In this document: positions 1 to 64,000 of the stretch, in pieces
Position numbering within the stretch: position 1 is the first letter of the stretch
Layout: each line of letters begins with the position of its first letter
From: Actinomycetes bacterium
Lineage (GTDB): Bacteria; Actinomycetota; Acidimicrobiia; IMCC26256; JANYLB01
Reading direction: 5' to 3'
DNA: 64,000 nt
NCBI GenBank assembly: GCA_025363815.1
Contig: JANYLB010000037.1
Coordinates: forward strand, 1-64,000
Made by a program: the position numbers and the translations under genes
Notes under the pieces: generated by a model
What the model was told of the DNA's origin: nothing
Databases searched by the model: none
The model's input: the letters and a program-made list of their open reading frames with translations, nothing else

Positions 1-339
1 CCCCTTGAACGACAAGTCGGCGTCATAGGTCACGGTCGAGCCGTCTATCGAAGCGTCGATGGTGATCTCATCGAGCGAGACCAAGATCGACGTCTCCGCG
101 CGCACAACCACTCGACCGGATGGCTCCCACGCGATCACCTCATACCGCAACGTCATCGTGCCGAACGGGACCCGCACGTCGACATCGAAGGCCGAACCGC
201 GCCCGGGCACATCACCCTCGACCATCCGGACCTCGCGGACTCCAGGATCCCACACCGCAAAGTTCGACAGATCCGCCATAAACGCGAACACAGTCTCCGG
301 CTGCCAACTCGTCAGCACCGACGTCCGGTAGTGCGCCAC
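1..339 (-). CDS. SRPBCC-family (polyketide cyclase/START-like) protein, C-terminus cut by window edge
   Basis: I translated this reading frame by hand because the ORF track lists only its antisense shadow. It begins GTG at 339 and stays open to base 1, giving 113 residues. The start VAHYRTSVLTSWQPETVFAFMADLSNF-type pattern, followed by VWDPGV and alternating beta-strand text (GSAFDVDVRVPFG, then YEVIAWEPSG), is typical of SRPBCC proteins, which normally run to about 145 residues, so roughly 30 are missing. Members bind hydrophobic ligands in a helix-grip fold; no specific substrate can be inferred. The Shine-Dalgarno sequence is weak. Confidence 0.75.
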   Translation of the reverse strand, partial: MAHYRTSVLTSWQPETVFAFMADLSNFAVWDPGVREVRMVEGDVPGRGSAFDVDVRVPFGTMTLRYEVIAWEPSGRVVVRAETSILVSLDEITIDASIDGSTVTYDADLSFKG

Positions 340-385
340 AACCCAGCATACGGAGACCACCTGCGAACGGATGGCCAAGTTCGTT

Positions 386-1018
386 TCAGACGGCATCGGG
401 CGACGCGCCGATCACAACCTCGTCCTTCGGGGTCGCGAAGGCGTGGATGAAGCCGGCTATCGACGCCACCAGGAGCACCAGGGCGGCGGCGAACGACACC
501 AGACCCGCCTGCTGGGCGCGCTCGCCGAAGATACTGAAGCCGTAGGACGTCAACAGGAGTCCGCGCAGGGTCTCCCCCCGAAAAAGAGTGTCGACCTTCC
601 CGCTGAGTGCTCGGGAACGGCCCTCCAGGGCAACAGTCGCCGGCGCGCCGGGGTTCGCCACGGCGGCTGCATCGGCCTCGGCGGTAACGGCTCGGAATTC
701 GCCGCTGGTCTGCGCGTAGGTCTTGCCGTCATTGATCTCACTCAGATGCAACGCGATGTACTCGTTCGCGTAGCACTCGGCCTGCTTGCCGGAGCCGAGG
801 GGCTCGGCCGCATAGCTCACAAGGCACGGGGCCTGCTTCTCCTGGCCGGACAGCTTGTCGGCCGTAGTGAACGTGATCTTCTGCGCGCTCAGCTGGTCCT
901 TCACGTAGCTCTTTGCGAAGTCGGCCTGGTTCTGGAGCACCAGCCCGAGCACGAGCAGCAACGCGGCGAGCAACAAGCCGCCGACGCTGAACACGACATC
1001 GAGAGTCCGACGCCTCAT
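386..1018 (-). CDS. Conserved two-pass membrane protein of unknown function
   Basis: The protein has 210 residues. The ORF track starts it far upstream, but AGGAGG lies nine bases before the ATG at 1018 (MRRRTLDVVF), with an alternative ATG three codons earlier directly abutting the AGGAGG. A membrane segment spans about residues 8-29 and a second about 175-195. The roughly 145-residue loop between them is probably extracytoplasmic and holds two cysteines (APCLVS and AECYANEY) and the stretch HLSEINDGKTYAQTSGE. The two cysteines could form a disulfide. I do not recognise the family and give no function. Confidence 0.7.
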   Translation of the reverse strand: MRRRTLDVVFSVGGLLLAALLLVLGLVLQNQADFAKSYVKDQLSAQKITFTTADKLSGQEKQAPCLVSYAAEPLGSGKQAECYANEYIALHLSEINDGKTYAQTSGEFRAVTAEADAAAVANPGAPATVALEGRSRALSGKVDTLFRGETLRGLLLTSYGFSIFGERAQQAGLVSFAAALVLLVASIAGFIHAFATPKDEVVIGASPDAV

Positions 1019-1249
1019 GATGGTCATCCTCCTGCCTCGGGCGGCCAGTCCCCCCGACAGACGCTCAGCAGTAGACGACACTCGCCGGTCGGCCTCCAGA
1101 GGCGAAGGTCCCGCCGGTGATGAAGCGGGGTCGACGCGCGGTTGGCGCGCGGTTGGCGCGCTCAACGTCACCGTTCCCGGGCACCCCTCGACGCGAGCAA
1201 CTGACTCGCACCAGAGGCCCACGGCACGAAAGTGTACGGGCCTGTCCGC

Positions 1250-1858
1250 TCAGGCCGCCGGGAACGCGCGCGCCAGGAACCTCTCGAAGTGGGCGGGGTC
1301 GCTGGCGATGCGAAGGCGCTCCCCGATCCGTTTGACGTCGAGCCCCGGGCAGAAGAACCCGTCGCCTTCGACAAAGAAGTACGGCGACCCCTCCACTCCC
1401 CGCCTGCGTCCTTCCTCCCAGTCTGCATCGACCGTCGCGCGGTCTCCGGCAGTTGCGGGGCCGACATCGTGTGCACGCGCGATGTCGGCGAGAACGTCGG
1501 CCGCCGCGATGTCGCGACCTTTCTCGAAGAGAGTGTGCCGCAAGGCCAGGCTGACAAGTTCGCCGACCGACGGGCTCCGCCGGTAGGCCGCGGCCGCGAG
1601 CGCCAACGCCGGTAGCGAGGTCGTCGGAAACCGCGTGGCGTCAAACCCCACGAAGAGATCGGGCGCGATCTGCTCCCGCAACTCATGAATCTCCTCGGCC
1701 ACTAGGGCGGCGGCGAGCGGCTCCCCATTCACCAGCTCGAGCGGCCACGCCCGCACGCGCAAGACAGCGGTAGAGCCGAGTTCGCGCCGTCGATCGAGGA
1801 GCCGTCGCAACCCCACGTGGGTGAAAGGGCACAGGACATCGGCGAAGACCTCGATCAT
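1250..1858 (-). CDS. DsbA-family / 2-hydroxychromene-2-carboxylate-isomerase-like thioredoxin-fold protein
   Basis: The protein has 202 residues and begins MIEVFADVLCPFTHVGL. The CPFT motif at residues 10-13 sits at the usual DsbA/GST-kappa active-site position but has only one cysteine, as in HCCA isomerase-like members rather than disulfide oxidases. The mid region (FATTSLPALALAA-like, here RFPTTSLPALALAAAAY) and SPYFFVEGDGFFCPGLDV near the C-terminus match the DsbA-like fold with its cis-Pro loop. The ATG overlaps the stop of the upstream amidohydrolase as ATGA, so this is the last gene of the coupled operon. A glutathione- or mycothiol-independent isomerase or reductase role is inference. 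Confidence 0.8.
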   Translation of the reverse strand: MIEVFADVLCPFTHVGLRRLLDRRRELGSTAVLRVRAWPLELVNGEPLAAALVAEEIHELREQIAPDLFVGFDATRFPTTSLPALALAAAAYRRSPSVGELVSLALRHTLFEKGRDIAAADVLADIARAHDVGPATAGDRATVDADWEEGRRRGVEGSPYFFVEGDGFFCPGLDVKRIGERLRIASDPAHFERFLARAFPAA

Positions 1859-3111
1859 CCAGGGATCGCCTCCACCCCGGTGATCCACGGCCGGCCGGCG
1901 GCCCGAAGCCCATGCCACTTGCCCAGGTCGGCGCCCGTCTGACCGAGCTCTCCGGGGGTTGGCCCGATGTGATCAGCAAGCGGGCGGAGCGCATCGACGT
2001 CGAAGCCGTACAGCTCGGCCGCGTTGAGACCGAGGATCCGCTCGGTCTCGTCGACCGGGATGTCATGGAACGCGTCACGGAGCCAGGCACGCGTGTGCGG
2101 CCACGTACCTTCGGGGTGAGGAAAGTCGTTCCCCCACATCAAGTTGCCGACACCGATCTCGTAGCGCCGCGCCAGCTCCCTCCGGCGTGTGTTGGAAGCG
2201 CCGATGGAGCAATTGCGGTCGAAGTAGTCGCTCGGCCGCATCGAGAGGTGCGCTGTCAGCTGTTCGCCGAGCTTCTTGGCACCGTGCTCGCGGTCGTACG
2301 CGGTGTCCATCATCCAGAGAAGGTCGGCGGCCCAGAACGCGCCACATTCCGTGGCGACGAAACGCAGGCCGGGGTGACGCTCGAACACGCCGGCCCACAA
2401 AAGAAAGTGCAGTGGACGGGTCGACCACCAACGCACCTCGGTGACGTACATCCCGACATACGCGCCGTACGACGCCTTGTCGGCATTGCCCGAGTGCACG
2501 TGCACCGGCATAGACAGCTCCTCGCACGCGGCCCACACCGGTTCGTACACCGGATCGTGGTACGGCGGGTACGGCGCCCACATCGACGGGATCAGAATGC
2601 CACCGCGGAGCCCCGATTCGCGCGCGCGGTGGATCTCTGTCACCGCGGCGGGAACGTCGAAGATCGGGACCAGCGCGATCCCGGCTCGCCGTTCGGGCGA
2701 CAGCTGACACATCTCCGCGAGCCACCGATTGTGCGCGCGTGCGCCCGCGAGGAGCAGCGTCGGATCCGCGTCGCCTCCAGCACTGAGCCCCGCGCCGAAC
2801 GGAGCCGAGGCTCCTCCCGACACCGCGTCGGCGTCGGGGAAGAGCACCTCTCCCGCCACGCCGTCGGCTTCGAGCTCCGCGTCACGGCGGGCGGCATCCC
2901 AACCGCCCGCCAGACCCTCCTCGTTCTCGCGCTCCCACTCCTCGGCGAACTCCTCGTTGAGGATTCCCCGCTGCGCCAGATCCCTGAGCCGCGCCCGGTC
3001 GGCCAGGTTGTCGTCGAAGGCCTCCCGAAACTCGGGGTCGAGCCACTCGCGGTACTGCTCGTTCGGCAATCCTGCATGGCAGTCGGCGGAGATCACGAGG
3101 TATCGGTCCAT
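1855..3111 (-). CDS. Amidohydrolase-2 family metal-dependent hydrolase/decarboxylase (paralogue 1)
   Basis: The protein has 418 residues and begins MDRYLVISADCHAG, the characteristic opening of a large uncharacterised clade of the amidohydrolase_2 (PF04909-type) TIM barrels. Other landmarks are HNRWLAEMC, MPVHVHSG, FVATECGAFW and WGNDFPHPEGTWP near the C-terminus, which supply candidate metal and catalytic His/Asp residues. Members of the superfamily are hydrolases or non-oxidative decarboxylases. I chose the ATG at 3111 because GGAG lies seven bases upstream and the paralogue at 4808-6040 starts at the same place; a GTG at 3117 would overlap the SDR stop as GTGA. The substrate is unknown. 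Confidence 0.85.
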   Translation of the reverse strand: MDRYLVISADCHAGLPNEQYREWLDPEFREAFDDNLADRARLRDLAQRGILNEEFAEEWERENEEGLAGGWDAARRDAELEADGVAGEVLFPDADAVSGGASAPFGAGLSAGGDADPTLLLAGARAHNRWLAEMCQLSPERRAGIALVPIFDVPAAVTEIHRARESGLRGGILIPSMWAPYPPYHDPVYEPVWAACEELSMPVHVHSGNADKASYGAYVGMYVTEVRWWSTRPLHFLLWAGVFERHPGLRFVATECGAFWAADLLWMMDTAYDREHGAKKLGEQLTAHLSMRPSDYFDRNCSIGASNTRRRELARRYEIGVGNLMWGNDFPHPEGTWPHTRAWLRDAFHDIPVDETERILGLNAAELYGFDVDALRPLADHIGPTPGELGQTGADLGKWHGLRAAGRPWITGVEAIPG

Positions 3112-3113
3112 CG

Positions 3114-3995
3114 TCACTCTCCGAGGTCACGGATGTAGGCAGGGTTGGTGCGGGCGAGCATCGAAGCCGCCCGCGCGGTGATCTGGCCGTCGGAGCGCTC
3201 GCTGGGCGGCAAGATCCAGAACTGATCGGCAAGAATCGCCGCCGCGACACGGCCAGCAACCTCTTCGGTCGGCGTGTAGACGAGGTCAACGCCGGCGTCG
3301 GCCATCGCTTTCTCGAACGATTCGATGGTGGTCTTCGGCTTCGACGGCGGGCTCGCGTTCGCGTACTCGGCCGGCCGGTTGCGCCACGACGAGAAGAGGC
3401 CGGTGCGCAGGATATTCGGACCGGGGAACAACACCGACGCTGACACCGCTGCGCCCACCTGCTGCAGCTGGGCCCAGAGCACCTCGGTGAGCGTCACAAC
3501 CGTCGACTTGCCGGCCGCGTAGATCGCCGTGCTCGGCAACGGCGCGATACCCCCGTTGCCCGAAGATGTGTTGACTACGTGACCCGGCTCACCCGACGCG
3601 ATCATCCCCGGCACGAACGCCTTGATCCCGTGGATCACACCCCACACGTTCACCCCGAACGCCCAGCGCCAGTCGTTGAGCTCGTGGTCCCACATCTGAC
3701 CGGAGGCGCCCGCGCCGACGCCGGCGTTGTTGCAGAGCACGTGAACACCACCGCGGGCATCGAGGGTGAAGTCACGCAGACGCTCGACCGAGCCGTAGTC
3801 GGAGACGTCTGTCACCGTGCCGATCACGTCGAGCCCGTCGGCGCACAGATCGGCGACGGTCGCGTCGAGCGCCGGAGCCTCGACGTCGGCGAGCACGACC
3901 TTCATGCCGTCGCGCGCGAACCGTTCCCCCATAGCCCTCCCGACGCCGCTGGCGCCGCCGGTAACAACCGCGACTAGCCCCGACAGATCGTCCAT
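3114..3995 (-). CDS. Short-chain dehydrogenase/reductase (SDR)
   Basis: The protein has 293 residues. The NAD(P)-binding motif VVTGGASGVG is at residues 9-18, NNAG lies near residue 90, and the catalytic Ser and YxxxK are in NTSSGNG...AIYAAGKS. ADVEAP after the second strand suggests NAD(H) preference because of its aspartate. The ATG at 3995 shares one base with the stop of the acetoacetate-decarboxylase-like gene (TGATG), and its own stop overlaps the next gene, so translation is coupled. The C-terminal PPSERSDGQITARAASMLAR tail resembles SDRs found in lipid and aromatic catabolic operons. The substrate is not predictable. Confidence 0.9.
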   Translation of the reverse strand: MDDLSGLVAVVTGGASGVGRAMGERFARDGMKVVLADVEAPALDATVADLCADGLDVIGTVTDVSDYGSVERLRDFTLDARGGVHVLCNNAGVGAGASGQMWDHELNDWRWAFGVNVWGVIHGIKAFVPGMIASGEPGHVVNTSSGNGGIAPLPSTAIYAAGKSTVVTLTEVLWAQLQQVGAAVSASVLFPGPNILRTGLFSSWRNRPAEYANASPPSKPKTTIESFEKAMADAGVDLVYTPTEEVAGRVAAAILADQFWILPPSERSDGQITARAASMLARTNPAYIRDLGE

Positions 3996-4789
3996 CAGAG
4001 GTCGTCCGCGATGGGCGACAGGTCGTCGTAGCGTTGATGCGCGAACGGCAGCAGCCACTCGGCCGGCACCCGACCCACGATCTCGCCTCGTTGGATCGAG
4101 CGGCGCTCCGAGATGGTCACGGATACGACCCGTCGGACCGCCAGGTCGACCACCGGGTCGAAGCGCGACTCCCGCAGGATGATCTCGCCGTCGACCGTCG
4201 AAGCCACCCGTGTCGTCTCTTCACGGTGGCAGTAGACGAGGGCCGGCTCCGAGTCGAACCCCTTGCCGTCAGGAGCCCGGAGGAACTTGAAGTAGAAGTC
4301 GGTGCGCTGACCGTCATCGACCGCGACCTCGGCTCCGACCGTGCCGCGCACCTCGATGATCGTCGTACCGAGTCGCGAGACCCTGCCGACGACATGGCCT
4401 CCGGGCCCGTCACCGTCTCGTTCGAGAGTCACCTCGGCGAGCTTCTTCGGCTCGCCGAACGTTTCCCTCCCTCCGATCACCGACTGCTCAGTCGTCATGG
4501 GCATGACGAGCGGGTAGTTGCCGATCGTGCCCTCGTGGCGCGCTTGCACCGCAAAGGTGCCGGCCCCGAACGGAGGCATTCCGCGGCCGAGATCGACCGT
4601 AGCTATCGACACCCTCACGAGGGGTCGGTCGGTCGGTTCGAGCGGTCGCGGCAACACCGCGGCCACCACCTCGGGATCGGTCTCGTAGATCGCGGTCAGA
4701 GACGTCGACCAAGCACCTACCGATGTCGCCGAGATCTCTCGGTCTTCGAGCTCCTCCGTGGTGCGAGCGCCGTAGCGGACGCGTGCCAT
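3995..4789 (-). CDS. Acetoacetate decarboxylase-family protein
   Basis: The protein has 264 residues. GRETFGEPKKLAEV near residue 110 matches the acetoacetate decarboxylase signature, in which the lysine of PKK forms the Schiff base. Upstream landmarks are PLVMPMTTEQ and ARHEGTIGNYP. AAGGAG lies a few bases before the ATG. Family members include true acetoacetate decarboxylases but also aldolase- or hydratase-like enzymes acting on other 2-oxo acids. The position between two amidohydrolase paralogues, with a coupled SDR, suggests a catabolic pathway rather than solventogenesis; this is inference. Confidence 0.85.
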   Translation of the reverse strand: MARVRYGARTTEELEDREISATSVGAWSTSLTAIYETDPEVVAAVLPRPLEPTDRPLVRVSIATVDLGRGMPPFGAGTFAVQARHEGTIGNYPLVMPMTTEQSVIGGRETFGEPKKLAEVTLERDGDGPGGHVVGRVSRLGTTIIEVRGTVGAEVAVDDGQRTDFYFKFLRAPDGKGFDSEPALVYCHREETTRVASTVDGEIILRESRFDPVVDLAVRRVVSVTISERRSIQRGEIVGRVPAEWLLPFAHQRYDDLSPIADDL

Positions 4790-4807
4790 GACACTCCTTC
4801 TCGAGCT

Positions 4808-6040
4808 TCAGCTCATCAGGGCGGCGAGGGCGAACGCCGGACAGCGCAGCGCGTCGCCGGGGATGTCGGACGCCGGGAGCGGTCGCGCGACCTCTTCGAT
4901 CGTCGGCCCGATCTGCGCGACAACCGGCGCGAGCGCGTCGAGATCGAACCCGTACACACGGGCCGCGTTGCCACCGATCATCGCCGCGATCTCGACCGGG
5001 TCGACCCCGGCGAACGCCAACCGCAGGTGCTCGTGGCTGTAGGGCCAGCAGCCCTCGCGGTGAGGGAAGTCGCTACCCCACATGATGCGTTCGACGCCGA
5101 CCGCGTGACGCATCTGCACCTCTTCGCGGCGAATGAAGCTCGACCCGACGTGGCACTGGCGGGCCCAGTACTCGCTCGGCTCGAGCGAGAGGCGACCCAT
5201 CAACTCGGCACCGAAGATGTGTTCCTGCGACCCGTCCGCGCCGGCCTGACCCGACATGCGGGCCTTGTAGTAGTCGAGGGTCATGAGCATCTCGGGTATC
5301 CACGAGGTGCCCTGTTCGGTGAACACGAACTGCAGCGCCGGATGGCGGTCCATCACGCCCGCATAGATGAGCTGCCAAAGCGTCCGGTGCGCGTACCAGG
5401 TGGCCTCGACGAGGAACATCGCCTTCGCCTCGGGGTAGTCGCCGTAGTCGGGTGAGCCGCTGCCGGTGTGATGGTTCATCGGCAGAGCTAAATCTTCACA
5501 CGCGGCCCACATCGGTTCGTAGTCGGGCGCGTAGAGCGGCGGAAGCCCCGAACCTTCCGGAGTGCCGGGCAGCAGCACCCCACCGGTGAGTCCGGCACCG
5601 GCCGCCCAACGGATCTCGGCGACCGCGAGATCGACGTCGTGCAGCAGAACCTGCGCGATGCCGGCCCGGCGACCGGGCGCTGCCGAACAGAAGTCGGCAA
5701 GCCAACGGTTGTGGGCGCGCAGACCCTCCCAGCGCAGAGCGAGATCACCCGCGGTCGCGCCTGGCGGTTGGTGCACCAAGGAAGCTTGCGGAAAGAACGG
5801 CGGGATGGTGTTCGGGAAGATGACCTCGCCGACCACACCATCGGCATCAAGCTCAGCCAGACGCCGGTCGCTGTCCCAGTTGCGCGGGGCGTCGGCACCC
5901 TGGAGATCGTCGTAAAGATTCTCGAATGCGGCCCGCCAACAGTCGAACTCATCGTGGAGCGCGCTCGGCAGGTACGGCCGGTAGTCGTCGATCGCGCCAC
6001 CGCCGTGGCAGTCGGCCGAGATGACCGCGTAGCGATCCAA
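4808..6040 (-). CDS. Amidohydrolase-2 family metal-dependent hydrolase/decarboxylase (paralogue 2)
   Basis: The protein has 410 residues from the TTG at 6040 (LDRYAVISADCHGG), chosen because GAGGGGG precedes it and the alignment with the paralogue at 1855-3111 begins there. The ATG at 6067 (nine codons earlier) has no visible ribosome-binding site. Motifs shared with paralogue 1 include VISADCH, HNRWLADF, GIAQV, MNHHTGSG, WGSDFPHREGCWP and a YGFDLDALAPV tail. It is the first gene of the operon: the acetoacetate-decarboxylase-like gene follows after 18 bases. Having two divergent paralogues in one operon suggests they act on successive or alternative intermediates. Confidence 0.85.
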   Translation of the reverse strand: MDRYAVISADCHGGGAIDDYRPYLPSALHDEFDCWRAAFENLYDDLQGADAPRNWDSDRRLAELDADGVVGEVIFPNTIPPFFPQASLVHQPPGATAGDLALRWEGLRAHNRWLADFCSAAPGRRAGIAQVLLHDVDLAVAEIRWAAGAGLTGGVLLPGTPEGSGLPPLYAPDYEPMWAACEDLALPMNHHTGSGSPDYGDYPEAKAMFLVEATWYAHRTLWQLIYAGVMDRHPALQFVFTEQGTSWIPEMLMTLDYYKARMSGQAGADGSQEHIFGAELMGRLSLEPSEYWARQCHVGSSFIRREEVQMRHAVGVERIMWGSDFPHREGCWPYSHEHLRLAFAGVDPVEIAAMIGGNAARVYGFDLDALAPVVAQIGPTIEEVARPLPASDIPGDALRCPAFALAALMS

Positions 6041-6117
6041 AGCACCCCCTCGAACGTCGGAGACCATCCGTAGACCGGGCCCCCGCCAGCAACGTACCTC
6101 ATTGCGCCCGCACGGCC

Positions 6118-7197
6118 TCAGGTGTGGGTGATGACGCTGCGGATGACCTCGCCCGTCTCCATGGCCCGGAACGCGTCGTTCACGTCGTCGAGACCGATCG
6201 TCGCGCTCACCATCTCCGCGATGTCGAGTCGACCGGCCTCCACGAGCCCGACGAAACGGGGAAAGTCACGCCGTACCTGGGCCGAGCCGTACACGCATCC
6301 GAGCAGCTTCTTCTCGTCGTAGAAGAGCCCGAAGCCGCCCAACGTGACCTGTGAGTCCATGCGCGGCATTCCGATGATGACGACGGAACCGCCGCGCCGG
6401 GCCGTGGACCAGGCCTGCTTGATCGTCTCGGGCAACCCGATCACCTCGAACGCGTAGTCAACACCACGACCGCCGGTGAGCGCGCGTACCTGTGCGACCG
6501 GATCACCCGCCGCGGGGTCGACCAGGTCGGTCGCGCCGAGTTGATCCGCAGCCTTGCGCTTCAGCTCGACGGGATCGACCGCGATGATGCGGCTCGCACC
6601 CGCGATGCGAGCCCCCTGGACAACCGCTTGGCCGACACCGCCGCATCCGATCACGGCAACGCTGCTTCCCGGCTCGACCCGCGCCGTGTTGAGTGCTGCT
6701 CCTACTCCTGTCGTCACGCCGCATCCGATCAGCGCGAGCTGCTCGTCGGGGAGATCCGTCTCGATCTTCACCACGCAAGCCTCGTGCACCGTCATCTGGT
6801 CGGCGAACGTACCGAGCGCGGTGAACGCGTTCGCGGTGCTGCCGTCGGACCGGGTGACCTTAGGGAGGAAGTTGATCTTGTTCCCGAGCTCGCACAGATT
6901 GGACTGCCCGTGCAGGCAGAAGAAGCACGATCCGCAAGCGGGCACGAACGCGGCGATCACCCGGTCACCTACCTGCACCCGACTGACTTCGGGTCCGACC
7001 CATTCGACGGTTCCTGCGCCTTCGTGACCGAGAATGCAGGGAGGCGGCATGGCGACCGTGCCGTTCGTGGCGGAAAGGTCGGAGTGGCAGACGCCGCTCG
7101 CGCCGATCCGCACGACGACATCACCGAGACCGGGTTCCAACGGCGTGACTTCTTCCACCGAGAGCTCCGGCTCACCGACGTAGATCGCTGCCCGCAT
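6118..7197 (-). CDS. Zinc-dependent medium-chain alcohol dehydrogenase (class III-like)
   Basis: The protein has 359 residues. Catalytic zinc ligands are in GVCHSDL and ILGHEGAG; structural zinc cysteines are in CGSCFFCLHGQSNLCE. The Rossmann motif AVIGCGGVG near residue 195 ends in IIAVDP, whose aspartate favours NAD. MRAAIYVGEPEL at the ATG at 7197 is the normal family start, and GAGGAGG lies about eight bases upstream, so the longer ORF in the track is not the gene. It probably oxidises an alcohol or aldehyde adduct. It lies 77 bases upstream of the amidohydrolase operon and could feed it. Confidence 0.9.
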   Translation of the reverse strand: MRAAIYVGEPELSVEEVTPLEPGLGDVVVRIGASGVCHSDLSATNGTVAMPPPCILGHEGAGTVEWVGPEVSRVQVGDRVIAAFVPACGSCFFCLHGQSNLCELGNKINFLPKVTRSDGSTANAFTALGTFADQMTVHEACVVKIETDLPDEQLALIGCGVTTGVGAALNTARVEPGSSVAVIGCGGVGQAVVQGARIAGASRIIAVDPVELKRKAADQLGATDLVDPAAGDPVAQVRALTGGRGVDYAFEVIGLPETIKQAWSTARRGGSVVIIGMPRMDSQVTLGGFGLFYDEKKLLGCVYGSAQVRRDFPRFVGLVEAGRLDIAEMVSATIGLDDVNDAFRAMETGEVIRSVITHT

Positions 7198-7400
7198 GCG
7201 CTTCCCCTCCTCTCGCGCCGGCACTGGCGCGGCGCGTCCTCGGACCCTACCGCCGCGCGTTGCAGCGAACGGTCCCGCAACGATGTCATGGTGAGATCGC
7301 CAACAGGAATGATCGCTGTCGGACACCTCGGCGTTGCCGATAAAGCCCAGGATCGTGGTCAAGATCAACAACAACGGGAAGATCGAAAGGAACCCGGATC

Positions 7401-9311
7401 TCAAGAGACCGGTCCCGAGGTGACGACGTCACGGAGGAACGCGCAGGCCTCGTCGTGGCTTACGGTACGGCGCATCGGCGGGAGCGCGCGGAGCAGCACC
7501 GAGCGGTAGTCCTTCGTCGCGAGCCGGCGGTCGAGCACGCAAACGACGCCGCGGTCGGTGGTCGATCGGATCAGGCGCCCGGAGCCCTGAGCCAGGATCA
7601 ACGCCGCATCGGGGAGATCGACTGCGAAGAACGGGCTTTTGTTGTCTCGCTGCGCGAGCTCGCGCCGCGCCGACACCATCGGATCGTCAGGGCGCGCGAA
7701 CGGGATCCGGTCGATCACCACCAAGACGCACGACACACCGGGAACGTCGATCCCTACCCAGAAGCTCCGGGTCGCGACCAGGCAGGACGTCTCGTCGCCG
7801 ATGAACGACTCGATCAGGGTGCGCTTCGATCCTTCGCCCTGAGCGAGAATCGTGTGCTCCGAACCTTCGCGCAGATGCGCGGCGATGCGTGACACGGCCG
7901 CGTTAGAAGTGCACAGCACCAGCGTGCGGCCTCCCGCGGCGTCGACGAGCGCCCCGATCTCCGCGTCGGCCGCGTCGGGCCACGTCGGATCATTCGGATC
8001 GGGAAGCCCACGGGGGACGTACAACAGCCCCTGTTCCCGATAGTCGAATGGGGATTCCACCCGCAACGATCGGTAACCCAGACCCGGTGGATTCGCACCG
8101 CCGGAGCGCGGCAGGTCCGGATCGAGACCGACACGGCGAGCGAGCGGCTCGAAACGCTCTCCCGCCCCCATGGTCGCCGACAACAGCACCACCGCACGCC
8201 GGGAGAACAGTCGCTTCGCCATCAACGCCCCCGGATCGACGGGCGCGATCCTCATCGTGCGCCGGCCCTCGACCCAGACCACATCACCGTCGGCCGGGCT
8301 GACCATGCGCGCCACCGTCTCCCGTCGCACTCCGGCGAGCTTGACCGCTTGCGCGGCCTGCGTGCTCACCTCGTCTTTGCGCACTGCTGCAACAGCATCG
8401 GCGATGTGCTGGGAAGCGCCGTTGAGCGCATCGGTGAGCTCGGCTGCGGGTTCGACGACGCGCCCGTCTATCTCAGCGAAGAGGCGCTCGAGCGCGTCGG
8501 CCTGTCGGCCGATCCCGTCGGTCGCGGAACGGTCAGCGCCAGCGCGGTGCAGCTGGCTGGCGAGCGAGCGGAGGCCGCGCGGCGAGAGATCCGCACCCAG
8601 CGCGCTCGCCGCGATATCGGCGAGCGCGTGCGCCTCATCGAAGATGACGACGTCATGTTCGGGGAGCACCTGACCGTCGCTCGCGAGGTGCGCGCAGTAG
8701 AGCGCGTGGTTGACCACGAGCACGTCTACATCGTCGGCGAGCTCACGCGCGATCACCGCGAAGCACTCCCCGCCGCGATGACACGACAGCGCGCCGGGAC
8801 ACTCCCCCGCGCTGCAGCTCACTGCGTCGATCGCGACAGTCGACACCGTTCCGCAATGGGCCTCTACCTCCGACAGATCACCGGTAGTCGAGGCCGCCGC
8901 GAACTCTTCGAGTCGGGCGATCTCATTTTCGAAGTCGGCGTGGCGTCGCGTGTCGAAGAGGGCATCATTTCCGAGCGCGGCATCGAGCTTCGCCCGGCAC
9001 AGGTACTGCCCGCGACCCTTCAGCAGAGCCACCCGGGCGTTGCCTCCGGAGCGTCGGACCAGGGGGATGTCACTGCGCCACAGCTGGTCCTGGAGGGCGA
9101 TCGTCGCGGTCGCGACGACGGTCTTGGCGCCACTAGCAACCACGGGACACAGGTACGCGAGGGTCTTGCCCGAACCGGTCGGCGCCTCGGCGACGAGGTG
9201 GGTGCCGACCTCGATCGTGTCGCCGATCGCCCGCGCGAGCTCGAGTTGGCCCGGCCGCTCCTCACCACCGAGCGTCTCCACTGCGGATCGCAGCAACCCA
9301 TCGGAATCCAC
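7401..9311 (-). CDS. DinG/XPD-family ATP-dependent DNA helicase
   Basis: The protein has 636 residues. Walker A is APTGSGKT near residue 43 and the DEAH box is FDEAHAL. Between them is an iron-sulfur-type cysteine set: CRAKL, then CSAGECPGALSC and GGECF. The C-terminal helicase motif QGSGRLIRSTTDRG is present. These features define the DinG branch of superfamily 2 helicases, which unwind DNA or DNA-RNA hybrids during repair. The GTG at 9311 is taken as the start. It is divergent from the GT-C gene, with a 148-base shared upstream region. Confidence 0.92.
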   Translation of the reverse strand: MDSDGLLRSAVETLGGEERPGQLELARAIGDTIEVGTHLVAEAPTGSGKTLAYLCPVVASGAKTVVATATIALQDQLWRSDIPLVRRSGGNARVALLKGRGQYLCRAKLDAALGNDALFDTRRHADFENEIARLEEFAAASTTGDLSEVEAHCGTVSTVAIDAVSCSAGECPGALSCHRGGECFAVIARELADDVDVLVVNHALYCAHLASDGQVLPEHDVVIFDEAHALADIAASALGADLSPRGLRSLASQLHRAGADRSATDGIGRQADALERLFAEIDGRVVEPAAELTDALNGASQHIADAVAAVRKDEVSTQAAQAVKLAGVRRETVARMVSPADGDVVWVEGRRTMRIAPVDPGALMAKRLFSRRAVVLLSATMGAGERFEPLARRVGLDPDLPRSGGANPPGLGYRSLRVESPFDYREQGLLYVPRGLPDPNDPTWPDAADAEIGALVDAAGGRTLVLCTSNAAVSRIAAHLREGSEHTILAQGEGSKRTLIESFIGDETSCLVATRSFWVGIDVPGVSCVLVVIDRIPFARPDDPMVSARRELAQRDNKSPFFAVDLPDAALILAQGSGRLIRSTTDRGVVCVLDRRLATKDYRSVLLRALPPMRRTVSHDEACAFLRDVVTSGPVS

Positions 9312-9459
9312 CGCCGGACGCTACCGGGCCCTTCGCGGTGCTCCGAGCCCAAAGATCCGTGGCGCGACGGCTCTCGTGAGAAGCGAACTGATCCCTTTGT
9401 GACCTCGCTCCAGCCCGGCCGCACCTCAAGCCGAGGTCGACACCCGCCGATCCGTCAGG

Positions 9460-11169
9460 ATGGCTGGTTCGGCGGCGCACGTGAAGAATTCGGCGCGGGT
9501 CGAACCCGTTGCGTCCGAAGTCGCACCTGTCGTCGCGCCCGAACCGGCTCCGTGGACCCCGCCAGAGCCGCGACCGGACCGGACCCGCCGGGCTCGGGTC
9601 GCTTCGATGCTCGCTGGCGCGCCGGGCGTCGCGCTCCTCGCCCTTGTGGTCGGGATCGCCGCGGTGTGGTTCGCGTCACAGCACGACCTGATGATGCTCT
9701 ATGCCGACGCGCGGTCACACCTGACCATCGCGCGACGGCTCATCGACGGACCCAACCACGGCATCGTTCAGCTCGGGACGGTGTGGCTCCCGGTCCCGCA
9801 CATCGTGCTCATGCCCTTCGTGGCGTCGAAGTGGCTCTGGCACACCGGAGGTGCCGCGGTTCCCGTCGACATCGCGTGCCTCGTGATCGAAGCTCTCTCG
9901 CTCTACTCGCTGGTACGCACGATCACGCGCACCCGTTGGGCGTCGTGGATCGCGGCGACCCTGCTGCTCACCAATCCGTCGGTGCTCTACATGCACACGA
10001 CTGCGCTAACCGAGCCAGTGCTCTTCGCTGCTCTTCTCGGAACGACCGCGATGCTCGCCAAGTGGATCGCACGCGAGAAGCCGTGGTCGGGCGGCGAGAT
10101 CGCGGTCTACTGCGGCCTCCCCGCTGCGGTCGCGGTGTTGTCGCGCTACGACGGCTGGGCATTCGTAGCCGCCGCGGCCGTGTTCGTGTACGCGGTCGCG
10201 CAGCTCCGGTGGCACCAGTGGCGCTACTCGCTCCACATCACCCGGTGCTTCGCGACCGCACCCGTGATCGCCGCGTTCTGGTGGATGTGGTTCAACTGGA
10301 TCAACTTCGGCGATCCCTTGGAGTTCCAACGCGGTCGCTACTCGGCCCAAGCGCAGCAGGCGCTGCTCGCTCGCACCGGCAAGCTCCCCGACATGCACGA
10401 CCTCCCGAGCAGCCTGCACACCTACGCGTCGTCGGTGTGGCAGGGCGCGGGATGGTTCCTTCTCGGTGCGGCGATCCTCGGAATGGTGCTCTGGGCGTGG
10501 CACGGCCACCGCTCGCTCCCGGGGCTCGCACCCTGGCTGCTCGTGGGCGTTCCGTTCGGCTTCTACGTGCTATCGCTCTATACCGGCCAGGCGGTGATCC
10601 GGCTTGACAACGCCAACGGTCAGGGGATGTTCAACCTCCGGTACGGGGTCGAGATGGTGCCCGGACTGGCGGTGTTCGCCGCGCTCGGCGCGTTCGTGCT
10701 CGCGGTTCGGCCCCGCACCCAGCTCGGACGCGAGTGGCGCGTCTTCATCGGCCTCGCCGCACTGGTGCTGGTCGGTGTGCAGGCGGCCGCGTGGTGGCCC
10801 GACTGGCACGCGGTCCCGTTGGTCAAGGAAGGGATCAGTCAACGGGCTGCCGGCGCAGGGCAGTACGCAGCAGCCGAATGGATGTCGGACCATGCCCGTG
10901 AAGGACGTATCGCGATCGACGATTCCGTCAACCCGAACCTCCCGGTTATCGACGCCGACCTTGACCGCGTGACGGCACCGTTCTCCGGCCCCCGGTGGAG
11001 GCACACCCTCGCGCACCTCACCAACGCGGAGTGGCTCTACGTCGACACCGCCAACCCCCAGGACGAGGTCGCGCAGGCGATCCGCCGGGACCCCGACTTC
11101 GATGACGAGTTCGTGCTCCGCCACCAGGTAGGCAACGCACGTGTCTACCAGCGGAGGAACAACCCGTGA
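9460..11169 (+). CDS. Polytopic GT-C-like glycosyltransferase (PMT/ArnT type)
   Basis: The protein has 569 residues. A proline- and arginine-rich cytoplasmic tail of about 48 residues is followed by roughly ten hydrophobic segments and a soluble C-terminal domain of about 130 residues. LYADARSHLTIARRL after the first membrane helix is where GT-C enzymes carry their catalytic acidic residue, and TALTEPVLF is also typical. GT-C enzymes move sugars from polyprenyl phosphate donors on the outer face of the membrane. The stop overlaps the start of the MshEN-GT2 gene by four bases, so the two are probably partners in making or decorating an envelope glycan. Confidence 0.75.
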   Translation: MAGSAAHVKNSARVEPVASEVAPVVAPEPAPWTPPEPRPDRTRRARVASMLAGAPGVALLALVVGIAAVWFASQHDLMMLYADARSHLTIARRLIDGPNHGIVQLGTVWLPVPHIVLMPFVASKWLWHTGGAAVPVDIACLVIEALSLYSLVRTITRTRWASWIAATLLLTNPSVLYMHTTALTEPVLFAALLGTTAMLAKWIAREKPWSGGEIAVYCGLPAAVAVLSRYDGWAFVAAAAVFVYAVAQLRWHQWRYSLHITRCFATAPVIAAFWWMWFNWINFGDPLEFQRGRYSAQAQQALLARTGKLPDMHDLPSSLHTYASSVWQGAGWFLLGAAILGMVLWAWHGHRSLPGLAPWLLVGVPFGFYVLSLYTGQAVIRLDNANGQGMFNLRYGVEMVPGLAVFAALGAFVLAVRPRTQLGREWRVFIGLAALVLVGVQAAAWWPDWHAVPLVKEGISQRAAGAGQYAAAEWMSDHAREGRIAIDDSVNPNLPVIDADLDRVTAPFSGPRWRHTLAHLTNAEWLYVDTANPQDEVAQAIRRDPDFDDEFVLRHQVGNARVYQRRNNP

Positions 11170-13253
11170 GCACAAGCACCGCGAGGAAGACCGCCACCAG
11201 GGAGCGACTCGGCGACGTGCTCGTCGCGCGTGGCGCGATCACCCGCGAGCAGCTGGCCGAGACCCTCGACCGGCAGCGCCACGCCGGAAGTCGATTGGGA
11301 CGCGAGCTCAGCGCGCACGGGGACGTCTCACGGCTCGATCTCTACCACGCCCTCGCCCAGGTATGGGACCTGCCGTTCATCGATCTCATCGCCGATCCAC
11401 CCGACGACGAGCTGCTCCAGCGCGTCGGCTCCGAGACGATGCTGCGCGACCACTGGGCCCCGCACCACCTCGAATCCATCGAGGGCAGCGGCGGGACGCA
11501 GCGCGCGGTCGTCGCCACCGCCGAGGAACCGACTCCCGATCTGACGGAACGCATCCGCACGGCACTCGGCGTTCTCGAGGTGCGCTTCCTCGCGACCACC
11601 GACTGGGACGTCGATCAGGCAGTCCTGCTCGGTTGTCAGGACGAGCTCGTCGCGGAGGCGGCCTTCGGTCTCGCGATGCAGCGGCCCGAGCTCTCGGCCG
11701 ACACCGGTTGGGCCCGCCGGCAGCGGGTCGGGATCGTCGTCGCGCTCGTGCTACTGGCCATCTCCGCGATCCTCCAGCCCACCAACACCCTCATCGTCAC
11801 CCTCATCGTGATCAATCTCATGTTCTTCGTGGGAGTCGCGTTCAAGCTCGCGGCCTGCACCGCCGGGATGGTGCATCTCAGCCGGCTGCGACGACAGCAC
11901 GACCCCAGGAGCGGCGCGCAACCTGTCGCCGAAGTACCGCGCATCCCCGACGACGAGCTCCCGGTGTTCACGATCCTCGTTCCCGCGTACCGCGAAGCCA
12001 ACGTCGTGGCGAAGGTCATCGAGCACCTGAGCGAGCTCGACTACCCGATGTCGAAGCTGCAGGTACTGCTCCTCATGGAGGCCGACGACGACGAGACCAT
12101 CTCGGCCGCAAAGGTCGCACGACCGCCCGACTGTGTGCGGTTCGTGGTCGTCCCGCCGTACGGGCCGCAGACGAAGCCGAAGGCATGCAATGTCGGACTC
12201 GCGCTCGCCGAGGGCGAGTTCCTCGTGATCTACGACGCCGAGGACCGGCCGGAACCGGGTCAGCTGCGCGAGGTCGTGAGCCGCTTCTCCGAGACCGGTG
12301 ACGACGTCGCGTGCTTCCAAGCCCGCCTCAACTACTTCAACGCCCGGGAGAACATCCTCACGCGGATGTTCACCCTCGAGTACTCGATGTGGTTCGACAC
12401 GATGCTCCCCGGACTCGATGCGTGGAAGCTCCCGATCCCCCTCGGCGGCACGTCGAACCACTTCCGGGTGCAGTCGCTCCGCCAGCTCGGCGCGTGGGAT
12501 CCGTACAACGTGACCGAAGACGCCGACCTCGGCATCCGGGCGTCGGCCCAGCGGATGAGCGTCGGCATCACCGAGTCGACGACATGGGAGGAAGCCTGCT
12601 CGGAGTGGAAGGCGTGGATCCGTCAGCGCACCCGCTGGATCAAGGGGTACATGGTCACCGCGCTCGTCCACACCCGGCGGCCGCGGACGTTGTGGAAGGA
12701 GACCGGTTGGCGTGGGTACACCGGTCTGATCGGCCTCATCGCCGGGACTCCCGCGATGTTCCTCGCCTGCCCGCTCGTTTGGGGCTTCTGGCTCTACACG
12801 TTCCTCGGCGGATCCGTCGCCGGCTTCCACATGCCCCACTGGGTGCAGACCGCGACGACCGCGAACCTGATCATCGGCAATTGCGCCATGATCCTTCTCG
12901 GCGCGCTCGCGACGTGTCGTCGCGGTGCGTACGACCTGATGCCGTTCTCGCTGCTGAACCCGGCCTACTGGATCCTGCACTCCATCGCCGCGTGGCGCGC
13001 GCTCTGGCAGCTCATCTTCAACCCGTCGCACTGGGAGAAGACCCCCCCACGGCATCGTCCACGGCCCCGGGGCGCACCAGCGCCGGCCGACAGCCCACGC
13101 CGCCAAGACGTAGTTCTTCAGAGGCGGAGGGGCTTGATCGGTGCTGCGATCAGTTCGGGGTTCTCGCGCCAGTCGACGCCGGGCACGTCGATGAACAGCT
13201 CGAGCTCGTTGCCGTCGGGGTCGTGTAGGTACAGGCTGTGCGTCACGGTGTGA
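11166..13253 (+). CDS. MshEN (c-di-GMP-binding type) - GT2 processive glycosyltransferase fusion; 3' end probably frameshifted
   Basis: The literal ORF has 695 residues. Residues about 14-70 contain two copies of the MshEN signature, RLGDVLVARGAI...LDRQ and RLGRELSAHGDV...LAQ, separated by a five-residue spacer, the arrangement established for c-di-GMP binding. Two membrane helices lie near 185-230. The GT2 domain follows, with VPAYRE, MEADDDET, YDAEDRPEP, TEDADLG and QRTRWIKG (a QxxRW-type motif), then C-terminal membrane helices. The last natural-looking residues are HWEKTP. After a run of seven C at 13042-13048 the frame drifts into antisense of the VOC gene; with one C fewer it reads KTPHGIVHGPG and stops at 13113. 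Confidence 0.85.
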   Translation: MSTSTARKTATRERLGDVLVARGAITREQLAETLDRQRHAGSRLGRELSAHGDVSRLDLYHALAQVWDLPFIDLIADPPDDELLQRVGSETMLRDHWAPHHLESIEGSGGTQRAVVATAEEPTPDLTERIRTALGVLEVRFLATTDWDVDQAVLLGCQDELVAEAAFGLAMQRPELSADTGWARRQRVGIVVALVLLAISAILQPTNTLIVTLIVINLMFFVGVAFKLAACTAGMVHLSRLRRQHDPRSGAQPVAEVPRIPDDELPVFTILVPAYREANVVAKVIEHLSELDYPMSKLQVLLLMEADDDETISAAKVARPPDCVRFVVVPPYGPQTKPKACNVGLALAEGEFLVIYDAEDRPEPGQLREVVSRFSETGDDVACFQARLNYFNARENILTRMFTLEYSMWFDTMLPGLDAWKLPIPLGGTSNHFRVQSLRQLGAWDPYNVTEDADLGIRASAQRMSVGITESTTWEEACSEWKAWIRQRTRWIKGYMVTALVHTRRPRTLWKETGWRGYTGLIGLIAGTPAMFLACPLVWGFWLYTFLGGSVAGFHMPHWVQTATTANLIIGNCAMILLGALATCRRGAYDLMPFSLLNPAYWILHSIAAWRALWQLIFNPSHWEKTPPRHRPRPRGAPAPADSPRRQDVVLQRRRGLIGAAISSGFSRQSTPGTSMNSSSSLPSGSCRYRLCVTV

Positions 13254-13567
13254 TCGCTCGCGCCGGTCAGCTCGACGCCCGCTCGATCGAGCTCGGCGAC
13301 CGCGGCGCGGAGCTCATCGTCACTGTCGCCGATCTTCAGGCCTATGTGGTACATCCCGACCCGACGTCCCGCAGGGATCTCCGCGGCGTCCTCGCCGACC
13401 TCGATGAGCAGCAGCTCGTGATGGGCCCGGCCCGACGAGAAGGCAGCGGCCGGGAACGGTCCCTCCAACAGAAGCTGGCGGAACCCGAGCACGTCGCCAT
13501 AGAAGTGACGTGAACGCTCGAGGTTGTGCACATAGAGCACAACGTGTCCGAGCTCCTTGACCTGCAT
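13118..13567 (-). CDS. VOC/glyoxalase-bleomycin resistance family protein
   Basis: The protein has 149 residues from the ATG at 13567 (MQVKELGHVVLYVHNLERSRHFY), with GAGGAG seven bases upstream. The two halves show the VOC pattern: GHVVLYV with a metal-type His, HHELLLIEVG, MYHIGLKI, and LYLHDPDGNELELF with the final Glu metal ligand. It is probably a dioxygenase, lyase or epimerase of the extradiol-like branch; the substrate is unknown. Its promoter has TATAAT inside an 11-bp inverted repeat, so it is likely under dedicated repressor control. Confidence 0.85.
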   Translation of the reverse strand: MQVKELGHVVLYVHNLERSRHFYGDVLGFRQLLLEGPFPAAAFSSGRAHHELLLIEVGEDAAEIPAGRRVGMYHIGLKIGDSDDELRAAVAELDRAGVELTGASDHTVTHSLYLHDPDGNELELFIDVPGVDWRENPELIAAPIKPLRL

Positions 13568-13596
13568 GACGGGGCTCCTCGCTCCGAACCGGCTGG

Positions 13597-13629
13597 CTGA
13601 CTGCTCAAGGATTATATCTGAGCAGTCAG
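13597..13629. promoter_or_regulatory. Perfect 11-bp inverted repeat overlapping a -10 box (candidate operator)
   Basis: CTGACTGCTCA at 13597-13607 and TGAGCAGTCAG at 13619-13629 are exact reverse complements separated by 11 bases. The spacer reads TATAAT on the minus strand. The element lies about 30 bases upstream of the VOC start and just past the enoyl-CoA hydratase stop. The arrangement is typical of a TetR- or MarR-type operator; the regulator is not identifiable here. Confidence 0.65.
13611..13616 (-). promoter_or_regulatory. TATAAT -10 element for the VOC gene
   Basis: The minus strand reads exactly TATAAT, 44 bases before the VOC ATG, in an otherwise GC-rich context. A hexamer with 17-bp spacing upstream (TAGCCA) is a poor -35, so the promoter may need an activator or be weak. 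It sits in the centre of the inverted repeat at 13597-13629. Confidence 0.5.
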
Positions 13630-13636
13630 GCATTGG

Positions 13637-14476
13637 CTAGGGCGAGTCGAACAGATCCCGGCGTGGCTCGTCGGTGTAAACCGGCTCCCGACCCTGATCG
13701 AAAGCACGGATCGCCTCGGGGAGGTTCGCGGTGAACCCGAGCATCAACTGGTTGCGGTCCTCGATCTGGATCGCCGACTCCAGGCTGGGGTTCTCGAGGT
13801 TGACCCAGAGCATGCTCTTGGTCATCTCGAGGCCGTAGGGGCTGAACTTCGCCATGCGGGCAGCCATCTCGAGCGCCTCGGCCACCAAGTCGTCGTCGGG
13901 GAGCACCCGCGAGACGAGCCCGAGCCGGTAGGCCTCGTCACCATCGATCTCACGGCCGGTGAGGAGCAGGTCGTTCGAATGGGTCGCTCCGATGAGACGG
14001 GGGAGCAACCAGCTCACGGCCAACTCGGTGCTCGTCAGACCATTGACGATGCCGGTGGCGTTGAACACCGCGCTCTTCGACGCAATTCGCAGATCAGTGG
14101 CGCACGCGAGGCACATCCCACCGCCGTACGCCGGACCGTTGATCGCCGAGATCACCGGCTGCGGCATCCGCCGGAGTGTGAGGATGAGCCGCGAGTAGTA
14201 GCGCATCGATCGCGCCGCGATGCGGCCGACGGTTAGACCGTCGATGTTCGGGATTATGCCGTAGTCCTTCAGGTCGAGACCCGAGCAGAACCCTCGACCG
14301 GCGCCGGTCAGGATTACGACAGAGACCTCGTTGTCTTCACCCACGCGGTTCAGGGCCGCGTCGAGCTCGATGACCAGCTCGATCGACATGGCGTTCAGCC
14401 GCTCGGGGCGGTTCAGCGTGACCACAGCTGTACGCGCCTGTGGCTTCTCGACCAGAACTAGCGGCTGCTCAACCAA
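13637..14476 (-). CDS. Enoyl-CoA hydratase/isomerase (crotonase) family protein
   Basis: The protein has 279 residues. Crotonase landmarks are LNRPERLNAMS, the oxyanion-hole segment GAGRGFCSGLDL and NGPAYGGGMCLACATDLRIAS; TSTELAVSWLLPRLIG is at the position that carries the catalytic acid, with Glu present. The C-terminal EDRNQLMLGFTANLPEAIRAFDQGREP is typical of acyl-CoA hydratases in acidimicrobial fatty-acid and sterol catabolism. The start is TTG with AGGAGG four bases upstream. The exact acyl-CoA substrate is unknown. It is separated from the VOC gene by the palindromic promoter, so the two are probably independently regulated. Confidence 0.88.
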   Translation of the reverse strand: MVEQPLVLVEKPQARTAVVTLNRPERLNAMSIELVIELDAALNRVGEDNEVSVVILTGAGRGFCSGLDLKDYGIIPNIDGLTVGRIAARSMRYYSRLILTLRRMPQPVISAINGPAYGGGMCLACATDLRIASKSAVFNATGIVNGLTSTELAVSWLLPRLIGATHSNDLLLTGREIDGDEAYRLGLVSRVLPDDDLVAEALEMAARMAKFSPYGLEMTKSMLWVNLENPSLESAIQIEDRNQLMLGFTANLPEAIRAFDQGREPVYTDEPRRDLFDSP

Positions 14477-14514
14477 GATCCCTCCTGAGACGAAAGTCGG
14501 TGCGGTTCACCGGT

Positions 14515-14820
14515 TCAGGGGAACTCAATGCGGGGCGCCACCGAGGAATCGTGGCCGTAGATCTCGGTCAGCGTGGCCAACAGCAGCGCGGCAATCGCGC
14601 GGCGTTGCTCGGCAGTCGCTGATTCGTCGAAACGGGTGAAGTCGGCGCCTTCGACGGCCGTCCAGCCGAGACCCTGCATCCGGGCGTTTCCGGCCCCCGA
14701 CATCTGATCGGCGGGGTCGAGATACTCATTGCTCGCGGCCTCGCAAACGAAGGTGTCTTCACCTTCGATCTTGGTTGCCTGGACCCACCGATCGTTGTGC
14801 GGCCCGGCGCGTAGCAGCAC
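14515..14820 (-). CDS. TY-Chap / YbjN-like small protein (start uncertain)
   Basis: The listed product has 101 residues and begins at GTG 14820. The text RWVQATKIEGEDTFVCEAASNEYLDP followed by QGLGW resembles TY-Chap domains, chaperone-like proteins of actinobacteria related to YbjN and type III secretion chaperones. Convincing coding text continues upstream in the same frame (LTFPGIDPIDQVLDALDAV) to about 14890, but I found no ATG, GTG or TTG there, so the true start may be a rare codon or lie inside the preceding gene. It follows the aldo/keto reductase closely and probably ends the fucose-type operon. The function is unknown. Confidence 0.6.
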   Translation of the reverse strand: MLLRAGPHNDRWVQATKIEGEDTFVCEAASNEYLDPADQMSGAGNARMQGLGWTAVEGADFTRFDESATAEQRRAIAALLLATLTEIYGHDSSVAPRIEFP

Positions 14821-14894
14821 CGTCGGGTGGTCGCCGACAGCAACCGCGTCTAGCGCGTCGAGGACTTGGTCGATGGGGTCGATGCCGGGGAAAG

Positions 14895-15875
14895 TTAGCC
14901 GACGCCCGCAACAGGGACGCCCGGCACCGGGGCGACCGGGTCGAGCAGACCTTCAGCCACCAGCTCCAACCAGACCGCTGCGGGGATCGGCACCCGTGCG
15001 AACGCGGCGTTCTCGCGGATCTCGTGGGGTGAACGGGCCCCGGTGAGCACCGCGACAACTGCGGGGTGGGCGAGCGGGAACTGCAACGCCGCGGCGGCGA
15101 GTGCAATCCCGTGGCGCTGACACACCGCCTCGATCTGGCGCGCCCGCTCGACGAACTGTGCGGCCGCGGGCCAATACTCGTAGGTGATGTCGTCACGGTG
15201 CGGGTCCGCGAGGAGACCACTGTTGAAGACGCCACCGACGATCACATCGACAGCGCGCGCCGCGCACGGGTCGAGCAGCACCGTCAGCGCACGTTGTTCG
15301 AGGAGCGTGTAACGCCCGGCGAGCAGCAAACAGTCGACGTCGAGCTCGGCGACAAAGCGGGCCGGCATCTCCGCCTGGTTCATTCCAGTTCCGAGCGCGC
15401 CGATCAACCCTTCTTCGCGCATACGGATCAGCTCCGGGAATGCGCCCTTTCGTGCGTCGTCCTCGTGATCATCGGGGTCGTGCACGAAGACGATGTCGAC
15501 TCGGTCGAGCCCAAGGCGTTCGAGGCTCTCCTCGAACGAGCGGCGGGTCGCGCCGGCCGAGTAGTCGAACACCGGATGCACGTCGGGGAGGTCCACGAAC
15601 GTCGTCTCCTCGCCCGCACCCGGTTCCAGAAGCCGCCCGACTTTGGTCGACAGCACGAACTCATCGCGCGGTCTGGAGGCCAACGCTGCGCCGAGGCGCC
15701 GTTCCGAGAGCCCGTGCCCGTATAGCGGCGCGGTGTCGAACAAACGGACACCGGCTTCCCACGCGGCGTCGACCGTCGCGGCGGCCGTCGCGTCATCGGT
15801 GGCGCGAAACATGTTTCCGAGCGCAGCTCCGCCCAGTCCGAGCGGCGGGATCGCGAGATCCTTCAGCCGGCCCAT
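14895..15875 (-). CDS. Aldo/keto reductase, likely L-fucose (D-threo-aldose) dehydrogenase type
   Basis: The protein has 326 residues and begins MGRLKDLAIPPLGLGGAALGN. The catalytic tetrad is visible: Asp and Tyr in LFDTAPLYGHG, Lys in LSTKVGR, and His in VFVHDPDD. YSAGATRRSFEESLERLGLDRVDI is typical of D-threo-aldose/L-fucose dehydrogenases and pyridoxal dehydrogenases. The ATG at 15875 overlaps the end of the L-fuconate dehydratase gene by 13 bases. In that context oxidation of L-fucose or a related 6-deoxyaldose to its lactone is the best inference. No lactonase gene is obvious in this operon; one of the amidohydrolases elsewhere or spontaneous hydrolysis could serve. Confidence 0.85.
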   Translation of the reverse strand: MGRLKDLAIPPLGLGGAALGNMFRATDDATAAATVDAAWEAGVRLFDTAPLYGHGLSERRLGAALASRPRDEFVLSTKVGRLLEPGAGEETTFVDLPDVHPVFDYSAGATRRSFEESLERLGLDRVDIVFVHDPDDHEDDARKGAFPELIRMREEGLIGALGTGMNQAEMPARFVAELDVDCLLLAGRYTLLEQRALTVLLDPCAARAVDVIVGGVFNSGLLADPHRDDITYEYWPAAAQFVERARQIEAVCQRHGIALAAAALQFPLAHPAVVAVLTGARSPHEIRENAAFARVPIPAAVWLELVAEGLLDPVAPVPGVPVAGVG

Positions 15876-17161
15876 TCGGAACCTCGAGGGTAAGCGAGCG
15901 CGCCGAGCGACTCCGGCTTCATCTCGGCCGAGTACCCCGGCGCAGTCGGTACGACATAGCGACCACCACGCACCTGCGCGGGGTGCACGAAGTGCTCGTG
16001 GCAGTGATCGGCGAACTCGACCATCCTCCCATCGAGGCTCCCACTGACCACGATGTAGTCGAGGACCGAGATGTGCTGAACGTACTCGCAGAGTCCGAGG
16101 CCACCCGCGTGCGGACACACCGGAACACCGAAGCGCGCCGCGAGCAACAGCACCGCGAGCACCTCGTTCAGCCCACCGAGACGACACGCGTCGACCTGGC
16201 AGTAGTCGATCGCCTCGGCCTGCAACAGCTGTTTGAACATGACCCGATTGGCGCAGTGCTCCCCCGTCGCCACCCCGATCCCGGTGGGCGCGAGCGCTCG
16301 ACGGATCGCCGCATGCCCGAGCACGTCGTCTGGGCTGGTCGGCTCCTCGATCCACCGGAGCCCGTACCCGGCGAGGCCCTCAGTCCAGCTGATCGCCTCC
16401 GACACGTCCCACACCTGGTTCGCGTCGGCCATCAGATCGCGGTCGGGCCCGATCTCCTCGCGCATCACCGCGGCTCGCCACGCGTCACTCTCACGGTCTA
16501 TACCGACCTTCATCTTGAACGCGTTCCAACCATCGTCCACCGCTTCGCGGCAAAGTCGGCGCACCTTCTCCTCCGGGTAGCCCAACCAGCCCGCCGACGT
16601 GATGTACGCGGGATACCCGTCGCGGCGGATCTCCGCTTCGCGGTCGGCCTTTCCCGGCTCCAACGCCCCCAACATCGCGAGCGCGTCGTCGCGGGTCAGA
16701 ACATCAGAGAGGTAACGGAAGTCGATGCAGCTCACGAACTCCTCGGGGGTGAGGTCGGCAACGAGCTTCCAGACCGGCTTGCCCTCGGCCTTCGCCCACA
16801 GGTCCCACACCGCATTGACGATCGCGGCGGTCGCCAGGTGGATCACACCTTTGTCCGGTCCGAGCCAGCGGAGCTGTGAGTCGTTCGTCACCGCGCGCCA
16901 GAAGGCGGCGAAGTCGGCGGTGACATCATCGAGGCGAACCCCGATCACGTGGTGTCGCAATGCCTCGACGGCAGCGCAGACCACTTCGGTGCCCCGCCCG
17001 ATCGTGAAGGTGAAGCCGTGGCCGGTTAGGTCACCATCGGTGCTCAGCACCACGTACGCGGCGGAGTAGTCGGGATCGCTGTGCACGGCGTCGGAACCCG
17101 CGAGCGTGCGCGACGTCGGCGCGCGAACATCGTGGACAGCCAGCCCGGTGATGATCGTCAT
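15863..17161 (-). CDS. L-fuconate dehydratase (enolase superfamily)
   Basis: The protein has 432 residues, normal for FucD. Family-specific text includes NDSQLRWLGPDKGVIHLATA and YPAYITSAGWLGY. Catalytic residues of the enolase superfamily are clear: KxK in AFKMKVG, Asp in DANQVWD, Glu in EEPTSPDD, Glu in ATGEHCANRV and His in CPHAGGLGLCEY. The enzyme dehydrates L-fuconate to 2-keto-3-deoxy-L-fuconate. The ATG overlaps the stop of the upstream SDR as ATGA. This is the diagnostic gene for the oxidative fucose pathway in this operon. Confidence 0.93.
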   Translation of the reverse strand: MTIITGLAVHDVRAPTSRTLAGSDAVHSDPDYSAAYVVLSTDGDLTGHGFTFTIGRGTEVVCAAVEALRHHVIGVRLDDVTADFAAFWRAVTNDSQLRWLGPDKGVIHLATAAIVNAVWDLWAKAEGKPVWKLVADLTPEEFVSCIDFRYLSDVLTRDDALAMLGALEPGKADREAEIRRDGYPAYITSAGWLGYPEEKVRRLCREAVDDGWNAFKMKVGIDRESDAWRAAVMREEIGPDRDLMADANQVWDVSEAISWTEGLAGYGLRWIEEPTSPDDVLGHAAIRRALAPTGIGVATGEHCANRVMFKQLLQAEAIDYCQVDACRLGGLNEVLAVLLLAARFGVPVCPHAGGLGLCEYVQHISVLDYIVVSGSLDGRMVEFADHCHEHFVHPAQVRGGRYVVPTAPGYSAEMKPESLGALAYPRGSEWAG

Positions 17162-17922
17162 CGGCTTGCGGATCCTCCCGGAACCTGGAACCCGCTCGTC
17201 CCGCCGTCGATTGCGAGCGCGGTACCGGTCACGTACCCGGCCTCTGGTGACGCGAGGTAGACGATCGCGGCCGCGATCTCCCCGGCAGTGCCGAGCCGAC
17301 CAATGGGCTGACGGTCTACCAGCGCGGCGCGGGCCGCATCGGGATCAGCGGCTTGGTCGAGTAGACGCCCCACCCAGGGAGTGTCGACCGTTCCCGGGCA
17401 CACGCAGTTCACCCTGATCCGGTCCTGCGCGCAGTCGGCGGCCATCGCCATCGTCAGGCTGAGCACGGCTCCCTTGGTCGCGCCGTAGCAGGCCCGCTGC
17501 GGTAGGCCCGTCGATGACACGATCGATGCAAGGTTCACGATGGCCGGGTTCTCGGAGCGTCGGAGATGCGGTAGGACCGCCCGCGAGCAGCGCACGATTC
17601 CGAGAACGTTGACGTCGAAAACCCGCTTCCACTCGTCATCGTCGTTGGTCTCGACAGTGCCGACGGCGCCTATACCGGCATCGTTAACGAGCACGTCTAT
17701 ACCGCCGAACCTGTCGATCGCACGCGTGACAGCCGCGTCGACCGACGCCTGATCAGTGACGTCGGCGACGATCGGCAGCATCCCGTCAACGGGATCGGGG
17801 GGTCGGATGTCTGCGGCTGCCACCAGTGCACCTTCGGAGAGCAGGCGAAGCGCGGTCGCCAACCCGATTCCCGAACCGGCGCCGGTGACAAAGGCGACCA
17901 AACCCTCCATCCGCCTGCTCAC
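17158..17922 (-). CDS. SDR, candidate 2-keto-3-deoxy-L-fuconate dehydrogenase
   Basis: The protein has 254 residues from the GTG at 17922, which overlaps the preceding stop as GTGA; the ATG at 17910 is the alternative. FVTGAGSGIG is the cofactor motif, AADIRPP gives NAD preference, NDAG replaces the common NNAG, and the catalytic set is NLASIVSS...CYGATKGAV. The C-terminal IVYLASPEAGYVTGTALAIDGG is classic SDR. Position between the solute-binding-like gene and fuconate dehydratase fits oxidation of 2-keto-3-deoxyfuconate, as in characterised oxidative L-fucose operons. The assignment rests on context. Confidence 0.85.
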   Translation of the reverse strand: MSRRMEGLVAFVTGAGSGIGLATALRLLSEGALVAAADIRPPDPVDGMLPIVADVTDQASVDAAVTRAIDRFGGIDVLVNDAGIGAVGTVETNDDDEWKRVFDVNVLGIVRCSRAVLPHLRRSENPAIVNLASIVSSTGLPQRACYGATKGAVLSLTMAMAADCAQDRIRVNCVCPGTVDTPWVGRLLDQAADPDAARAALVDRQPIGRLGTAGEIAAAIVYLASPEAGYVTGTALAIDGGTSGFQVPGGSASR

Positions 17923-18992
17923 CCGTCGACCCCCACGAGCGCGAGCTCGGCGGCCGCCTGGAGCGCAACCAGCGCATCTGACGCGGCCAGCTCGCCGCGC
18001 AATGCAGCACGGATCCCGCCCCAGCCTGCCGACTCGACCGCAGGGAAGTTCGCCAGCGGCGGGTAGGTGATCATCCCTGTGTCGATGGTCTCGCGGGTGA
18101 TCTCGAGCCGCCGGGCATCGACGGCGTCGAGCGGCTCGACGCCCGCGAACACCTCGACGTGCGCACACACTGCACCACTTCGCGCCTCCCGTTCGTGAGC
18201 GTCAGCCGAGCTCAGCAACTCAAGCAGCGCAACCGCTCCATCCCGATCCCCGCACGTTCGCGGGATCCCCCAACCATGGCAGCCGGCGTAAGAACGCAGG
18301 CCTACGGAGCCGGCTAGGTACGGATGCGGTTCAAGATCAGATCGAGCCGAGCGGAGTGCCCTCGTCGCGCCTGGCCATGCCGCCGCCAGTTCGACGTCGC
18401 CGCGCGTGAGCGCGTCGTCGAGCGCGTCGTAGTGCCACCCGGTGAGCGCGCTGGGCGCCCGCTTCGCGAGCGTCATGAGAGTGTCGAGTGCCGCGCGACA
18501 CTCCGGTGAGCCCATGGTGGGCCTGAGGTCGTCGTCGAACAGTCGACCACCATGGCTGACGACGAGCTCGAAGAAGGTGCCGAAGAGCCCTGATTCGCGT
18601 CCTGGGAACCCGAAGACCACATCAGAGTGGGCAAGCTCAGCCCAAGTTGGGGGTACGTCGGTGTCGGGACCGGCCCACAGCACGCGCACATCGACATTTC
18701 GAGGCACGCAGAACAGCGCGCCATCGAATCGACCCAGCTCGACCGCCTTGGGGGCGAGCGCGCTCACGTCGAGCAGGTCGTCGAGGGGATGCAACCAGGA
18801 ACTCTGCGACGGCGCGTACTTCGAATGGGTCGAAAGCACGTCGATCCGCTCGCCCGCCTCCACCATGGCCGCGACCTCACGATTGAGCTCCGTGTGCGGT
18901 GCGTGCACCACGATCTCGACATCGTGATCCGCGAGGATCTCGTAGAGGCCGTCGTACATCGGTCCGCCGACGAGCGCGACGCGAAGGTTCAC
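17919..18992 (-). CDS. Family 1 extracellular solute-binding-protein-like protein lacking a signal peptide
   Basis: The protein has 357 residues. It begins MNLRVALVGGPMYDGLYEIL with no signal peptide or lipobox. The body reads like sugar ABC substrate-binding proteins: ERIDVLSTHSKYAP, PLDDLLDVSAL, GALFCVPRNVDVRVLW, PPTWAELAHSDVVFGFPGR, VELAAAWPGATRAL and YAGCHGWGIPRTC. No permease or ATPase gene is nearby. As first gene of the fucose-type operon, directly behind two 15-bp repeats, it may be a cytoplasmic sugar sensor or a degenerate transporter component. A missed upstream start with a signal sequence is unlikely because the family fold starts near residue 3. Confidence 0.7.
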   Translation of the reverse strand: MNLRVALVGGPMYDGLYEILADHDVEIVVHAPHTELNREVAAMVEAGERIDVLSTHSKYAPSQSSWLHPLDDLLDVSALAPKAVELGRFDGALFCVPRNVDVRVLWAGPDTDVPPTWAELAHSDVVFGFPGRESGLFGTFFELVVSHGGRLFDDDLRPTMGSPECRAALDTLMTLAKRAPSALTGWHYDALDDALTRGDVELAAAWPGATRALRSARSDLEPHPYLAGSVGLRSYAGCHGWGIPRTCGDRDGAVALLELLSSADAHEREARSGAVCAHVEVFAGVEPLDAVDARRLEITRETIDTGMITYPPLANFPAVESAGWGGIRAALRGELAASDALVALQAAAELALVGVDG

Positions 18993-19011
18993 GACGATGG
19001 AACCTAGTTGT

Positions 19012-19066
19012 TCTCGATGACCGATTTTTAGCCCAGCGTCGCTCGCCGGCGTCTCGATAACCGATT
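19012..19066 (-). promoter_or_regulatory. Pair of 15-bp direct repeats upstream of the fucose-type operon (candidate operators)
   Basis: TCTCGATGACCGATT at 19012-19026 and TCTCGATAACCGATT at 19052-19066 differ at one base and are offset by 40 bp, close to four helical turns. They lie 20 to 74 bases before the first gene of the operon, in the gap after msrA. The core CGATAACCGAT is nearly palindromic, as for LacI- or GntR-type sites. No regulator gene is adjacent. Confidence 0.55.
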
Positions 19067-19075
19067 GCTACGCGC

Positions 19076-19726
19076 TCAGCCCGCGGCCAAACCGGTTGGG
19101 CAGGACACGCCGGTTCCGCCGAGGCCGCAGTACCCACCGGGGTTCTTGGCGAGGTACTGCTGGTGGTAGCCCTCGGCGAAGTAGAACTCCGTCGCAGTGA
19201 TGATCTCGGTCGTGATCTCGCCGAAGCCGGCGCGCTCGAGCTCCCGCTGGTACTCGGCGCGAGATGCTTGCGCCGCCCGCGCCTGGTCGGGGTCGGCGGT
19301 GTAGACGCCAGATCGATACTGGGTGCCCATGTCGTTGCCCTGGCGCATGCCCTGGGTCGGGTTGTGGCCCTCCCAGAAGACGCGCAGCAGGTTCTCGTAG
19401 GAGACGACCTGCGGGTCGAACACGACGAGCACCGCCTCGGTGTGGCCGGTCCGTCCGGAGCAGACTTCTTCGTAGGTCGGGTTCGGAGTAGTACCCGCGA
19501 CGTAGCCGACGGCGGTCACCCACACGCCTTCGATTCCCCAGAACAAGCGCTCAGCACCCCAGAAGCAGCCCAGGGCGAATATGGCCTGGCGCGAACCCTC
19601 CGGGTAAGGCGGGGAGATGGCGTGGCCGGAGACGAAGTGCGCGTCGGGAACGGGGAGCGGCGCCGCCCGGCCGGGAAGGGCCGCCTCCGCTGTGGGAATC
19701 TCTGCGCTGCGGGACCAAAACGCCAT
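19076..19726 (-). CDS. msrA: Peptide methionine sulfoxide reductase A
   Basis: The protein has 216 residues. The catalytic motif [11 protein letters not shown] is at about residues 54-64, followed by VGYVAG, the [12 protein letters not shown] segment and [22 protein letters not shown], all diagnostic. Resolving cysteines are near the C-terminus ([14 protein letters not shown]). It reduces the S-epimer of methionine sulfoxide in proteins, using thioredoxin. GGGGAG is six bases before the ATG. The N-terminal extension of about 45 residues ([14 protein letters not shown]) is normal for the longer MsrA class. Confidence 0.95.
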
Positions 19727-19823
19727 GGTGGCTCCCCTTCGTCTTCGTCGTGGTCCATTGTGCCGCCGGCCAGCCTGGTATTGCGCGCGCCCTCAGTTGG
19801 CTGAGCGGCGTGTGGCGTCGCGC

Positions 19824-20219
19824 CTATCTCGCCTCGGCCGCGGCTAGATCCTTCGCCAGCTTGAAATGCACCACCGCGGACAGGGCTGCGCCCATGCCGA
19901 CGATGCGCGCCCGGAAAGGAAGACCGGGTGTGAGAAGGCTCACTACGGCATCACCGGCGTCGGACACCGCCAGCATCGACACCCAGTCACCACCGCCGCG
20001 CCCCTGACCGATCGCGATCGACGCGCCGGCGCCGAGCGCCGCTTCGCGCACGCCCATCAATCGAGCGAAGAGTCGCGCGGCGCGGCCACCGGAATCCCGG
20101 CGGGTACAGACCTTCACGCCGATGCCGGGCACAGCGAGGAGCGAGAGCCCGATCCCAAACCGGCCACGAGCTAGATACACCGCGACGCGGCGGCTGTCGA
20201 GTCCCTCGATCGCCTTCAC
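19824..20219 (-). CDS. Small membrane protein, DUF4267-like
   Basis: The protein has 131 residues. Hydrophobic segments lie at about residues 20-38, 58-72 and 100-120, with ARLMGVREAALGAGAS and a WVSMLAVSDAGDAVVSLL stretch. This resembles DUF4267-type small membrane proteins, whose function is unknown; the family call is tentative. It starts GTG, overlapping the stop of the Gfo/Idh/MocA oxidoreductase as GTGA, so the two are translated together. Confidence 0.65.
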   Translation of the reverse strand: MKAIEGLDSRRVAVYLARGRFGIGLSLLAVPGIGVKVCTRRDSGGRAARLFARLMGVREAALGAGASIAIGQGRGGGDWVSMLAVSDAGDAVVSLLTPGLPFRARIVGMGAALSAVVHFKLAKDLAAAEAR

Positions 20220-21214
20220 TGTTCGCTCCCTTGCATACCTCGGTACGACATCCCGGCGGCGGCGTAGATGGCGTCGACCACCCGCATGTTGGCGATCGAA
20301 TCCGACGGAGGAGTGAGCACCGGTCCACCGCGCAACACGGCGTCGGCGAACGCCTGCAGCTGGTACACGTAGGTAGGGCCACCCCGCACCCGTTCCTTGT
20401 TGGTTCCTGATGGAGTGCGAACCATGACTCGGTTGTAGAACTGCGGGCCCGTCGCGTTGAACACCGACATCTCACCCTTGTCACCCGAGACCCGGATCGA
20501 CAACTTGAACGGCGTGGCCGACCACAACGCGCAGGTGATCCGTCCGGTGCGGCCGTCCTCGAACGCGAGATCTGCTTGCATCCAGCGGTCGACCTCGGGC
20601 TTCGCGAGGCGGGCGTGTGCACTCGTCACCGTGGGTTCAGCGTCGGCGAGAAACCGGAGCTGGTGAATCGCGTAGCAGCCGACATCCATCGTGGCGCCAC
20701 CGGCGAGGTCGTAGCGGTACCGGATGTTCTTGGGAAACGGCAACGGGATGCACATGCTCGTCTCGATGCGGGAGACCCGGCCGAGCACTCCGCCGGTCAC
20801 GATCTCACGCATTCGATCTGCCAGCGGGTGGTACCGCCAGTGGAACGCCTCCATGACGACCTTGCCGCTCGACCGGGCCACCGCCGCGACCTGTTCCGCC
20901 TCGGCGGCGTTCGCGGTGAACGGCTTCTCGCACAACACGTGCTTGCCTGCTTCGAGCGCCCTGATCGTCCACTCGGCGTGTAGGCCGTTCGGCAGCGGGT
21001 TGTAGATCACGTCGACAGCCGGATCGTCCAGGAGGGCGTCGTACGACTCGTGCACACGGCCGATCCCGTGCTTGGCCGCGAACTTCGCCGCCCGAGCCAC
21101 ATCCCGCGCCGCCACGGCATAGATCTCGACATCGGGTACGGCCCTGGCCGGCTTGACGAGCGCCGCGGGAACGATCCGGGCCGCTCCGAGGATGCCGATA
21201 CGGAGTTGATCCAC
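20216..21214 (-). CDS. Gfo/Idh/MocA family NAD(P)-dependent oxidoreductase
   Basis: The protein has 332 residues. The Rossmann start is RIGILGAARIVP, then DVIYNPLPNGLHAEWT and the hallmark HVLCEKPFTANAAEA with catalytic Lys. The C-terminal domain contains FHWRYHPLA and GGATMDVGCYAIHQLRFL, as in dihydrodiol and xylose dehydrogenases and inositol dehydrogenase relatives. It starts GTG and is coupled to the small membrane protein. It faces the deacylase-like amidohydrolase across a 53-base divergent region. The sugar or diol substrate is not predictable. Confidence 0.9.
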   Translation of the reverse strand: MDQLRIGILGAARIVPAALVKPARAVPDVEIYAVAARDVARAAKFAAKHGIGRVHESYDALLDDPAVDVIYNPLPNGLHAEWTIRALEAGKHVLCEKPFTANAAEAEQVAAVARSSGKVVMEAFHWRYHPLADRMREIVTGGVLGRVSRIETSMCIPLPFPKNIRYRYDLAGGATMDVGCYAIHQLRFLADAEPTVTSAHARLAKPEVDRWMQADLAFEDGRTGRITCALWSATPFKLSIRVSGDKGEMSVFNATGPQFYNRVMVRTPSGTNKERVRGGPTYVYQLQAFADAVLRGGPVLTPPSDSIANMRVVDAIYAAAGMSYRGMQGSEQ

Positions 21215-21267
21215 GACGTGCGACCATAGGGCCTACTGCGAGAGCACTACGGAACGAGGGGGAGCTT

Positions 21268-22965
21268 GTGACACACGATCTGGTGATCACCGGGGGCATG
21301 ATCGTTGACGGAACCGGTGCATCCCCGTTCCCCGGTGACGTCGCCATCGACGGCGACCGCATCGTGGCCGTCGGAAAGGTCGAAGCCGGCGGCGCCCGCA
21401 CGATCAAAGCCGACGGGCGGATCGTGAGCCCGGGTTTCGTCGACGGCCATACCCACCTCGACGCGCAGCTTGCCTGGGACCCGATTGGGTCATCGTCGTG
21501 CTGGCACGGAGTCACGTCGGTCGTGCTCGGGAACTGCGGCGTGACGTTCGCTCCATGCCGGCCGGCTGACCGGCAGTACCTCGCCGAGCTCATGGAGTCG
21601 GTCGAAGACATCCCCGCCGAAAGCATCATGAAGGGCCTCTCGTGGGATTGGGAGACCTACGGGGAGTACCTCGATGCGCTCGATCGGATGCCCCGTGGCA
21701 TCAACGTGGGCGGGATGGTCGGCCATTGCGCCGTCCGGCAATGGGCTATGGGTGAACGCGGGCTCGAGCGCGAACCGGCCACCGACGACGACATCAACGC
21801 GATGGTCGAGATCGTCGACGAAGCGATCGAGCGCGGCGCGCTCGGGTTTTCGACGTCGCGCACGCTGTTGCACCGCGTTCCCGACGGACGCCCTGTACCC
21901 GGGACCTGGGCCGAGCCGAAGGAGCTCCTCGCGATCGCCGACGTGCTCGGCAAGTACGGCCGCGGCACCTTCGAGATCGCCCCTCGCCTCGGAGAGCGCG
22001 ACACCGACTCGCTCGAGGGGACACGCGCCGAGGTCGCCTGGATGGCCGAGGTGAACCGCCGGACCGGCCGCCCTGTCACATTCGGCCTCGCCCACAGCTT
22101 CAGCCGCCCCGACGTGTACGCGCGCGTACTCGACTTCGTCGATGAAGAAGCCCTCACCGGTGGCATCTTGCGACCCCAGACGACAGCTCGAGGCATCGGT
22201 CTGCTGTTCGGGATCGCGCACCGCACCCTGTTCGACGGCTGCCCCTCATGGCGGGCGCTCCGGGAGCTCTCGCTAGACGGACGTCTCGCCGCCCTCGACG
22301 ACCCCGAGTTGCGCGCCCGCCTGATCGCCGATGCCGATGCGCGACCACCCGGCCTCGACATGAACCTGGTGTTCGTTCTCGGCACCGACGGCGATGCGCA
22401 GTACGACTACTCCCCCGCCGACAGCGTCGCCGCGCACGCAGCGGCTGCCGGCGAGACCCCAGCGGCAACATTCGTACGGCTCTCACGCGAGACACGCGGG
22501 CGGGCGCTGTTCAACTTCCCGTTTCTCAACCAGACGATGGACGCTGTGGGAGCAATGCTGCACCACCCTTCGATCATGATCGGTCTCGCCGACGCAGGTG
22601 CACACGTCGGGATGATCATGGACGCTTCGCTCCCGACGTTCTTTCTCGCGCACTGGGTGCGGGATCGCGGTGACTTCACCATCGAAGACGGCATCCGTCG
22701 TCTCACGTCCGACACCGCAGCGGTGTTCGGCATCCCGAACCGGGGAGTGTTGGCGGAGGGCGCCTTCGCCGACGTCAATGTCTTCGACCTCGACGCGCTC
22801 GCATGCCCCCTGCCCGAGTACGTGTACGACTTCCCCGGGGGAGCGGGAAGGTTTCTGCAGCGAGCACGCGGGTTCGACACCACCGTGGTGAATGGCCAGG
22901 TCTTCATGGAGCAAGGCGAGCACACCGGCGCGCTCGCCGGAAATCTCCTTCGTAGCAGCGACTAA
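21268..22965 (+). CDS. N-acyl-D-amino-acid deacylase-like amidohydrolase
   Basis: The protein has 565 residues. The amidohydrolase N-terminal beta sandwich (DLVITGGMIVDGTG) is followed by metal ligands in GFVDGHTHLDAQ, then GNCGVTFAPC with the cysteine typical of D-aminoacylases, and LADAGAHVGMI with the catalytic Asp. A C-terminal sandwich ends in NVFDLDAL and VVNGQVFMEQGEHTGALAGNLLR. Members hydrolyse N-acyl-D-amino acids or related amides. The start is GTG with GGGGGAG four bases upstream. The stop overlaps the convergent Rpf-like gene by four bases. Confidence 0.88.
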   Translation: MTHDLVITGGMIVDGTGASPFPGDVAIDGDRIVAVGKVEAGGARTIKADGRIVSPGFVDGHTHLDAQLAWDPIGSSSCWHGVTSVVLGNCGVTFAPCRPADRQYLAELMESVEDIPAESIMKGLSWDWETYGEYLDALDRMPRGINVGGMVGHCAVRQWAMGERGLEREPATDDDINAMVEIVDEAIERGALGFSTSRTLLHRVPDGRPVPGTWAEPKELLAIADVLGKYGRGTFEIAPRLGERDTDSLEGTRAEVAWMAEVNRRTGRPVTFGLAHSFSRPDVYARVLDFVDEEALTGGILRPQTTARGIGLLFGIAHRTLFDGCPSWRALRELSLDGRLAALDDPELRARLIADADARPPGLDMNLVFVLGTDGDAQYDYSPADSVAAHAAAAGETPAATFVRLSRETRGRALFNFPFLNQTMDAVGAMLHHPSIMIGLADAGAHVGMIMDASLPTFFLAHWVRDRGDFTIEDGIRRLTSDTAAVFGIPNRGVLAEGAFADVNVFDLDALACPLPEYVYDFPGGAGRFLQRARGFDTTVVNGQVFMEQGEHTGALAGNLLRSSD

Positions 22966-23543
22966 CGCGAGAGCAATCCGATCGTGTACGCGCATCCCCA
23001 TCCGCTATAGCCGCCGTAGTCGCGTAGGCGTTCGGCGACAACGATCTGCTGCTCACGCGTCGCGAGTCCTGCATTCGACGCGAACTCTTGACCGCCAAAC
23101 GCGCTCCAGGTCGTGTTCGCGAATCCCACGCCGCCGGAGAAACTCGATCCCTGCATCGACCAGTTGCCACCGGTCTCGCACGCGGCGATGCGGTCCCACA
23201 CCGCGTCGCGCGCGGCCTTCGCGTCTAGAGCTACTCGTACTCCCGTCACCCACGCAATCGCAGCGCGAAACTGCTCGATCTCCACCGCACGGCGACGCGC
23301 ATCGAGCACGGCAACCGTGAAGGCGGAAAGATCCATCGTGTGGTGCATCGTCTGTTCGACGCGGTCCACGACGACGCGCGCCGGTCGACCGATTTCTGTC
23401 TGACGAGCGTTGTCCTGAGCGTTGCTCGTAGCGAATGCCGGTGCCGAACCGACAGCAAACGTCGCCGCAACAACCAGCAGTGCGAACAGGGTGCGTGTGT
23501 GCGATGTGATCGACACACGCGTTGATCCAGCATCCGTGCTCAC
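22962..23543 (-). CDS. Secreted resuscitation-promoting-factor (Rpf) domain protein
   Basis: The protein has 193 residues. An N-terminal signal peptide (TRTLFALLVVAATFAVGSAPAFA, cleavage after AFA near residue 38) precedes a 75-residue linker and a C-terminal Rpf transglycosylase-like domain: WDRIAACETGGNWSM with the catalytic Glu, GGVGFANTTW, and QQIVVAERLRDYGGYSGWGC. Rpf proteins cleave peptidoglycan and promote regrowth of dormant actinobacteria. Here the domain is at the very C-terminus. The start is GTG behind GGGAGG. The paired cysteines of the domain (ACETGG and GWGC) are present. Confidence 0.92.
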   Translation of the reverse strand: MSTDAGSTRVSITSHTRTLFALLVVAATFAVGSAPAFATSNAQDNARQTEIGRPARVVVDRVEQTMHHTMDLSAFTVAVLDARRRAVEIEQFRAAIAWVTGVRVALDAKAARDAVWDRIAACETGGNWSMQGSSFSGGVGFANTTWSAFGGQEFASNAGLATREQQIVVAERLRDYGGYSGWGCAYTIGLLSR

Positions 23544-23617
23544 TAGAGACCTCCCAGCCTCCGCGCGCGTTCCATCACGCAGCGTTTTCGGGGTGAAGCG
23601 ACCAGGCTAGACAGACA

Positions 23618-23649
23618 AACAGTGGGTCCGTCGAACCATTCGACTGTTT
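23618..23649. repeat. Nested inverted repeats in the rpf-like/DUF3817 divergent gap
   Basis: GTCGAA-CCA-TTCGAC at 23630-23644 is a perfect six-base hairpin. It is nested inside AAACAGT at about 23618-23624 and ACTGTTT at about 23643-23649, another perfect pair, and the two foldings compete for the same AC. It lies about 75 to 105 bases upstream of the rpf-like start, in a 264-base gap that otherwise shows nothing recognisable. It may be an operator or a leader structure. Confidence 0.45.
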
Positions 23650-23807
23650 CCGCAGGTCAGAACCTTTTGGATGGCGTCTGGTTGCGCAGAAACCGCGCGT
23701 GACCGTTCGGGTGCGAGAGATGGCACGACCGCGAGTTTCGATCGCTCGCCGGCCCCGGTGCTGGCCCCCGTGCGGCGTCTCCGCTGCACCTCCTCTACCT
23801 TTGGAAG

Positions 23808-24161
23808 GTGCCCGATTTCGCCGATGCCACTTCGTCCGAGTTGGAGCGCAAAGCTCGAGCACTCCGATGGATGTGCTGGACCGAAGCAATCACGTACTCC
23901 ATGCTCTTCTTGTTCTGGATCTCGGGCCATGCAATCGGAACCGCGGTGATGGGGTCGATCCACGGACTGACCGTGCTGGGCTTCGCCGCGATGCTGATCA
24001 TGATCACGCCGGCCATGCGCTGGTCCTGGTGGTTCAGCGCGGCGGCCCTCCTCACCGGGCCCATCGGCGCGATCGTCGTGTACGAGCGCCTCCGCCGCCA
24101 CGGAGTGCCCGAGGAGTACCGGATTGCCACGCGCACGCGCCGCGAGCCCACGCGGGCCTGA
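23808..24161 (+). CDS. DUF3817-type integral membrane protein
   Basis: The protein has 117 residues. After a short charged start, ALRWMCWTEAITYSMLF opens the first of three membrane helices; SIHGLTVLGFAAML carries the conserved GxxHG-like element of DUF3817, and a third helix with two tryptophans follows. The family is widespread in actinobacteria and of unknown function. The start is GTG at 23808 directly after TGGAAG, so the ribosome-binding site is too close to be ideal and the message may be leaderless. Confidence 0.65.
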   Translation: MPDFADATSSELERKARALRWMCWTEAITYSMLFLFWISGHAIGTAVMGSIHGLTVLGFAAMLIMITPAMRWSWWFSAAALLTGPIGAIVVYERLRRHGVPEEYRIATRTRREPTRA

Positions 24162-24203
24162 TCGGCCACCCTCCACCACGGCGTCCCAGTAGGTTTCCAG
24201 ACG

Positions 24204-25073
24204 ATGGACGCCCAGGCCTTCTACGGGTTGACACCCACCGACGATCCGAAGCGCTGGCAGCTCCCTGTCGTTCCCGAGCTCTGCTCCGGGCTCGGGACTC
24301 TGTTCGGCGGATGCGGACTCGGCGCGAGCCTCGTCGCGCTGGAGCTCACCACCGGCAGGCAAACCGTGTGGGCGACCGCGCAGTACCTCTCCTACGCTCG
24401 GCCCCCGGCATTGCTGGACATCACGATCGACGAGGTCGTGCGGGGGCACCAGATCTCACAGGCCCGCGCGGTAGCACGCCTAGACGGCGAAGAGATCCTC
24501 ACCGTCAACGCCGCGCTCGGCGCGCGCTCAGTGCCGCTCTCCGGCGAATGGGCGATCCGACCCGATGTTCCCCCTCCCGACGAGTGTCCGCCGCGCCAGC
24601 TGTTCGGCCGCCATCAGAACACGATCCTCAGCCGTCTTGACATGCGGCTCGCCAACGCCCGGGACATGGAGGACTTTCCCGCCGAACCCGGCGACGGCCG
24701 ATCGGCACTGTGGGTCCGGCTCCCGGGACTGCTCGAGATGTCGGCCGGGGCGCTCGCCATCGTCGGCGACTACGTGCCGTTCGGAATCGGGCAGGCGCTG
24801 GGCCTGCGGGCCGGCGGGAACAGCCTCGACAACACGCTCAGGATAGCGAGCCGCACCTCGACCGACTGGGTGCTCGCCGACGTGAGGGTGCACGCCGTGC
24901 AGGACGGCTTCGGGCACGGGCTCGTGCACCTATGGGCCGAAGACGGCACTCTGCTCGGCACCGCCAGCCAGTCGACGATCGTGCGGATGTGGCGCGAGGA
25001 CCTCAGCGAATTGCCGGCATCGGTTCCAAGTCCACCCCAAGCCGACCCACCCAGGAATGAGACGAATCGATGA
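24204..25073 (+). CDS. Acyl-CoA thioesterase-like double hotdog protein (TesB-like)
   Basis: The protein has 289 residues. The first hotdog has GLGTLFGGCGLGASLVALE and TAQYLSYARPP; the second has GGNSLDNTLRIASRTS, matching the SLD element of TesB, and ends GTLLGTASQSTIVR, where TesB has G-x-ASQxG. The expected role is hydrolysis of acyl-CoA. The stop overlaps the start of the LLM oxidoreductase as ATGA, suggesting both act on the same lipid or polyketide-like substrate class. Confidence 0.8.
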   Translation: MDAQAFYGLTPTDDPKRWQLPVVPELCSGLGTLFGGCGLGASLVALELTTGRQTVWATAQYLSYARPPALLDITIDEVVRGHQISQARAVARLDGEEILTVNAALGARSVPLSGEWAIRPDVPPPDECPPRQLFGRHQNTILSRLDMRLANARDMEDFPAEPGDGRSALWVRLPGLLEMSAGALAIVGDYVPFGIGQALGLRAGGNSLDNTLRIASRTSTDWVLADVRVHAVQDGFGHGLVHLWAEDGTLLGTASQSTIVRMWREDLSELPASVPSPPQADPPRNETNR

Positions 25074-26029
25074 CAACGACCCAACGTTGGGGCATCACAG
25101 TTCCGTTCAGTGGAGTCCCCCTGCACGAGCATCGCGAATGGTTCGAGGAGCTCGTCGATCTCGGCTACACCGACATCTGGTCGAGCGAAGCCGACGGACA
25201 CGACGCGTTCACGCCGCTCGCGCTGGCCGCGGCGTGGACACCCACTCTGCGCCTCGGTACCGCGGTGGTGCCTGCCTACACACGCGGCCCCGCCCTGCTG
25301 GCCCAGACCGTCGCAAGCTTGGTCGACGCCGCACCGGGTCGGGTCGCTCTCGGCATCGGCACATCGTCGAACGTCATCGTCGAGCACTGGAACGACATCT
25401 CGTTCGAGAAGCCCTACCAACGCGTACGCGACACGATCCGCTTCTTGCGCGCCGCGCTCTCGGGCGAGAAGGTGACAGAGGAGTACGAGACTTTCTCAGT
25501 GCGCGGCTTCCGTCTGGGCGTGAAGATCGCCGAACCCCCGCCCATCCTTGTCGGCGCGCTCAGACAAGGAATGCTCACGCTGGCCGGCACCGAGGCCGAC
25601 GGCGCGATCGTCAACTGGCTATCGGCCGACGATGTTCGAACTGTTGCACCCTACGTGAACGGCAAAGAGCTCGCCGCAAGGATCTTCGTACTCCCATCGC
25701 AAGACCGCGACGCGGTCCGGTTCGTCGCCCGCCGGATGATCGCCACCTACCTGAACGTTCCTGTCTACGCGGCCTTCCACGAGTGGCTGGGCCGCGGCGA
25801 GATGCTCACGCCCATGTGGGAGAAGTGGCGGGCCGGCGACCGTAAGGGTGCCACCGAGTCGATCCCCGACGAGTTGATCGACCAGTTGGTCATCCACGGC
25901 TCACCCGAGGAGTGCCGGGCCCACCTCCAGCGCTACGTCGACAACGGGATCACCACCCCCGCCCCGGCGATCCTCGCCAATCCGCACGACACCCGGCGCC
26001 TCATCCGGGCCCTGGCCCCGAACGGGTAG
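25070..26029 (+). CDS. LLM-class (luciferase-like) F420-dependent oxidoreductase
   Basis: The protein has 319 residues of TIM-barrel type. Landmarks are [65 protein letters not shown] and [16 protein letters not shown]-type text (here [15 protein letters not shown]). These fit the actinobacterial LLM oxidoreductases that mostly use F420H2. Presence of cofD and cofE in the same window shows the host makes F420. The gene is translationally coupled to the thioesterase and is followed by a TetR gene on the same strand. Confidence 0.88.
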
Positions 26030-26139
26030 ATGCCATCGGGGAACCTTCGGACCGCCTAGCCTTGCCTCGGGGTAGATCGAACGGCCCGGACCTCTCCGGC
26101 GCGCGATCCCTGCGCCACCGAGCAGCGGAGCGGATCCGG

Positions 26140-26751
26140 ATGGAAGCCACAGGATCAGGGACGAAAGCCCTGATTCTCGACGTTGCCCTCCACAAGTTCG
26201 CCGACCATGGCTTCACCGGTACGAGCCTCACCGAGATCGCCGACGAGGTCGGGATCCGCCGACCGAGCCTGTTGCACCACTTCCCGTCGAAGGAAGCGCT
26301 GTACCGCGCGGTTCTGCTCGAATCGTTCGCCGACTGGCTCGCGCTCGTCGAGCGGGCCGTGGCCGCGCCCGATCGAGAGGGCTGGCCGCAGGTCGAGCGG
26401 GTTCTGCACGCAGCGTTCCAGTTCTTCGAGGAGCACCCCGAGTTCGTTCGGCTGGTGCGCAGAGAGGCTCTCGAAGGTGGATCACCGCTAGCCGATGAGC
26501 TCGGCGAGGCGATCCGACCGTGGTTCGATCGGGGAACCACGTTCCTCGAACGGGAGATGGACGCGGGTCGCCTGCGCCGCTACGACGCGCGTCAACTACT
26601 GCTCACCGGGTACGGCGCGGTGCTGTCGTACCTGTCCGACGCACCCCTCGTGACCTCGTTGCTCGACGAGGATCCACTCTCGCCGGCGATGCTCAAGGAA
26701 CGAAGAGAACATGTCATCGACGTGCTTCGCAGCGCACTCGAGCCGTCTTAG
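26140..26751 (+). CDS. TetR/AcrR family transcriptional regulator
   Basis: The protein has 203 residues. The N-terminal helix-turn-helix is [45 protein letters not shown]-type, with the standard TetR signature at residues 8-52. The C-terminal ligand domain begins [13 protein letters not shown]. It follows the LLM oxidoreductase by 110 bases on the same strand and may regulate the thioesterase-LLM pair. Its ATG at 26140 is preceded by GGAG at nine bases; the longer ORF in the track is spurious. Confidence 0.92.
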
Positions 26752-26766
26752 CGGTAGAACAACCAT

Positions 26767-27486
26767 CTACTGGAACAACGTCTCGGGTTCGATCGGATCG
26801 ACGAGATCGGGTCCGTTGCTCGAGGCCTTGTTCACGCGCGTGCTCACCGGGTAGGCCTCGAGCCACTCCGATGGCGCGGGAACGAGCAGCGGCGCCAGAC
26901 GGCAGAGATCGTGGTTCTCCGGGTCGAGCCAGGTCGACCACGCGTCTTCCCCGAGCACGACCGGCATGCGATCGTGGATTGGCTCGAGCATCTCATTCGG
27001 ACGGGTCGTGACGATCACACACGACGCGACCCACGGCCCATCAGCGTCGGAGGGATCGCACCACGTCTCCCACAACCCGGCGAAGGCGAGCGGATCACCG
27101 TCACGGCGGTGAATGAACATCGGCTGTTTGTGGGCCTTCCTGGCCCCCTGTCGGGGCTGCAGCCGCCACTCGTAAAAGCCGTCGGCCGGGAGAATGCACC
27201 GACGCCGGGCGAACGCGTGCTTGTAGGCCGGCTTCTCTGCGAGCGTCTCTGCCCTCGCGTTGATCATGCGGTCACCGATCTTGGTGTCCTTGGCCCACGA
27301 CGGCACCAGCCCCCAGCGCAACGATTCCAGCACCCGCGCGCCCGGCATTCGCTCGACGATCCCGTACACCGAGGCGCGGGGCGCCACGTTGTAATCGGGC
27401 TGGTGCGCTTCGGTAGCGATCTCGTCGACGTCGAACCGCTCGGCGAGCAGCACCGGCGATGAGACCTGTACGTACCGTCCGCACAC
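26767..27486 (-). CDS. SOS response-associated (SRAP) peptidase, YedK/HMCES family
   Basis: The protein has 239 residues. Cys2 of MCGRY is the nucleophile that forms a thiazolidine link to abasic sites. YNVAPR, MINARAET, GFYEW (catalytic Glu) and IHDRMPVVL (catalytic His) are all present. These proteins protect abasic sites in single-stranded DNA. The start is GTG. The gene is convergent with the TetR gene with 15 bases between stops, and lies next to a DUF3052 gene whose stop is six bases upstream of this start. Confidence 0.93.
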   Translation of the reverse strand: MCGRYVQVSSPVLLAERFDVDEIATEAHQPDYNVAPRASVYGIVERMPGARVLESLRWGLVPSWAKDTKIGDRMINARAETLAEKPAYKHAFARRRCILPADGFYEWRLQPRQGARKAHKQPMFIHRRDGDPLAFAGLWETWCDPSDADGPWVASCVIVTTRPNEMLEPIHDRMPVVLGEDAWSTWLDPENHDLCRLAPLLVPAPSEWLEAYPVSTRVNKASSNGPDLVDPIEPETLFQ

Positions 27487-27491
27487 GCGGG

Positions 27492-27974
27492 TCAGCCGAG
27501 ACCGTTGCGTTGCGCACGAACCCGCGCCGGCCGACCGCGCTCGGGACGGTCGTCATGGCGATAGACAAACCTCAGCCCTGACCAGATGTCATCGATCTCA
27601 CAGAACTTGTCGTCGACCAGACCAGCCGACAGTCCGATCTCGCGGGCGATGCTCCCAGTGAGGTCGGTGGCGACCCCCGAAGTACGCGTCGGCCAGCTCA
27701 CCCACAGCCCGCCGTCGGCAACAAGCGCGCGGGCGAACACAGGGAAGCGCCGCTCGAGCTCGGCCCGGCGGGTCGCGAAGAAGACGATGACATCGAGGTT
27801 CCCGCGGGCGTGGTCGCACATGGACACGCCCGTCGGGAACCCGTCAAGCCTGGCTTCGAAGCCCTTCGGCGCTCCGATGAGCGCTCCACGCGTCCCATCG
27901 ACCATCCCCAGCATCTGTGGCAACGGGGTGCGCGAGTACCCGGCCATCGGGGTATGTGATCGCAACTGGGTCAC
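27492..27974 (-). CDS. DUF3052 family protein
   Basis: The protein has 160 residues. AGYSRTPLPQMLGM, ALIGAPKGFEARL, LDVIVFFATRRAELERRFP, GGLWVSWPTRTSGVATDL and GLVDDKFCEIDDIWSGLRFVYR are the conserved blocks of DUF3052, an actinobacterial family of unknown function. The ORF-track start is GTG 27974; the ATG at 27947 (MAGYSRTP) matches the family start better, though neither has a clear ribosome-binding site. The C-terminal RPERGRPARVRAQ tail is basic. It is the upstream neighbour of the SRAP gene. Confidence 0.8.
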   Translation of the reverse strand: MTQLRSHTPMAGYSRTPLPQMLGMVDGTRGALIGAPKGFEARLDGFPTGVSMCDHARGNLDVIVFFATRRAELERRFPVFARALVADGGLWVSWPTRTSGVATDLTGSIAREIGLSAGLVDDKFCEIDDIWSGLRFVYRHDDRPERGRPARVRAQRNGLG

Positions 27975-27998
27975 CGCGTCAAACGCAGGATCTCGCGC

Positions 27999-29306
27999 TT
28001 AGGTCGCATCGCCGGCCCGGTACCGGGCAAACGAAGGAAGGGCAAGGCCCAGCGCGACGACCCCCACGATGCAGGCCAGCCCTCCGGCGATCACCGACAC
28101 GGTTGGCGAGGCAAGCGCGGCAACGAGGCCGGCTTCGACATCACCGATCCGGGGACCCCCTGTGACCACCACGATGTTCACCGCCGAGATCCGGCCGCGC
28201 AGATCATCGGGAACGCTCGACTGGAGGATCGTGCCGCGGAACACGGCGGAGATCACATCGGCGGCACCCGCGACGGCAAGGCACACGATCGCCACTCCCA
28301 AGCGGTCACCGGCCAGGCCGAAGCCGACGATGCCGAGACCCCACACGGCCACCGCGATGAGCACCGCGAGACCCTGGCGCGAAACCCTTCGGATCCAGCC
28401 GCTCGTGAGTGCGCTCGTGAGCGCGCCGACCGAAACCGCCGAGAACAGGATGCCGACCACTTCCGGTCCGGCGTGGAACTGTGTCGTCGCGAGGATCGGA
28501 AAGAGCGCGCGCGGCATGCCGAACGTCATCGCGATGAGATCCACGAAGAACACGCTCTGCAACACGCGCCGGCCGCGCAGATACGTGAACCCTGCGAGGA
28601 TCGACCTCCACCCACCGGTCGGCTCCACGCTGTCGGCCCTGCGGTCGGGATCGCGCTGGGGGGGAAGAGCGCTCATCAGCGCCGCGGCCAGGATCGCCGC
28701 CGAGAAGCTGACGACGTCTATTCCGTAGGCCCAGGCCAGCCCGGCGCGGGCGACGATGATCCCGCCGAGCGCCGGACCCACGATCAGGCACGTGTTCCAC
28801 ATCGCCTGGTTCAGCGCCAGCGCCGCCGGGAGCTGCGAGCGGGGCACGAGATTGGGAGTTATGGCGGTCCGCACCGACAATGCGAAGCCCGACAACCCCG
28901 CGATCGCGGCTGCGCCGAGATACACCAGCGCCAGGCTGGGCCGACCCGCCAGTGCTCCGGCGACCAGCAGGGCCGAGGCGGCCGCCTGACCCGCCTGGGC
29001 AACCAGCAGCAGCCTCCTACGGTCCATTCGGTCCACTAGGGGGCTGCCGAGCACTGTGACCGCGACGAGGGGCACCAGCTGGACCAGCCCGATCATTCCC
29101 ACGGCGAGGGCCGAACCGGTCAGGCGGTACACCTGGATGTAGAGCGCGACCAGCGTAATGTTGGAGCCGGTCTCCGAGACCAGCTCGCCGATCCATAGGA
29201 GCCGGAAGTTGCGGGAATCCCGCAGCGGAGCGACGTCGACGGCGAGCCTTCGGATCCGGGCCCCGAGACCACGTCGCGGCGGCCCGTCACCCGATAATCC
29301 GACCAT
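27999..29306 (-). CDS. MFS transporter, EntS-like exporter
   Basis: The protein has 435 residues with about twelve hydrophobic segments. NFRLLWIGELVSETGSNITLVALYIQVY, then LVDRMDRRRLLL after helix 2, and SVPDDLRGRISAVNIVVVTGGPRIGDVEAG in the second half are typical of the enterobactin-exporter-like (MFS_3) group. Its substrate is unknown. It is divergent from the peroxiredoxin gene across about 107 bases. Confidence 0.87.
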   Translation of the reverse strand: MVGLSGDGPPRRGLGARIRRLAVDVAPLRDSRNFRLLWIGELVSETGSNITLVALYIQVYRLTGSALAVGMIGLVQLVPLVAVTVLGSPLVDRMDRRRLLLVAQAGQAAASALLVAGALAGRPSLALVYLGAAAIAGLSGFALSVRTAITPNLVPRSQLPAALALNQAMWNTCLIVGPALGGIIVARAGLAWAYGIDVVSFSAAILAAALMSALPPQRDPDRRADSVEPTGGWRSILAGFTYLRGRRVLQSVFFVDLIAMTFGMPRALFPILATTQFHAGPEVVGILFSAVSVGALTSALTSGWIRRVSRQGLAVLIAVAVWGLGIVGFGLAGDRLGVAIVCLAVAGAADVISAVFRGTILQSSVPDDLRGRISAVNIVVVTGGPRIGDVEAGLVAALASPTVSVIAGGLACIVGVVALGLALPSFARYRAGDAT

Positions 29307-29413
29307 TTCGCTCGACTTTCGGAATGGTCACCGATAGCGTGACGTTGACCCGAAGGAAGAGCCTACGACGGCTCCCCGGGATCCACCCCGACCGATCCAA
29401 CTGGAGGAACGAC

Positions 29414-30049
29414 ATGGCGATCCGCTTGGGCGACGAAGCCCCCGACTTCACCGCGGAGACCACTGAAGGCACCGTCGCCCTGCACGACTATCTCGGCGAC
29501 GGTTGGGGCCTGCTCTTCTCCCACCCGAAGGACTTCACCCCCGTCTGCACCACAGAGCTCGGCGCGTTCGCGACCCGCAAGGGTGAGTTCGACCAGCGCA
29601 ACGTGAAGCTCATCGGTGTGAGCGTGGATCCGCTCGACTCGCACAAGAAATGGGCGGGCGACATCGAGGAGACACAGGGCACCGCGCTCAACTACCCCCT
29701 CATCGCCGACCCGGAGCGGAAGGTCGCCGACCTCTACGACATGATCCACCCGAACGCGAACGACACCCTCACGGTTCGGTCGGTCTTCGTGATCGGGCCC
29801 GACAAGAAGGTGAAGCTCACGCTGACCTACCCGGCGAGCACCGGGCGCAACGTCGACGAGCTCCTCAGGGTCATCGACTCGCTCCAGCTCACTGCCGGCT
29901 ACAGCGTCGCAACGCCGGTCAACTGGAACGACGGCGACGACGTGATCATCGTTCCGGCGATCTCCGACGAAGACGCCAAGGCGAAGTTCCCCAAGGGTTG
30001 GAACACGCTGAAGCCGTATCTCCGTATCACCCCGCAACCGAACAAGTAG
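29414..30049 (+). CDS. Peroxiredoxin, 1-Cys (Prx6) type
   Basis: The protein has 211 residues. The peroxidatic cysteine is in SHPKDFTPVCTTELGA at about residue 46. SVDPLDSHKKWAGDIEE, YPLIADPERKVADLYDMI and the C-terminal TPVNWNDGDDVIIVPAISDEDAKAKFPKGW tail are the Prx6 pattern. GGAGG lies six bases before the ATG. It reduces peroxides. A cytochrome P460-like lipoprotein follows after 56 bases on the same strand. Confidence 0.95.
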   Translation: MAIRLGDEAPDFTAETTEGTVALHDYLGDGWGLLFSHPKDFTPVCTTELGAFATRKGEFDQRNVKLIGVSVDPLDSHKKWAGDIEETQGTALNYPLIADPERKVADLYDMIHPNANDTLTVRSVFVIGPDKKVKLTLTYPASTGRNVDELLRVIDSLQLTAGYSVATPVNWNDGDDVIIVPAISDEDAKAKFPKGWNTLKPYLRITPQPNK

Positions 30050-30105
30050 TCAAACACCTGTCGCGCGGTGAGGCCCCGAAGTCGGCCGGTACCGGGAAGG
30101 CTCCG

Positions 30106-30696
30106 ATGCAAACCAGGTCCGGCCGACAGTTCGCCTGGTGGGCAGGGCTCGTGGCGCTCACCGCGCTCCTGGTGGCCGTGCAGGCGTGCAGCGGAACGTC
30201 GTCTCGGACATCCGCCACGTCCGCGCACCGCGGTGCCGACCGATCCAGGCGCATCGAGGTCACCGCCGCCGACTTCCGAAACATCAACACCATGACCAAG
30301 GTTCGAGGGTTCTTCGTCGGCAATCTGGCCGGCCACCTCGACAAGACTCTGGCGGTCGCGAACGATCCCAAGGGCGGCGCCTATCCGCCCGGGACTCTCA
30401 TCCAGCTCGTACCTCAGGAAGCGATGGTCAAGCAGCCCGCAGGCTTCGATCCGGCGACGAACGACTGGGAGTTCTTCTTCCTCGACACGACCGGGCAGGG
30501 AACGACGATTCTCAAGCGAGGCACCGTCGACGTCGTCAACCGATTCAACGGAAACTGCTCGAGCTGCCACTCCGCTGCCGACAAGCGCTTCGACATGGTG
30601 TGCGAGACGACCCACGGGTGCGCGCCGCTGCCGATCGGACACGACGTGATCGCGGCCATCCAGGCCGGAGACCCGCGCCCGATACCGACGCCCTGA
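30106..30696 (+). CDS. Cytochrome P460-like c-type haem lipoprotein
   Basis: The protein has 196 residues. LVALTALLVAVQAC is a lipoprotein signal with the cysteine at about residue 27. The mature domain has YPPGTLIQLVPQEAMVKQP, WEFFFLDTTGQGT and NGNCSSCHSAADKRFDMVCETTHGC, whose CSSCH is a haem c attachment site. This layout matches cytochrome P460-type proteins rather than ordinary class I cytochromes c. GGGAAGG lies five bases before the ATG. A second Cys pair after the haem motif may form a disulfide. It likely sits on the outer face of the membrane. The electron partner is unknown. Confidence 0.8.
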   Translation: MQTRSGRQFAWWAGLVALTALLVAVQACSGTSSRTSATSAHRGADRSRRIEVTAADFRNINTMTKVRGFFVGNLAGHLDKTLAVANDPKGGAYPPGTLIQLVPQEAMVKQPAGFDPATNDWEFFFLDTTGQGTTILKRGTVDVVNRFNGNCSSCHSAADKRFDMVCETTHGCAPLPIGHDVIAAIQAGDPRPIPTP

Positions 30697-30743
30697 CAGA
30701 GATCGCCCACGCGCCACGAGCCACGCGCCACCGGGGAATGCCC

Positions 30744-30763
30744 GGAGACGCCGCTGCGTCTCC
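30744..30763. terminator. Hairpin between convergent P460-like gene and ftsX
   Basis: GGAGACGC, loop CGCT, GCGTCTCC is a perfect eight-base stem with a four-base loop, in the 66-base gap between two convergent stops. There is no T-run, as is usual for high-GC intrinsic hairpins. The right arm abuts the ftsX stop codon. Confidence 0.6.
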
Positions 30764-31644
30764 TAGACCCGGACTATGCGGCGGAGGCCGACGAGCGAGC
30801 CGGTGAGGCCGATCGCCGCGCCGAGCAGCAGCACGACGAAGCCGATGCCACCGGCGTCGCCGGCGGTGACGTACCAACCGCGGAAGAAGTCGGCGGGGTT
30901 GTGGAGCAGGCCGGCCAGGAGGACCTTGAGTAGGTAGATACCGCCGAATGCGAGGCCTGCTCCGAGGAGGCCCTGGACGAGCCCTTCGGCCATGAACGGG
31001 ATCCGCACGAACCAGTTCGACGCGCCGACGAGCTTCATGATCTCGATCTCTCGCCGGCGGGCGAACGTCGCGAGCCGGATCGTGTTCACGATCAGGAACA
31101 ACGACGACGCGAGCAGCACGAGCGAGAGGCCGATGAAGAGATACCGCACCCAGTTCGTGAACGACAGCAAGCTCTTGACCGCCTTCGACGCGGTGTTCAC
31201 CTCGTCGACGCCGGGCTGGCTGCGGAACTGATCGGCGATCGTCTCGGTCAGCTCGGCCCGTTGGGGCACGACCCTGAAGGACGCGGGCAGATCGGCGGCG
31301 CTGATGCTCGAGAAGAGGTCGGAGTTGTTCTTGAACAGCTTCTTGGCTTCCTGAAGCGCCTTCTCCTTCGAGATGAACTCGAACTTCTTCACGTTCCGAT
31401 CGCCGCTGAGTCGCGACTGCACGCCGCTGATCTGCGATTGCGTCGCGTCGACCTTCATGTAGACCTCTTCTTCGACGCCGCCCTTCCACTTGGCGGTTCC
31501 GTGGTCGACGACGCGCGACAGGAGCATGATCCCGCCGAACAGGAACAGCGAGACGGTGACGGTGAGGATTCCGGCCAGAGTCATCAGCAGGTTTCGACGA
31601 AGCGAGATGAGCGTCTCGCGGGCGAAGTAGTTGAACTTGGCCAT
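30763..31644 (-). CDS. ftsX: Cell division protein FtsX
   Basis: The protein has 293 residues. An N-terminal cytoplasmic helix (FNYFARETLISLRRNLLMTLAG) and first membrane helix are followed by a periplasmic domain of about 120 residues, then three more membrane helices with RREIEIMKLVGASNWFVRIPFMAEG, the FtsX signature loop. FtsEX regulates peptidoglycan hydrolases at the septum. The start is ATG 31644 (GTG 31647 is possible), ten bases after the ftsE stop. Confidence 0.94.
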   Translation of the reverse strand: MAKFNYFARETLISLRRNLLMTLAGILTVTVSLFLFGGIMLLSRVVDHGTAKWKGGVEEEVYMKVDATQSQISGVQSRLSGDRNVKKFEFISKEKALQEAKKLFKNNSDLFSSISAADLPASFRVVPQRAELTETIADQFRSQPGVDEVNTASKAVKSLLSFTNWVRYLFIGLSLVLLASSLFLIVNTIRLATFARRREIEIMKLVGASNWFVRIPFMAEGLVQGLLGAGLAFGGIYLLKVLLAGLLHNPADFFRGWYVTAGDAGGIGFVVLLLGAAIGLTGSLVGLRRIVRV

Positions 31645-31654
31645 CACCGCGACA

Positions 31655-32341
31655 TCAGCTCCCGACGCCGTAAACGCCGCGAGCCTGGTCGCGAACGAGA
31701 GAGCCGTGATCGAGCTCGATCACCCGTCGGCGCATGGAGTCGACGATGCGGGAGTCGTGGGTGGCCATGCAGACCGTGGTCCCGGTGCGGTTGATCCGGT
31801 CGAGCAGGCGCATGATCCCGACGGTCGTCGCGGGGTCGAGGTTTCCGGTCGGCTCGTCGGCGAGAAGGATAAGCGGGCGGTTGACGAACGCGCGGGCCAC
31901 AGAGACCCGCTGCTGCTCGCCACCGGAGAGCTCGTGCGGAAAGTTATCGGCCTTGTTCGACAGCCCAACGAGGTCGAGAATCTGCGGAACCTGTGCGCGG
32001 GTGACATGGCGGGGACGGCCGATGACCTCGGAAGCGAACGCCACATTCTCGTACACCGTCTTGTTGGGCAGGAGCTTGAAGTCTTGGAAGACGGTGCCGA
32101 TGTTGCGACGGAGCTGCGGCACCTTCCACGTCGCGAGGCGGGAGATGTCTCGGCCCGCGACAACGATCCGGCCGGAGGTGACGCCCTCCTCACGTAAGAG
32201 GAGGCGAAGGAACGTCGACTTCCCCGAGCCCGATGGGCCGACGAGGAAGACGAACTCGCCTTTCTGTACGTCGAGTGACACATCGCGGAGTGCGGCGACG
32301 CCACCTTTGTAGATCTTGGACACCTGCTCGAAGCGGATCAT
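31655..32341 (-). CDS. ftsE: Cell division ATP-binding protein FtsE
   Basis: The protein has 228 residues. Walker A is GPSGSGKST, the Q-loop is [10 protein letters not shown], the signature is LSGGEQQR, Walker B is [13 protein letters not shown] and the H-loop is [15 protein letters not shown] is the usual FtsE start; the ORF track's 16 extra residues are not supported. It is the ATPase partner of FtsX. The 85-base gap to prfB holds a 12-bp direct repeat. Confidence 0.95.
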
Positions 32342-32392
32342 GTGATCCGGAGAGGGTAACAAACGCTGAGCGTGATTTAAGGGCATCACCGC

Positions 32393-32426
32393 CTCGACCT
32401 GCAGTGACGCGCGGCTCGACCTGCAG
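32393..32426. repeat. 12-bp direct repeat between prfB and ftsE
   Basis: CTCGACCTGCAG occurs at 32393-32404 and again at 32415-32426, identical, with a 22-bp period that is two helical turns. The second copy abuts the prfB stop codon. It could be a regulatory site for ftsEX. Confidence 0.5.
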
Positions 32427-33560
32427 CTATCCCTCCCCTCGCTGCCGCCTCCACTGCAGGAAGGCCTCCATGAAGTCGTCGAGATCGCCGTCGAGCACGG
32501 CCTGCACGTTGCCGGTCTCGAAGATCGGCTCTTCGCGACCTCCGACGATTCGGGTCCGCTCGTCTTTGGCCATCTGGTACGGCGCGAGCACGTACGAACG
32601 GATCTGACTTCCCCATGCGACCTCGCGCTTCTCCCCCGCGAGCCGCTCGAGCTCAGCCTTCTGCTCCTCGCGCTGACGCTGAGCGAGACGCGCCGCGAGG
32701 ATCTGCATCGCGTGTGCCTTGTTCTGGGTCTGGGAGCGCTCGTTCTGGCACGACACCACGATGCCTGTGGGCAGGTGGGTGAGTCGCACGGCCGAGTCGG
32801 TCACGTTCACGTGCTGACCTCCTGCACCAGACGAGCGGTAGGTGTCAACCCGCAGCTCGCTCGGGTCGATCTCGGGCACCTCCGCAGGATCGAGCGCGGG
32901 CACTGCCTCAAGGCTCGCGAACGCCGTCTGACGGCGATGCTGAGAATCGAACGGAGACAACCGCACCAGCCGGTGAACGCCCTTCTCCCCGGTGACGAGC
33001 CCGTACGCGTAGCGACCCTTGACCGTGAACGTTGCCGAGCTGATGCCCGCTTCCTGGCCGGTCTGGACCTCGTCGAGCTCGACGTCGAACCCCCGCCTCT
33101 CCCCCCAGCGCGTGTACATGCGGAGGAGCATCTCGGCCCAGTCCTGCGCATCCGTGCCACCGGCGCCGGAATTGATCGAGCAGATCGCGTCGCGCTCGTC
33201 ATGCTCACCGGTGAACAACGCGCGCAGCTCGAGCCGGTCGAGCTCGCGCGTCACTCTGGAGACACCCGCCTCGATCTCGGGCTCGACCGAGTCGTCGCCC
33301 TCTTCACGACCGAGCTCGAACAACGTCTCCTGATCGGAGAGTCGATCGTCCAGCCCATCGACGAGCTCGATGTCTTCGCGCACACGAGCCGCTTCGGTCG
33401 TGACCGCCCTGGCCTGGTCGGGATCGTCCCAGAGATTCGGGCCGGCCGCCTCTACATCCAGCTCGGCGAGGCGCGTCCGGGCCTCGTCGATCCGTAGATA
33501 GCCGTGCGCGTCACCGACGCGGCGGCGGAGGTCGGCAAGATCGTCGCTGAAATCACGCAC
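32427..33560 (-). CDS. prfB: Peptide chain release factor 2
   Basis: The protein has 377 residues, normal for RF2. [20 protein letters not shown] contains the GGQ that triggers peptidyl-tRNA hydrolysis; [21 protein letters not shown] is the RF2 marker of domain 2. I saw no CTTTGA frameshift site near codon 25; the frame is continuous from the GTG at 33560 ([15 protein letters not shown]). It therefore lacks the autoregulatory frameshift known in many bacteria. It lies between secA/MOSC and ftsE as part of the secA-prfB-ftsEX block. Confidence 0.95.
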
Positions 33561-33610
33561 GACCAGCCATCGTACCGGGCCGCGTAATTCCGGCCGGTAC
33601 GCTCGCCTCC

Positions 33611-34477
33611 ATGGCTGGTGCAAACGTGACCGAGGTGTGGCGATACCCGGCGAAGAGCATGCAGGGGGAGTCGCTGCCCGGCGCGACCATCGCAACGAAC
33701 GGCGTCGCCGGCGACCGTGGCTGGGCTGTGCGCGACGAAAAGCGCGGAGGAATACGCGGCGCCAAGAAGATCGGGGGTCTGATGAATCTGGCGGCCCGAT
33801 ACCGCAGCGAACCATTGGTCGATGCCCCGCCGCCGCCCATCGAGATCGACCTTGGCGACGGGCAAACCGTCTCGTCGGACGGACCCGATGTCAACGCCCG
33901 CCTCTCCGGCGCGCTCGACCACCCGGTGACGCTCTGGCCCCTGCTCCCGCCCGACGCGCTCGACCACTACCGACGAGGCGCGGGCGACACCGACGATCTC
34001 GATGCCGAGCTCCGCTCGATCTTCGGCCGTGAGCCCGACGAGCCGCTCCCCGATCTCAGCGTGTTCCCGGCCGAGATCTTCGAGTTCGAATCGCCACCGG
34101 GCACGTACTTCGATGCGTTCCCGATCCTGCTCATCACCCGCCAGTCACTCGCGAGCCTGGCGGCGCTAGCCCCCGACTCACGGATCGACGTGCGGCGCTT
34201 CCGACCGAACATCGTGATCGACACGGCCGACGACGGCGACACCCCGTGGCCGGAGCTCAGCTGGATGGGAAGGACCGTTCGGGTGGGTCCGGTCGAGCTC
34301 GACGTGGTCGCGCCCTGCCCGCGATGCGTGATGATCACCCGGGCCTTTGCCGATCTCCCCCAGGACCGCGGGCTGATGCGCACCGTGGTTCGCGATGCCG
34401 ATCAGGTGCTGGGCGTGTACGCGACAGTCCGGACGCCCGGAAACATCCAGACGGGCGACGCGTTCACGCTGAGCTGA
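33611..34477 (+). CDS. MOSC domain-containing protein
   Basis: The protein has 288 residues. The N-terminal MOSC_N-type barrel begins VTEVWRYPAKSMQGESLPGATI, and GVAGDRGWAVRD follows. The MOSC domain contains RFRPNIVID and a conserved CPRCVMITRAF with the sulfur-carrying or Moco-binding Cys. MOSC proteins act in sulfur transfer for molybdenum cofactor or as N-hydroxylated compound reductases with Moco. The gene is inserted on the opposite strand between prfB and secA, so it is not part of that block. Confidence 0.88.
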   Translation: MAGANVTEVWRYPAKSMQGESLPGATIATNGVAGDRGWAVRDEKRGGIRGAKKIGGLMNLAARYRSEPLVDAPPPPIEIDLGDGQTVSSDGPDVNARLSGALDHPVTLWPLLPPDALDHYRRGAGDTDDLDAELRSIFGREPDEPLPDLSVFPAEIFEFESPPGTYFDAFPILLITRQSLASLAALAPDSRIDVRRFRPNIVIDTADDGDTPWPELSWMGRTVRVGPVELDVVAPCPRCVMITRAFADLPQDRGLMRTVVRDADQVLGVYATVRTPGNIQTGDAFTLS

Positions 34478-34478
34478 C

Positions 34479-34497
34479 CGCGGGGGTTGGGCCCGCG
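34479..34497. terminator. Hairpin between convergent MOSC and secA genes
   Basis: CGCGGG, seven-base loop, CCCGCG lies in the 45-base gap between the two stops, immediately after the MOSC stop. The stem is six GC-rich base pairs followed by TTG. It is a plausible but not strong terminator. Confidence 0.4.
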
Positions 34498-34522
34498 TTG
34501 AACATCAGCTCGGGGCGGCCGC

Positions 34523-37261
34523 TCAACGACCGTGGCAGAGCTTGAACTTCTTGGCGCTTCCACACCAGCAGGGCTCGTTGCGGCCCGGCGTCTTGTCGAC
34601 CCGCACGGGCTGGCTCACCGCTTCGGCTTCGGCTTCGGCCTCGGCCTCGGCGAGCGCAGTGTTTCCGGGGGAATCCTGGAGCCCGGTCAGCTCGTCGGGG
34701 GGCATCGAAGCCGCAGTGGAGCGCAAGCCGCTGGCGCCCTGCAGGTTCTCGTCGGGCGCGCTGTAGCTGAAGTTCTGGGCGGGACGCGTCGGCGCTTCGT
34801 CGGCGACGACTTCGAGGTGGAAGACGTAGCTCACGAAGTTGTCCTGGGTCATACCCATCATGGCTTCGAACATGTCGTAGCCCTCGCGCTGCCACTCGGC
34901 GAGCGGATCGCGCTGACCCATCGCGCGCAGGTTGATGCCCTCTCGGAGGTAGTCCATCTCGTAGAGGTGCTCACGCCAGTGCTGGTCTATGACCGAGAGC
35001 ATCACGCGCCGCTCGATCTCGCGCAGCGACTCGGCTCCGAGCGTCTGCTCCTTGGATCCGTATTGGGCGAGCGCGTCATCGATGAACAGAGAACGGAGAT
35101 CCACGCGTGAAGACAGCGCAACGACCTGTTCCTTCACCACGTTGGTGGGGAAGACCAGCGTTGCCTGCGCGATCAACTCATCGACCTGCCACTCCTCTTC
35201 GTAATCGGAGGGTGCGAACGTGTCGATCAAACGACCGACTGCGCCCTCGATCGACTTGACCGTCTCGTCGCGAAGATCACCACCGTCGAGGATCTGCTGG
35301 CGGCGCTTGTAGATCACCTTGCGCTGCTCGTTCATCACCTCGTCGTACTTGAGGACGTCTTTGCGGATCTCGAAGTTCCGGTCCTCGACCGTGCGCTGCG
35401 CGCGTTCGATCGCCTTGGTCACCATCTTCGCCTCGAGCGGCAGGTCGTCGGGGAATGCCTTGCCCATGACCCAGGTCATCGCCCCCGTAGCGAAAAGCCG
35501 CATGAGGTCGTCTTCGAGCGAGAGATAGAAGCGACTCTCACCCGGATCGCCCTGACGGCCGGAGCGCCCCCGGAGCTGGTCGTCGATCCGACGGCTCTCG
35601 TGACGCTCCGTCCCCAACACGTAGAGACCACCGATCGAGCGAACGTGATCGCCCTCGGCGGAGCAGTCGACCTTGGCCTTCGAGACCAGCTCCGCATACC
35701 GGTCGGGCGCCTCGGCCACGGTCATGCCCTCGGCGAGAAGCTCCTGTTCGGCGAGGCCCTCCGGGTTTCCGCCGAGAAGGATGTCGACACCACGACCGGC
35801 CATGTTCGTGGCCACGGTCACGCCGTACGGCCGACCAGCCTGAGTCACGACGTGCGCCTCGCGTTCGTGCTGCTTGGCGTTGAGCACCGCGTGCGGGATC
35901 CCGCGCTTGTCGAGCAGTCGAGACAGCAACTCCGATTTCTCGACAGAGATCGTGCCGACGAGAACCGGCTGACCCTTCTCGTGGCGTTGCGCGATGTCGT
36001 CGGCGGCGGCGGCGAACTTCGCCTCCTCCGACTTGTAGATGAGGTCGGGCTCGTCGGCGCGCTGGCCCGGACGGTTGGTCGGGATCGTCACGACCTCGAG
36101 GCCATAGGTGTGCGCGAACTCCCCGGCCTCGGTGTGCGCCGTTCCGGTCATCCCGGAGAGCTTCCCGTAGAGCTTGAAGTAGTTCTGGAGGGTGACCGTC
36201 GCGAGGGTCTGGTTCTCCTCCTTGATCCGGACGCTCTCCTTGGCCTCAACGGCTTGATGGAGCCCCTCGGACCAGCGTCGCCCCTCAAGGATGCGGCCGG
36301 TGAACTCATCGACGATCTTGACCTCGCCGTCCTGGACGACGTAGTCGACATCGCGCTTGAAGAGCTCCTTGCCCCTCAGCGCGGCCTGGAGCTGATGAAC
36401 GAAGTTCTGGTTCACGTGGTCATAGAGGTTCGTGACGCCGAGCGCGCTCTCGACGCGGCTGATGCCTTCTTCGGTCGGTACGACCGTGCGCTTCGCCTCA
36501 TCTACCTCGTAGTCACGCTCACGGGTGAGCCCTCGCACCACACGCGCGAACTTCACGTAGAGGTCGTGCGCGTCGTCGGCGCGTCCGGAGATGATGAGCG
36601 GCGTGCGCGCTTCGTCGATGAGGATCGAATCGACTTCGTCGACAATCGCGAAGGTATGCCCGCGTTGGACCTGCTCTTCTTTCGAGCCGGCCATGTTGTC
36701 GCGCAGGTAGTCGAACCCGAACTCGTTGTTCGTCCCGTAGGTGATATCGGCGGCGTAAGCGCGCCGCTTCTCGTCCCAGTCGTCGATGTCGGGCACCACG
36801 ATCCCGGTCTCCATCCCGAGGAACCCGTAGACGTTGCCCATCCACTCGGCGTCGCGGGTCGCGAGATAGTCGTTCACCGTGATGAGGTGCACGCCATCGC
36901 CACCAAGCGCATTGAGATAGGCGGGAAGAGTGGCCACGAGGGTCTTGCCCTCGCCGGTCTTCATCTCTGCCACCCAGCCGAGGTGCAGCGCGGCGCCGCC
37001 CATGATCTGGACGTCATAGTGGCGCTGACCAAGCACCCGCTTGGCCGCCTCGCGGACCACAGAGAAGGCCTCAGGAAGCAGGTCGTCCAGGTCCTCGCCG
37101 TTGGCGAGACGCTCGCGGAACAGAATCGTGCGACCGGCGAGCTCGCCGTCGGAGATGTGCTCGAGCTCGGGTTCGAGGCGCGAAACCTCGGGCACGATCG
37201 ACTGGAGCAGCTTGAGCTTCCTGCCTTCGCCCGCGTTGAGAATCTTCTTGAACAGGCCCAT
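34523..37261 (-). CDS. secA: Preprotein translocase ATPase SecA
   Basis: The protein has 912 residues. Walker A is MKTGEGKT, the DEAD-like motif is IVDEVDSILIDEART, and helicase motifs VATNMAGRGVDILLGG and RGRSGRQGDPGESRFY are present. The C-terminus has a SEC-C zinc-binding motif EPCWCGSAKKFKLCH, which binds SecB or ribosomes in some bacteria. A short AE repeat (ALAEAEAEAEAEA) lies in the linker before it. SecA drives export through SecYEG. MGLFKKILNAGEGRKLK is the expected start. Confidence 0.97.
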   Translation of the reverse strand: MGLFKKILNAGEGRKLKLLQSIVPEVSRLEPELEHISDGELAGRTILFRERLANGEDLDDLLPEAFSVVREAAKRVLGQRHYDVQIMGGAALHLGWVAEMKTGEGKTLVATLPAYLNALGGDGVHLITVNDYLATRDAEWMGNVYGFLGMETGIVVPDIDDWDEKRRAYAADITYGTNNEFGFDYLRDNMAGSKEEQVQRGHTFAIVDEVDSILIDEARTPLIISGRADDAHDLYVKFARVVRGLTRERDYEVDEAKRTVVPTEEGISRVESALGVTNLYDHVNQNFVHQLQAALRGKELFKRDVDYVVQDGEVKIVDEFTGRILEGRRWSEGLHQAVEAKESVRIKEENQTLATVTLQNYFKLYGKLSGMTGTAHTEAGEFAHTYGLEVVTIPTNRPGQRADEPDLIYKSEEAKFAAAADDIAQRHEKGQPVLVGTISVEKSELLSRLLDKRGIPHAVLNAKQHEREAHVVTQAGRPYGVTVATNMAGRGVDILLGGNPEGLAEQELLAEGMTVAEAPDRYAELVSKAKVDCSAEGDHVRSIGGLYVLGTERHESRRIDDQLRGRSGRQGDPGESRFYLSLEDDLMRLFATGAMTWVMGKAFPDDLPLEAKMVTKAIERAQRTVEDRNFEIRKDVLKYDEVMNEQRKVIYKRRQQILDGGDLRDETVKSIEGAVGRLIDTFAPSDYEEEWQVDELIAQATLVFPTNVVKEQVVALSSRVDLRSLFIDDALAQYGSKEQTLGAESLREIERRVMLSVIDQHWREHLYEMDYLREGINLRAMGQRDPLAEWQREGYDMFEAMMGMTQDNFVSYVFHLEVVADEAPTRPAQNFSYSAPDENLQGASGLRSTAASMPPDELTGLQDSPGNTALAEAEAEAEAEAVSQPVRVDKTPGRNEPCWCGSAKKFKLCHGR

Positions 37262-37311
37262 CGGGAACGAGTCTACCGGTGACGCTTCGCCCCCAACGCC
37301 GCGCCCGGCAG

Positions 37312-37983
37312 CTACTCCACGTCGAGCAGCTTCTCGCGCATGGCGAAGACGACTGCCTCCATACGCGAGTGCAGGTGGAGCTTTTCAAGGATGTTTCGGA
37401 CGTGGTTCTTCACCGTGTTCTCGGCGATGAAGAGCTCCCGCGCGATCTCGCGGTTCGTGAGGCCGTCGGCAACCAGCCTGAGCACCTCTAGCTCGCGTCT
37501 GGTGAGCGAGGCCGAATCCGTCTGCTGACGGATCTCGGCCCGGGCCGCCAGCCGGTTGAACTCCACGAGAAGCTTGGAGGCCATCGGCGGCGAGATCGGG
37601 CTGTGACCGACGGCGACGGCCCGAACCGCGGCGGCAACATCGTCGATCGAGATCTCCTTGAGCAGGTAGCCGGTCGCGCCCGCCCGCAAGGCGTCGAAGA
37701 GATGCTCTTCCTCGTCCGAGACGGTCAGCATGATGATCGCGGTCTCGGGCCGGGCCTCTCGAATCTTGCGAGCAGCCTCGATCCCCGACGCGCCCGGCAT
37801 GGCCACATCGATCACCACGACATCGGGCCCGAGCGCCGCGCAGATCTCGAGCGCCTCGAGGCCGTCTGCCGCCTCGCCGACAACTTCGAGATCGGGTTCA
37901 CTCGACAGCACGTTCTCGAGGCCGCGTCGGAACAGCGCGTGACCGTCGACGACAACGACTCGAATCAGGGGATCGTCAACCAC
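37312..37983 (-). CDS. NarL/LuxR-type response regulator (variant acidic pocket)
   Basis: The protein has 223 residues. The receiver domain has the phosphoacceptor Asp in VVVIDVAMPGASG (near residue 61), Thr in IMLTVSD and Lys in YLLKE. The usual acidic pair VDD reads VDG here, replacing one Mg-binding aspartate. The C-terminal LuxR helix-turn-helix is SLTRRELEVLRLVADGLTNREIARELFIAENTVKNHV-type. No histidine kinase gene is nearby. It lies between secA and hpf, the position a DegU-like regulator holds relative to comF in Bacillus. Start is GTG. Confidence 0.92.
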   Translation of the reverse strand: MVDDPLIRVVVVDGHALFRRGLENVLSSEPDLEVVGEAADGLEALEICAALGPDVVVIDVAMPGASGIEAARKIREARPETAIIMLTVSDEEEHLFDALRAGATGYLLKEISIDDVAAAVRAVAVGHSPISPPMASKLLVEFNRLAARAEIRQQTDSASLTRRELEVLRLVADGLTNREIARELFIAENTVKNHVRNILEKLHLHSRMEAVVFAMREKLLDVE

Positions 37984-38013
37984 GATCCGAGACTAATGGC
38001 GGCCGGCTCGCGA

Positions 38014-38592
38014 CTATCCGCCTTCGATGAGACCGAGGTGACCATCGCGGCGACGGTAGATGACTGCGTGCCGGCCACTTTCGGCGTTGGCGAACAGGTA
38101 GAAGTTGTGGCCCAGCAGCTCGAGCTGGAGCGCAGCTTCCTCGGGAGGCATCGGCTTCATCTCGAAACGCTTCGTGCGCATGAGGATCGCTTCACCGTCG
38201 GACCACTCGCCATCGGCAGCGCCTTCGCCATCGGCAGCACCATCGACGACGAACGGAGGATGCGAACGGAGCTGGCGTCTACGCGGGTGGTTGCGGGCGA
38301 CGCGCTTGTCCTTGAGCCGCGTCAGCTGATGCTCGAGCTTGTCGATCGTGAGATCGAGTGCCGCGAGCTGTTCGATCGCAGCGGCGTGGGCCTTGACGAA
38401 GTGACCCTTCAGGTGAAGCGTGACCTCGCAGAGCTCGCTTTCCGACACCCGAGGGTTGCGGACCTCGGAGAAGTCGACCTCGACCCGTTCGAGATCGTGG
38501 GCGAACCGGGCGAGGTTGGTGATCTTGGACTCTGACGTGGCCCGCAGATGCTTGCCGATGTCAACGTTCTTCCCTCGAACGACGATGTCCAT
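38014..38592 (-). CDS. hpf: Long-form ribosome hibernation promoting factor (HPF/RaiA)
   Basis: The protein has 192 residues. The N-terminal S30AE domain (MDIVVRGKNVDIGKHLRATSESKI) is followed by a low-complexity linker (DGAADGEGAADGEWSD) and the C-terminal dimerisation domain RTKRFEMKPMPPEEAALQLELLGHNFYLFANAESG. Long-form HPF dimerises 70S ribosomes into 100S particles in stationary phase. The ATG at 38592 has GGAGG five bases upstream; a GTG two codons earlier is too close to it. It is adjacent to the FlgM-like gene. Confidence 0.95.
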   Translation of the reverse strand: MDIVVRGKNVDIGKHLRATSESKITNLARFAHDLERVEVDFSEVRNPRVSESELCEVTLHLKGHFVKAHAAAIEQLAALDLTIDKLEHQLTRLKDKRVARNHPRRRQLRSHPPFVVDGAADGEGAADGEWSDGEAILMRTKRFEMKPMPPEEAALQLELLGHNFYLFANAESGRHAVIYRRRDGHLGLIEGG

Positions 38593-38637
38593 CCGCACCT
38601 CCGCGGCTCGACGGGTATGGGTTGTGATGAACGATGT

Positions 38638-38850
38638 CTACCGCGGCGAGGCGGGCGCGAGAAACGCGAGCATGCGTTCCGCCACCGCCTCCGCCGGCGG
38701 GCGGTAGTGCCCCCGGGCGACATCGTCGCGGACGCGCGCGAGGTGAGCCGTTCTCGACGGATCGTCGATCGGGATCATCGTCATCGAAACGCTCTCGAGC
38801 AGCTGGGGCCATTCGGTCGCGTCCGTGCGTTCATCGGCATCTTGTTGCAC
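38638..38850 (-). CDS. FlgM-like anti-sigma-28 factor
   Basis: The 70-residue product starts at GTG 38850, which has AGGAGG eight bases upstream. The ORF track lists only longer or wrong-frame versions. The C-terminal half, RTAHLARVRDDVARGHYRPPAEAVAERMLAFL, matches the FlgM pattern of a helix, a GxY turn, and A-x-x-(I/M)L. FlgM proteins hold the flagellar sigma factor. It sits between comF and hpf, exactly where flgM lies in the Bacillus comF-flgM-hpf-secA-prfB-ftsEX order, which is strong support. No flagellar genes are in the window. Confidence 0.7.
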   Translation of the reverse strand: MQQDADERTDATEWPQLLESVSMTMIPIDDPSRTAHLARVRDDVARGHYRPPAEAVAERMLAFLAPASPR

Positions 38851-38920
38851 CCGGCGTCCCTCCTGGACAGGCTCACCCTTCCATGTTCGGAGCGCGCGTT
38901 GCCCGGGTTGATGCCTAATC

Positions 38921-39634
38921 TCACTCTCCGTGACAATAGTTGGCGGTTGCTTGGATCGGGGTACGTGCGACCGTCGCAGCTCGGACATATCGGGCTCCAT
39001 TCGCGCGCAGTGTCATCGCAGCGGCGCTCAGGCTCGCTCCGGTGGTGCTGACGTCATCGATCAACAGCACCGAGGCGGGTGACGGAAGGAGGCGCGCTGT
39101 GAATCGGGGCCCGGTGCGCCGCTCGGAACGGTCGCGCCCCGTCTGCGGTGGACCGGGCAGCCGGCGAAGCAGCCCGCGCACCGGAAGCTCAAGGCAATCC
39201 GCCGTCACCCGGGCCAGCAGCTCAGCGTGATCGAACCCGCGGTGCCGACGACGCGACGGGGTCGTCGGCACCCAGGTGACGATGCCGCTACCGCCGTAGA
39301 AGCCGTCGCGCTCTGCAACCGCGCCGGCAACCGCGCCGGACAGCCAGGCGAGTGCGACTCGGGCATTTCGATACTTCAGCCGAGCAACCAGCTCGCGCGC
39401 GACGCCCTGGTATGCGAACGCGGCGACCCAGGCATCGACACCGAACGGTGGTGGCGCGACCGGGGCGGCAACGAGCGTCGCCGCGCATCGCTCGCACACC
39501 GGTTCCGCAACCTGGCCGCACCCGGGACACGTCGCCGGGAACACCAACGCCGCGAGCCCCGATCTCCACCAACCGCGCCCGGCTGCTCCTTGGCCCAAAG
39601 TGGCCTGCCGCCGTACGTCGCCGCCATCGCGCAT
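38921..39634 (-). CDS. ComF-family phosphoribosyltransferase-like protein
   Basis: The protein has about 237 residues; the start is uncertain. An N-terminal zinc finger (CPGCGQVAEPVCERC) is followed by the phosphoribosyltransferase domain, with WVPTTPSRRRHRGFDHAELLA and the PRPP motif VLLIDDVSTTGASLSAAA. ComF proteins act in DNA uptake or purine-like metabolism; their exact reaction is unsettled. The ATG at 39634 lacks a clear ribosome-binding site, and a start nearer the zinc finger (LAALVFPATC) is possible. It begins the comF-flgM-hpf block. Confidence 0.88.
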   Translation of the reverse strand: MRDGGDVRRQATLGQGAAGRGWWRSGLAALVFPATCPGCGQVAEPVCERCAATLVAAPVAPPPFGVDAWVAAFAYQGVARELVARLKYRNARVALAWLSGAVAGAVAERDGFYGGSGIVTWVPTTPSRRRHRGFDHAELLARVTADCLELPVRGLLRRLPGPPQTGRDRSERRTGPRFTARLLPSPASVLLIDDVSTTGASLSAAAMTLRANGARYVRAATVARTPIQATANYCHGE

Positions 39635-39699
39635 GGTTGAAAGTGAACCAGATAGCTGTGACACCAACGCCAAGAACCCACCGCGGCAACGTTGCCGCG

Positions 39700-40542
39700 T
39701 CATCCAAAGTTTGGGAGGGGGTCGGTACCTGCGACCATGCCCTGGGCTCGCGCCACGATCGGGTCGAAGTACTCGTCGTGGGTGAAGACCCAGAACCGTT
39801 TGGCCCGGACCGCGTTGACCACAGCAGCCGCGACGTCGGCGGCGGGTGAGCCCGAAGCGACCATGCCGCGGGCGATATCAAGGATCGGATCGGCTCCGGG
39901 CGTCACGTCGGTAGGGCCGCCGAAGCGATCGGGGCGCGCCCGCACGCTGTCGGCGAGACGAGTCGCGACGAACCCGGGGCACAGCACCGAGACGCCGACG
40001 TCGGAGCCCGCCATCGCGAGCTCGTGGAAGAGGGCCTCCGAGAGCCCGACGACCGCGTGCTTGCTCGCTGTGTACGGGCCCATGAACGGGATGGGGAGCA
40101 GCCCCGCGACCGATGCGGTGTTAACCACGTGACCAACACCCTGTTCGAGCAACCGCGGAACGAAGGCGCGCACGCCGTGCACCACCCCGTATAAGTTGAC
40201 GCCCAGAACCCAATGCCAGTCGTCGAGCGGCTTCTCCCACTCCGCGCCGCCCGACGCGCCGGTTACGCCCGCGTTGTTGCACACGACGTGGACAGCATCG
40301 AAACGGCGAAACGCGGCGTCGGCAAGTGCTTCGACCGATGCCGCGTCGGAGACGTCGGTCGGAACCGCGAGCACATCGTGGCCGGCCTCACCGACGATCG
40401 AAGCAGCCGCGTCGAGCGCGTCCACCTCGATGTCGGCGAGCACCACAGCCATGCCCTCGGCGGCGAACCGCTTTGCCAACGCGAGGCCGATGCCACTGGC
40501 CGCTCCGGTGACGACCGCGACCTTGCCGCTGAGCTCTTCCAC
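39700..40542 (-). CDS. Short-chain dehydrogenase/reductase
   Basis: The protein has 280 residues. VVTGAASGIG, NNAGVTGA, NTASVAGLLPIPFMGPYTASKHAV (Ser and YxxxK) and LCPGFVATRL are classic. The C-terminal RAKRFWVFTHDEYFDPIVARAQGM tail resembles the SDR at 3114-3995, which ends in a similar way, so the two are probably paralogues of one actinobacterial SDR subfamily. It starts GTG, seven bases after the ahcY stop, so it may be cotranscribed with ahcY. The substrate is unknown. Confidence 0.9.
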   Translation of the reverse strand: MEELSGKVAVVTGAASGIGLALAKRFAAEGMAVVLADIEVDALDAAASIVGEAGHDVLAVPTDVSDAASVEALADAAFRRFDAVHVVCNNAGVTGASGGAEWEKPLDDWHWVLGVNLYGVVHGVRAFVPRLLEQGVGHVVNTASVAGLLPIPFMGPYTASKHAVVGLSEALFHELAMAGSDVGVSVLCPGFVATRLADSVRARPDRFGGPTDVTPGADPILDIARGMVASGSPAADVAAAVVNAVRAKRFWVFTHDEYFDPIVARAQGMVAGTDPLPNFG

Positions 40543-40548
40543 GACGTC

Positions 40549-42018
40549 TTAGTAGCGGTAGTGCTCAGGCTTGTACGGACCGTCGGGGGACACGCCGAGA
40601 TAATCGGCCTGCTGCTCCGAGAGCCGAGTCAGCTTCACGCCGAGCTTGTCTAGGTGGAGACGCGCCACTTCCTCGTCGAGGTGCTTCGGCAAGGTGTACA
40701 CCTTGCGCTCGTAGAAGTCGGGGTGCGTGAAAAGCTCCAGCTGAGCCATCACCTGGTTCGTGAAGCTGTTCGACATCACGAAGCTCGGGTGACCCGTAGC
40801 GCAGCCGAGGTTCAGCAGCCGACCCTCGGCAAGGATGATCACCGAGTGCGCGGCCCGGTCACCATCGGCAGTGAACGTCCACTCGTCGACCTGAGGCTTG
40901 ATCTCGATGCGCTCCACGCCATTGAGCTTGCCCAGACCGGCCATGTCGATCTCATTGTCGAAATGGCCGATGTTGCCAACGATCGCGTTGTGCTTCATCC
41001 GTTCCATGTCGGCGGCCGTGATGATGCCGAGGTTGCCCGTCGCTGTGACGAAGAGGTCAGCGGTGTCGACGACCTCGTCGAGCGTGGTGACCTGATAGCC
41101 CTCCATCGCCGCCTGCAACGCGCAGATCGGGTCGACCTCGGTGATCAGCACGCGCGCGCCCTGGCCCCGCAGCGACTGCGCGCAGCCCTTACCGACGTCG
41201 CCGTAGCCGCAAACCACGGCGACCTTGCCCGCGAGCATCACGTCGGTGGCGCGGCAGATGCCGTCGACGAGCGAGTGCCGACAGCCATAGAGGTTGTCGA
41301 ACTTCGACTTCGTGACGGAGTCGTTGACGTTGATGGCCGGGAACAGCAGCGAACCCGCTTCGGTCATCTGGTAGAGACGGTGAACGCCGGTTGTGGTCTC
41401 CTCGGTGACGCCCAGGATGCCCTCGGCCATCCGGTGCCACACGCGGTCGTCTTCGGCTCGGATGCGGGCGAGCAGGCCGAGCACGATCGCAAACTCCTCG
41501 GAGTCGGCGGTCGACGGGTCGGGCACCGATCCGGCCTTCTCGAACTCAACGCCCTTGTGCACGACCATCGTGGCGTCGCCGCCGTCGTCGAGGATCATGT
41601 TCGGGCCGATGCTGGCCTTGCCGTCGGGGCTCGGCCACCGCAGCGCCCGCTCGGTGCAGTCCCAGTACTCCTCGAGCGTCTCGCCCTTCCACGCGAACAC
41701 GGGGACGCCGGCCGCGGCGATCGCGGCCGCGGCGTGGTCCTGGGTGGAGAAGATGTTGCAGCTCGCCCAGCGCACTTGCGCACCGAGCGCGACGAGCGTC
41801 TCGATGAGAACCGCGGTCTGAATCGTCATGTGCAACGAGCCGGTGATCCGGGCTCCCGTCAGCGGCTTCGTCGCGCCGTGGCGCTCGCGCAGGGCCATGA
41901 GGCCCGGCATCTCGTGCTCGGCGAGCTCGATCTCCTTGCGGCCGAACTCGGCGAGCGACAGATCGGCGACCTTGAAGTCTGCGCGATCGGTCGTCGGGAT
42001 TGTGACGGAGGTGGTCAT
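40549..42018 (-). CDS. ahcY: S-adenosyl-L-homocysteine hydrolase
   Basis: The protein has 489 residues. [49 protein letters not shown] (NAD-binding), [26 protein letters not shown] and the C-terminal [35 protein letters not shown] are diagnostic. It cleaves S-adenosylhomocysteine to adenosine and homocysteine, relieving product inhibition of methyltransferases. AGGAG lies six bases before the ATG at 42018. The leader carries strong inverted repeats. It is downstream of the mannose-metabolism genes on the same strand. Confidence 0.97.
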
Positions 42019-42031
42019 GGGTTCTCCTGCT

Positions 42032-42102
42032 GACTCCGGGCGCGGCCCGTAGGGGCGGCGCTTCAATAGCTTCGCTTTCCGGAGTCGGCCCGGATCACCG
42101 GG
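42032..42102 (-). promoter_or_regulatory. Structured leader upstream of ahcY
   Basis: Two inverted repeats lie in the 5' leader: GACTCCGG (42032-42039) with CCGGAGTC (42079-42086), enclosing a GC-rich sequence that can itself pair, and CCCGG-ATCA-CCGGG at 42089-42102. The large hairpin ends 14 bases before the ATG, so it could affect translation initiation. I could not match it to the SAH riboswitch or SAM riboswitch cores that I know. Confidence 0.4.
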
Positions 42103-42152
42103 TGACAGCCCCGAAAGGCCCGACCAGCTCCCCACGATAGCGGCTCACCCAC

Positions 42153-42635
42153 CTACTCCGGCAGAGTCGGCTCGACCCAGCCCCGTCCGGCGCTTTCTCG
42201 CAGCGCCTTCGTCTCATCGGGGCGGGCGTAGTCGTCATCGAGTCGGTAGGTCGTGCCGAGCTCGGGAGTCGAGACCTCGACGACGTCGCAGTCTGTGATT
42301 CCGATCAGGCGGTGGCGCTGACCGATCACACAGCTAAAGCCGAGACCCGGCACCAGCTCGGTCTCGACGAGCTCGCCGTCGGGACCGTCCCACAGCACCT
42401 TGGCTCGACCTCCGAAGAGAAACCAGGTCTCGAGCTTCTCGTCGTGGACCTGGAACGAGAGACGCTTGCCGGCATCAATGTGGAGCACCTTGCCGACGTA
42501 GGGCCGGTCGGGAGGAGTCCAGTGGATCTCGTAGCCCCACGGCTTCTCGACCCGGTACGCCGTGCCGGTGACGGTGAACGTCGCTGGGTCGGCGTCTTTG
42601 ATTCTGTTCTCGTCATCGCCGGTCGGCTCAGGCAC
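42153..42635 (-). CDS. Cupin, mannose-6-phosphate isomerase type II-like
   Basis: The protein has 160 residues. The cupin core is VEKPWGYEIHWT, HIDAGKRLSFQVHDEKLETWFLFGGRAKVLW and VIGQRHRLIGITDCDVVEVSTPELG; this carries the QVH-x-K-x-E and later His metal ligands. This pattern is the C-terminal isomerase domain of type II phosphomannose isomerases, here standing alone. It overlaps the end of the SIS isomerase gene by eight bases. Together with the SIS isomerase and phosphomannomutase it supports mannose activation. Confidence 0.85.
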   Translation of the reverse strand: MPEPTGDDENRIKDADPATFTVTGTAYRVEKPWGYEIHWTPPDRPYVGKVLHIDAGKRLSFQVHDEKLETWFLFGGRAKVLWDGPDGELVETELVPGLGFSCVIGQRHRLIGITDCDVVEVSTPELGTTYRLDDDYARPDETKALRESAGRGWVEPTLPE

Positions 42636-43668
42636 GCAACCGCTCCTTCAGTTGGGCAATCGCGTCGATCGGACCCGGATCGACGTCGTTGGCGAGCGCA
42701 AGATAGCAACTCACCCAGTCACCGAGGTACATGAGGTCGAGCAGCTGCGCGAGCCTGCCCTCCCCTTGCGCCGATACCGAGATCACCTGGTTCAAAGCCT
42801 CTTCGACGAGCTCGGTCGTGATCGCGAAGCGCGGCGCGAGGCGCTCGTGCTCGAACCCGTGGCGAAGCTCGACGAGGGTGAAGATCTGGCGGGTCACGTC
42901 GCCGTGCTGACCCCAACCAGATATCTCGTTGTGATCGAGCTCGGGATAGGCGTTCCAGAATGCCGGAGCCTTGGCGTTCTCGTTCACGCCACACTTCCAG
43001 CGGTAGGCCGCGACCGCGCCGAGCGCGCCGCCGCCGTAGATCAGGGGGATGGTGCGATCGATGCGGCGTGCGATCTCGCGCGCGGGGTTCCCGGCGCCTT
43101 CGACCTCAGGCCTGCACGCGTCACGACGACGGGAGAGCTGCTCCTGGGCCTTCACGAGCAACGCTTGCGCATCGGGCATCAGGCCCATGCAGTACAACGC
43201 GCACAGCATCGGCGCGATGAGTGCGCCCAATGCCGCGCGCGCCATGTAGCCCTCGGGGCAGGGCACGATCATCGCTCCCCTGGCCCGGGCAAGAGCGCCG
43301 AGCTCACCACCGCAGGTGACGGCCACGAGGTGCGCCCCGGCGTCGAGACATCCCGAGGCCATCGAAAGCGTCTCTTCGGTCCGGCCCGAGTACGACACCG
43401 CGAACACCAAGGTGCGAGACCCCACAAAGGCGGGCACCCGCATCTGCTTGAGCACCGTGATGGGAACCGACAGCTCCCCGCCCGCCACCGCCCTCACCAC
43501 GTCACCCGCGATGCCCGAACCACCCATTCCGACGATGACGACGTTGTCGATCTCACCGGCGGGCGGGAGGTCGGAAGAACTGATCCCGAGTGCGGCCTCG
43601 TGGGCGGCGGCGAGCTGTTCAGGAAGCTCACCTACCCCGTTGAGGAATCCCAGAGAGTCGGTGCTCAC
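42628..43668 (-). CDS. SIS-domain bifunctional phosphoglucose/phosphomannose isomerase
   Basis: The protein has 346 residues. The first SIS half is VIVGMGGSGIAGDVV and VFAVSYSGRTEETLS; the second half begins TIPLIYGGGALGAVAAYRWKCGVNENAKAPAFWNAYPELDHNEISGW, where the Glu and His are the catalytic pair. It interconverts glucose-6-phosphate, mannose-6-phosphate and fructose-6-phosphate. Its GTG overlaps the stop of the Trm112-like gene as GTGA, and it overlaps the cupin gene at its end. Confidence 0.9.
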   Translation of the reverse strand: MSTDSLGFLNGVGELPEQLAAAHEAALGISSSDLPPAGEIDNVVIVGMGGSGIAGDVVRAVAGGELSVPITVLKQMRVPAFVGSRTLVFAVSYSGRTEETLSMASGCLDAGAHLVAVTCGGELGALARARGAMIVPCPEGYMARAALGALIAPMLCALYCMGLMPDAQALLVKAQEQLSRRRDACRPEVEGAGNPAREIARRIDRTIPLIYGGGALGAVAAYRWKCGVNENAKAPAFWNAYPELDHNEISGWGQHGDVTRQIFTLVELRHGFEHERLAPRFAITTELVEEALNQVISVSAQGEGRLAQLLDLMYLGDWVSCYLALANDVDPGPIDAIAQLKERLRA

Positions 43669-43901
43669 GCCTCGAAGGTCGGGCTTATGCCGTCGGCCGT
43701 CGCTTTCGCGGTCAGGCGCTCGTGCTCCGCGTCGTTCACCGCTTCTGCCTCGTCGATCAGCATGATCGGGATGTCTTCTCGAACCGCGTAGCGACGGTGC
43801 AGACGCGGGTTGTAGAGCGCGTCCTCGTCGACGAAGTACAGCAGCGGTCCTTTGTCTTCTGGGCAGGCCAGGATTTCGAGCAGCTTGGGATCTAGGGCCA
43901 T
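43665..43901 (-). CDS. Trm112-like small protein
   Basis: The product has 78 residues. MALDPKLLEILACPEDKGPLLYFVDEDALYNPRLHRRYAVREDIPIMLIDEA-type text is the bacterial Trm112/YcaR family, but with a single Cys (ACPEDKG) rather than the full zinc ligand set. Trm112 proteins are partners or activators of methyltransferases. CAGGAG lies seven bases before the ATG at 43901. Position between phosphomannomutase and the SIS isomerase is typical in actinobacteria. Confidence 0.9.
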   Translation of the reverse strand: MALDPKLLEILACPEDKGPLLYFVDEDALYNPRLHRRYAVREDIPIMLIDEAEAVNDAEHERLTAKATADGISPTFEA

Positions 43902-43918
43902 GGAACGACTCCTGTGGT

Positions 43919-45271
43919 TCAGGACCCGCTTCGAACGAGCGCGAGCACCTCTTCGGTGCGCGCCTCGCACGCGGCGCGGTCGGGGGCTTCGAGATTCAGA
44001 CGCAAGAGTGGTTCGGTGTTCGACGCCCGCAGGTTGAACCACCAGTCACCGAAGTCGACTGTGAGACCGTCGAGACGGTCCTGGTCGGCGTCGCCGTAGT
44101 GCGTCGAGACCCGCTCGATCACCGCGGCCGAATCATCGACCCGGGTGTTGATCTCGCCCGAGTCGGCGTAGCGTTCGAACGGGAGCCGGAGCTCCGACAG
44201 CGGCTGATCAGAGCGAGAGAGCTGCTCTAGCACCACGAGCGCAGCAACGGAACCGGAGTCGGCACGCCAGTTGTCGCGGAAGTAATAGTGCGCCGAGTGC
44301 TCGCCACCGAAGATGGCACCGGTCTCCGCCATGACCTGCTTGATGAACGAGTGACCAACGCGCGTCCGCACCGGCACTCCGCCGTTCTCGCGGATGACCT
44401 CGGGTACAGCCTTGGAGCAGATCAAGTTGTGGACAACGGTCTCGCCGGGATGACGCTCGAGGATCGCCTTGGCAACTATCGCAGTCGTCGTGGAGCCCGA
44501 GACCGGCTCGCCACGGTCGTCGACCAAAAACACGCGATCGGCATCACCGTCGAAGGCCAGACCGATGTCGGCACCCGAGTCGAGCACCGCCCTGGCCAGG
44601 TCAGCGAGGTTTTCCACCTGGATCGGGTCGGCGGGGTGGTTGGGGAAGGTGCCGTCGAGCTCCTGGAACAGCACAGACAGATCGAATGGCAGGCCCTCGA
44701 ACACTGCGGGTACGACCAACCCCCCCATCCCGTTCGCAGTGTCGGCCACGACCTTGAGCGGCCGCAACGCCGTGAGGTCGACGAACGACTGGACGTGGGC
44801 AGCGAAGTCGGCGAGCAGATCCTGATGCTCGACCCGGCCCTGCTCCTCGCCCCGCTCGAGCAGACCCGCGGCCACCGCGGCTTTGATCTGTACGAGCCCG
44901 GTCTCCTCGCCGACGGGCGCCGCGCCGGCGCGGCAGAGTTTGATGCCGTTGTACTGAGCCGGGTTGTGACTGGCCGTGAACATCGCCGCGGGCGAGTTGA
45001 ACTTCCCCGACGCGAAATAGCACATGTCGGTGGACGCGAGCCCGATGTCGATCACGTCGGCACCGGCGAGGATCACACCCTCGATGAACGCTGCCGCGAG
45101 CGGGACCGACGAGGGCCTCATGTCGTGACCCACGATCACCCGCTCGGCGCCGGTGAACGAGACGAACGCGTTCCCCACCCGCTGCGCGATGGTCGTGTCG
45201 ATCTCGTCGGGATAGATGCCCCGGATGTCGTAAGCCTTGAAGATCGCGTCGAGCGCGCCTGTGTTGGGCAA
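43919..45271 (-). CDS. manB: Phosphomannomutase/phosphoglucomutase
   Basis: The protein has 450 residues from the TTG at 45271 (LPNTGALDAIFKAYDIRGI), with GAAGG nine bases upstream; the ORF track's longer start is not supported by homology. Catalytic Ser is in FTASHNPAQYNGIKL, metal binding in AFDGDADRVFLVDD, sugar binding in FGGEHSAHYYFRD and phosphate binding in RASNTEPLLRLNLEA. It interconverts mannose-6-phosphate and mannose-1-phosphate (and glucose phosphates). This feeds GDP-mannose and, downstream, the glycosyltransferases in the window. Confidence 0.95.
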   Translation of the reverse strand: MPNTGALDAIFKAYDIRGIYPDEIDTTIAQRVGNAFVSFTGAERVIVGHDMRPSSVPLAAAFIEGVILAGADVIDIGLASTDMCYFASGKFNSPAAMFTASHNPAQYNGIKLCRAGAAPVGEETGLVQIKAAVAAGLLERGEEQGRVEHQDLLADFAAHVQSFVDLTALRPLKVVADTANGMGGLVVPAVFEGLPFDLSVLFQELDGTFPNHPADPIQVENLADLARAVLDSGADIGLAFDGDADRVFLVDDRGEPVSGSTTTAIVAKAILERHPGETVVHNLICSKAVPEVIRENGGVPVRTRVGHSFIKQVMAETGAIFGGEHSAHYYFRDNWRADSGSVAALVVLEQLSRSDQPLSELRLPFERYADSGEINTRVDDSAAVIERVSTHYGDADQDRLDGLTVDFGDWWFNLRASNTEPLLRLNLEAPDRAACEARTEEVLALVRSGS

Positions 45272-45338
45272 GGAGAAACGCCTTCTCAGAACTACCCGGA
45301 TCCCGGGAGGAAGGTCGTCATGGTAGTGCCGAGGACGA

Positions 45339-47801
45339 TCACACCGACTCAGACGACCGATGGCCACGGCGGCGCCGGTCGGGCCGGCCCACCCAGACCA
45401 ATCCGGCCAGCCCCAACAGGCCGAGGAAGCTCGCGCCGATCCCGGCCCATTCGGCGCCGGTGCGGGTATAGCGCATCTCGACGTGTTTCGACGAGGGCAC
45501 TACGACCATGAAGTTCGGCGAGACCCGGTAGGGCCCCTCCGCCCCCCGCACCGCCCAGTTCGGGTAGTCCGACACCTTGACGAGGACGGGAACCCCCGTT
45601 CGGGAGACATCGAAGCTGACCGTGTCATCGGTGGTGTGCAACTTCGACACCGTGACTGCAGGCAGCCGCGTGCGGGGCGACCCGGCGGCACGACCGGCAG
45701 GCACTCGGGCCCACGATGCCGGGCCGTCGGCCGCGAGGGGACGATCAAGCGCGTCGCGCGTGTTCCACCACGCCGCCGACAGGCATTCCCACGGCGTCAA
45801 CGACGGGTCACGGGGCGCGCTTTGGCCCACCGCGGCCTTCGGCCTGGGTGTGTCGAAGCACTCCGACTGCGTCCCACCGCGGATTCCCGTTGCGACGACG
45901 GGTTGGTTCTCCAGCGGCTGCACGAGCGGCGCGTCGCGAACCTTGTAGATGGCCCATCCGAGGGGTGGCTTTCTGTCTCGATCGGGAACGGTCGCGACCT
46001 TGGTGAGGCCCGCGTTCGCATCGGCTTTCGCGCGCGCGTCGGCCGAGTACGCGAGGTAGTAGTTCACGCCGAGCATGCGCATGTACTCGACGCCGAGATC
46101 GAAGTCACTGATGTTGCGATAGACCAGTCCCCGAACCGGATTGGACGCGTTGCCTGCTCCTTCGAGCGGCGCCACCGCCATGAAGTGGTACGGAGTCGTT
46201 CCCGACGACTCGTAGTAGAGCCCCTCCATCGACGACGTGTGCCCGTGGGTGAAGTACGGGAGCATCATCAGCGCGAGCGAGGAGCCGTAGGCGTCGATGC
46301 TCCCTCCGCCCTCCCACAGCGCGCGCCCTGCGGGTAGTGCTTGCATCTGGGCGATCAGCGCCTCGAACTCCGGCCACGGCTTCGGCCGGTGGTTAGCCGT
46401 CGGCGTTCCCGAGGTGTCCTCGTAACCCGAGTAGTTCCAGTCGGCCCAGAACCGCAGGAACCCCTTCGTCTCGTCGACCCGGTACAAGGTGATGCCGCTC
46501 AGCAGCACGACGACGAGTGCCGCGGCGCCGGCGCTGATCGTTGCACCGCGCGATGAGACACGGCGCTCTCCATTCGGCTCGGGTTCGACCATCACCCACT
46601 CGACGGCGCGGTGCGACGCAGAGGCGATCTCCGCGGCACCGATCCCCGCAAGGAGGAACAAGCCGATGTACCAAAAGGGCAGAAACCGCAGGTTCCAGGC
46701 GTGGGCCTCCGGCCAGACCCGGAAGACCACTGCGAAAATCGCCGAGATCGTGAGGATCACGAACGGGCCGCGGTCGCGTCGTATGGCGCCCGCAACAAGT
46801 CCGATCACAACAAGCAGGAACACCCACCAGAAGTACGTCGGGAAAAGATACGTGACGTATTCGGTGATCTTCTCGTAACGCATGTTCGACGTGTACCCGA
46901 AGCTCGCGACAAGCGGAAGCGACCAGAACGCGGTGAGCAACGCACCCACGACTCCGATCGCCAACGCGATGGGCGCCGTACGCTCGGGCCGGTAGAACAA
47001 CCAGATGACCACGGCTCCGACCGCCGCGAAGATCCCGACCACGAGGTGGCTGAGCACCACCGCCGCCAGCAACAGCGCGGGTAGCCACGGCCGCTTCCAA
47101 TCCCGCAGTGCGACTGCGAGCGCACCGAAGAAGCACAGCGCCAGGGCCAGCGCGATCGTGTACGAGAACTCCCCGGCGAGGTTGCTGCGGAGGGTGCCGC
47201 CCATGATCCCTTGGTTGAACGCGATGCTCGTTGCCGCGCTGGAGCTTCCCGGCGCGCCCTTGAAGAAGAGGAACACGACCATTGCCGGGGCCGCCATTAC
47301 CGGGGCCGGATGCCGGACCCTCAGGCCGCGCACACACGCGTACGCGGCCGCAGGCAGCGCGACGGGACCGATCACCGTGACAATCTTGAAGGCCACGTTG
47401 TACGGCATGACCAGGTCCCCCAGGACCGTCAGCAGCGCGGGTAGGGGAAAGTAGAACTGCCCTGCGGGAAAGCCCGCGTACCAATCGGGTGACCATCCCG
47501 CGACCCGCCAGTGCGGGAGTAGATGGTCACGGAGATAGGCGGGGAACCAGACGTGAGCGGCCATGTCGCCGCCATTCGCCGTGGTGTCGCGCAACAAGAG
47601 ATCGGGCCGCATCTGCCACAGCACGAACGCGCAGCAAGCCAGCACCACGAGCATCGGAACCAACCGGATGACCCGCTCGATCACACCCTGACCGGGAAGC
47701 GGCCGGTCGCCGTAGGAATCAGAAGCGAGCGCGTCCCCGGGGAGCACGCCGAGCACGCCGCCGGGTGACGCCATCTCAGTGTGCGGGGTGTCGACAGACA
47801 T
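45339..47801 (-). CDS. Large polytopic membrane protein, 6-pyruvoyl-tetrahydropterin-synthase-related / GT-C-like
   Basis: The protein has 820 residues. About ten membrane helices occupy residues 40-460 and the C-terminal 350 residues are a soluble, extracytoplasmic domain ending in one more helix (GIGASFLGLLGLAGLVWVG). DTTANGGDMAAHVWFPAYLRDHLLPHW after the first helix is the GT-C position for catalytic acids and resembles the PTPS-related membrane domain. QFYFPLPALLTVLGD follows. It may transfer or flip a sugar in envelope glycan synthesis. It precedes phosphomannomutase on the same strand, which supports use of a mannose-derived donor. Confidence 0.7.
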   Translation of the reverse strand: MSVDTPHTEMASPGGVLGVLPGDALASDSYGDRPLPGQGVIERVIRLVPMLVVLACCAFVLWQMRPDLLLRDTTANGGDMAAHVWFPAYLRDHLLPHWRVAGWSPDWYAGFPAGQFYFPLPALLTVLGDLVMPYNVAFKIVTVIGPVALPAAAYACVRGLRVRHPAPVMAAPAMVVFLFFKGAPGSSSAATSIAFNQGIMGGTLRSNLAGEFSYTIALALALCFFGALAVALRDWKRPWLPALLLAAVVLSHLVVGIFAAVGAVVIWLFYRPERTAPIALAIGVVGALLTAFWSLPLVASFGYTSNMRYEKITEYVTYLFPTYFWWVFLLVVIGLVAGAIRRDRGPFVILTISAIFAVVFRVWPEAHAWNLRFLPFWYIGLFLLAGIGAAEIASASHRAVEWVMVEPEPNGERRVSSRGATISAGAAALVVVLLSGITLYRVDETKGFLRFWADWNYSGYEDTSGTPTANHRPKPWPEFEALIAQMQALPAGRALWEGGGSIDAYGSSLALMMLPYFTHGHTSSMEGLYYESSGTTPYHFMAVAPLEGAGNASNPVRGLVYRNISDFDLGVEYMRMLGVNYYLAYSADARAKADANAGLTKVATVPDRDRKPPLGWAIYKVRDAPLVQPLENQPVVATGIRGGTQSECFDTPRPKAAVGQSAPRDPSLTPWECLSAAWWNTRDALDRPLAADGPASWARVPAGRAAGSPRTRLPAVTVSKLHTTDDTVSFDVSRTGVPVLVKVSDYPNWAVRGAEGPYRVSPNFMVVVPSSKHVEMRYTRTGAEWAGIGASFLGLLGLAGLVWVGRPDRRRRGHRSSESV

Positions 47802-48036
47802 CAAGTCAGCTTGCCAGCCGTCCGCCACCCGCGGGTGGCGGGTTCACCTCGGCCCGTCCCACCCGTGCCGGCGTCAGCTGGCCGAACGACTCGGACGCGA
47901 CTCGGCCGGGGCTCCTGCGCTCCAACATCGACTCGAGGCCGATGCGGAACACCGTAACCCCGGCCGGGCTCGCCCTGCGTCGCGAGTTGCGGTCGAACGA
48001 GCCGACCCCGCAGGGCAATCTGTCTCGTTCTCGGAT

Positions 48037-48204
48037 CTAGTGGGCCCTGGCCCGGTCCAGAACGTGTGACAGGGTCAGCGAACCGCCGGCCCCTTCCCAT
48101 CCTTGGCTCTCACATTTGCCGCAGCGACGGAACATGAGCTCCTCGCCAGCGACCGTCATCCTGATCTCGACCAGCTCCCGCTTGCCGCATGTGTCGCACC
48201 GCAT
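48037..48204 (-). CDS. Small four-cysteine zinc ribbon protein
   Basis: The product has 55 residues from the ATG at 48204, with GGGGAGG seven bases upstream. CDTCGKRE and RCGKCESQGWE supply two CxxC pairs spaced 24 residues apart, as in zinc ribbons. The C-terminus is SLTLSHVLDRARAH. It could be a nucleic-acid-associated or regulatory ribbon. In many actinobacteria a small zinc protein lies close to the manB cluster; whether this is homologous cannot be judged here. Confidence 0.75.
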   Translation of the reverse strand: MRCDTCGKRELVEIRMTVAGEELMFRRCGKCESQGWEGAGGSLTLSHVLDRARAH

Positions 48205-48326
48205 CCCGGTCCTCCCCGTTTCGTGGGCCTTGCTCACAACCTCCGGCACCCTTCCCGGGTTCGTGAATCGGGCGGACACAGCCAGGGCTGGAGGATGATA
48301 GGAGGATGATCAGACGTTTCCCCAGG

Positions 48327-49097
48327 TCAAAGGCCATGACCACGAGTGACCACCGCGAAGATCTGAATGGTCGTCAAGAGGTTGAAACCGGCGTGGAAGA
48401 AGATCGAGCGCGACAGCTGGCCGGATCGCACCGCCAGCACCGCTGAGATCACCCCTACGGCCACGAGGGCCGGGAGGGCGGTATAGGCACCGGGATCGAG
48501 CACGACGTGCGCGAGGCCGAAAATCGTTCCACTTACGAAGATCGCACACGCGGGCGTGGTCCTGCGGAGCAGGGACCGGAGCAACAGGCCCCGATAGACC
48601 AGCTCCTCCATCACGGGAGCGACGACCACGACCCCGATCGCGAGCAGGACCCGCACCGCTCCCTGGGACCGTTGGAACTCCTTGACGACCTCTTGGCCGG
48701 AACCGGAGCCTGCCAGCCGGCTGATGGGCAACAGCGCCAGCCCGAGACCGAGACTCGTGCCCAGACCTACGAGGATCCACAGTGCGTCTCTGGCGTGGAG
48801 CACCAACCCGAAATCGTTGATGAGGCTGCCCCGACCCTTGCGGCGAGAGATGAACTCGAGGAACGCGAGGGTCGCGGCCGATTGGCCGAGCAGGGACGCA
48901 ACGAGGCCCGTGACCGGGATCGTGCCGTTCCCGTTTGCGAAGGGCCCGATTGCGAAAGGGACGACGGCCACCGTCGCTCCAATGACCCCCACGAACCATG
49001 CCAGAAGGAAATCTCCGAGGCCCCACCGAACCATCGAGGAGCCTGACGCTGCCCCGGGAATGCGCCATCCGGGCGCGTCGTTGCCCTGGTTCAGCAC
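48327..49097 (-). CDS. CPBP-family intramembrane metalloprotease
   Basis: The protein has 256 residues with about seven hydrophobic segments. The CPBP (Abi) motifs are all present: EELVYRGLLLRSLL (EExxxR), FGLAHVVL (FxxxH) and IFFHAGFN (HxxxN). These proteins are glutamic-type intramembrane proteases like Rce1, processing prenylated or membrane proteins. The start is GTG. It is divergent from ftsH across about 200 bases; nothing else is visible in that gap. Confidence 0.9.
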   Translation of the reverse strand: MLNQGNDAPGWRIPGAASGSSMVRWGLGDFLLAWFVGVIGATVAVVPFAIGPFANGNGTIPVTGLVASLLGQSAATLAFLEFISRRKGRGSLINDFGLVLHARDALWILVGLGTSLGLGLALLPISRLAGSGSGQEVVKEFQRSQGAVRVLLAIGVVVVAPVMEELVYRGLLLRSLLRRTTPACAIFVSGTIFGLAHVVLDPGAYTALPALVAVGVISAVLAVRSGQLSRSIFFHAGFNLLTTIQIFAVVTRGHGL

Positions 49098-49299
49098 AGG
49101 TTACGGCGCGGTCCGGTCGGCACCACCGAAGCGTAATGGCGGCGTACGGGCCGGCTCGACCGCTCCCCCACCTCGCCCGGCCGGCACCCGCGAGCCGCGC
49201 GAGACACCGCGACCCCTACGATTGAAGCGTACCGACCGACACTGCGCCGGACGGCCGAACATTCAGGAGACCCATCTCCGTGACGATGAATAACGGGCG

Positions 49300-51312
49300 A
49301 TGAGCCGCCGACCGAACGACGCCCGACCCCCGAGCGGGCCCCGACCGAGCGGGCCCCCTCCGTCTTCGCCTTCTTCTTCATTCCCCCGGTGGCTGCCGTG
49401 GGTCGTCCTTGCCGCGCTTGCCGCGGTGCTGCTGCTGACCAGTCTCGGGGGTAGTGGACCGACCAAGGCGTCGCTCAGCTACAGCGAGTTCACCCAGGCC
49501 CTGAATGACGGGAAGGTCAAGAAGGTCGATTTCGACAAGGACAGCGGCAAGATCAACGGCACCTTCACCAAGGCGGTCGGCGGCAAGACCAAGTTCACGA
49601 GCTCCGGTCCGAAGGCCGATCTGCCCGAGAGCACGCTCAAAGCGATGCAGAAACACCACGTCGATTTCAACTACACCCAGCAGGGCTCGAACATATTCGC
49701 AGAGCTCCTCCCGCTGCTGATCCCGGTGCTGCTGGTCATCGGGTTCTTCGTGTGGATGAACCGACGCGCGCAGGGCCAGATGGGCGCGGTCATGAACATC
49801 GGCAAGAGCCGGGCGAAGGTCTACAACACCGAGAAGCCGAAAACGACCTTCGCCGACGTCGCCGGATACGGTCCGGTGAAGGAGGAGATCACCGAGGTCG
49901 TCGACTTCCTGAAGAACCCGGGCAAGTTCTCCGAGATCGGTGCCCGGATTCCGAAGGGCGTCCTGCTCGTCGGGCCGCCGGGAACCGGCAAGACGCTGAT
50001 CGCGCGAGCGGTCGCGGGTGAGGCAGGGGTTCCGTTCGTCTCCGTCACCGGTTCCGATTTCATGGAGATGTTCGTCGGTGTCGGCGCGGCGCGCGTGCGC
50101 GATCTCTTCCAGACGGCCCGCAAGCAGGCCCCGGCGATCATCTTCGTCGACGAGATCGACTCGATCGGCCGCAAACGCGGCGCGGGGCTCGGCGGCGGTC
50201 ACGACGAACGCGAACAGACCCTCAATCAGATGCTCGCCGAGATGGACGGTTTCGAGGCCACTGAGGGCATCGTGATGATGGCGGCGACCAACCGCCCCGA
50301 TGTGCTCGACCCCGCGCTCCTGCGCCCGGGTCGGTTCGACCGTCAGATCATGGTCCCCCTTCCCACCCAGGACGAACGGGTCTCGATCCTCAAGGTGCAT
50401 TTCCGCGACAAGAAGATCTCCGGCGACGTCGATGTCCAGGTCGTCGCGCGGGGCACCCCCGGTATGAGCGGCGCGGATCTTGCCGGCCTCGTCAACGAGG
50501 CCGCGCTGTTCGCGGTGCGGCGCGGCGAGAACGAGGTGCACGCGCGCGACTTCGACGACGCGCGCGACCGGGTGCTCATGGGGCTCAAGCGCGAGTCGAT
50601 GGTGCTCAGCCAGGAAGAGAAGGAAGTCGTCGCGTTCCACGAAGGCGGGCACGCAGTGCTCGCGTATGTGCTCGAGCACGCCGATCCCGTGCACAAGGTC
50701 ACGATCCTGCCTACGGGCATGGCCCTCGGTGTTACCCAGCAGCTCCCAGTCCAGGAGCGCCACATCTACCTCAAGGAGTACATCACCGACTCCTTGGTCG
50801 TGAGGCTCGGCGGGCGCATCGCCGAGGAGCTCATCTACGGACACCTCTCGACCGGCGCGCAGAACGACCTCGTCGGTTGCACCGAGCTCGCCCGCAAGAT
50901 GGTGCGGGAATGGGGCATGTCGAAGCGCATCGGCCCGATGGCGTGGGGATCACAAGGCGCCGTATTCCTCGGAGAGGACCTCGTGCACACCCGTGACTAC
51001 TCCGACGAGACCGCGCGCGTCATCGACGAAGAGGTCGAGTTCATTCTCCGTGAGGAGGAGGACCGCACTCGTCGCGTTCTCACTGAGTATCGGCCCGGGC
51101 TCGAAGCCGTTGCCCACGCGCTGCTCGAGCGGGAGACCCTCGAGGGTTCCGAGGTCAGCCGCCTCGTCGACGCCGCTATGGGTCGGCCCAGCGGGGGCCC
51201 CCGCATGGTGACTCGGGCCGACGGCACCGAGGTCGAGGCCGCAGACGACAAAGGCGCCGCCGAGGTCGAAGACGCCGGGTCCGACGTGTTCGCCCCACTT
51301 CCCTCGGACTGA
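49300..51312 (+). CDS. ftsH: ATP-dependent zinc metalloprotease FtsH
   Basis: The protein has 670 residues. Two membrane helices (residues about 31-50 and 135-152) flank an extracytoplasmic domain. The AAA domain has GPPGTGKT (Walker A), [11 protein letters not shown] (Walker B) and the second region of homology [20 protein letters not shown]. The protease HExxH is FHEGGHAVL, a Gly in place of the common Ala, and the third zinc ligand Asp is in STGAQNDL. It degrades misfolded membrane proteins and regulators. The gene ends five bases before the convergent thioredoxin-like gene. Confidence 0.96.
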
Positions 51313-51316
51313 CCCG

Positions 51317-51766
51317 TCAGATAGCCGGCGTTGAATCAGGCGTATCCGCGTCGGGCGCGCGCAGGTCGGCCAGCGCGGCCCAGATGTCAGTCGCCGAGGT
51401 CGGACCGACGAACGCGGCTCTCACGACACCTTCGGTGTCGGCGACGATCACCATCGGGACCGCGGAGATGCCGTAGCGATCGTGGAGTTCGCGCTCGTCT
51501 TGGTAAGTCAGCTCGACGACCGCCACCTCCGAGGAGTCGAGCGGGGCGATCTTCGCCGCGAGATCGGGACACGACCCGCACGTCGAGGAGCTGAAGAACG
51601 CAACCAGCCATGGCGCGTCAGGTCGGGGGAAGTCATCACGTCGGAGCCGGCGCGGCGTCGGGAAGGAATCGACAGGTGGGCCGTCAGGCTTGCGTCGGCG
51701 GATGAGGACGGCGACGCCGACCGCCGCGGACGCGATGGCTGCAGCGATGAGCGCGCGGGCGATCAT
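51317..51766 (-). CDS. Membrane-anchored thioredoxin-like protein
   Basis: The protein has 149 residues. An N-terminal helix (RALIAAAIASAAVGVAVLI) is followed by a thioredoxin domain with WLVAFFSSSTCGSCPDLAAKI, in which CGSC is the redox motif, and YGISAVPMVIVADTEG with the cis-Pro. It is probably a thiol reductant in the envelope or for cytoplasmic partners. Its ATG overlaps the DUF5719 stop as ATGA, so it is the last gene of a three-gene operon with the giant glycosyltransferase. Confidence 0.88.
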   Translation of the reverse strand: MIARALIAAAIASAAVGVAVLIRRRKPDGPPVDSFPTPRRLRRDDFPRPDAPWLVAFFSSSTCGSCPDLAAKIAPLDSSEVAVVELTYQDERELHDRYGISAVPMVIVADTEGVVRAAFVGPTSATDIWAALADLRAPDADTPDSTPAI

Positions 51767-53226
51767 GATCCAGCCGCCGACCCGGGGATCCCGGGGCTCA
51801 CCGTGGCACCGGCGCTCCCCACGTTCTGGCGTGCCGCCGCGACCGGTTGCGTCGCGTCGACGACGATCCCCGCGCTCGTCGGGACCCCCAAAGCCGTGAG
51901 ATCGAACACGATCCGCCGCCCCGGCGGGAGCCGGACTACCGGTACCGGCGTGCTGTTCGTCCCCGCTCGGAGCACGTGCAGAGTGACCCGAGCGGTCTGC
52001 TTCCCCGGGTTTGCAACCACGATCACGTCGGCTGAGTCCCCAGCCAGACGTCCGGTCGCGAATGCCCAACGCTTCGCCGACGACGCGATCCCGAGCGAGA
52101 TCGCGAGTCCGATTGGCGGGCGAGTCACGGTCTGTTCCGCTACAACGCGAGCGCCGTGCGCGTCGATCTCGATCCACGCGCCGAGACCCGCCGGCACCCG
52201 TGAGCCCACGTCGACCGCAGCCGTGGCCCGACTCGGCACCACGACAACCTGGGGCGCGAGCGTCGCGTCACCCTCGAGGCGGATCGCGACGGTCACCCGC
52301 GCCGGGCTCGCGCCCGGATTGGCAATCACCACGGAGTCGGCGCCACCGATGCCCGCGACCGGAAATGACCACCGTGACGACAGATCGGGCGTTCCGAGTG
52401 ACATCCCGAGACCCTTGGGATCGGCGACGCCGACCGTTGCCTGTTCCGCCACCACCCGACCGGTGCGGGTGACGACCTCGGTAGCCACCGATGCCTGGCG
52501 TCGGACCGAATCGTGCACAGGGACAAGGACACGCGTCCGCCGGGGGACGACGAGGCCCTGGAGATTCCCCGGGGCAAGGAATCCACCATCGGTGAGGAAG
52601 CTCAGGTCGACGATCGCGTCGTCGCCGAACGGGTTGAACAACGCGATCCACAGCTGCGTCCCGCGGTCTGTCGTTCCGGCGGCGAAATGCCACGACGTGG
52701 AAGGCCCGGTCGCGCACGGACCGGTCGCGACGTCGCCGTTCCCCACGACCTGATGCTCCACCACCGCCGGACCGCCGAATGTCTCGACGACCACACCCGG
52801 ATCGGCGGTCGCGAGCACCTCGGAGATCGGCACTCTGACCTGTGATCTCGCCGCGACCGAAACATCGCGCGTCACGGATTTTCCGCCACCCCCTGGCATC
52901 ACCGTGACCGTCGCCGGAGCCGCACTACCACCCAGGTTGGTGATCAACACGGTCTCTGTCATCGTTCCGTCTGGTGTCGACGATCCGATCGCGCAGTACC
53001 ACGCACTCGAGAGCGAGTCGGCCGCGGGGATGGTCGGGCCGATGCCTTCGCCGGCCGCGCTCACATGCCCGTTGTCGATGATCTGATCTATGAAAGCCGC
53101 TGAGATGATCGCGACGATGACCACGACAAGGATCGGCCAGCGACGGTCGGATGCCCGCGCTCGGTCTCGGCGCGGCGCGAAAGCAGGCGGCGACACCAAC
53201 GGTTCCGGACCGGTCACGTCACTCAT
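51763..53226 (-). CDS. DUF5719 family membrane-anchored protein
   Basis: The protein has 487 residues. One N-terminal membrane helix (WPILVVVIVAIISAAFI) precedes an extracytoplasmic beta-rich region with repeats of the type ETVLITNLGGSAA, WIALFNPFGDDA, SVVIANPGASPA and DVIVVANPGKQTA, each an Ig-like strand pair. This matches DUF5719, an actinobacterial family of unknown function found beside large glycosyltransferases. It overlaps the glycosyltransferase stop and the thioredoxin-like start. A role in envelope glycan assembly is inferred from the neighbours. Confidence 0.82.
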   Translation of the reverse strand: MSDVTGPEPLVSPPAFAPRRDRARASDRRWPILVVVIVAIISAAFIDQIIDNGHVSAAGEGIGPTIPAADSLSSAWYCAIGSSTPDGTMTETVLITNLGGSAAPATVTVMPGGGGKSVTRDVSVAARSQVRVPISEVLATADPGVVVETFGGPAVVEHQVVGNGDVATGPCATGPSTSWHFAAGTTDRGTQLWIALFNPFGDDAIVDLSFLTDGGFLAPGNLQGLVVPRRTRVLVPVHDSVRRQASVATEVVTRTGRVVAEQATVGVADPKGLGMSLGTPDLSSRWSFPVAGIGGADSVVIANPGASPARVTVAIRLEGDATLAPQVVVVPSRATAAVDVGSRVPAGLGAWIEIDAHGARVVAEQTVTRPPIGLAISLGIASSAKRWAFATGRLAGDSADVIVVANPGKQTARVTLHVLRAGTNSTPVPVVRLPPGRRIVFDLTALGVPTSAGIVVDATQPVAAARQNVGSAGATVSPGIPGSAAGS

Positions 53227-56200
53227 TTCGTGACCTCTGCGCCAGGGGGCGCTGCAGCAAGAGACTCCCGACCCGCGCTACGGGACGCCGACCAGCGACG
53301 ACCGGCAGCGGTACCTTTCAGCCAGAACACCGCGAGCGCGAGCCACACCAGGACCTGCGCGAGTGCGACAAGGTCGCGTTGCCACTGGGCCGTGTATCGG
53401 AACCCGATCGATCCCGCGGTGCGCTGTTGGAACCCGTTCGCCCAACCGAACGCGTCAACGTGTTCGAGCGATCGACCACCCGAGTTCGCAGCCCAGTCTG
53501 ACGAGTACGACTCCGAGAGCAACACCGCTCCTGCACGCGTCTTCTCGTCTGGTTGCACCGGACGCGCGCCGCCGAGGTCGCCGCGCAATGCCGCTCGCGA
53601 TGGATCAGCCGCGTCGGGGTGCAGGGCACCGATCGCTGCGCCCTGCAGCACCGAAGGAGTGGGAGCCCACGCGTCGTTCTCGTAGAGAACGAGCCCGCCT
53701 TCCGACTCGAGCCGGCTCAGGTCGAGTTGATCGGCTAGGCCCCGCTTTAGCTGCGGAGTGGGCTTAGCGACCGCACCGCCGCTTGCGCCGGCACGCGGTG
53801 GCACCGCCACGTACCGAACCCCCATTGGCGCAAGAAGGTGACCGAGCCGGTTCGTCCGACCCTGGCGCGCATAGGTGACCGCGTCACCGACGAGGCTCGC
53901 CGCCGACCCACCTGGAGCAGGCCAGAGATCGAGCGCGCCACCGGGCCCGCCCCGCGTCATCCCGTAGCCGATCCCTTGACCGGAGACGGTGGCGTTTACC
54001 GGCAGAACGTTCGGGTCACCAACCCAGAGCACACGGAATCCGCCACCGACCTGTGCACTGTTCATCCATGACAGCGCGGTGTCCCAATCGGTCGAAGGAG
54101 CATGCCAGCGACCGTCGAGCGAGTCGGCCGCGAAGCCGAGACCCGGGAGGACGAGCACGATCGGAACCGCAACTGCACAGAGCTGCCGCCAGCCCAGCTG
54201 GAAATGGTGCAGGTCGGTCCGGAACGCTCCCACTCCGAGGCCGACAGCAAGAGCGATGCCGAGCGCCGCCGGAACGAGCAGCCCCTCGGGTGCCGGCACC
54301 GGTGCGTTGTGGGCGATCACTGCGGGAAGCCAGGCGAGTCCGAACCCGACGAGTGCGAGCACCCACGCCCGGGCGGCCCAGGCGAGCCGCGGACCGGTGG
54401 TGACGAGCAACGCCAGTGCCGCGGCGAGCAGGAGAGTCCAGCCGCCGGCACCGGCCCCCGCCGGGCCGGTGTGGAACCGAAGCACCTCGGAGAGGTCGAG
54501 CGTGGCCGGGTAGCCCAATCCCCACGCGGCCGACCGTTCGCCCGTCCGGAGAAGCGCGAGCGGCCACGGGAGCAGCAATGCCAACGCGCCGATCGAACCA
54601 ATGAGCGCCATGCGAAGCGAGCGCAGCCCGCGGTAGTCGTCAGCCGCGAGTGGCTGCGCTATGAGCAACGCGATCGCGGCGATCACGATGACCAGGAACG
54701 CCGGCGGCCAGAACGCTGTGGCGATGGCCAGCAGCACGATGAGCGGCAGCGAGCGGCGGATCCGACAAGGCCAGCCCTCGCCCTCGGCCCCGACCGAGTA
54801 GGTCATCAGCTGCGTAAGAACGAACGGAGCGAGACCGTAGAACACGAGCGGGCCGAGCCGTCCGTTCGCCAACGCGTTCCGCGCGATGGGGTTGATGCCA
54901 TACACGAGCGCGGCCGCGAGCGCGGCCCGCCGGTTCCCCGCGACGAGCCGCGTCAGTCGGAACGCACCGATCACACCGAGCGGGAGCATTGCGGTAACCA
55001 GAACCGCGCGGGCGAGACCAGTTGCACCCAACAGGAGCGTCCCGGCACCGGCGAGCAACGCGAATACGGGAGGTGGAGTCGATGCGGAGCCAAGTCCTTG
55101 ATGACGCCAGGCGGAGCCGAAAGCCGAGACGAGGTCGCCGACGCCGGGCCACGGGAGGAACTGACCAACCGCGGGAAGATGCCCGAAGAGAAACTCGCGG
55201 GTTCCGAACACGAACAGGAACGCGAACATCGCGAGCGCGATCCCGAGCGGTTCTCGAAGTCGCGAGCGAGCGGAGTCGACCGCGTCGCGGCTGACGTCGC
55301 TCAACGATTGGATCCGCACTTCGGCCTGCATGTGATCGACCACGTAGCTCCGAATGCGTGCGCTCCCGCGAAACTGCAACCAGCGCAGATCGGAGTCCGG
55401 TATCCGACGAGTCGCCTGCACCGAGCGCCGAGCGGCCCGAAGCTCTCCGAAGTGGCGCAGGTTCCAGATCCACGCGCCGAAAACAGCTCGCGCCCGGGCG
55501 CCACGACGCGACGCTACGAACATCGCCGACTCGACCAAGCCGAGCAGCAACGCGATCGGCACCACCCAAAGCAGCGACAGCGCCGAGTAGGACTTGAGCA
55601 CCGCCCGCAGACGATGCCGGAGCACGAGCCGCTCGTCGGGACTCTTGGCGCCAAGAGATTCGTCGACGGCTCGGCGGTGGCGGGCCCGGGCATCAGGCGC
55701 GACCAGCACCCGCGCTCCGATCAACCGGGCGCGCCAGCAAAGATCGAGGTCTTCACCACCCGGAAACGTCTCCGGGTCGAACCCGGCGAGCTCAGCGAAC
55801 AAGTCGGCGCGCAACAGCATCGCGGCGCTCGATATGTAGAAGACGTCGCGCACGCCATCGTGCTGCTCCTGATCGAGCTCTCCCGGTTCGATCCCCGAAT
55901 ACGGCACGCCGAAGCGGTCGATGGCCATTCCGACCTCGAGGAGGACCTCGGGGTTCTTGCGGTCGACGAGCTTGGGTCCGACGATCCCCGCGTTCGACCG
56001 ATAGGCCTCCTCGACGAGGAGCCGGATGGTCGTCGGCTCGAGCACTACATCGTCGTGGAAGAGGAACAAGAACGTCGCGCCCTCGACCGCATCGAGGACT
56101 TCGTTCGCGGCTGTCGCGAACCCGACGTTCGTCTCGATTCGGCGGACAAAGGCACCGGGCAGAACCGCTGCGATCCGCGGAGTCGGATCGTCGTCGGAAC

Positions 56201-56423
56201 CGGCGTCGAGGACGAGGACAGCCAGGTTCGGGTAGTCGGAGTCCCGGATGCTCGCAAGCGTGCCCTCAAGCCACGCGCCAGGGTTGTTCGTGACCACGAC
56301 CGCAACCACGGGCGGGGGCACGAGAATGGGCTCGGTCGGCTCCGCGGGCGCAGTGTCTTCTGCGGGCGGGGGGACCGGAGGCCCGGGGACGGGAGGGTCG
56401 TCGGTCTCCATCGGGCGGCCCAC
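53223..56423 (-). CDS. Giant GT2 - polytopic membrane glycosyltransferase
   Basis: The protein has 1066 residues. After a proline-rich start, residues about 40-260 form a GT2 domain: VVAVVVTNNPGAWLEGTL, VLDAGSDDDPT, NVGFATAANEV, FLFLFHDDVVLEPT (DDxx donor motif) and FPGGEDLDLCWRARL. About ten membrane helices follow from residue 390, with YGINPIARNALANGRLGPLVFYGLAPF, and a soluble C-terminal domain of about 300 residues. This layout is known in actinobacteria near DUF5719. It likely adds sugars to a lipid-linked envelope glycan. Start is GTG 56423; ATG 56411 is an alternative. Confidence 0.87.
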   Translation of the reverse strand: MGRPMETDDPPVPGPPVPPPAEDTAPAEPTEPILVPPPVVAVVVTNNPGAWLEGTLASIRDSDYPNLAVLVLDAGSDDDPTPRIAAVLPGAFVRRIETNVGFATAANEVLDAVEGATFLFLFHDDVVLEPTTIRLLVEEAYRSNAGIVGPKLVDRKNPEVLLEVGMAIDRFGVPYSGIEPGELDQEQHDGVRDVFYISSAAMLLRADLFAELAGFDPETFPGGEDLDLCWRARLIGARVLVAPDARARHRRAVDESLGAKSPDERLVLRHRLRAVLKSYSALSLLWVVPIALLLGLVESAMFVASRRGARARAVFGAWIWNLRHFGELRAARRSVQATRRIPDSDLRWLQFRGSARIRSYVVDHMQAEVRIQSLSDVSRDAVDSARSRLREPLGIALAMFAFLFVFGTREFLFGHLPAVGQFLPWPGVGDLVSAFGSAWRHQGLGSASTPPPVFALLAGAGTLLLGATGLARAVLVTAMLPLGVIGAFRLTRLVAGNRRAALAAALVYGINPIARNALANGRLGPLVFYGLAPFVLTQLMTYSVGAEGEGWPCRIRRSLPLIVLLAIATAFWPPAFLVIVIAAIALLIAQPLAADDYRGLRSLRMALIGSIGALALLLPWPLALLRTGERSAAWGLGYPATLDLSEVLRFHTGPAGAGAGGWTLLLAAALALLVTTGPRLAWAARAWVLALVGFGLAWLPAVIAHNAPVPAPEGLLVPAALGIALAVGLGVGAFRTDLHHFQLGWRQLCAVAVPIVLVLPGLGFAADSLDGRWHAPSTDWDTALSWMNSAQVGGGFRVLWVGDPNVLPVNATVSGQGIGYGMTRGGPGGALDLWPAPGGSAASLVGDAVTYARQGRTNRLGHLLAPMGVRYVAVPPRAGASGGAVAKPTPQLKRGLADQLDLSRLESEGGLVLYENDAWAPTPSVLQGAAIGALHPDAADPSRAALRGDLGGARPVQPDEKTRAGAVLLSESYSSDWAANSGGRSLEHVDAFGWANGFQQRTAGSIGFRYTAQWQRDLVALAQVLVWLALAVFWLKGTAAGRRWSASRSAGRESLAAAPPGAEVTK

Positions 56424-56462
56424 CCTACCAAGCGTCGTTTCGTGACCCGGGTCGCTAGGTGC

Positions 56463-56491
56463 TTACAATAGTTAGCAGTTTCGGATACACT
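56463..56491 (+). promoter_or_regulatory. Candidate promoter upstream of the alanine-rich protein gene
   Basis: TTACAA at 56463-56468 and TACACT at 56486-56491 are 17 bases apart in an unusually AT-rich patch, 33 bases before the ATG. The match to sigma-70 consensus is partial (three and four of six). Confidence 0.35.
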
Positions 56492-56523
56492 TGTGAGCAG
56501 ACGAGCCGTAGGAGCAGCCAGTG

Positions 56524-57057
56524 ATGAACCTCACCAAGAACATCAAGGACGTTGGCTACATCGCAGTTGGGGCAGGCGTGATCGGGTTCCAGCAGGCCCA
56601 GGTCCGCCGGCGCGAGATCGGTTCTGCGGCCACCCGCCGGGCTCAGGATGCACGCAGTTGCGTCCAAGGCCAGTTCGGGGCGCTCCGGAGCCAGGTGGCG
56701 ACTCAGACAGCCGAGGCACGGACGAACATCGAGGGCCAGGCCATCGGAGCTTGGGAGCTGGCCACGACCAGCATCTCCGGCACGGCAGCAGGCCTTGGCG
56801 GCACGGCAACGGCACTTGCAGAGCGCACGAGCGGCCTCGCAGAGCGGACCAGCGGATTCACCGACGTGGCCGCGGGTCTCGCCGACGATCTGCGCGAGCT
56901 CGTCGAGCCCGTCGTGGGTGAAGCGCGGGTTCGCGTCGAGCCGATCGTCGGCCAGCTCCAAGCCGTCCCCGAACACGTTGTGCGGGTGGTCGACGCGGGT
57001 CGCTCCCGGGTCCTCGGACTCGTCGGTTTCGGCGGCGCTCCCGCCACCGTCGCCTGA
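56524..57057 (+). CDS. Alanine-rich amphipathic helical protein, unknown function
   Basis: The protein has 177 residues, from the ATG at 56524 with GGAG eight bases upstream. It begins MNLTKNIKDVGYIAVGAGVIGFQQAQVRRREI, with one hydrophobic stretch, then long Ala/Val/Glu/Arg-rich amphipathic helices with repeats ERTSGLAERTSGFTDVA and ELVEPVVGEARVRVEPIVG. The layout recalls heparin-binding-haemagglutinin-like or apolipoprotein-like envelope proteins of actinobacteria, but I do not recognise the family. It stands alone before the F420 genes. Confidence 0.7.
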   Translation: MNLTKNIKDVGYIAVGAGVIGFQQAQVRRREIGSAATRRAQDARSCVQGQFGALRSQVATQTAEARTNIEGQAIGAWELATTSISGTAAGLGGTATALAERTSGLAERTSGFTDVAAGLADDLRELVEPVVGEARVRVEPIVGQLQAVPEHVVRVVDAGRSRVLGLVGFGGAPATVA

Positions 57058-57110
57058 CACGACCAACGGTTCTTCAAACTCCTGGCGCACGGGCGCGTAC
57101 GCTCGGCACC

Positions 57111-58049
57111 ATGTACACCGCGTTGGCCGGAGGAGTCGGAGCTGCGCGCTTCTTGTCGGGCTTGGTACGTGTCGTACCCGCGCCGGCCGTCACCGTGGTC
57201 GTCAACACGGCCGACGACGACATCTTCCACGGTCTGCACGTGAGCCCCGATCTCGACACCATCACCTACACGCTTGGCGGCGCAGAGCACCCGGAACAGG
57301 GCTGGGGGCTGCAGGGCGAGACCTTCGCGATGATCGACGCTCTCGCGCGCTACGGCCGCCCCACCTGGTTCCGCCTCGGCGACAAGGACATGGCGACCCA
57401 CCTCTACCGATCTGAGCGCCTGGCCGAAGGTGCGACGCTCTCGACGATCACCGGCGAGATCGCCGAGGCGTGGGGCGTGAGTCCACGCCTGATCCCGATG
57501 AGCGACGATCCCATCGCGACCCGAATCACGGTCATCCGACCCGATGGCACTACAGAAGAGCTCCCGATGCAGCAATGGTTCGTACGTGAGCGCGCCGAAC
57601 CACCAGTGACGTCGGTTCGCTTCGCCGGAGCCGAAGCCGCCGCGCCCGCGCCGGGAGTCATCGAGGCGCTCGAAGCAGCCGACACGATTCTCGTGTGCCC
57701 GTCGAACCCGGTGATCTCGATCGGGCCGATCCTCGCAGTGCCCGGTGTCCGTGACGCCCTGGTGCGGCGCCGTGATCGAGTCGTCGGCGTGAGTCCGATC
57801 ATCGCGGGCCGGCCCGTTAAAGGGCCGGCCGACCGGCTGATGGCCGGGCTCGGGCTCGACGTCTCATGCGTCGGAGTCGCTCGGGCCTACGCGGAGTTCT
57901 GTGGCACGCTCGTCATCGATGCCGGCGACGCGCACCGCTGCACCGAGGTCGAAGCCGTCGGGGTGCGCGCGGTCGTCGCCGACACGCTGATGACCGACGC
58001 CGGCGTCGCCGCGGCATTGGCGCGTCACACCCTCGACGCCGTCGCGTGA
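57111..58049 (+). CDS. cofD: 2-phospho-L-lactate transferase (CofD/FbiA)
   Basis: The protein has 312 residues. It begins ALAGGVGAARFLSGL, then VVVNTADDDIFHGLHVSPDLDTITYTL, RLGDKDMATHL and VCPSNPVISIGPILAVPG, the family signatures. It couples the phospholactate-type (or phosphoenolpyruvate-type) guanosine donor to Fo, forming F420-0 or its dehydro form. It is the first gene of the F420 operon with cofE and a nitroreductase-like gene following. Confidence 0.95.
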   Translation: MYTALAGGVGAARFLSGLVRVVPAPAVTVVVNTADDDIFHGLHVSPDLDTITYTLGGAEHPEQGWGLQGETFAMIDALARYGRPTWFRLGDKDMATHLYRSERLAEGATLSTITGEIAEAWGVSPRLIPMSDDPIATRITVIRPDGTTEELPMQQWFVRERAEPPVTSVRFAGAEAAAPAPGVIEALEAADTILVCPSNPVISIGPILAVPGVRDALVRRRDRVVGVSPIIAGRPVKGPADRLMAGLGLDVSCVGVARAYAEFCGTLVIDAGDAHRCTEVEAVGVRAVVADTLMTDAGVAAALARHTLDAVA

Positions 58050-58074
58050 ACGCTTCCCCGATGAACGCTTTTCG

Positions 58075-58788
58075 ATGAACGCCGGGCTGAGAATCATCCC
58101 GATCTTGGGAATGGCGGAGGTCCGGCCCGGTGATCACCTCGCCGACCTCGTCGCCGGCGCTGCGGCCGGACAGGGAACGCCGCTGCTCGACCGCGACTGC
58201 GTTGTCGTGACCCAAAAGATCGTGTCGAAGGCCGAAGGACGGCTCGTTGCCCTCGATCCCGACGACCTCGACGCTCGGCGGGTGCTGATCGAGCAGGAAT
58301 CCCGTCGCATCCTGCGTCGCCGTGGCGATCTGATCATCAGCGAGACGACGCACGGATTCGTGTGTGCGAACGCGGGCATCGATCTGTCGAACGTCGACGA
58401 TGGCATGGCGGCACTGCTCCCGCTCGACGGCGACCGTTCGGCGCGCGACATCCGCAATGCGCTTCGAGCTCACCTTGGTGTCGACGTCGCGATCGTGGTC
58501 TCCGACACGTTCGGGCGCGCGTGGCGACGCGGCCTCACCGACGTGGCGATCGGCGTCGCCGGCCTCGCCGGCGTGGTCGACCTCCGCGGCTCGACCGACT
58601 CACGCAGCCGTGAGCTCCACGCAACTGAGGTCGCGGTGGCCGACGAGGTGGCCGCGGCCGCGGAACTCGCGATGGGCAAGGCCGCGGGGATCCCCGCGGC
58701 GATCGTCCGTGGACTCGACCCGGCTTGGTTCCGCGAAGCATCGATAACCGAGCTGATTCGTCCACCCGCCGAAGACCTCTTCCGATGA
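58075..58788 (+). CDS. cofE: Coenzyme F420-0:L-glutamate ligase (CofE)
   Basis: The protein has 237 residues. GMAEVRPGDHLADLV, VVTQKIVSKAEGRLV, ETTHGFVCANAGIDLSNVDDG and VVSDTFGRAWRRGLTDVAIGVAG are the CofE blocks. It adds L-glutamates to F420-0, making F420-2 or longer tails. In mycobacteria this domain is fused to a C-terminal nitroreductase-type domain (FbiB); here that domain is the next gene, overlapping by ATGA. Confidence 0.95.
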   Translation: MNAGLRIIPILGMAEVRPGDHLADLVAGAAAGQGTPLLDRDCVVVTQKIVSKAEGRLVALDPDDLDARRVLIEQESRRILRRRGDLIISETTHGFVCANAGIDLSNVDDGMAALLPLDGDRSARDIRNALRAHLGVDVAIVVSDTFGRAWRRGLTDVAIGVAGLAGVVDLRGSTDSRSRELHATEVAVADEVAAAAELAMGKAAGIPAAIVRGLDPAWFREASITELIRPPAEDLFR

Positions 58789-59390
58789 ACACACCCGCGT
58801 TCATCGAGGCGCGGCGTTCGATCCGCGCTTTCACCGATACCCCCGTCGAACCGGCGACACTCGACGGCCTGGTCGAGGCGGCATGTCTTGCGCCCGCACC
58901 GCACCATTCCCGACCCTGGCGCTTCGTCACCGTGGTGTCACCTGCGGCCAAGGAATCACTGGCCACAGGGATGGGAGCACGGTGGCGGAACGACTTGATC
59001 GACGACGGGTTGGATCCGGCCCGGGTCGACGAGCTCGTGACGGCATCGCACCGAAAGCTCACGGACGCCCCTGCACTCGTCGTGGGTTGTCTCACCTGGG
59101 ACGGTCTCGACCGCTACCCCGACGAAGCGCGGCGGCGGGCCGAGTGGGGAATGGCCCTGCTCTCCTTGGGTGCCGCGGTCGAGAACCTCATGCTGGCGGC
59201 CGCCGACGTCGGCCTCGCCTCGTGCTGGGTCGCGGCGCCTATCTTCTGCCCCGAAGCAGCACGCGACGCCTTGGACCTCGCGAACGACTGGCTTCCGCAC
59301 GCGCTCGTGCTCGTGGGCCATCCCGACCCGCAATACACACCCCGCGACCGCCCCAGCGTTGCCCTCGAAGACCTCCGCGCCACCCGTTGA
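58785..59390 (+). CDS. Nitroreductase-family protein, separate equivalent of the FbiB C-terminal domain
   Basis: The protein has 201 residues. RRSIRAFTDTPVEPATLDGLVEAACLAPAPHHSRPWRFV is the FMN-binding start (R-SIR); EWGMALLSLGAAVENLMLAAADVGLASCWVAAPIFCP and HALVLVGHP follow. In FbiB the equivalent domain reduces dehydro-F420-0 with FMN. Coupling to cofE by ATGA strongly suggests the same job here as a free-standing protein. A different oxidoreductase role is the alternative. Confidence 0.88.
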   Translation: MNTPAFIEARRSIRAFTDTPVEPATLDGLVEAACLAPAPHHSRPWRFVTVVSPAAKESLATGMGARWRNDLIDDGLDPARVDELVTASHRKLTDAPALVVGCLTWDGLDRYPDEARRRAEWGMALLSLGAAVENLMLAAADVGLASCWVAAPIFCPEAARDALDLANDWLPHALVLVGHPDPQYTPRDRPSVALEDLRATR

Positions 59391-59408
59391 ATCCGCGCCG
59401 CCCGCTCA

Positions 59409-59470
59409 CCCCCGTTCTGGTCAGCTTCTCGCCGGCCCTGGCGGCAGGTTCCTGACCAGAACGAAGGGGT
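59409..59470. terminator. Inverted repeat between convergent F420 operon and sugar-nucleotide operon
   Basis: GTTCTGGTCAG (59414-59424) and CTGACCAGAAC (59452-59462) are perfect 11-bp reverse complements, with a 27-base loop containing a smaller GC hairpin; flanking CCCC and GGGG can extend the stem. It lies in the 85-base gap between the nitroreductase-like stop and the epimerase stop, so it probably terminates both operons. Confidence 0.65.
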
Positions 59471-59475
59471 TGGGG

Positions 59476-60423
59476 CTAGCGGCGGCGGGTGGCCTTGAAC
59501 CATTCGAGCGTGCGGCCGACGCCTTCGTCGAGGCTCGTGAACGGCTTCCATCCGAGGTGGATCTCGGCGCGCCCGGGGTCGAGCGCGGAGCGCGCCAACT
59601 CGCCCAACCTCGCCGGTGCGTAGTGCGCGGTCTCCTTCGATCCGGTGAGACGCGCCATCACGTCGAACAGTTGCTGCACACTCGTCTCGACACCGGTCCC
59701 GACGTTCACGAGGAGCCCGCCACCCTTCTCGGTGGCGCGCACGAACGCGTCGACGACATCGTCGACGAAGATGAAGTCGCGGGTCTGGCGTCCGTCGCCG
59801 AAAATGGTGGCGCGCTCGCGGCTGAGCAGCTTCCCCGCGAAGATCGAGACGACGCCCGCCTCGCCGTCTGGGTTCTGACGCGGTCCGTAGACGTTCGCGA
59901 GCGCTAGCGCCGTGTACTCGAGGCCGTGCACCTCGCGGTAGTAGTGGAGATAGTCGCCAACGGCCTTCTTGGCGACTCCGTAGGGCGACTCGGGCCGCTG
60001 CGGGTGCCCCTCCCTGACGGGAAGATCCTCCGGTGAGCCGTAGATGGTTCCTCCGGAGCTCGCGAACACAACCTTGCGCGTCCCGGCCGCGAGCGCGCCC
60101 TGGAACAGGTTTAGCGCGCCGAGAATGTTGACCTCGGCATCGAACGCGGGGCGGGCGACTGACACACGGACATCTGCCTGCGCGGCGAGGTGATAGATCA
60201 CCTCGGGTTTGCGGTGCGCGACGAGATCGGTGATCGCCGGTGAGCGCAGGTCAAGACGGTGGAACGAGAACCGGCGCGACCGATCAGCGCGGGCGTCGGC
60301 GAGGTTGGCAAGCGATCCGGTCGAGAGGTCGTCGACGACGTCGACGTCGTATCCCTCGGAGACGAGACGATCGACGAGCGTGGACGCTATGAACCCGGCA
60401 CCGCCGGTGACCAGGACCCTCAC
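59476..60423 (-). CDS. NAD-dependent sugar-nucleotide epimerase (UDP-glucose 4-epimerase-like)
   Basis: The protein has 315 residues. The start is VRVLVTGGAGFIASTLVDRL (GxxGxxG); FASSGGTIYGSPEDLPV carries the catalytic Ser/Thr and SPYGVAKKAVGDYLHYY the YxxxK. LANVYGPRQNPDGEAGVVSIFAGKL and GDGRQTRDFIFVDDVVDAF complete the GalE/WbpP-like pattern. Its GTG overlaps the stop of the nucleotidyltransferase as GTGA. It provides a UDP-hexose for the polysaccharide genes upstream. It is the last gene of the operon. Confidence 0.92.
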   Translation of the reverse strand: MRVLVTGGAGFIASTLVDRLVSEGYDVDVVDDLSTGSLANLADARADRSRRFSFHRLDLRSPAITDLVAHRKPEVIYHLAAQADVRVSVARPAFDAEVNILGALNLFQGALAAGTRKVVFASSGGTIYGSPEDLPVREGHPQRPESPYGVAKKAVGDYLHYYREVHGLEYTALALANVYGPRQNPDGEAGVVSIFAGKLLSRERATIFGDGRQTRDFIFVDDVVDAFVRATEKGGGLLVNVGTGVETSVQQLFDVMARLTGSKETAHYAPARLGELARSALDPGRAEIHLGWKPFTSLDEGVGRTLEWFKATRRR

Positions 60424-61439
60424 GGAGTCCGTTCGCCGAGGAGGCCGTGGTTGCCGACCACGCAGTGGAGCACACTCGCCCCCGCCTCTACCTGAGTGGC
60501 CTCGAGCACGACGGCTTCGTCGACCTGCGCGCCTGCGCCGATCGACGCGCCGGCACCAACGACGGCGTTGCGAACGCGCGCACTCGCGCCGACCGTCACC
60601 CCCGCGCCGAGAAGCACCGGGGCCTCGATGCGCGCGTCGGCGGCAATGGTCACCGGACCTTGCACCCACACTCCCGGGGCCCGTTCCGTCGCCCCGGGCA
60701 CCGGTGGCGAGCCGAGCCGACCGGCCAAGACATCAGTGTGAGCCTGTAGATATTTCTCGGGCGTGCCGATGTCGATCCAGTAGGCATCGCTGCGGAACGC
60801 GAAGAGCCGACCGGGGCGGTCGAGCATGCGCGGGAACGTCTCGCGTTCGATCGATATCGTGAGCCGCGGAGGGATCTGGCCGAGCACTGACGGCTCGAGC
60901 ACGTAGGTACCCGCATTCACCCAGTTGGTCGGCGCGCGGCCCGGTGGCGGCTTCTCGACAAACGCTACGACCTCACCGTCATCACGGGTTGGCACTACCC
61001 CGAATGCCGACGGGTCGTCGACCTGGGTCAGTGCGATCGTCGCCTCCGCGCCGTGCTTCTCGTGGAACGCGACCAGCTGCCGGAGATCGAGGTCGGTGAG
61101 CACGTCACCGTTGCAGACGATCAGACGCTCCTCGATCCCCTCCGCCGCGAAACGTATGCCCCCGGCCGTTCCGAGCGGTTCCGGTTCCTGGCGAAAGCGG
61201 ATACGAGCCGAGCCGAACCGTCCCTCCCCCGCCGAGTGATCGACGGCAAGATGCTCGCGAAATGCATCGGGGAGGTACCCCAGCGACAACACGATGTCGT
61301 CTACACCGTGGCTCGTGAGCCAGGTGAGCTGGCGATCCAGGAACGCCAGATTCGCTATCGGCAGCAGCCCCTTGGGAGTCTTGTAGGTGAGCGGCCGCAG
61401 CCGCGTGCCTTCTCCGCCGACGAGGACGACAGCTTTCAC
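60420..61439 (-). CDS. NDP-sugar pyrophosphorylase (mannose-1-phosphate guanylyltransferase-like)
   Basis: The protein has 339 residues. VKAVVLVGGEGTRLRPLTYKTPKGLLPI is the nucleotide-binding signature (GGxGTRLxPLT and PK), VCNGDVLTDLD the metal motif, AFVEKPPPGRAPTNWVNAGTYVL the sugar site. The C-terminal ~100 residues are left-handed beta-helix hexapeptide repeats (VTIAADARIEAPVLLGAGVTVGASARV). It makes GDP-mannose or a similar activated sugar. The GTG at 61439 overlaps the stop of the His-rich protein as GTGA. Confidence 0.92.
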   Translation of the reverse strand: MKAVVLVGGEGTRLRPLTYKTPKGLLPIANLAFLDRQLTWLTSHGVDDIVLSLGYLPDAFREHLAVDHSAGEGRFGSARIRFRQEPEPLGTAGGIRFAAEGIEERLIVCNGDVLTDLDLRQLVAFHEKHGAEATIALTQVDDPSAFGVVPTRDDGEVVAFVEKPPPGRAPTNWVNAGTYVLEPSVLGQIPPRLTISIERETFPRMLDRPGRLFAFRSDAYWIDIGTPEKYLQAHTDVLAGRLGSPPVPGATERAPGVWVQGPVTIAADARIEAPVLLGAGVTVGASARVRNAVVGAGASIGAGAQVDEAVVLEATQVEAGASVLHCVVGNHGLLGERTP

Positions 61440-62212
61440 GGGGTGCTGGCAGCGGGCGTGCTCGAAGACGTTGCGCCCGACGTCGTCGACGAGGAGTTGC
61501 CCGTTGCCGGCGATCCTGCCGGGGCTGCCGGGCCTGCCGGGGCTCCGTTGAGGTCCGCGATGTTCGCGAGAGCAGCGACGGCTCCCGGCGGCTCGGGCAC
61601 CTTCTGGCCATTCGGAAGGAAGGCGATCGCCACAATCCCGGCGTTCTTCGGGTTGTAGTCGGCCGGGTTGCCCTTTTGCGGCTTGCCAGTCCAGGGTCCG
61701 CCGTATTGACCCGTGGCCCACACGAGGTTCGCCTTCTGGCCCTTGAACTCCCCGCTCGGGCACGTATAGCCGTTCTTGTACTGGGCACCGTCCCAGAGCT
61801 TCATCGAGGTGCTGTCGAGCTCCCAGCCGGCACCGTCATTGTCTTTGATGAAGCGCCCAACCGTCGCGTTCTTGCCCGACGCGGCCGACGAGAAGGGATG
61901 GATGTGCATCAGGCCGTCACCGTGGGAGTGGATCCCCATCGCCTGCGCGGTGGCTCCGTCGAACGCGGGCGCGCTCGGCAACCAGGTTCCGCACACGTTC
62001 ACGCCCAGGTAGGCATGCCAATGGTCCTTGTTGACCACAGGGGCGGCGTTGCTGTTCGAGCCGCCGCCGCGGGCCAACACGATGCCGACGACGCCGACTA
62101 CCACGATGACAACGGTCGCGACAGTCCAGCCCATCGACCCGCTCCGGCGCTTGGTCCGACGGATCTTTGCCCGAGCCTGAGCCCGTGAGTACTTGCCTTT
62201 TCGACGGGCCAT
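61436..62212 (-). CDS. Membrane-anchored His-rich protein, unknown function
   Basis: The protein has 258 residues. A strongly basic N-terminus (MARRKGKYSRAQARAKIRRTKRRS) precedes one membrane helix (TVATVVIVVVGVVGIVLA). The outer domain has DHWHAYLGVNVCGTWLP, then GIHSHGDGLMHIHPF, which together carry six histidines that could bind a metal, and ends with a Ser/Thr/Pro/Ala-rich tail (GNSSSTTSGATSSSTP). The conserved-looking His motifs suggest a metal-dependent enzyme or sensor. It is coupled to the nucleotidyltransferase, so it probably serves the polysaccharide operon. I do not know the family. Confidence 0.75.
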   Translation of the reverse strand: MARRKGKYSRAQARAKIRRTKRRSGSMGWTVATVVIVVVGVVGIVLARGGGSNSNAAPVVNKDHWHAYLGVNVCGTWLPSAPAFDGATAQAMGIHSHGDGLMHIHPFSSAASGKNATVGRFIKDNDGAGWELDSTSMKLWDGAQYKNGYTCPSGEFKGQKANLVWATGQYGGPWTGKPQKGNPADYNPKNAGIVAIAFLPNGQKVPEPPGAVAALANIADLNGAPAGPAAPAGSPATGNSSSTTSGATSSSTPAASTP

Positions 62213-62224
62213 GAATCGACCAGG

Positions 62225-63118
62225 CTAGCGAGTCGTACGTGGGCGCTCGGTTCGCCCCCCGACGGCGCGCACACTGAGTTGGGTTGCGGCCCGGACCGCG
62301 AGGAGCGCGACCGCCGGGCCCAGGAGCAGCCGACGCGGGCCGTGCCAGTGCTTTGACGCGAAACGAGCCGCAGAACGGTGGTGCTCGATGATCATCCGGT
62401 AGGGGTGCCGGGAGGTGCTCAGACCCTGGCGGTGTAGGACCGCCCCGCCCGGTTCGTACGCCACCCGCCAGCCGGCTGAGCCGAACCGGGCACAGAGGTC
62501 GACGTCCTCGAGGTACATGAAGAAGCCCTCGTCCCATCCACCGACCTCGTCGAACGCGGCCCGGCGGAACCACAGTGCCGATCCTGAGAGCCAGCCGACA
62601 TCATGGGGGCCCGACCAGTCGGCGTCGAGGCGTCGGTACCGGCGGGTGAAGGGGTTCGTCGACCAGACCTGACCGAGGACCGCGTGCCCGAGGGCGTCAA
62701 TCCCCGATGGGAACGCCCGGGCAGACGGGTACTGGGAACCGTCGGGGTTGCGGACGCGGGGCCCGATCGCAGCCAGGTCGGCCGCGGCGTCGAGACGTCC
62801 CAACATCGCTGCGGCCGTTCCCGGGTCGACCTCGACATCGGGGTTAACGGCCGCGATCACAGGGGCGTAGGTTGCCGCCACCCCGAGGTTGTTGGCCCGG
62901 CTGAATCCCAGGTTCGTCGGCGCTCGCACCAAAGTGACCTCGGGATAGATCGCGGCCAGCGCGTCGGCCGAGCCGTCCTCGGACGCGTTGTCGACCACCA
63001 CGATCTCCGGTGGTCCACCTGCGCTCGTGTCGGCGAGCAGCGAAGCCACGCACGCAATCAACTCGTCCCCCGCGTTGTAGTTGACGACGACAGCCGCCCA
63101 ACTGGTGGCGCTGCTCAC
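62225..63118 (-). CDS. GT2 glycosyltransferase, rhamnosyltransferase-like
   Basis: The protein has 297 residues. [61 protein letters not shown] (the DxD-like motif), [36 protein letters not shown] (the ED acid pair) are typical of WbbL-type rhamnosyltransferases. It adds a deoxysugar during linkage-unit or O-antigen-like assembly. Its GTG overlaps the stop of the epimerase gene at 63115. Confidence 0.92.
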
Positions 63119-64000
63119 GCGCGCTTACGTTCCTCGCGGTACCACTCGTAGGTGCGCGCCAGCCCGGTCGCGAGATCGATCTCGGGCGACCAGCCGAGCA
63201 CCCGTTCCGCGAGCGATATGTCGGGACGCCGGCGGGTCGGGTCGTCGACGGGAAGCGCTTCGTGCACGATCTCGGAGCTCGACCCGGTCGCCAGGAGCAC
63301 CGCTTCGGCGAGCTCGAGGATCGTGAACTCCCGTGGGTTCCCGATGTTGACCGGGCCCACGACATCAGAGTCGAGCAGGGCGAGGATCCCACGCACCTCA
63401 TCGTCGACGTAACAGAACGACCGGGTCTGGCTGCCATCGCCATAGATCGTGATCGGCTTGGCGTCCATGGCCTGGACGAGGAAGTTCGATACGACCCGAC
63501 CGTCGGCAGGCCGTAGACGCGGGCCGTAAGTGTTGAAGATGCGCACGATGCGCGCCTCGAGCCCATGCGTACGGTGGTACGCCAACGTCATCGCCTCGGA
63601 GAAGCGCTTCGCTTCGTCGTAAACACCGCGGGGCCCTACCGGGTTTACGTTGCCCCAGTACGACTCGGGCTGGGGATGCACCTCGGGGTCGCCGTAGACC
63701 TCGCTCGTCGACGCGAGCAGGAACCGGGCGCCCTTGGCCTTGGCTAGCCCGAGCGCGTTGTGCGTACCGAGCGAACCGACCTTGAGCGTCTTGATGGGAT
63801 GCTCGAGGTAGTCCTGCGGACTCGCCGGGCTCGCGAGGTGCAGAACCGCGTCGACGGGGCCTTCGACATCTAGGTAGTTCGTTACATCGTGGTGCTCGAA
63901 GGTAAAGGCCGGATCGGCCATGAGCTCCTCGATGTTGTCGATCCGGCCAGTGAGCAGGTTGTCGAGGACCACGACCTGCCAGCCACGCGAGAGCAGCGCC
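63115..64000 (-). CDS. UDP-glucuronate decarboxylase-like NAD-dependent epimerase, N-terminus cut by window edge
   Basis: The frame is open to the window edge; sequence beyond 63972 continues the family pattern ([19 protein letters not shown]), so the listed start in the track is internal. [39 protein letters not shown]-type text carries the catalytic Ser/Tyr/Lys set and the characteristic UXS loop; [26 protein letters not shown] and [14 protein letters not shown] follow. UXS makes UDP-xylose from UDP-glucuronate. The upstream part of the operon lies outside the window. At least 295 residues are present; only the first Rossmann motif is missing. Confidence 0.9.

Follow-up and report, generated by a model that had tools for sequence, protein, structure and literature searches.

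A conserved and apparently undescribed actinobacterial four-gene unit encoding two predicted dinuclear-metal oxygenases of the amidohydrolase fold

Among proteins called 'amidohydrolases', dinuclear oxygenases are being recognised as a class; few of its members have been characterised, and some of these contain a rare Mn/Fe cofactor. The name amidohydrolase-related dinuclear oxygenases is in use for such enzymes (PMC10811679). PtmU3, the C-5 hydroxylase of platensimycin and platencin (PDB 6omp), contains two irons and acts on diterpenoid-CoA intermediates (described in PMC10127204). AibH2 holds a Mn/Fe cofactor (PMC10401708) and is part of the 2-aminoisobutyrate hydroxylase AibH1H2 (PDB 8fun), in which two amidohydrolase-fold paralogues are encoded together and AibH1 is a mononuclear, auxiliary protein (PMC7782822, PMC12141560). 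An extra acidic residue, D342 in AibH2 and E313 in PtmU3, has been reported only in dinuclear members (PMC7782822), and AibH1 lacks it. The structure of DitZ from Rhodococcus rhodochrous (PDB 8uyr) has also been solved, with a D-x-x-H-x-D loop; our literature search on its function found no paper.

Here we compare with these systems a locus in a 64,000-nucleotide stretch of actinobacterial DNA (the window), which encodes two amidohydrolase-fold paralogues, AH1 and AH2, together with an acetoacetate-decarboxylase-like (ADC-like) protein and a short-chain dehydrogenase (SDR; Table 1). A sequence-only reading had described six genes, and their positions, on the minus strand, are borne out by the sequence and by concordant Pfam matches. 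Five of the six form the run that it described as translationally coupled or nearly so, with junctions that overlap or are 18 bp long. The 18-bp gap, read from the sequence, separates AH1 from ADC. The ADC stop overlaps the SDR start in TGATG (3997-3993), the SDR stop overlaps the AH2 start in GTGA (3117-3114; an alternative ATG for AH2 lies at 3111), and the AH2 stop overlaps the start of the DsbA-like gene in ATGA (1858-1855). The zinc alcohol dehydrogenase (ADH) gene ends 50 bp before AH1 starts. Gene calls were made with tblastn and a codon-usage caller.

Table 1. Genes of the locus, with product, coordinates in the window, strand and family match.
AH1, amidohydrolase-fold protein, predicted dinuclear-metal oxygenase	4808..6067	-	Pfam PF04909 (Amidohydro_2)
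ADC-like protein, acetoacetate-decarboxylase family, Schiff-base lysines K115/K116	3995..4789	-	Pfam PF06314 (ADC)
SDR, short-chain dehydrogenase	3114..3995	-	Pfam adh_short; above NCBIfam PRK06194.1 cutoff
AH2, AH1 paralogue, predicted dinuclear-metal oxygenase	1855..3117	-	Pfam PF04909 (Amidohydro_2)
DsbA-like thioredoxin-fold protein, translationally coupled to AH2 in the window	1250..1858	-	Pfam DSBA
Zinc alcohol dehydrogenase (ADH), upstream neighbour	6118..7197	-	Pfam ADH_zinc_N + ADH_N

The conserved unit is AH1, ADC, SDR and AH2 (about 1855-6067), which we found in Acidimicrobiia, Frankia/Pseudofrankia, Streptomyces and mycobacterium-like genomes. Among 45 distinct ADC loci, counted by hand from the tblastn table with the duplicates L066 and L069 excluded, AH1 occurred 40 times, AH2 42 times and a neighbouring SDR 32 times. 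No locus lacked both AH1 and AH2, and several of the absences fell at contig ends. The grouping is not due to chance, given this recurrence and the mere 19 Amidohydro_2 matches in the source genome (2.7 Mb, 89% complete). A protein search with ADC returned 27 named loci and matches in 29 of 61 related genomes, and a strong ADC match occurred in 11 of 397 genomes drawn from the phylum, the window's own genome included. Five of these 11 genomes represent one genus, and their loci contain SDR, ADC, AH1 and AH2; because MmpS- and MmpL-type genes lie near one of these loci, the genus looks mycobacterial. Plasmid records yielded only more distant contexts.

The sequence-only reading had proposed an uncharacterised catabolic gene set with two amidohydrolase paralogues around the ADC-like protein and SDR, and had named a neighbourhood not conserved in relatives as grounds for giving it up. 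The neighbourhood is kept across relatives, and the set is conserved, apparently undescribed and probably catabolic. We found no description of it in the literature, although a search by strict word combinations that left most subscription journals uncovered is weak evidence of novelty. Overall, the four-gene unit is real and conserved, and apparently undescribed. A variant of the unit is seen at L103:3822-5974, L104:5975-8103 and L105:7674-9715, where AH2 stands with a more distant ADC-like gene (37-39%) and without AH1.

The two outer genes fared differently. In the closest relative found (L137), AH1 and AH2 are 77-80% identical to those of the window. There, as in the other of the two nearest relatives (L039), a cytochrome P450 gene follows AH2 at the place taken in the window by the DsbA-like gene; a P450 gene also follows AH2 in L090 and L096. 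We rejected both outer genes as parts of the pathway: neither the DsbA-like gene nor the zinc ADH has a counterpart adjoining the unit in relatives, and ADH matches in tblastn were only 29-33% identical, farther off and in few loci. As a conserved unit, the operon originally proposed comes down to AH1, ADC, SDR and AH2. The DsbA-like protein had moreover been taken for an HCCA-isomerase-like enzyme of the pathway, a role left unsupported by its absence from related loci, the lack of any solved-structure match at E<=0.001 and its CPFT motif, which is not CxxC.

PtmU3 and DitZ are the nearest solved structures of both AH1 and AH2 by single sequence, profile and fold. In a profile search of solved structures, AH1 matched PtmU3 at E 9e-40, DitZ at 4e-38 and 5-carboxyvanillate decarboxylase at 1e-19; the corresponding values for AH2 were 6e-38, 3e-30 and 7e-20. 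AlphaFold models (pLDDT 90 for AH1 and 87 for AH2) likewise gave PtmU3 and DitZ as the first Foldseek matches, and the models and Pfam together confirm the PF04909 TIM-barrel fold. PtmU3 is the top match by all three measures, with DitZ second by profile and fold. Identity to PtmU3 is below 30%, its gene context differs and the unit holds two paralogues; identity to DitZ is about 20-24% in the fold alignment, and similarity to AibH1H2 is below that to PtmU3.

The metal ligands point in the same direction. With ligand positions taken from AibH2 (PMC7782822) and LynB7 (PMC10127204), those of AH1 are D19, H21, H200, E251, D333, H336 and the acidic E338, and those of AH2 are D12, H14, H208, E257, D331, H334 and the acidic E336. 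The AH1 residues are invariant in 37 orthologues (36 for the N-terminal pair, one sequence being truncated) and the AH2 residues in 39 of 39, so that the dinuclear set D-x-H, H, E, D-x-x-H-x-E, which is also the set of AibH2, is kept in 76 aligned orthologues, one of them without its N-terminus. The N-terminal D-x-H was assigned by motif and position, the PtmU3 profile alignments beginning after it. The acidic residue two positions past the last His (E338 in 37/37, E336 in 39/39) lies in a D-x-x-H-x-E loop shared with PtmU3, where the Glu is E313; unlike in AibH1H2, both paralogues have it. On sequence and models, AH1 and AH2 are best read as predicted dinuclear oxygenases. No Rieske ferredoxin gene was recognised among the annotated neighbours of the unit, which counts against this reading and is a difference from AibH1H2. 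Such a gene adjoins about 90% of AibH2-like proteins (PMC10401708), and is a frequent companion of these members, not a defining feature.

Within a 112-sequence tree built by a quick method, the AH1 and AH2 of the unit fall into separate clades with similar inner branching, each with a Streptomyces, a Frankia and an Acidimicrobiia group; the AH1 clade also takes in two paralogues from the window's own genome and one Rhodococcus protein. AH1 and AH2 are thus two old clades evolving in parallel. Their pairwise distances correlate at 0.87, a value reached by none of 2000 label permutations, although the shared ancestry of all four genes accounts for part of it, because ADC and SDR distances also correlate highly. 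The two genes are adjacent without ADC in L090-L096. Across the 61 genomes, AH1 lies within 4 kb of 28 of 43 AH2 matches, and AH2 within 4 kb of 27 of 59 AH1 matches. The tree and the pairing are compatible with a complex like AibH1H2.

The SDR has an intact classical active site, with N116, S145, Y159 and K163 in 24 of 24 orthologues, and keeps the NAD-type D37 in the orthologue alignment; the NCBIfam family whose cutoff it exceeds has no named function. The ADC-like protein resembles acetoacetate decarboxylase (PDB 3bh2 and 3bgt) in the Schiff-base pair K115/K116, which is present in 31 of 31 orthologues at the matching place in the alignment. It differs at the active-site glutamates: position 61 is mostly T/S and is E in none of the 31, and position 76 is A in all of them. 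It scores 52 bits against the NCBIfam acetoacetate decarboxylase model, which has a cutoff of 150 bits. We rejected a canonical acetoacetate decarboxylase because E61 and E76 are absent; the profile alignment does not extend to Arg29. More distant ADC relatives likewise have no glutamate at 76. On two haloarchaeal plasmids (L140:9965-10783 and L141:7926-8723), ADC relatives that are 35-40% identical lie near IclR, CoA-ligase, enoyl-CoA hydratase and hydantoinase/acetone-carboxylase-like genes, a context that hints at ketone chemistry, without proof.

Many copies of the unit are adjoined by TetR- or IclR-type regulators, and in some loci a P450, enoyl-CoA hydratase, type III CoA-transferase, CoA ligase or acyl-CoA dehydrogenase gene is nearby, with CoA genes beside the unit in L049 and L132. 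The regulators and acyl-CoA-type neighbours therefore favour catabolism of an acid, maybe as a CoA thioester. As clues to the substrate the flanking genes were rejected, no neighbour being constant across loci.

We lean, by a little, towards a four-gene oxidative module, probably catabolic, in which the paired oxygenases act before the SDR and the SDR before the ADC-like protein. AH1 and AH2 would be a matched pair of dinuclear (Fe2 or Mn/Fe) oxygenases, whether joined in a heteromeric enzyme or catalysing two linked reactions, and would introduce a hydroxyl group at an unactivated C-H position of a small, hydrophobic acid that may be bound to CoA as a thioester. With NAD+ as oxidant, the SDR would turn the resulting alcohol into a ketone. 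K115 of the ADC-like protein could form a Schiff base with this ketone, and a neighbouring bond would be broken or rearranged by retro-aldol or retro-Claisen cleavage, decarboxylation or dehydration. These steps may not make one fixed pathway, since an SDR is not nearby in 13 of the 45 loci and ADC is absent from some AH1-AH2 pairs. Rather doubtful, in our estimate, is the further-reaching proposal of an undescribed C-C-cleaving pathway, spread over several actinobacterial orders, that would combine a heteromeric AH1-AH2 oxygenase, with a competent dinuclear site in both subunits, and a Schiff-base lyase of the ADC family. This paired, widespread set, which includes a dehydrogenase and a Schiff-base enzyme of its own, lends itself to experiment, and cultured Streptomyces and Frankia carry copies.

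AH1 and AH2 could instead be independent oxygenases acting in sequence on one substrate, not subunits of one complex. We give this a substantial probability, somewhat short of even. The full ligand set in both proteins, unlike that of AibH1H2, speaks for it, as do the AH1-like proteins without AH2 nearby and the fact that PtmU3 functions without an AibH1-like partner (PMC10401708). Set against these are the parallel evolution of the pair and its adjacency even where ADC is missing, which a two-step pathway would nevertheless produce just as well. Tailoring of a natural product, as by PtmU3 in platensimycin biosynthesis, rather than nutrient degradation would suit the identity of the closest solved structure and the presence of the unit in Streptomyces and Frankia. 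However, the annotated part of the flanks showed no recognisable polyketide, peptide or terpene synthase, and what lies there varies from locus to locus: regulators, transporters and acyl-CoA genes. We regard a tailoring role as unlikely.

The sequence-only reading had called the paralogues decarboxylase-type amidohydrolases, and they might accordingly be mononuclear hydrolases or non-oxidative decarboxylases acting on an aromatic or cyclic carboxylate. PF04909 does include such decarboxylases, and in Foldseek they too match AH1 and AH2 well, because the fold is common to both. Yet PtmU3 and DitZ score far higher, and the ligand residues disagree: in the profile alignments, PF04909 decarboxylases for 5-carboxyvanillate and dihydroxybenzoate, as in 4icm and 7wkl, place His opposite E251 and Tyr opposite H336, whereas AH1 and AH2 orthologues invariantly have Glu and His there, together with the extra acidic residue. 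We rejected the decarboxylase assignment on these residues and judge this alternative very improbable. An aromatic or cyclic carboxylate substrate, having been deduced from the decarboxylase and HCCA-isomerase assignments, is left without support. We therefore retain the reading of AH1 and AH2 as predicted dinuclear oxygenases.

The label 'amidohydrolase 2' can conceal oxygenases. In the window's own genome (G000), 12 of the 19 Amidohydro_2 matches have the D-x-x-H-x-[D/E] motif of dinuclear oxygenases, at loci L001, L002, L112, L005, L006, L008, L116, L117 and L118 and in the window, and from sequence some twelve oxygenases of this kind may go by the name of hydrolases in this small genome. 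The paralogue at L112:5908-7176 (G000:C7:8908-10176) is 49% identical to AH1 and adjoins a shorter Amidohydro_2 gene on the opposite strand (C7:10402-11085), possibly a second oxygenase pair. Elsewhere in the same genome, three consecutive Amidohydro_2 matches extend over about 2.5 kb (G000:C11:11855-14403, L115). On a Rhodococcus gordoniae plasmid, an AH1 homologue (43%; L110:14986-16209) lies in a cluster beside an HsaA-like monooxygenase subunit, CoA transferases and an ABC transporter.
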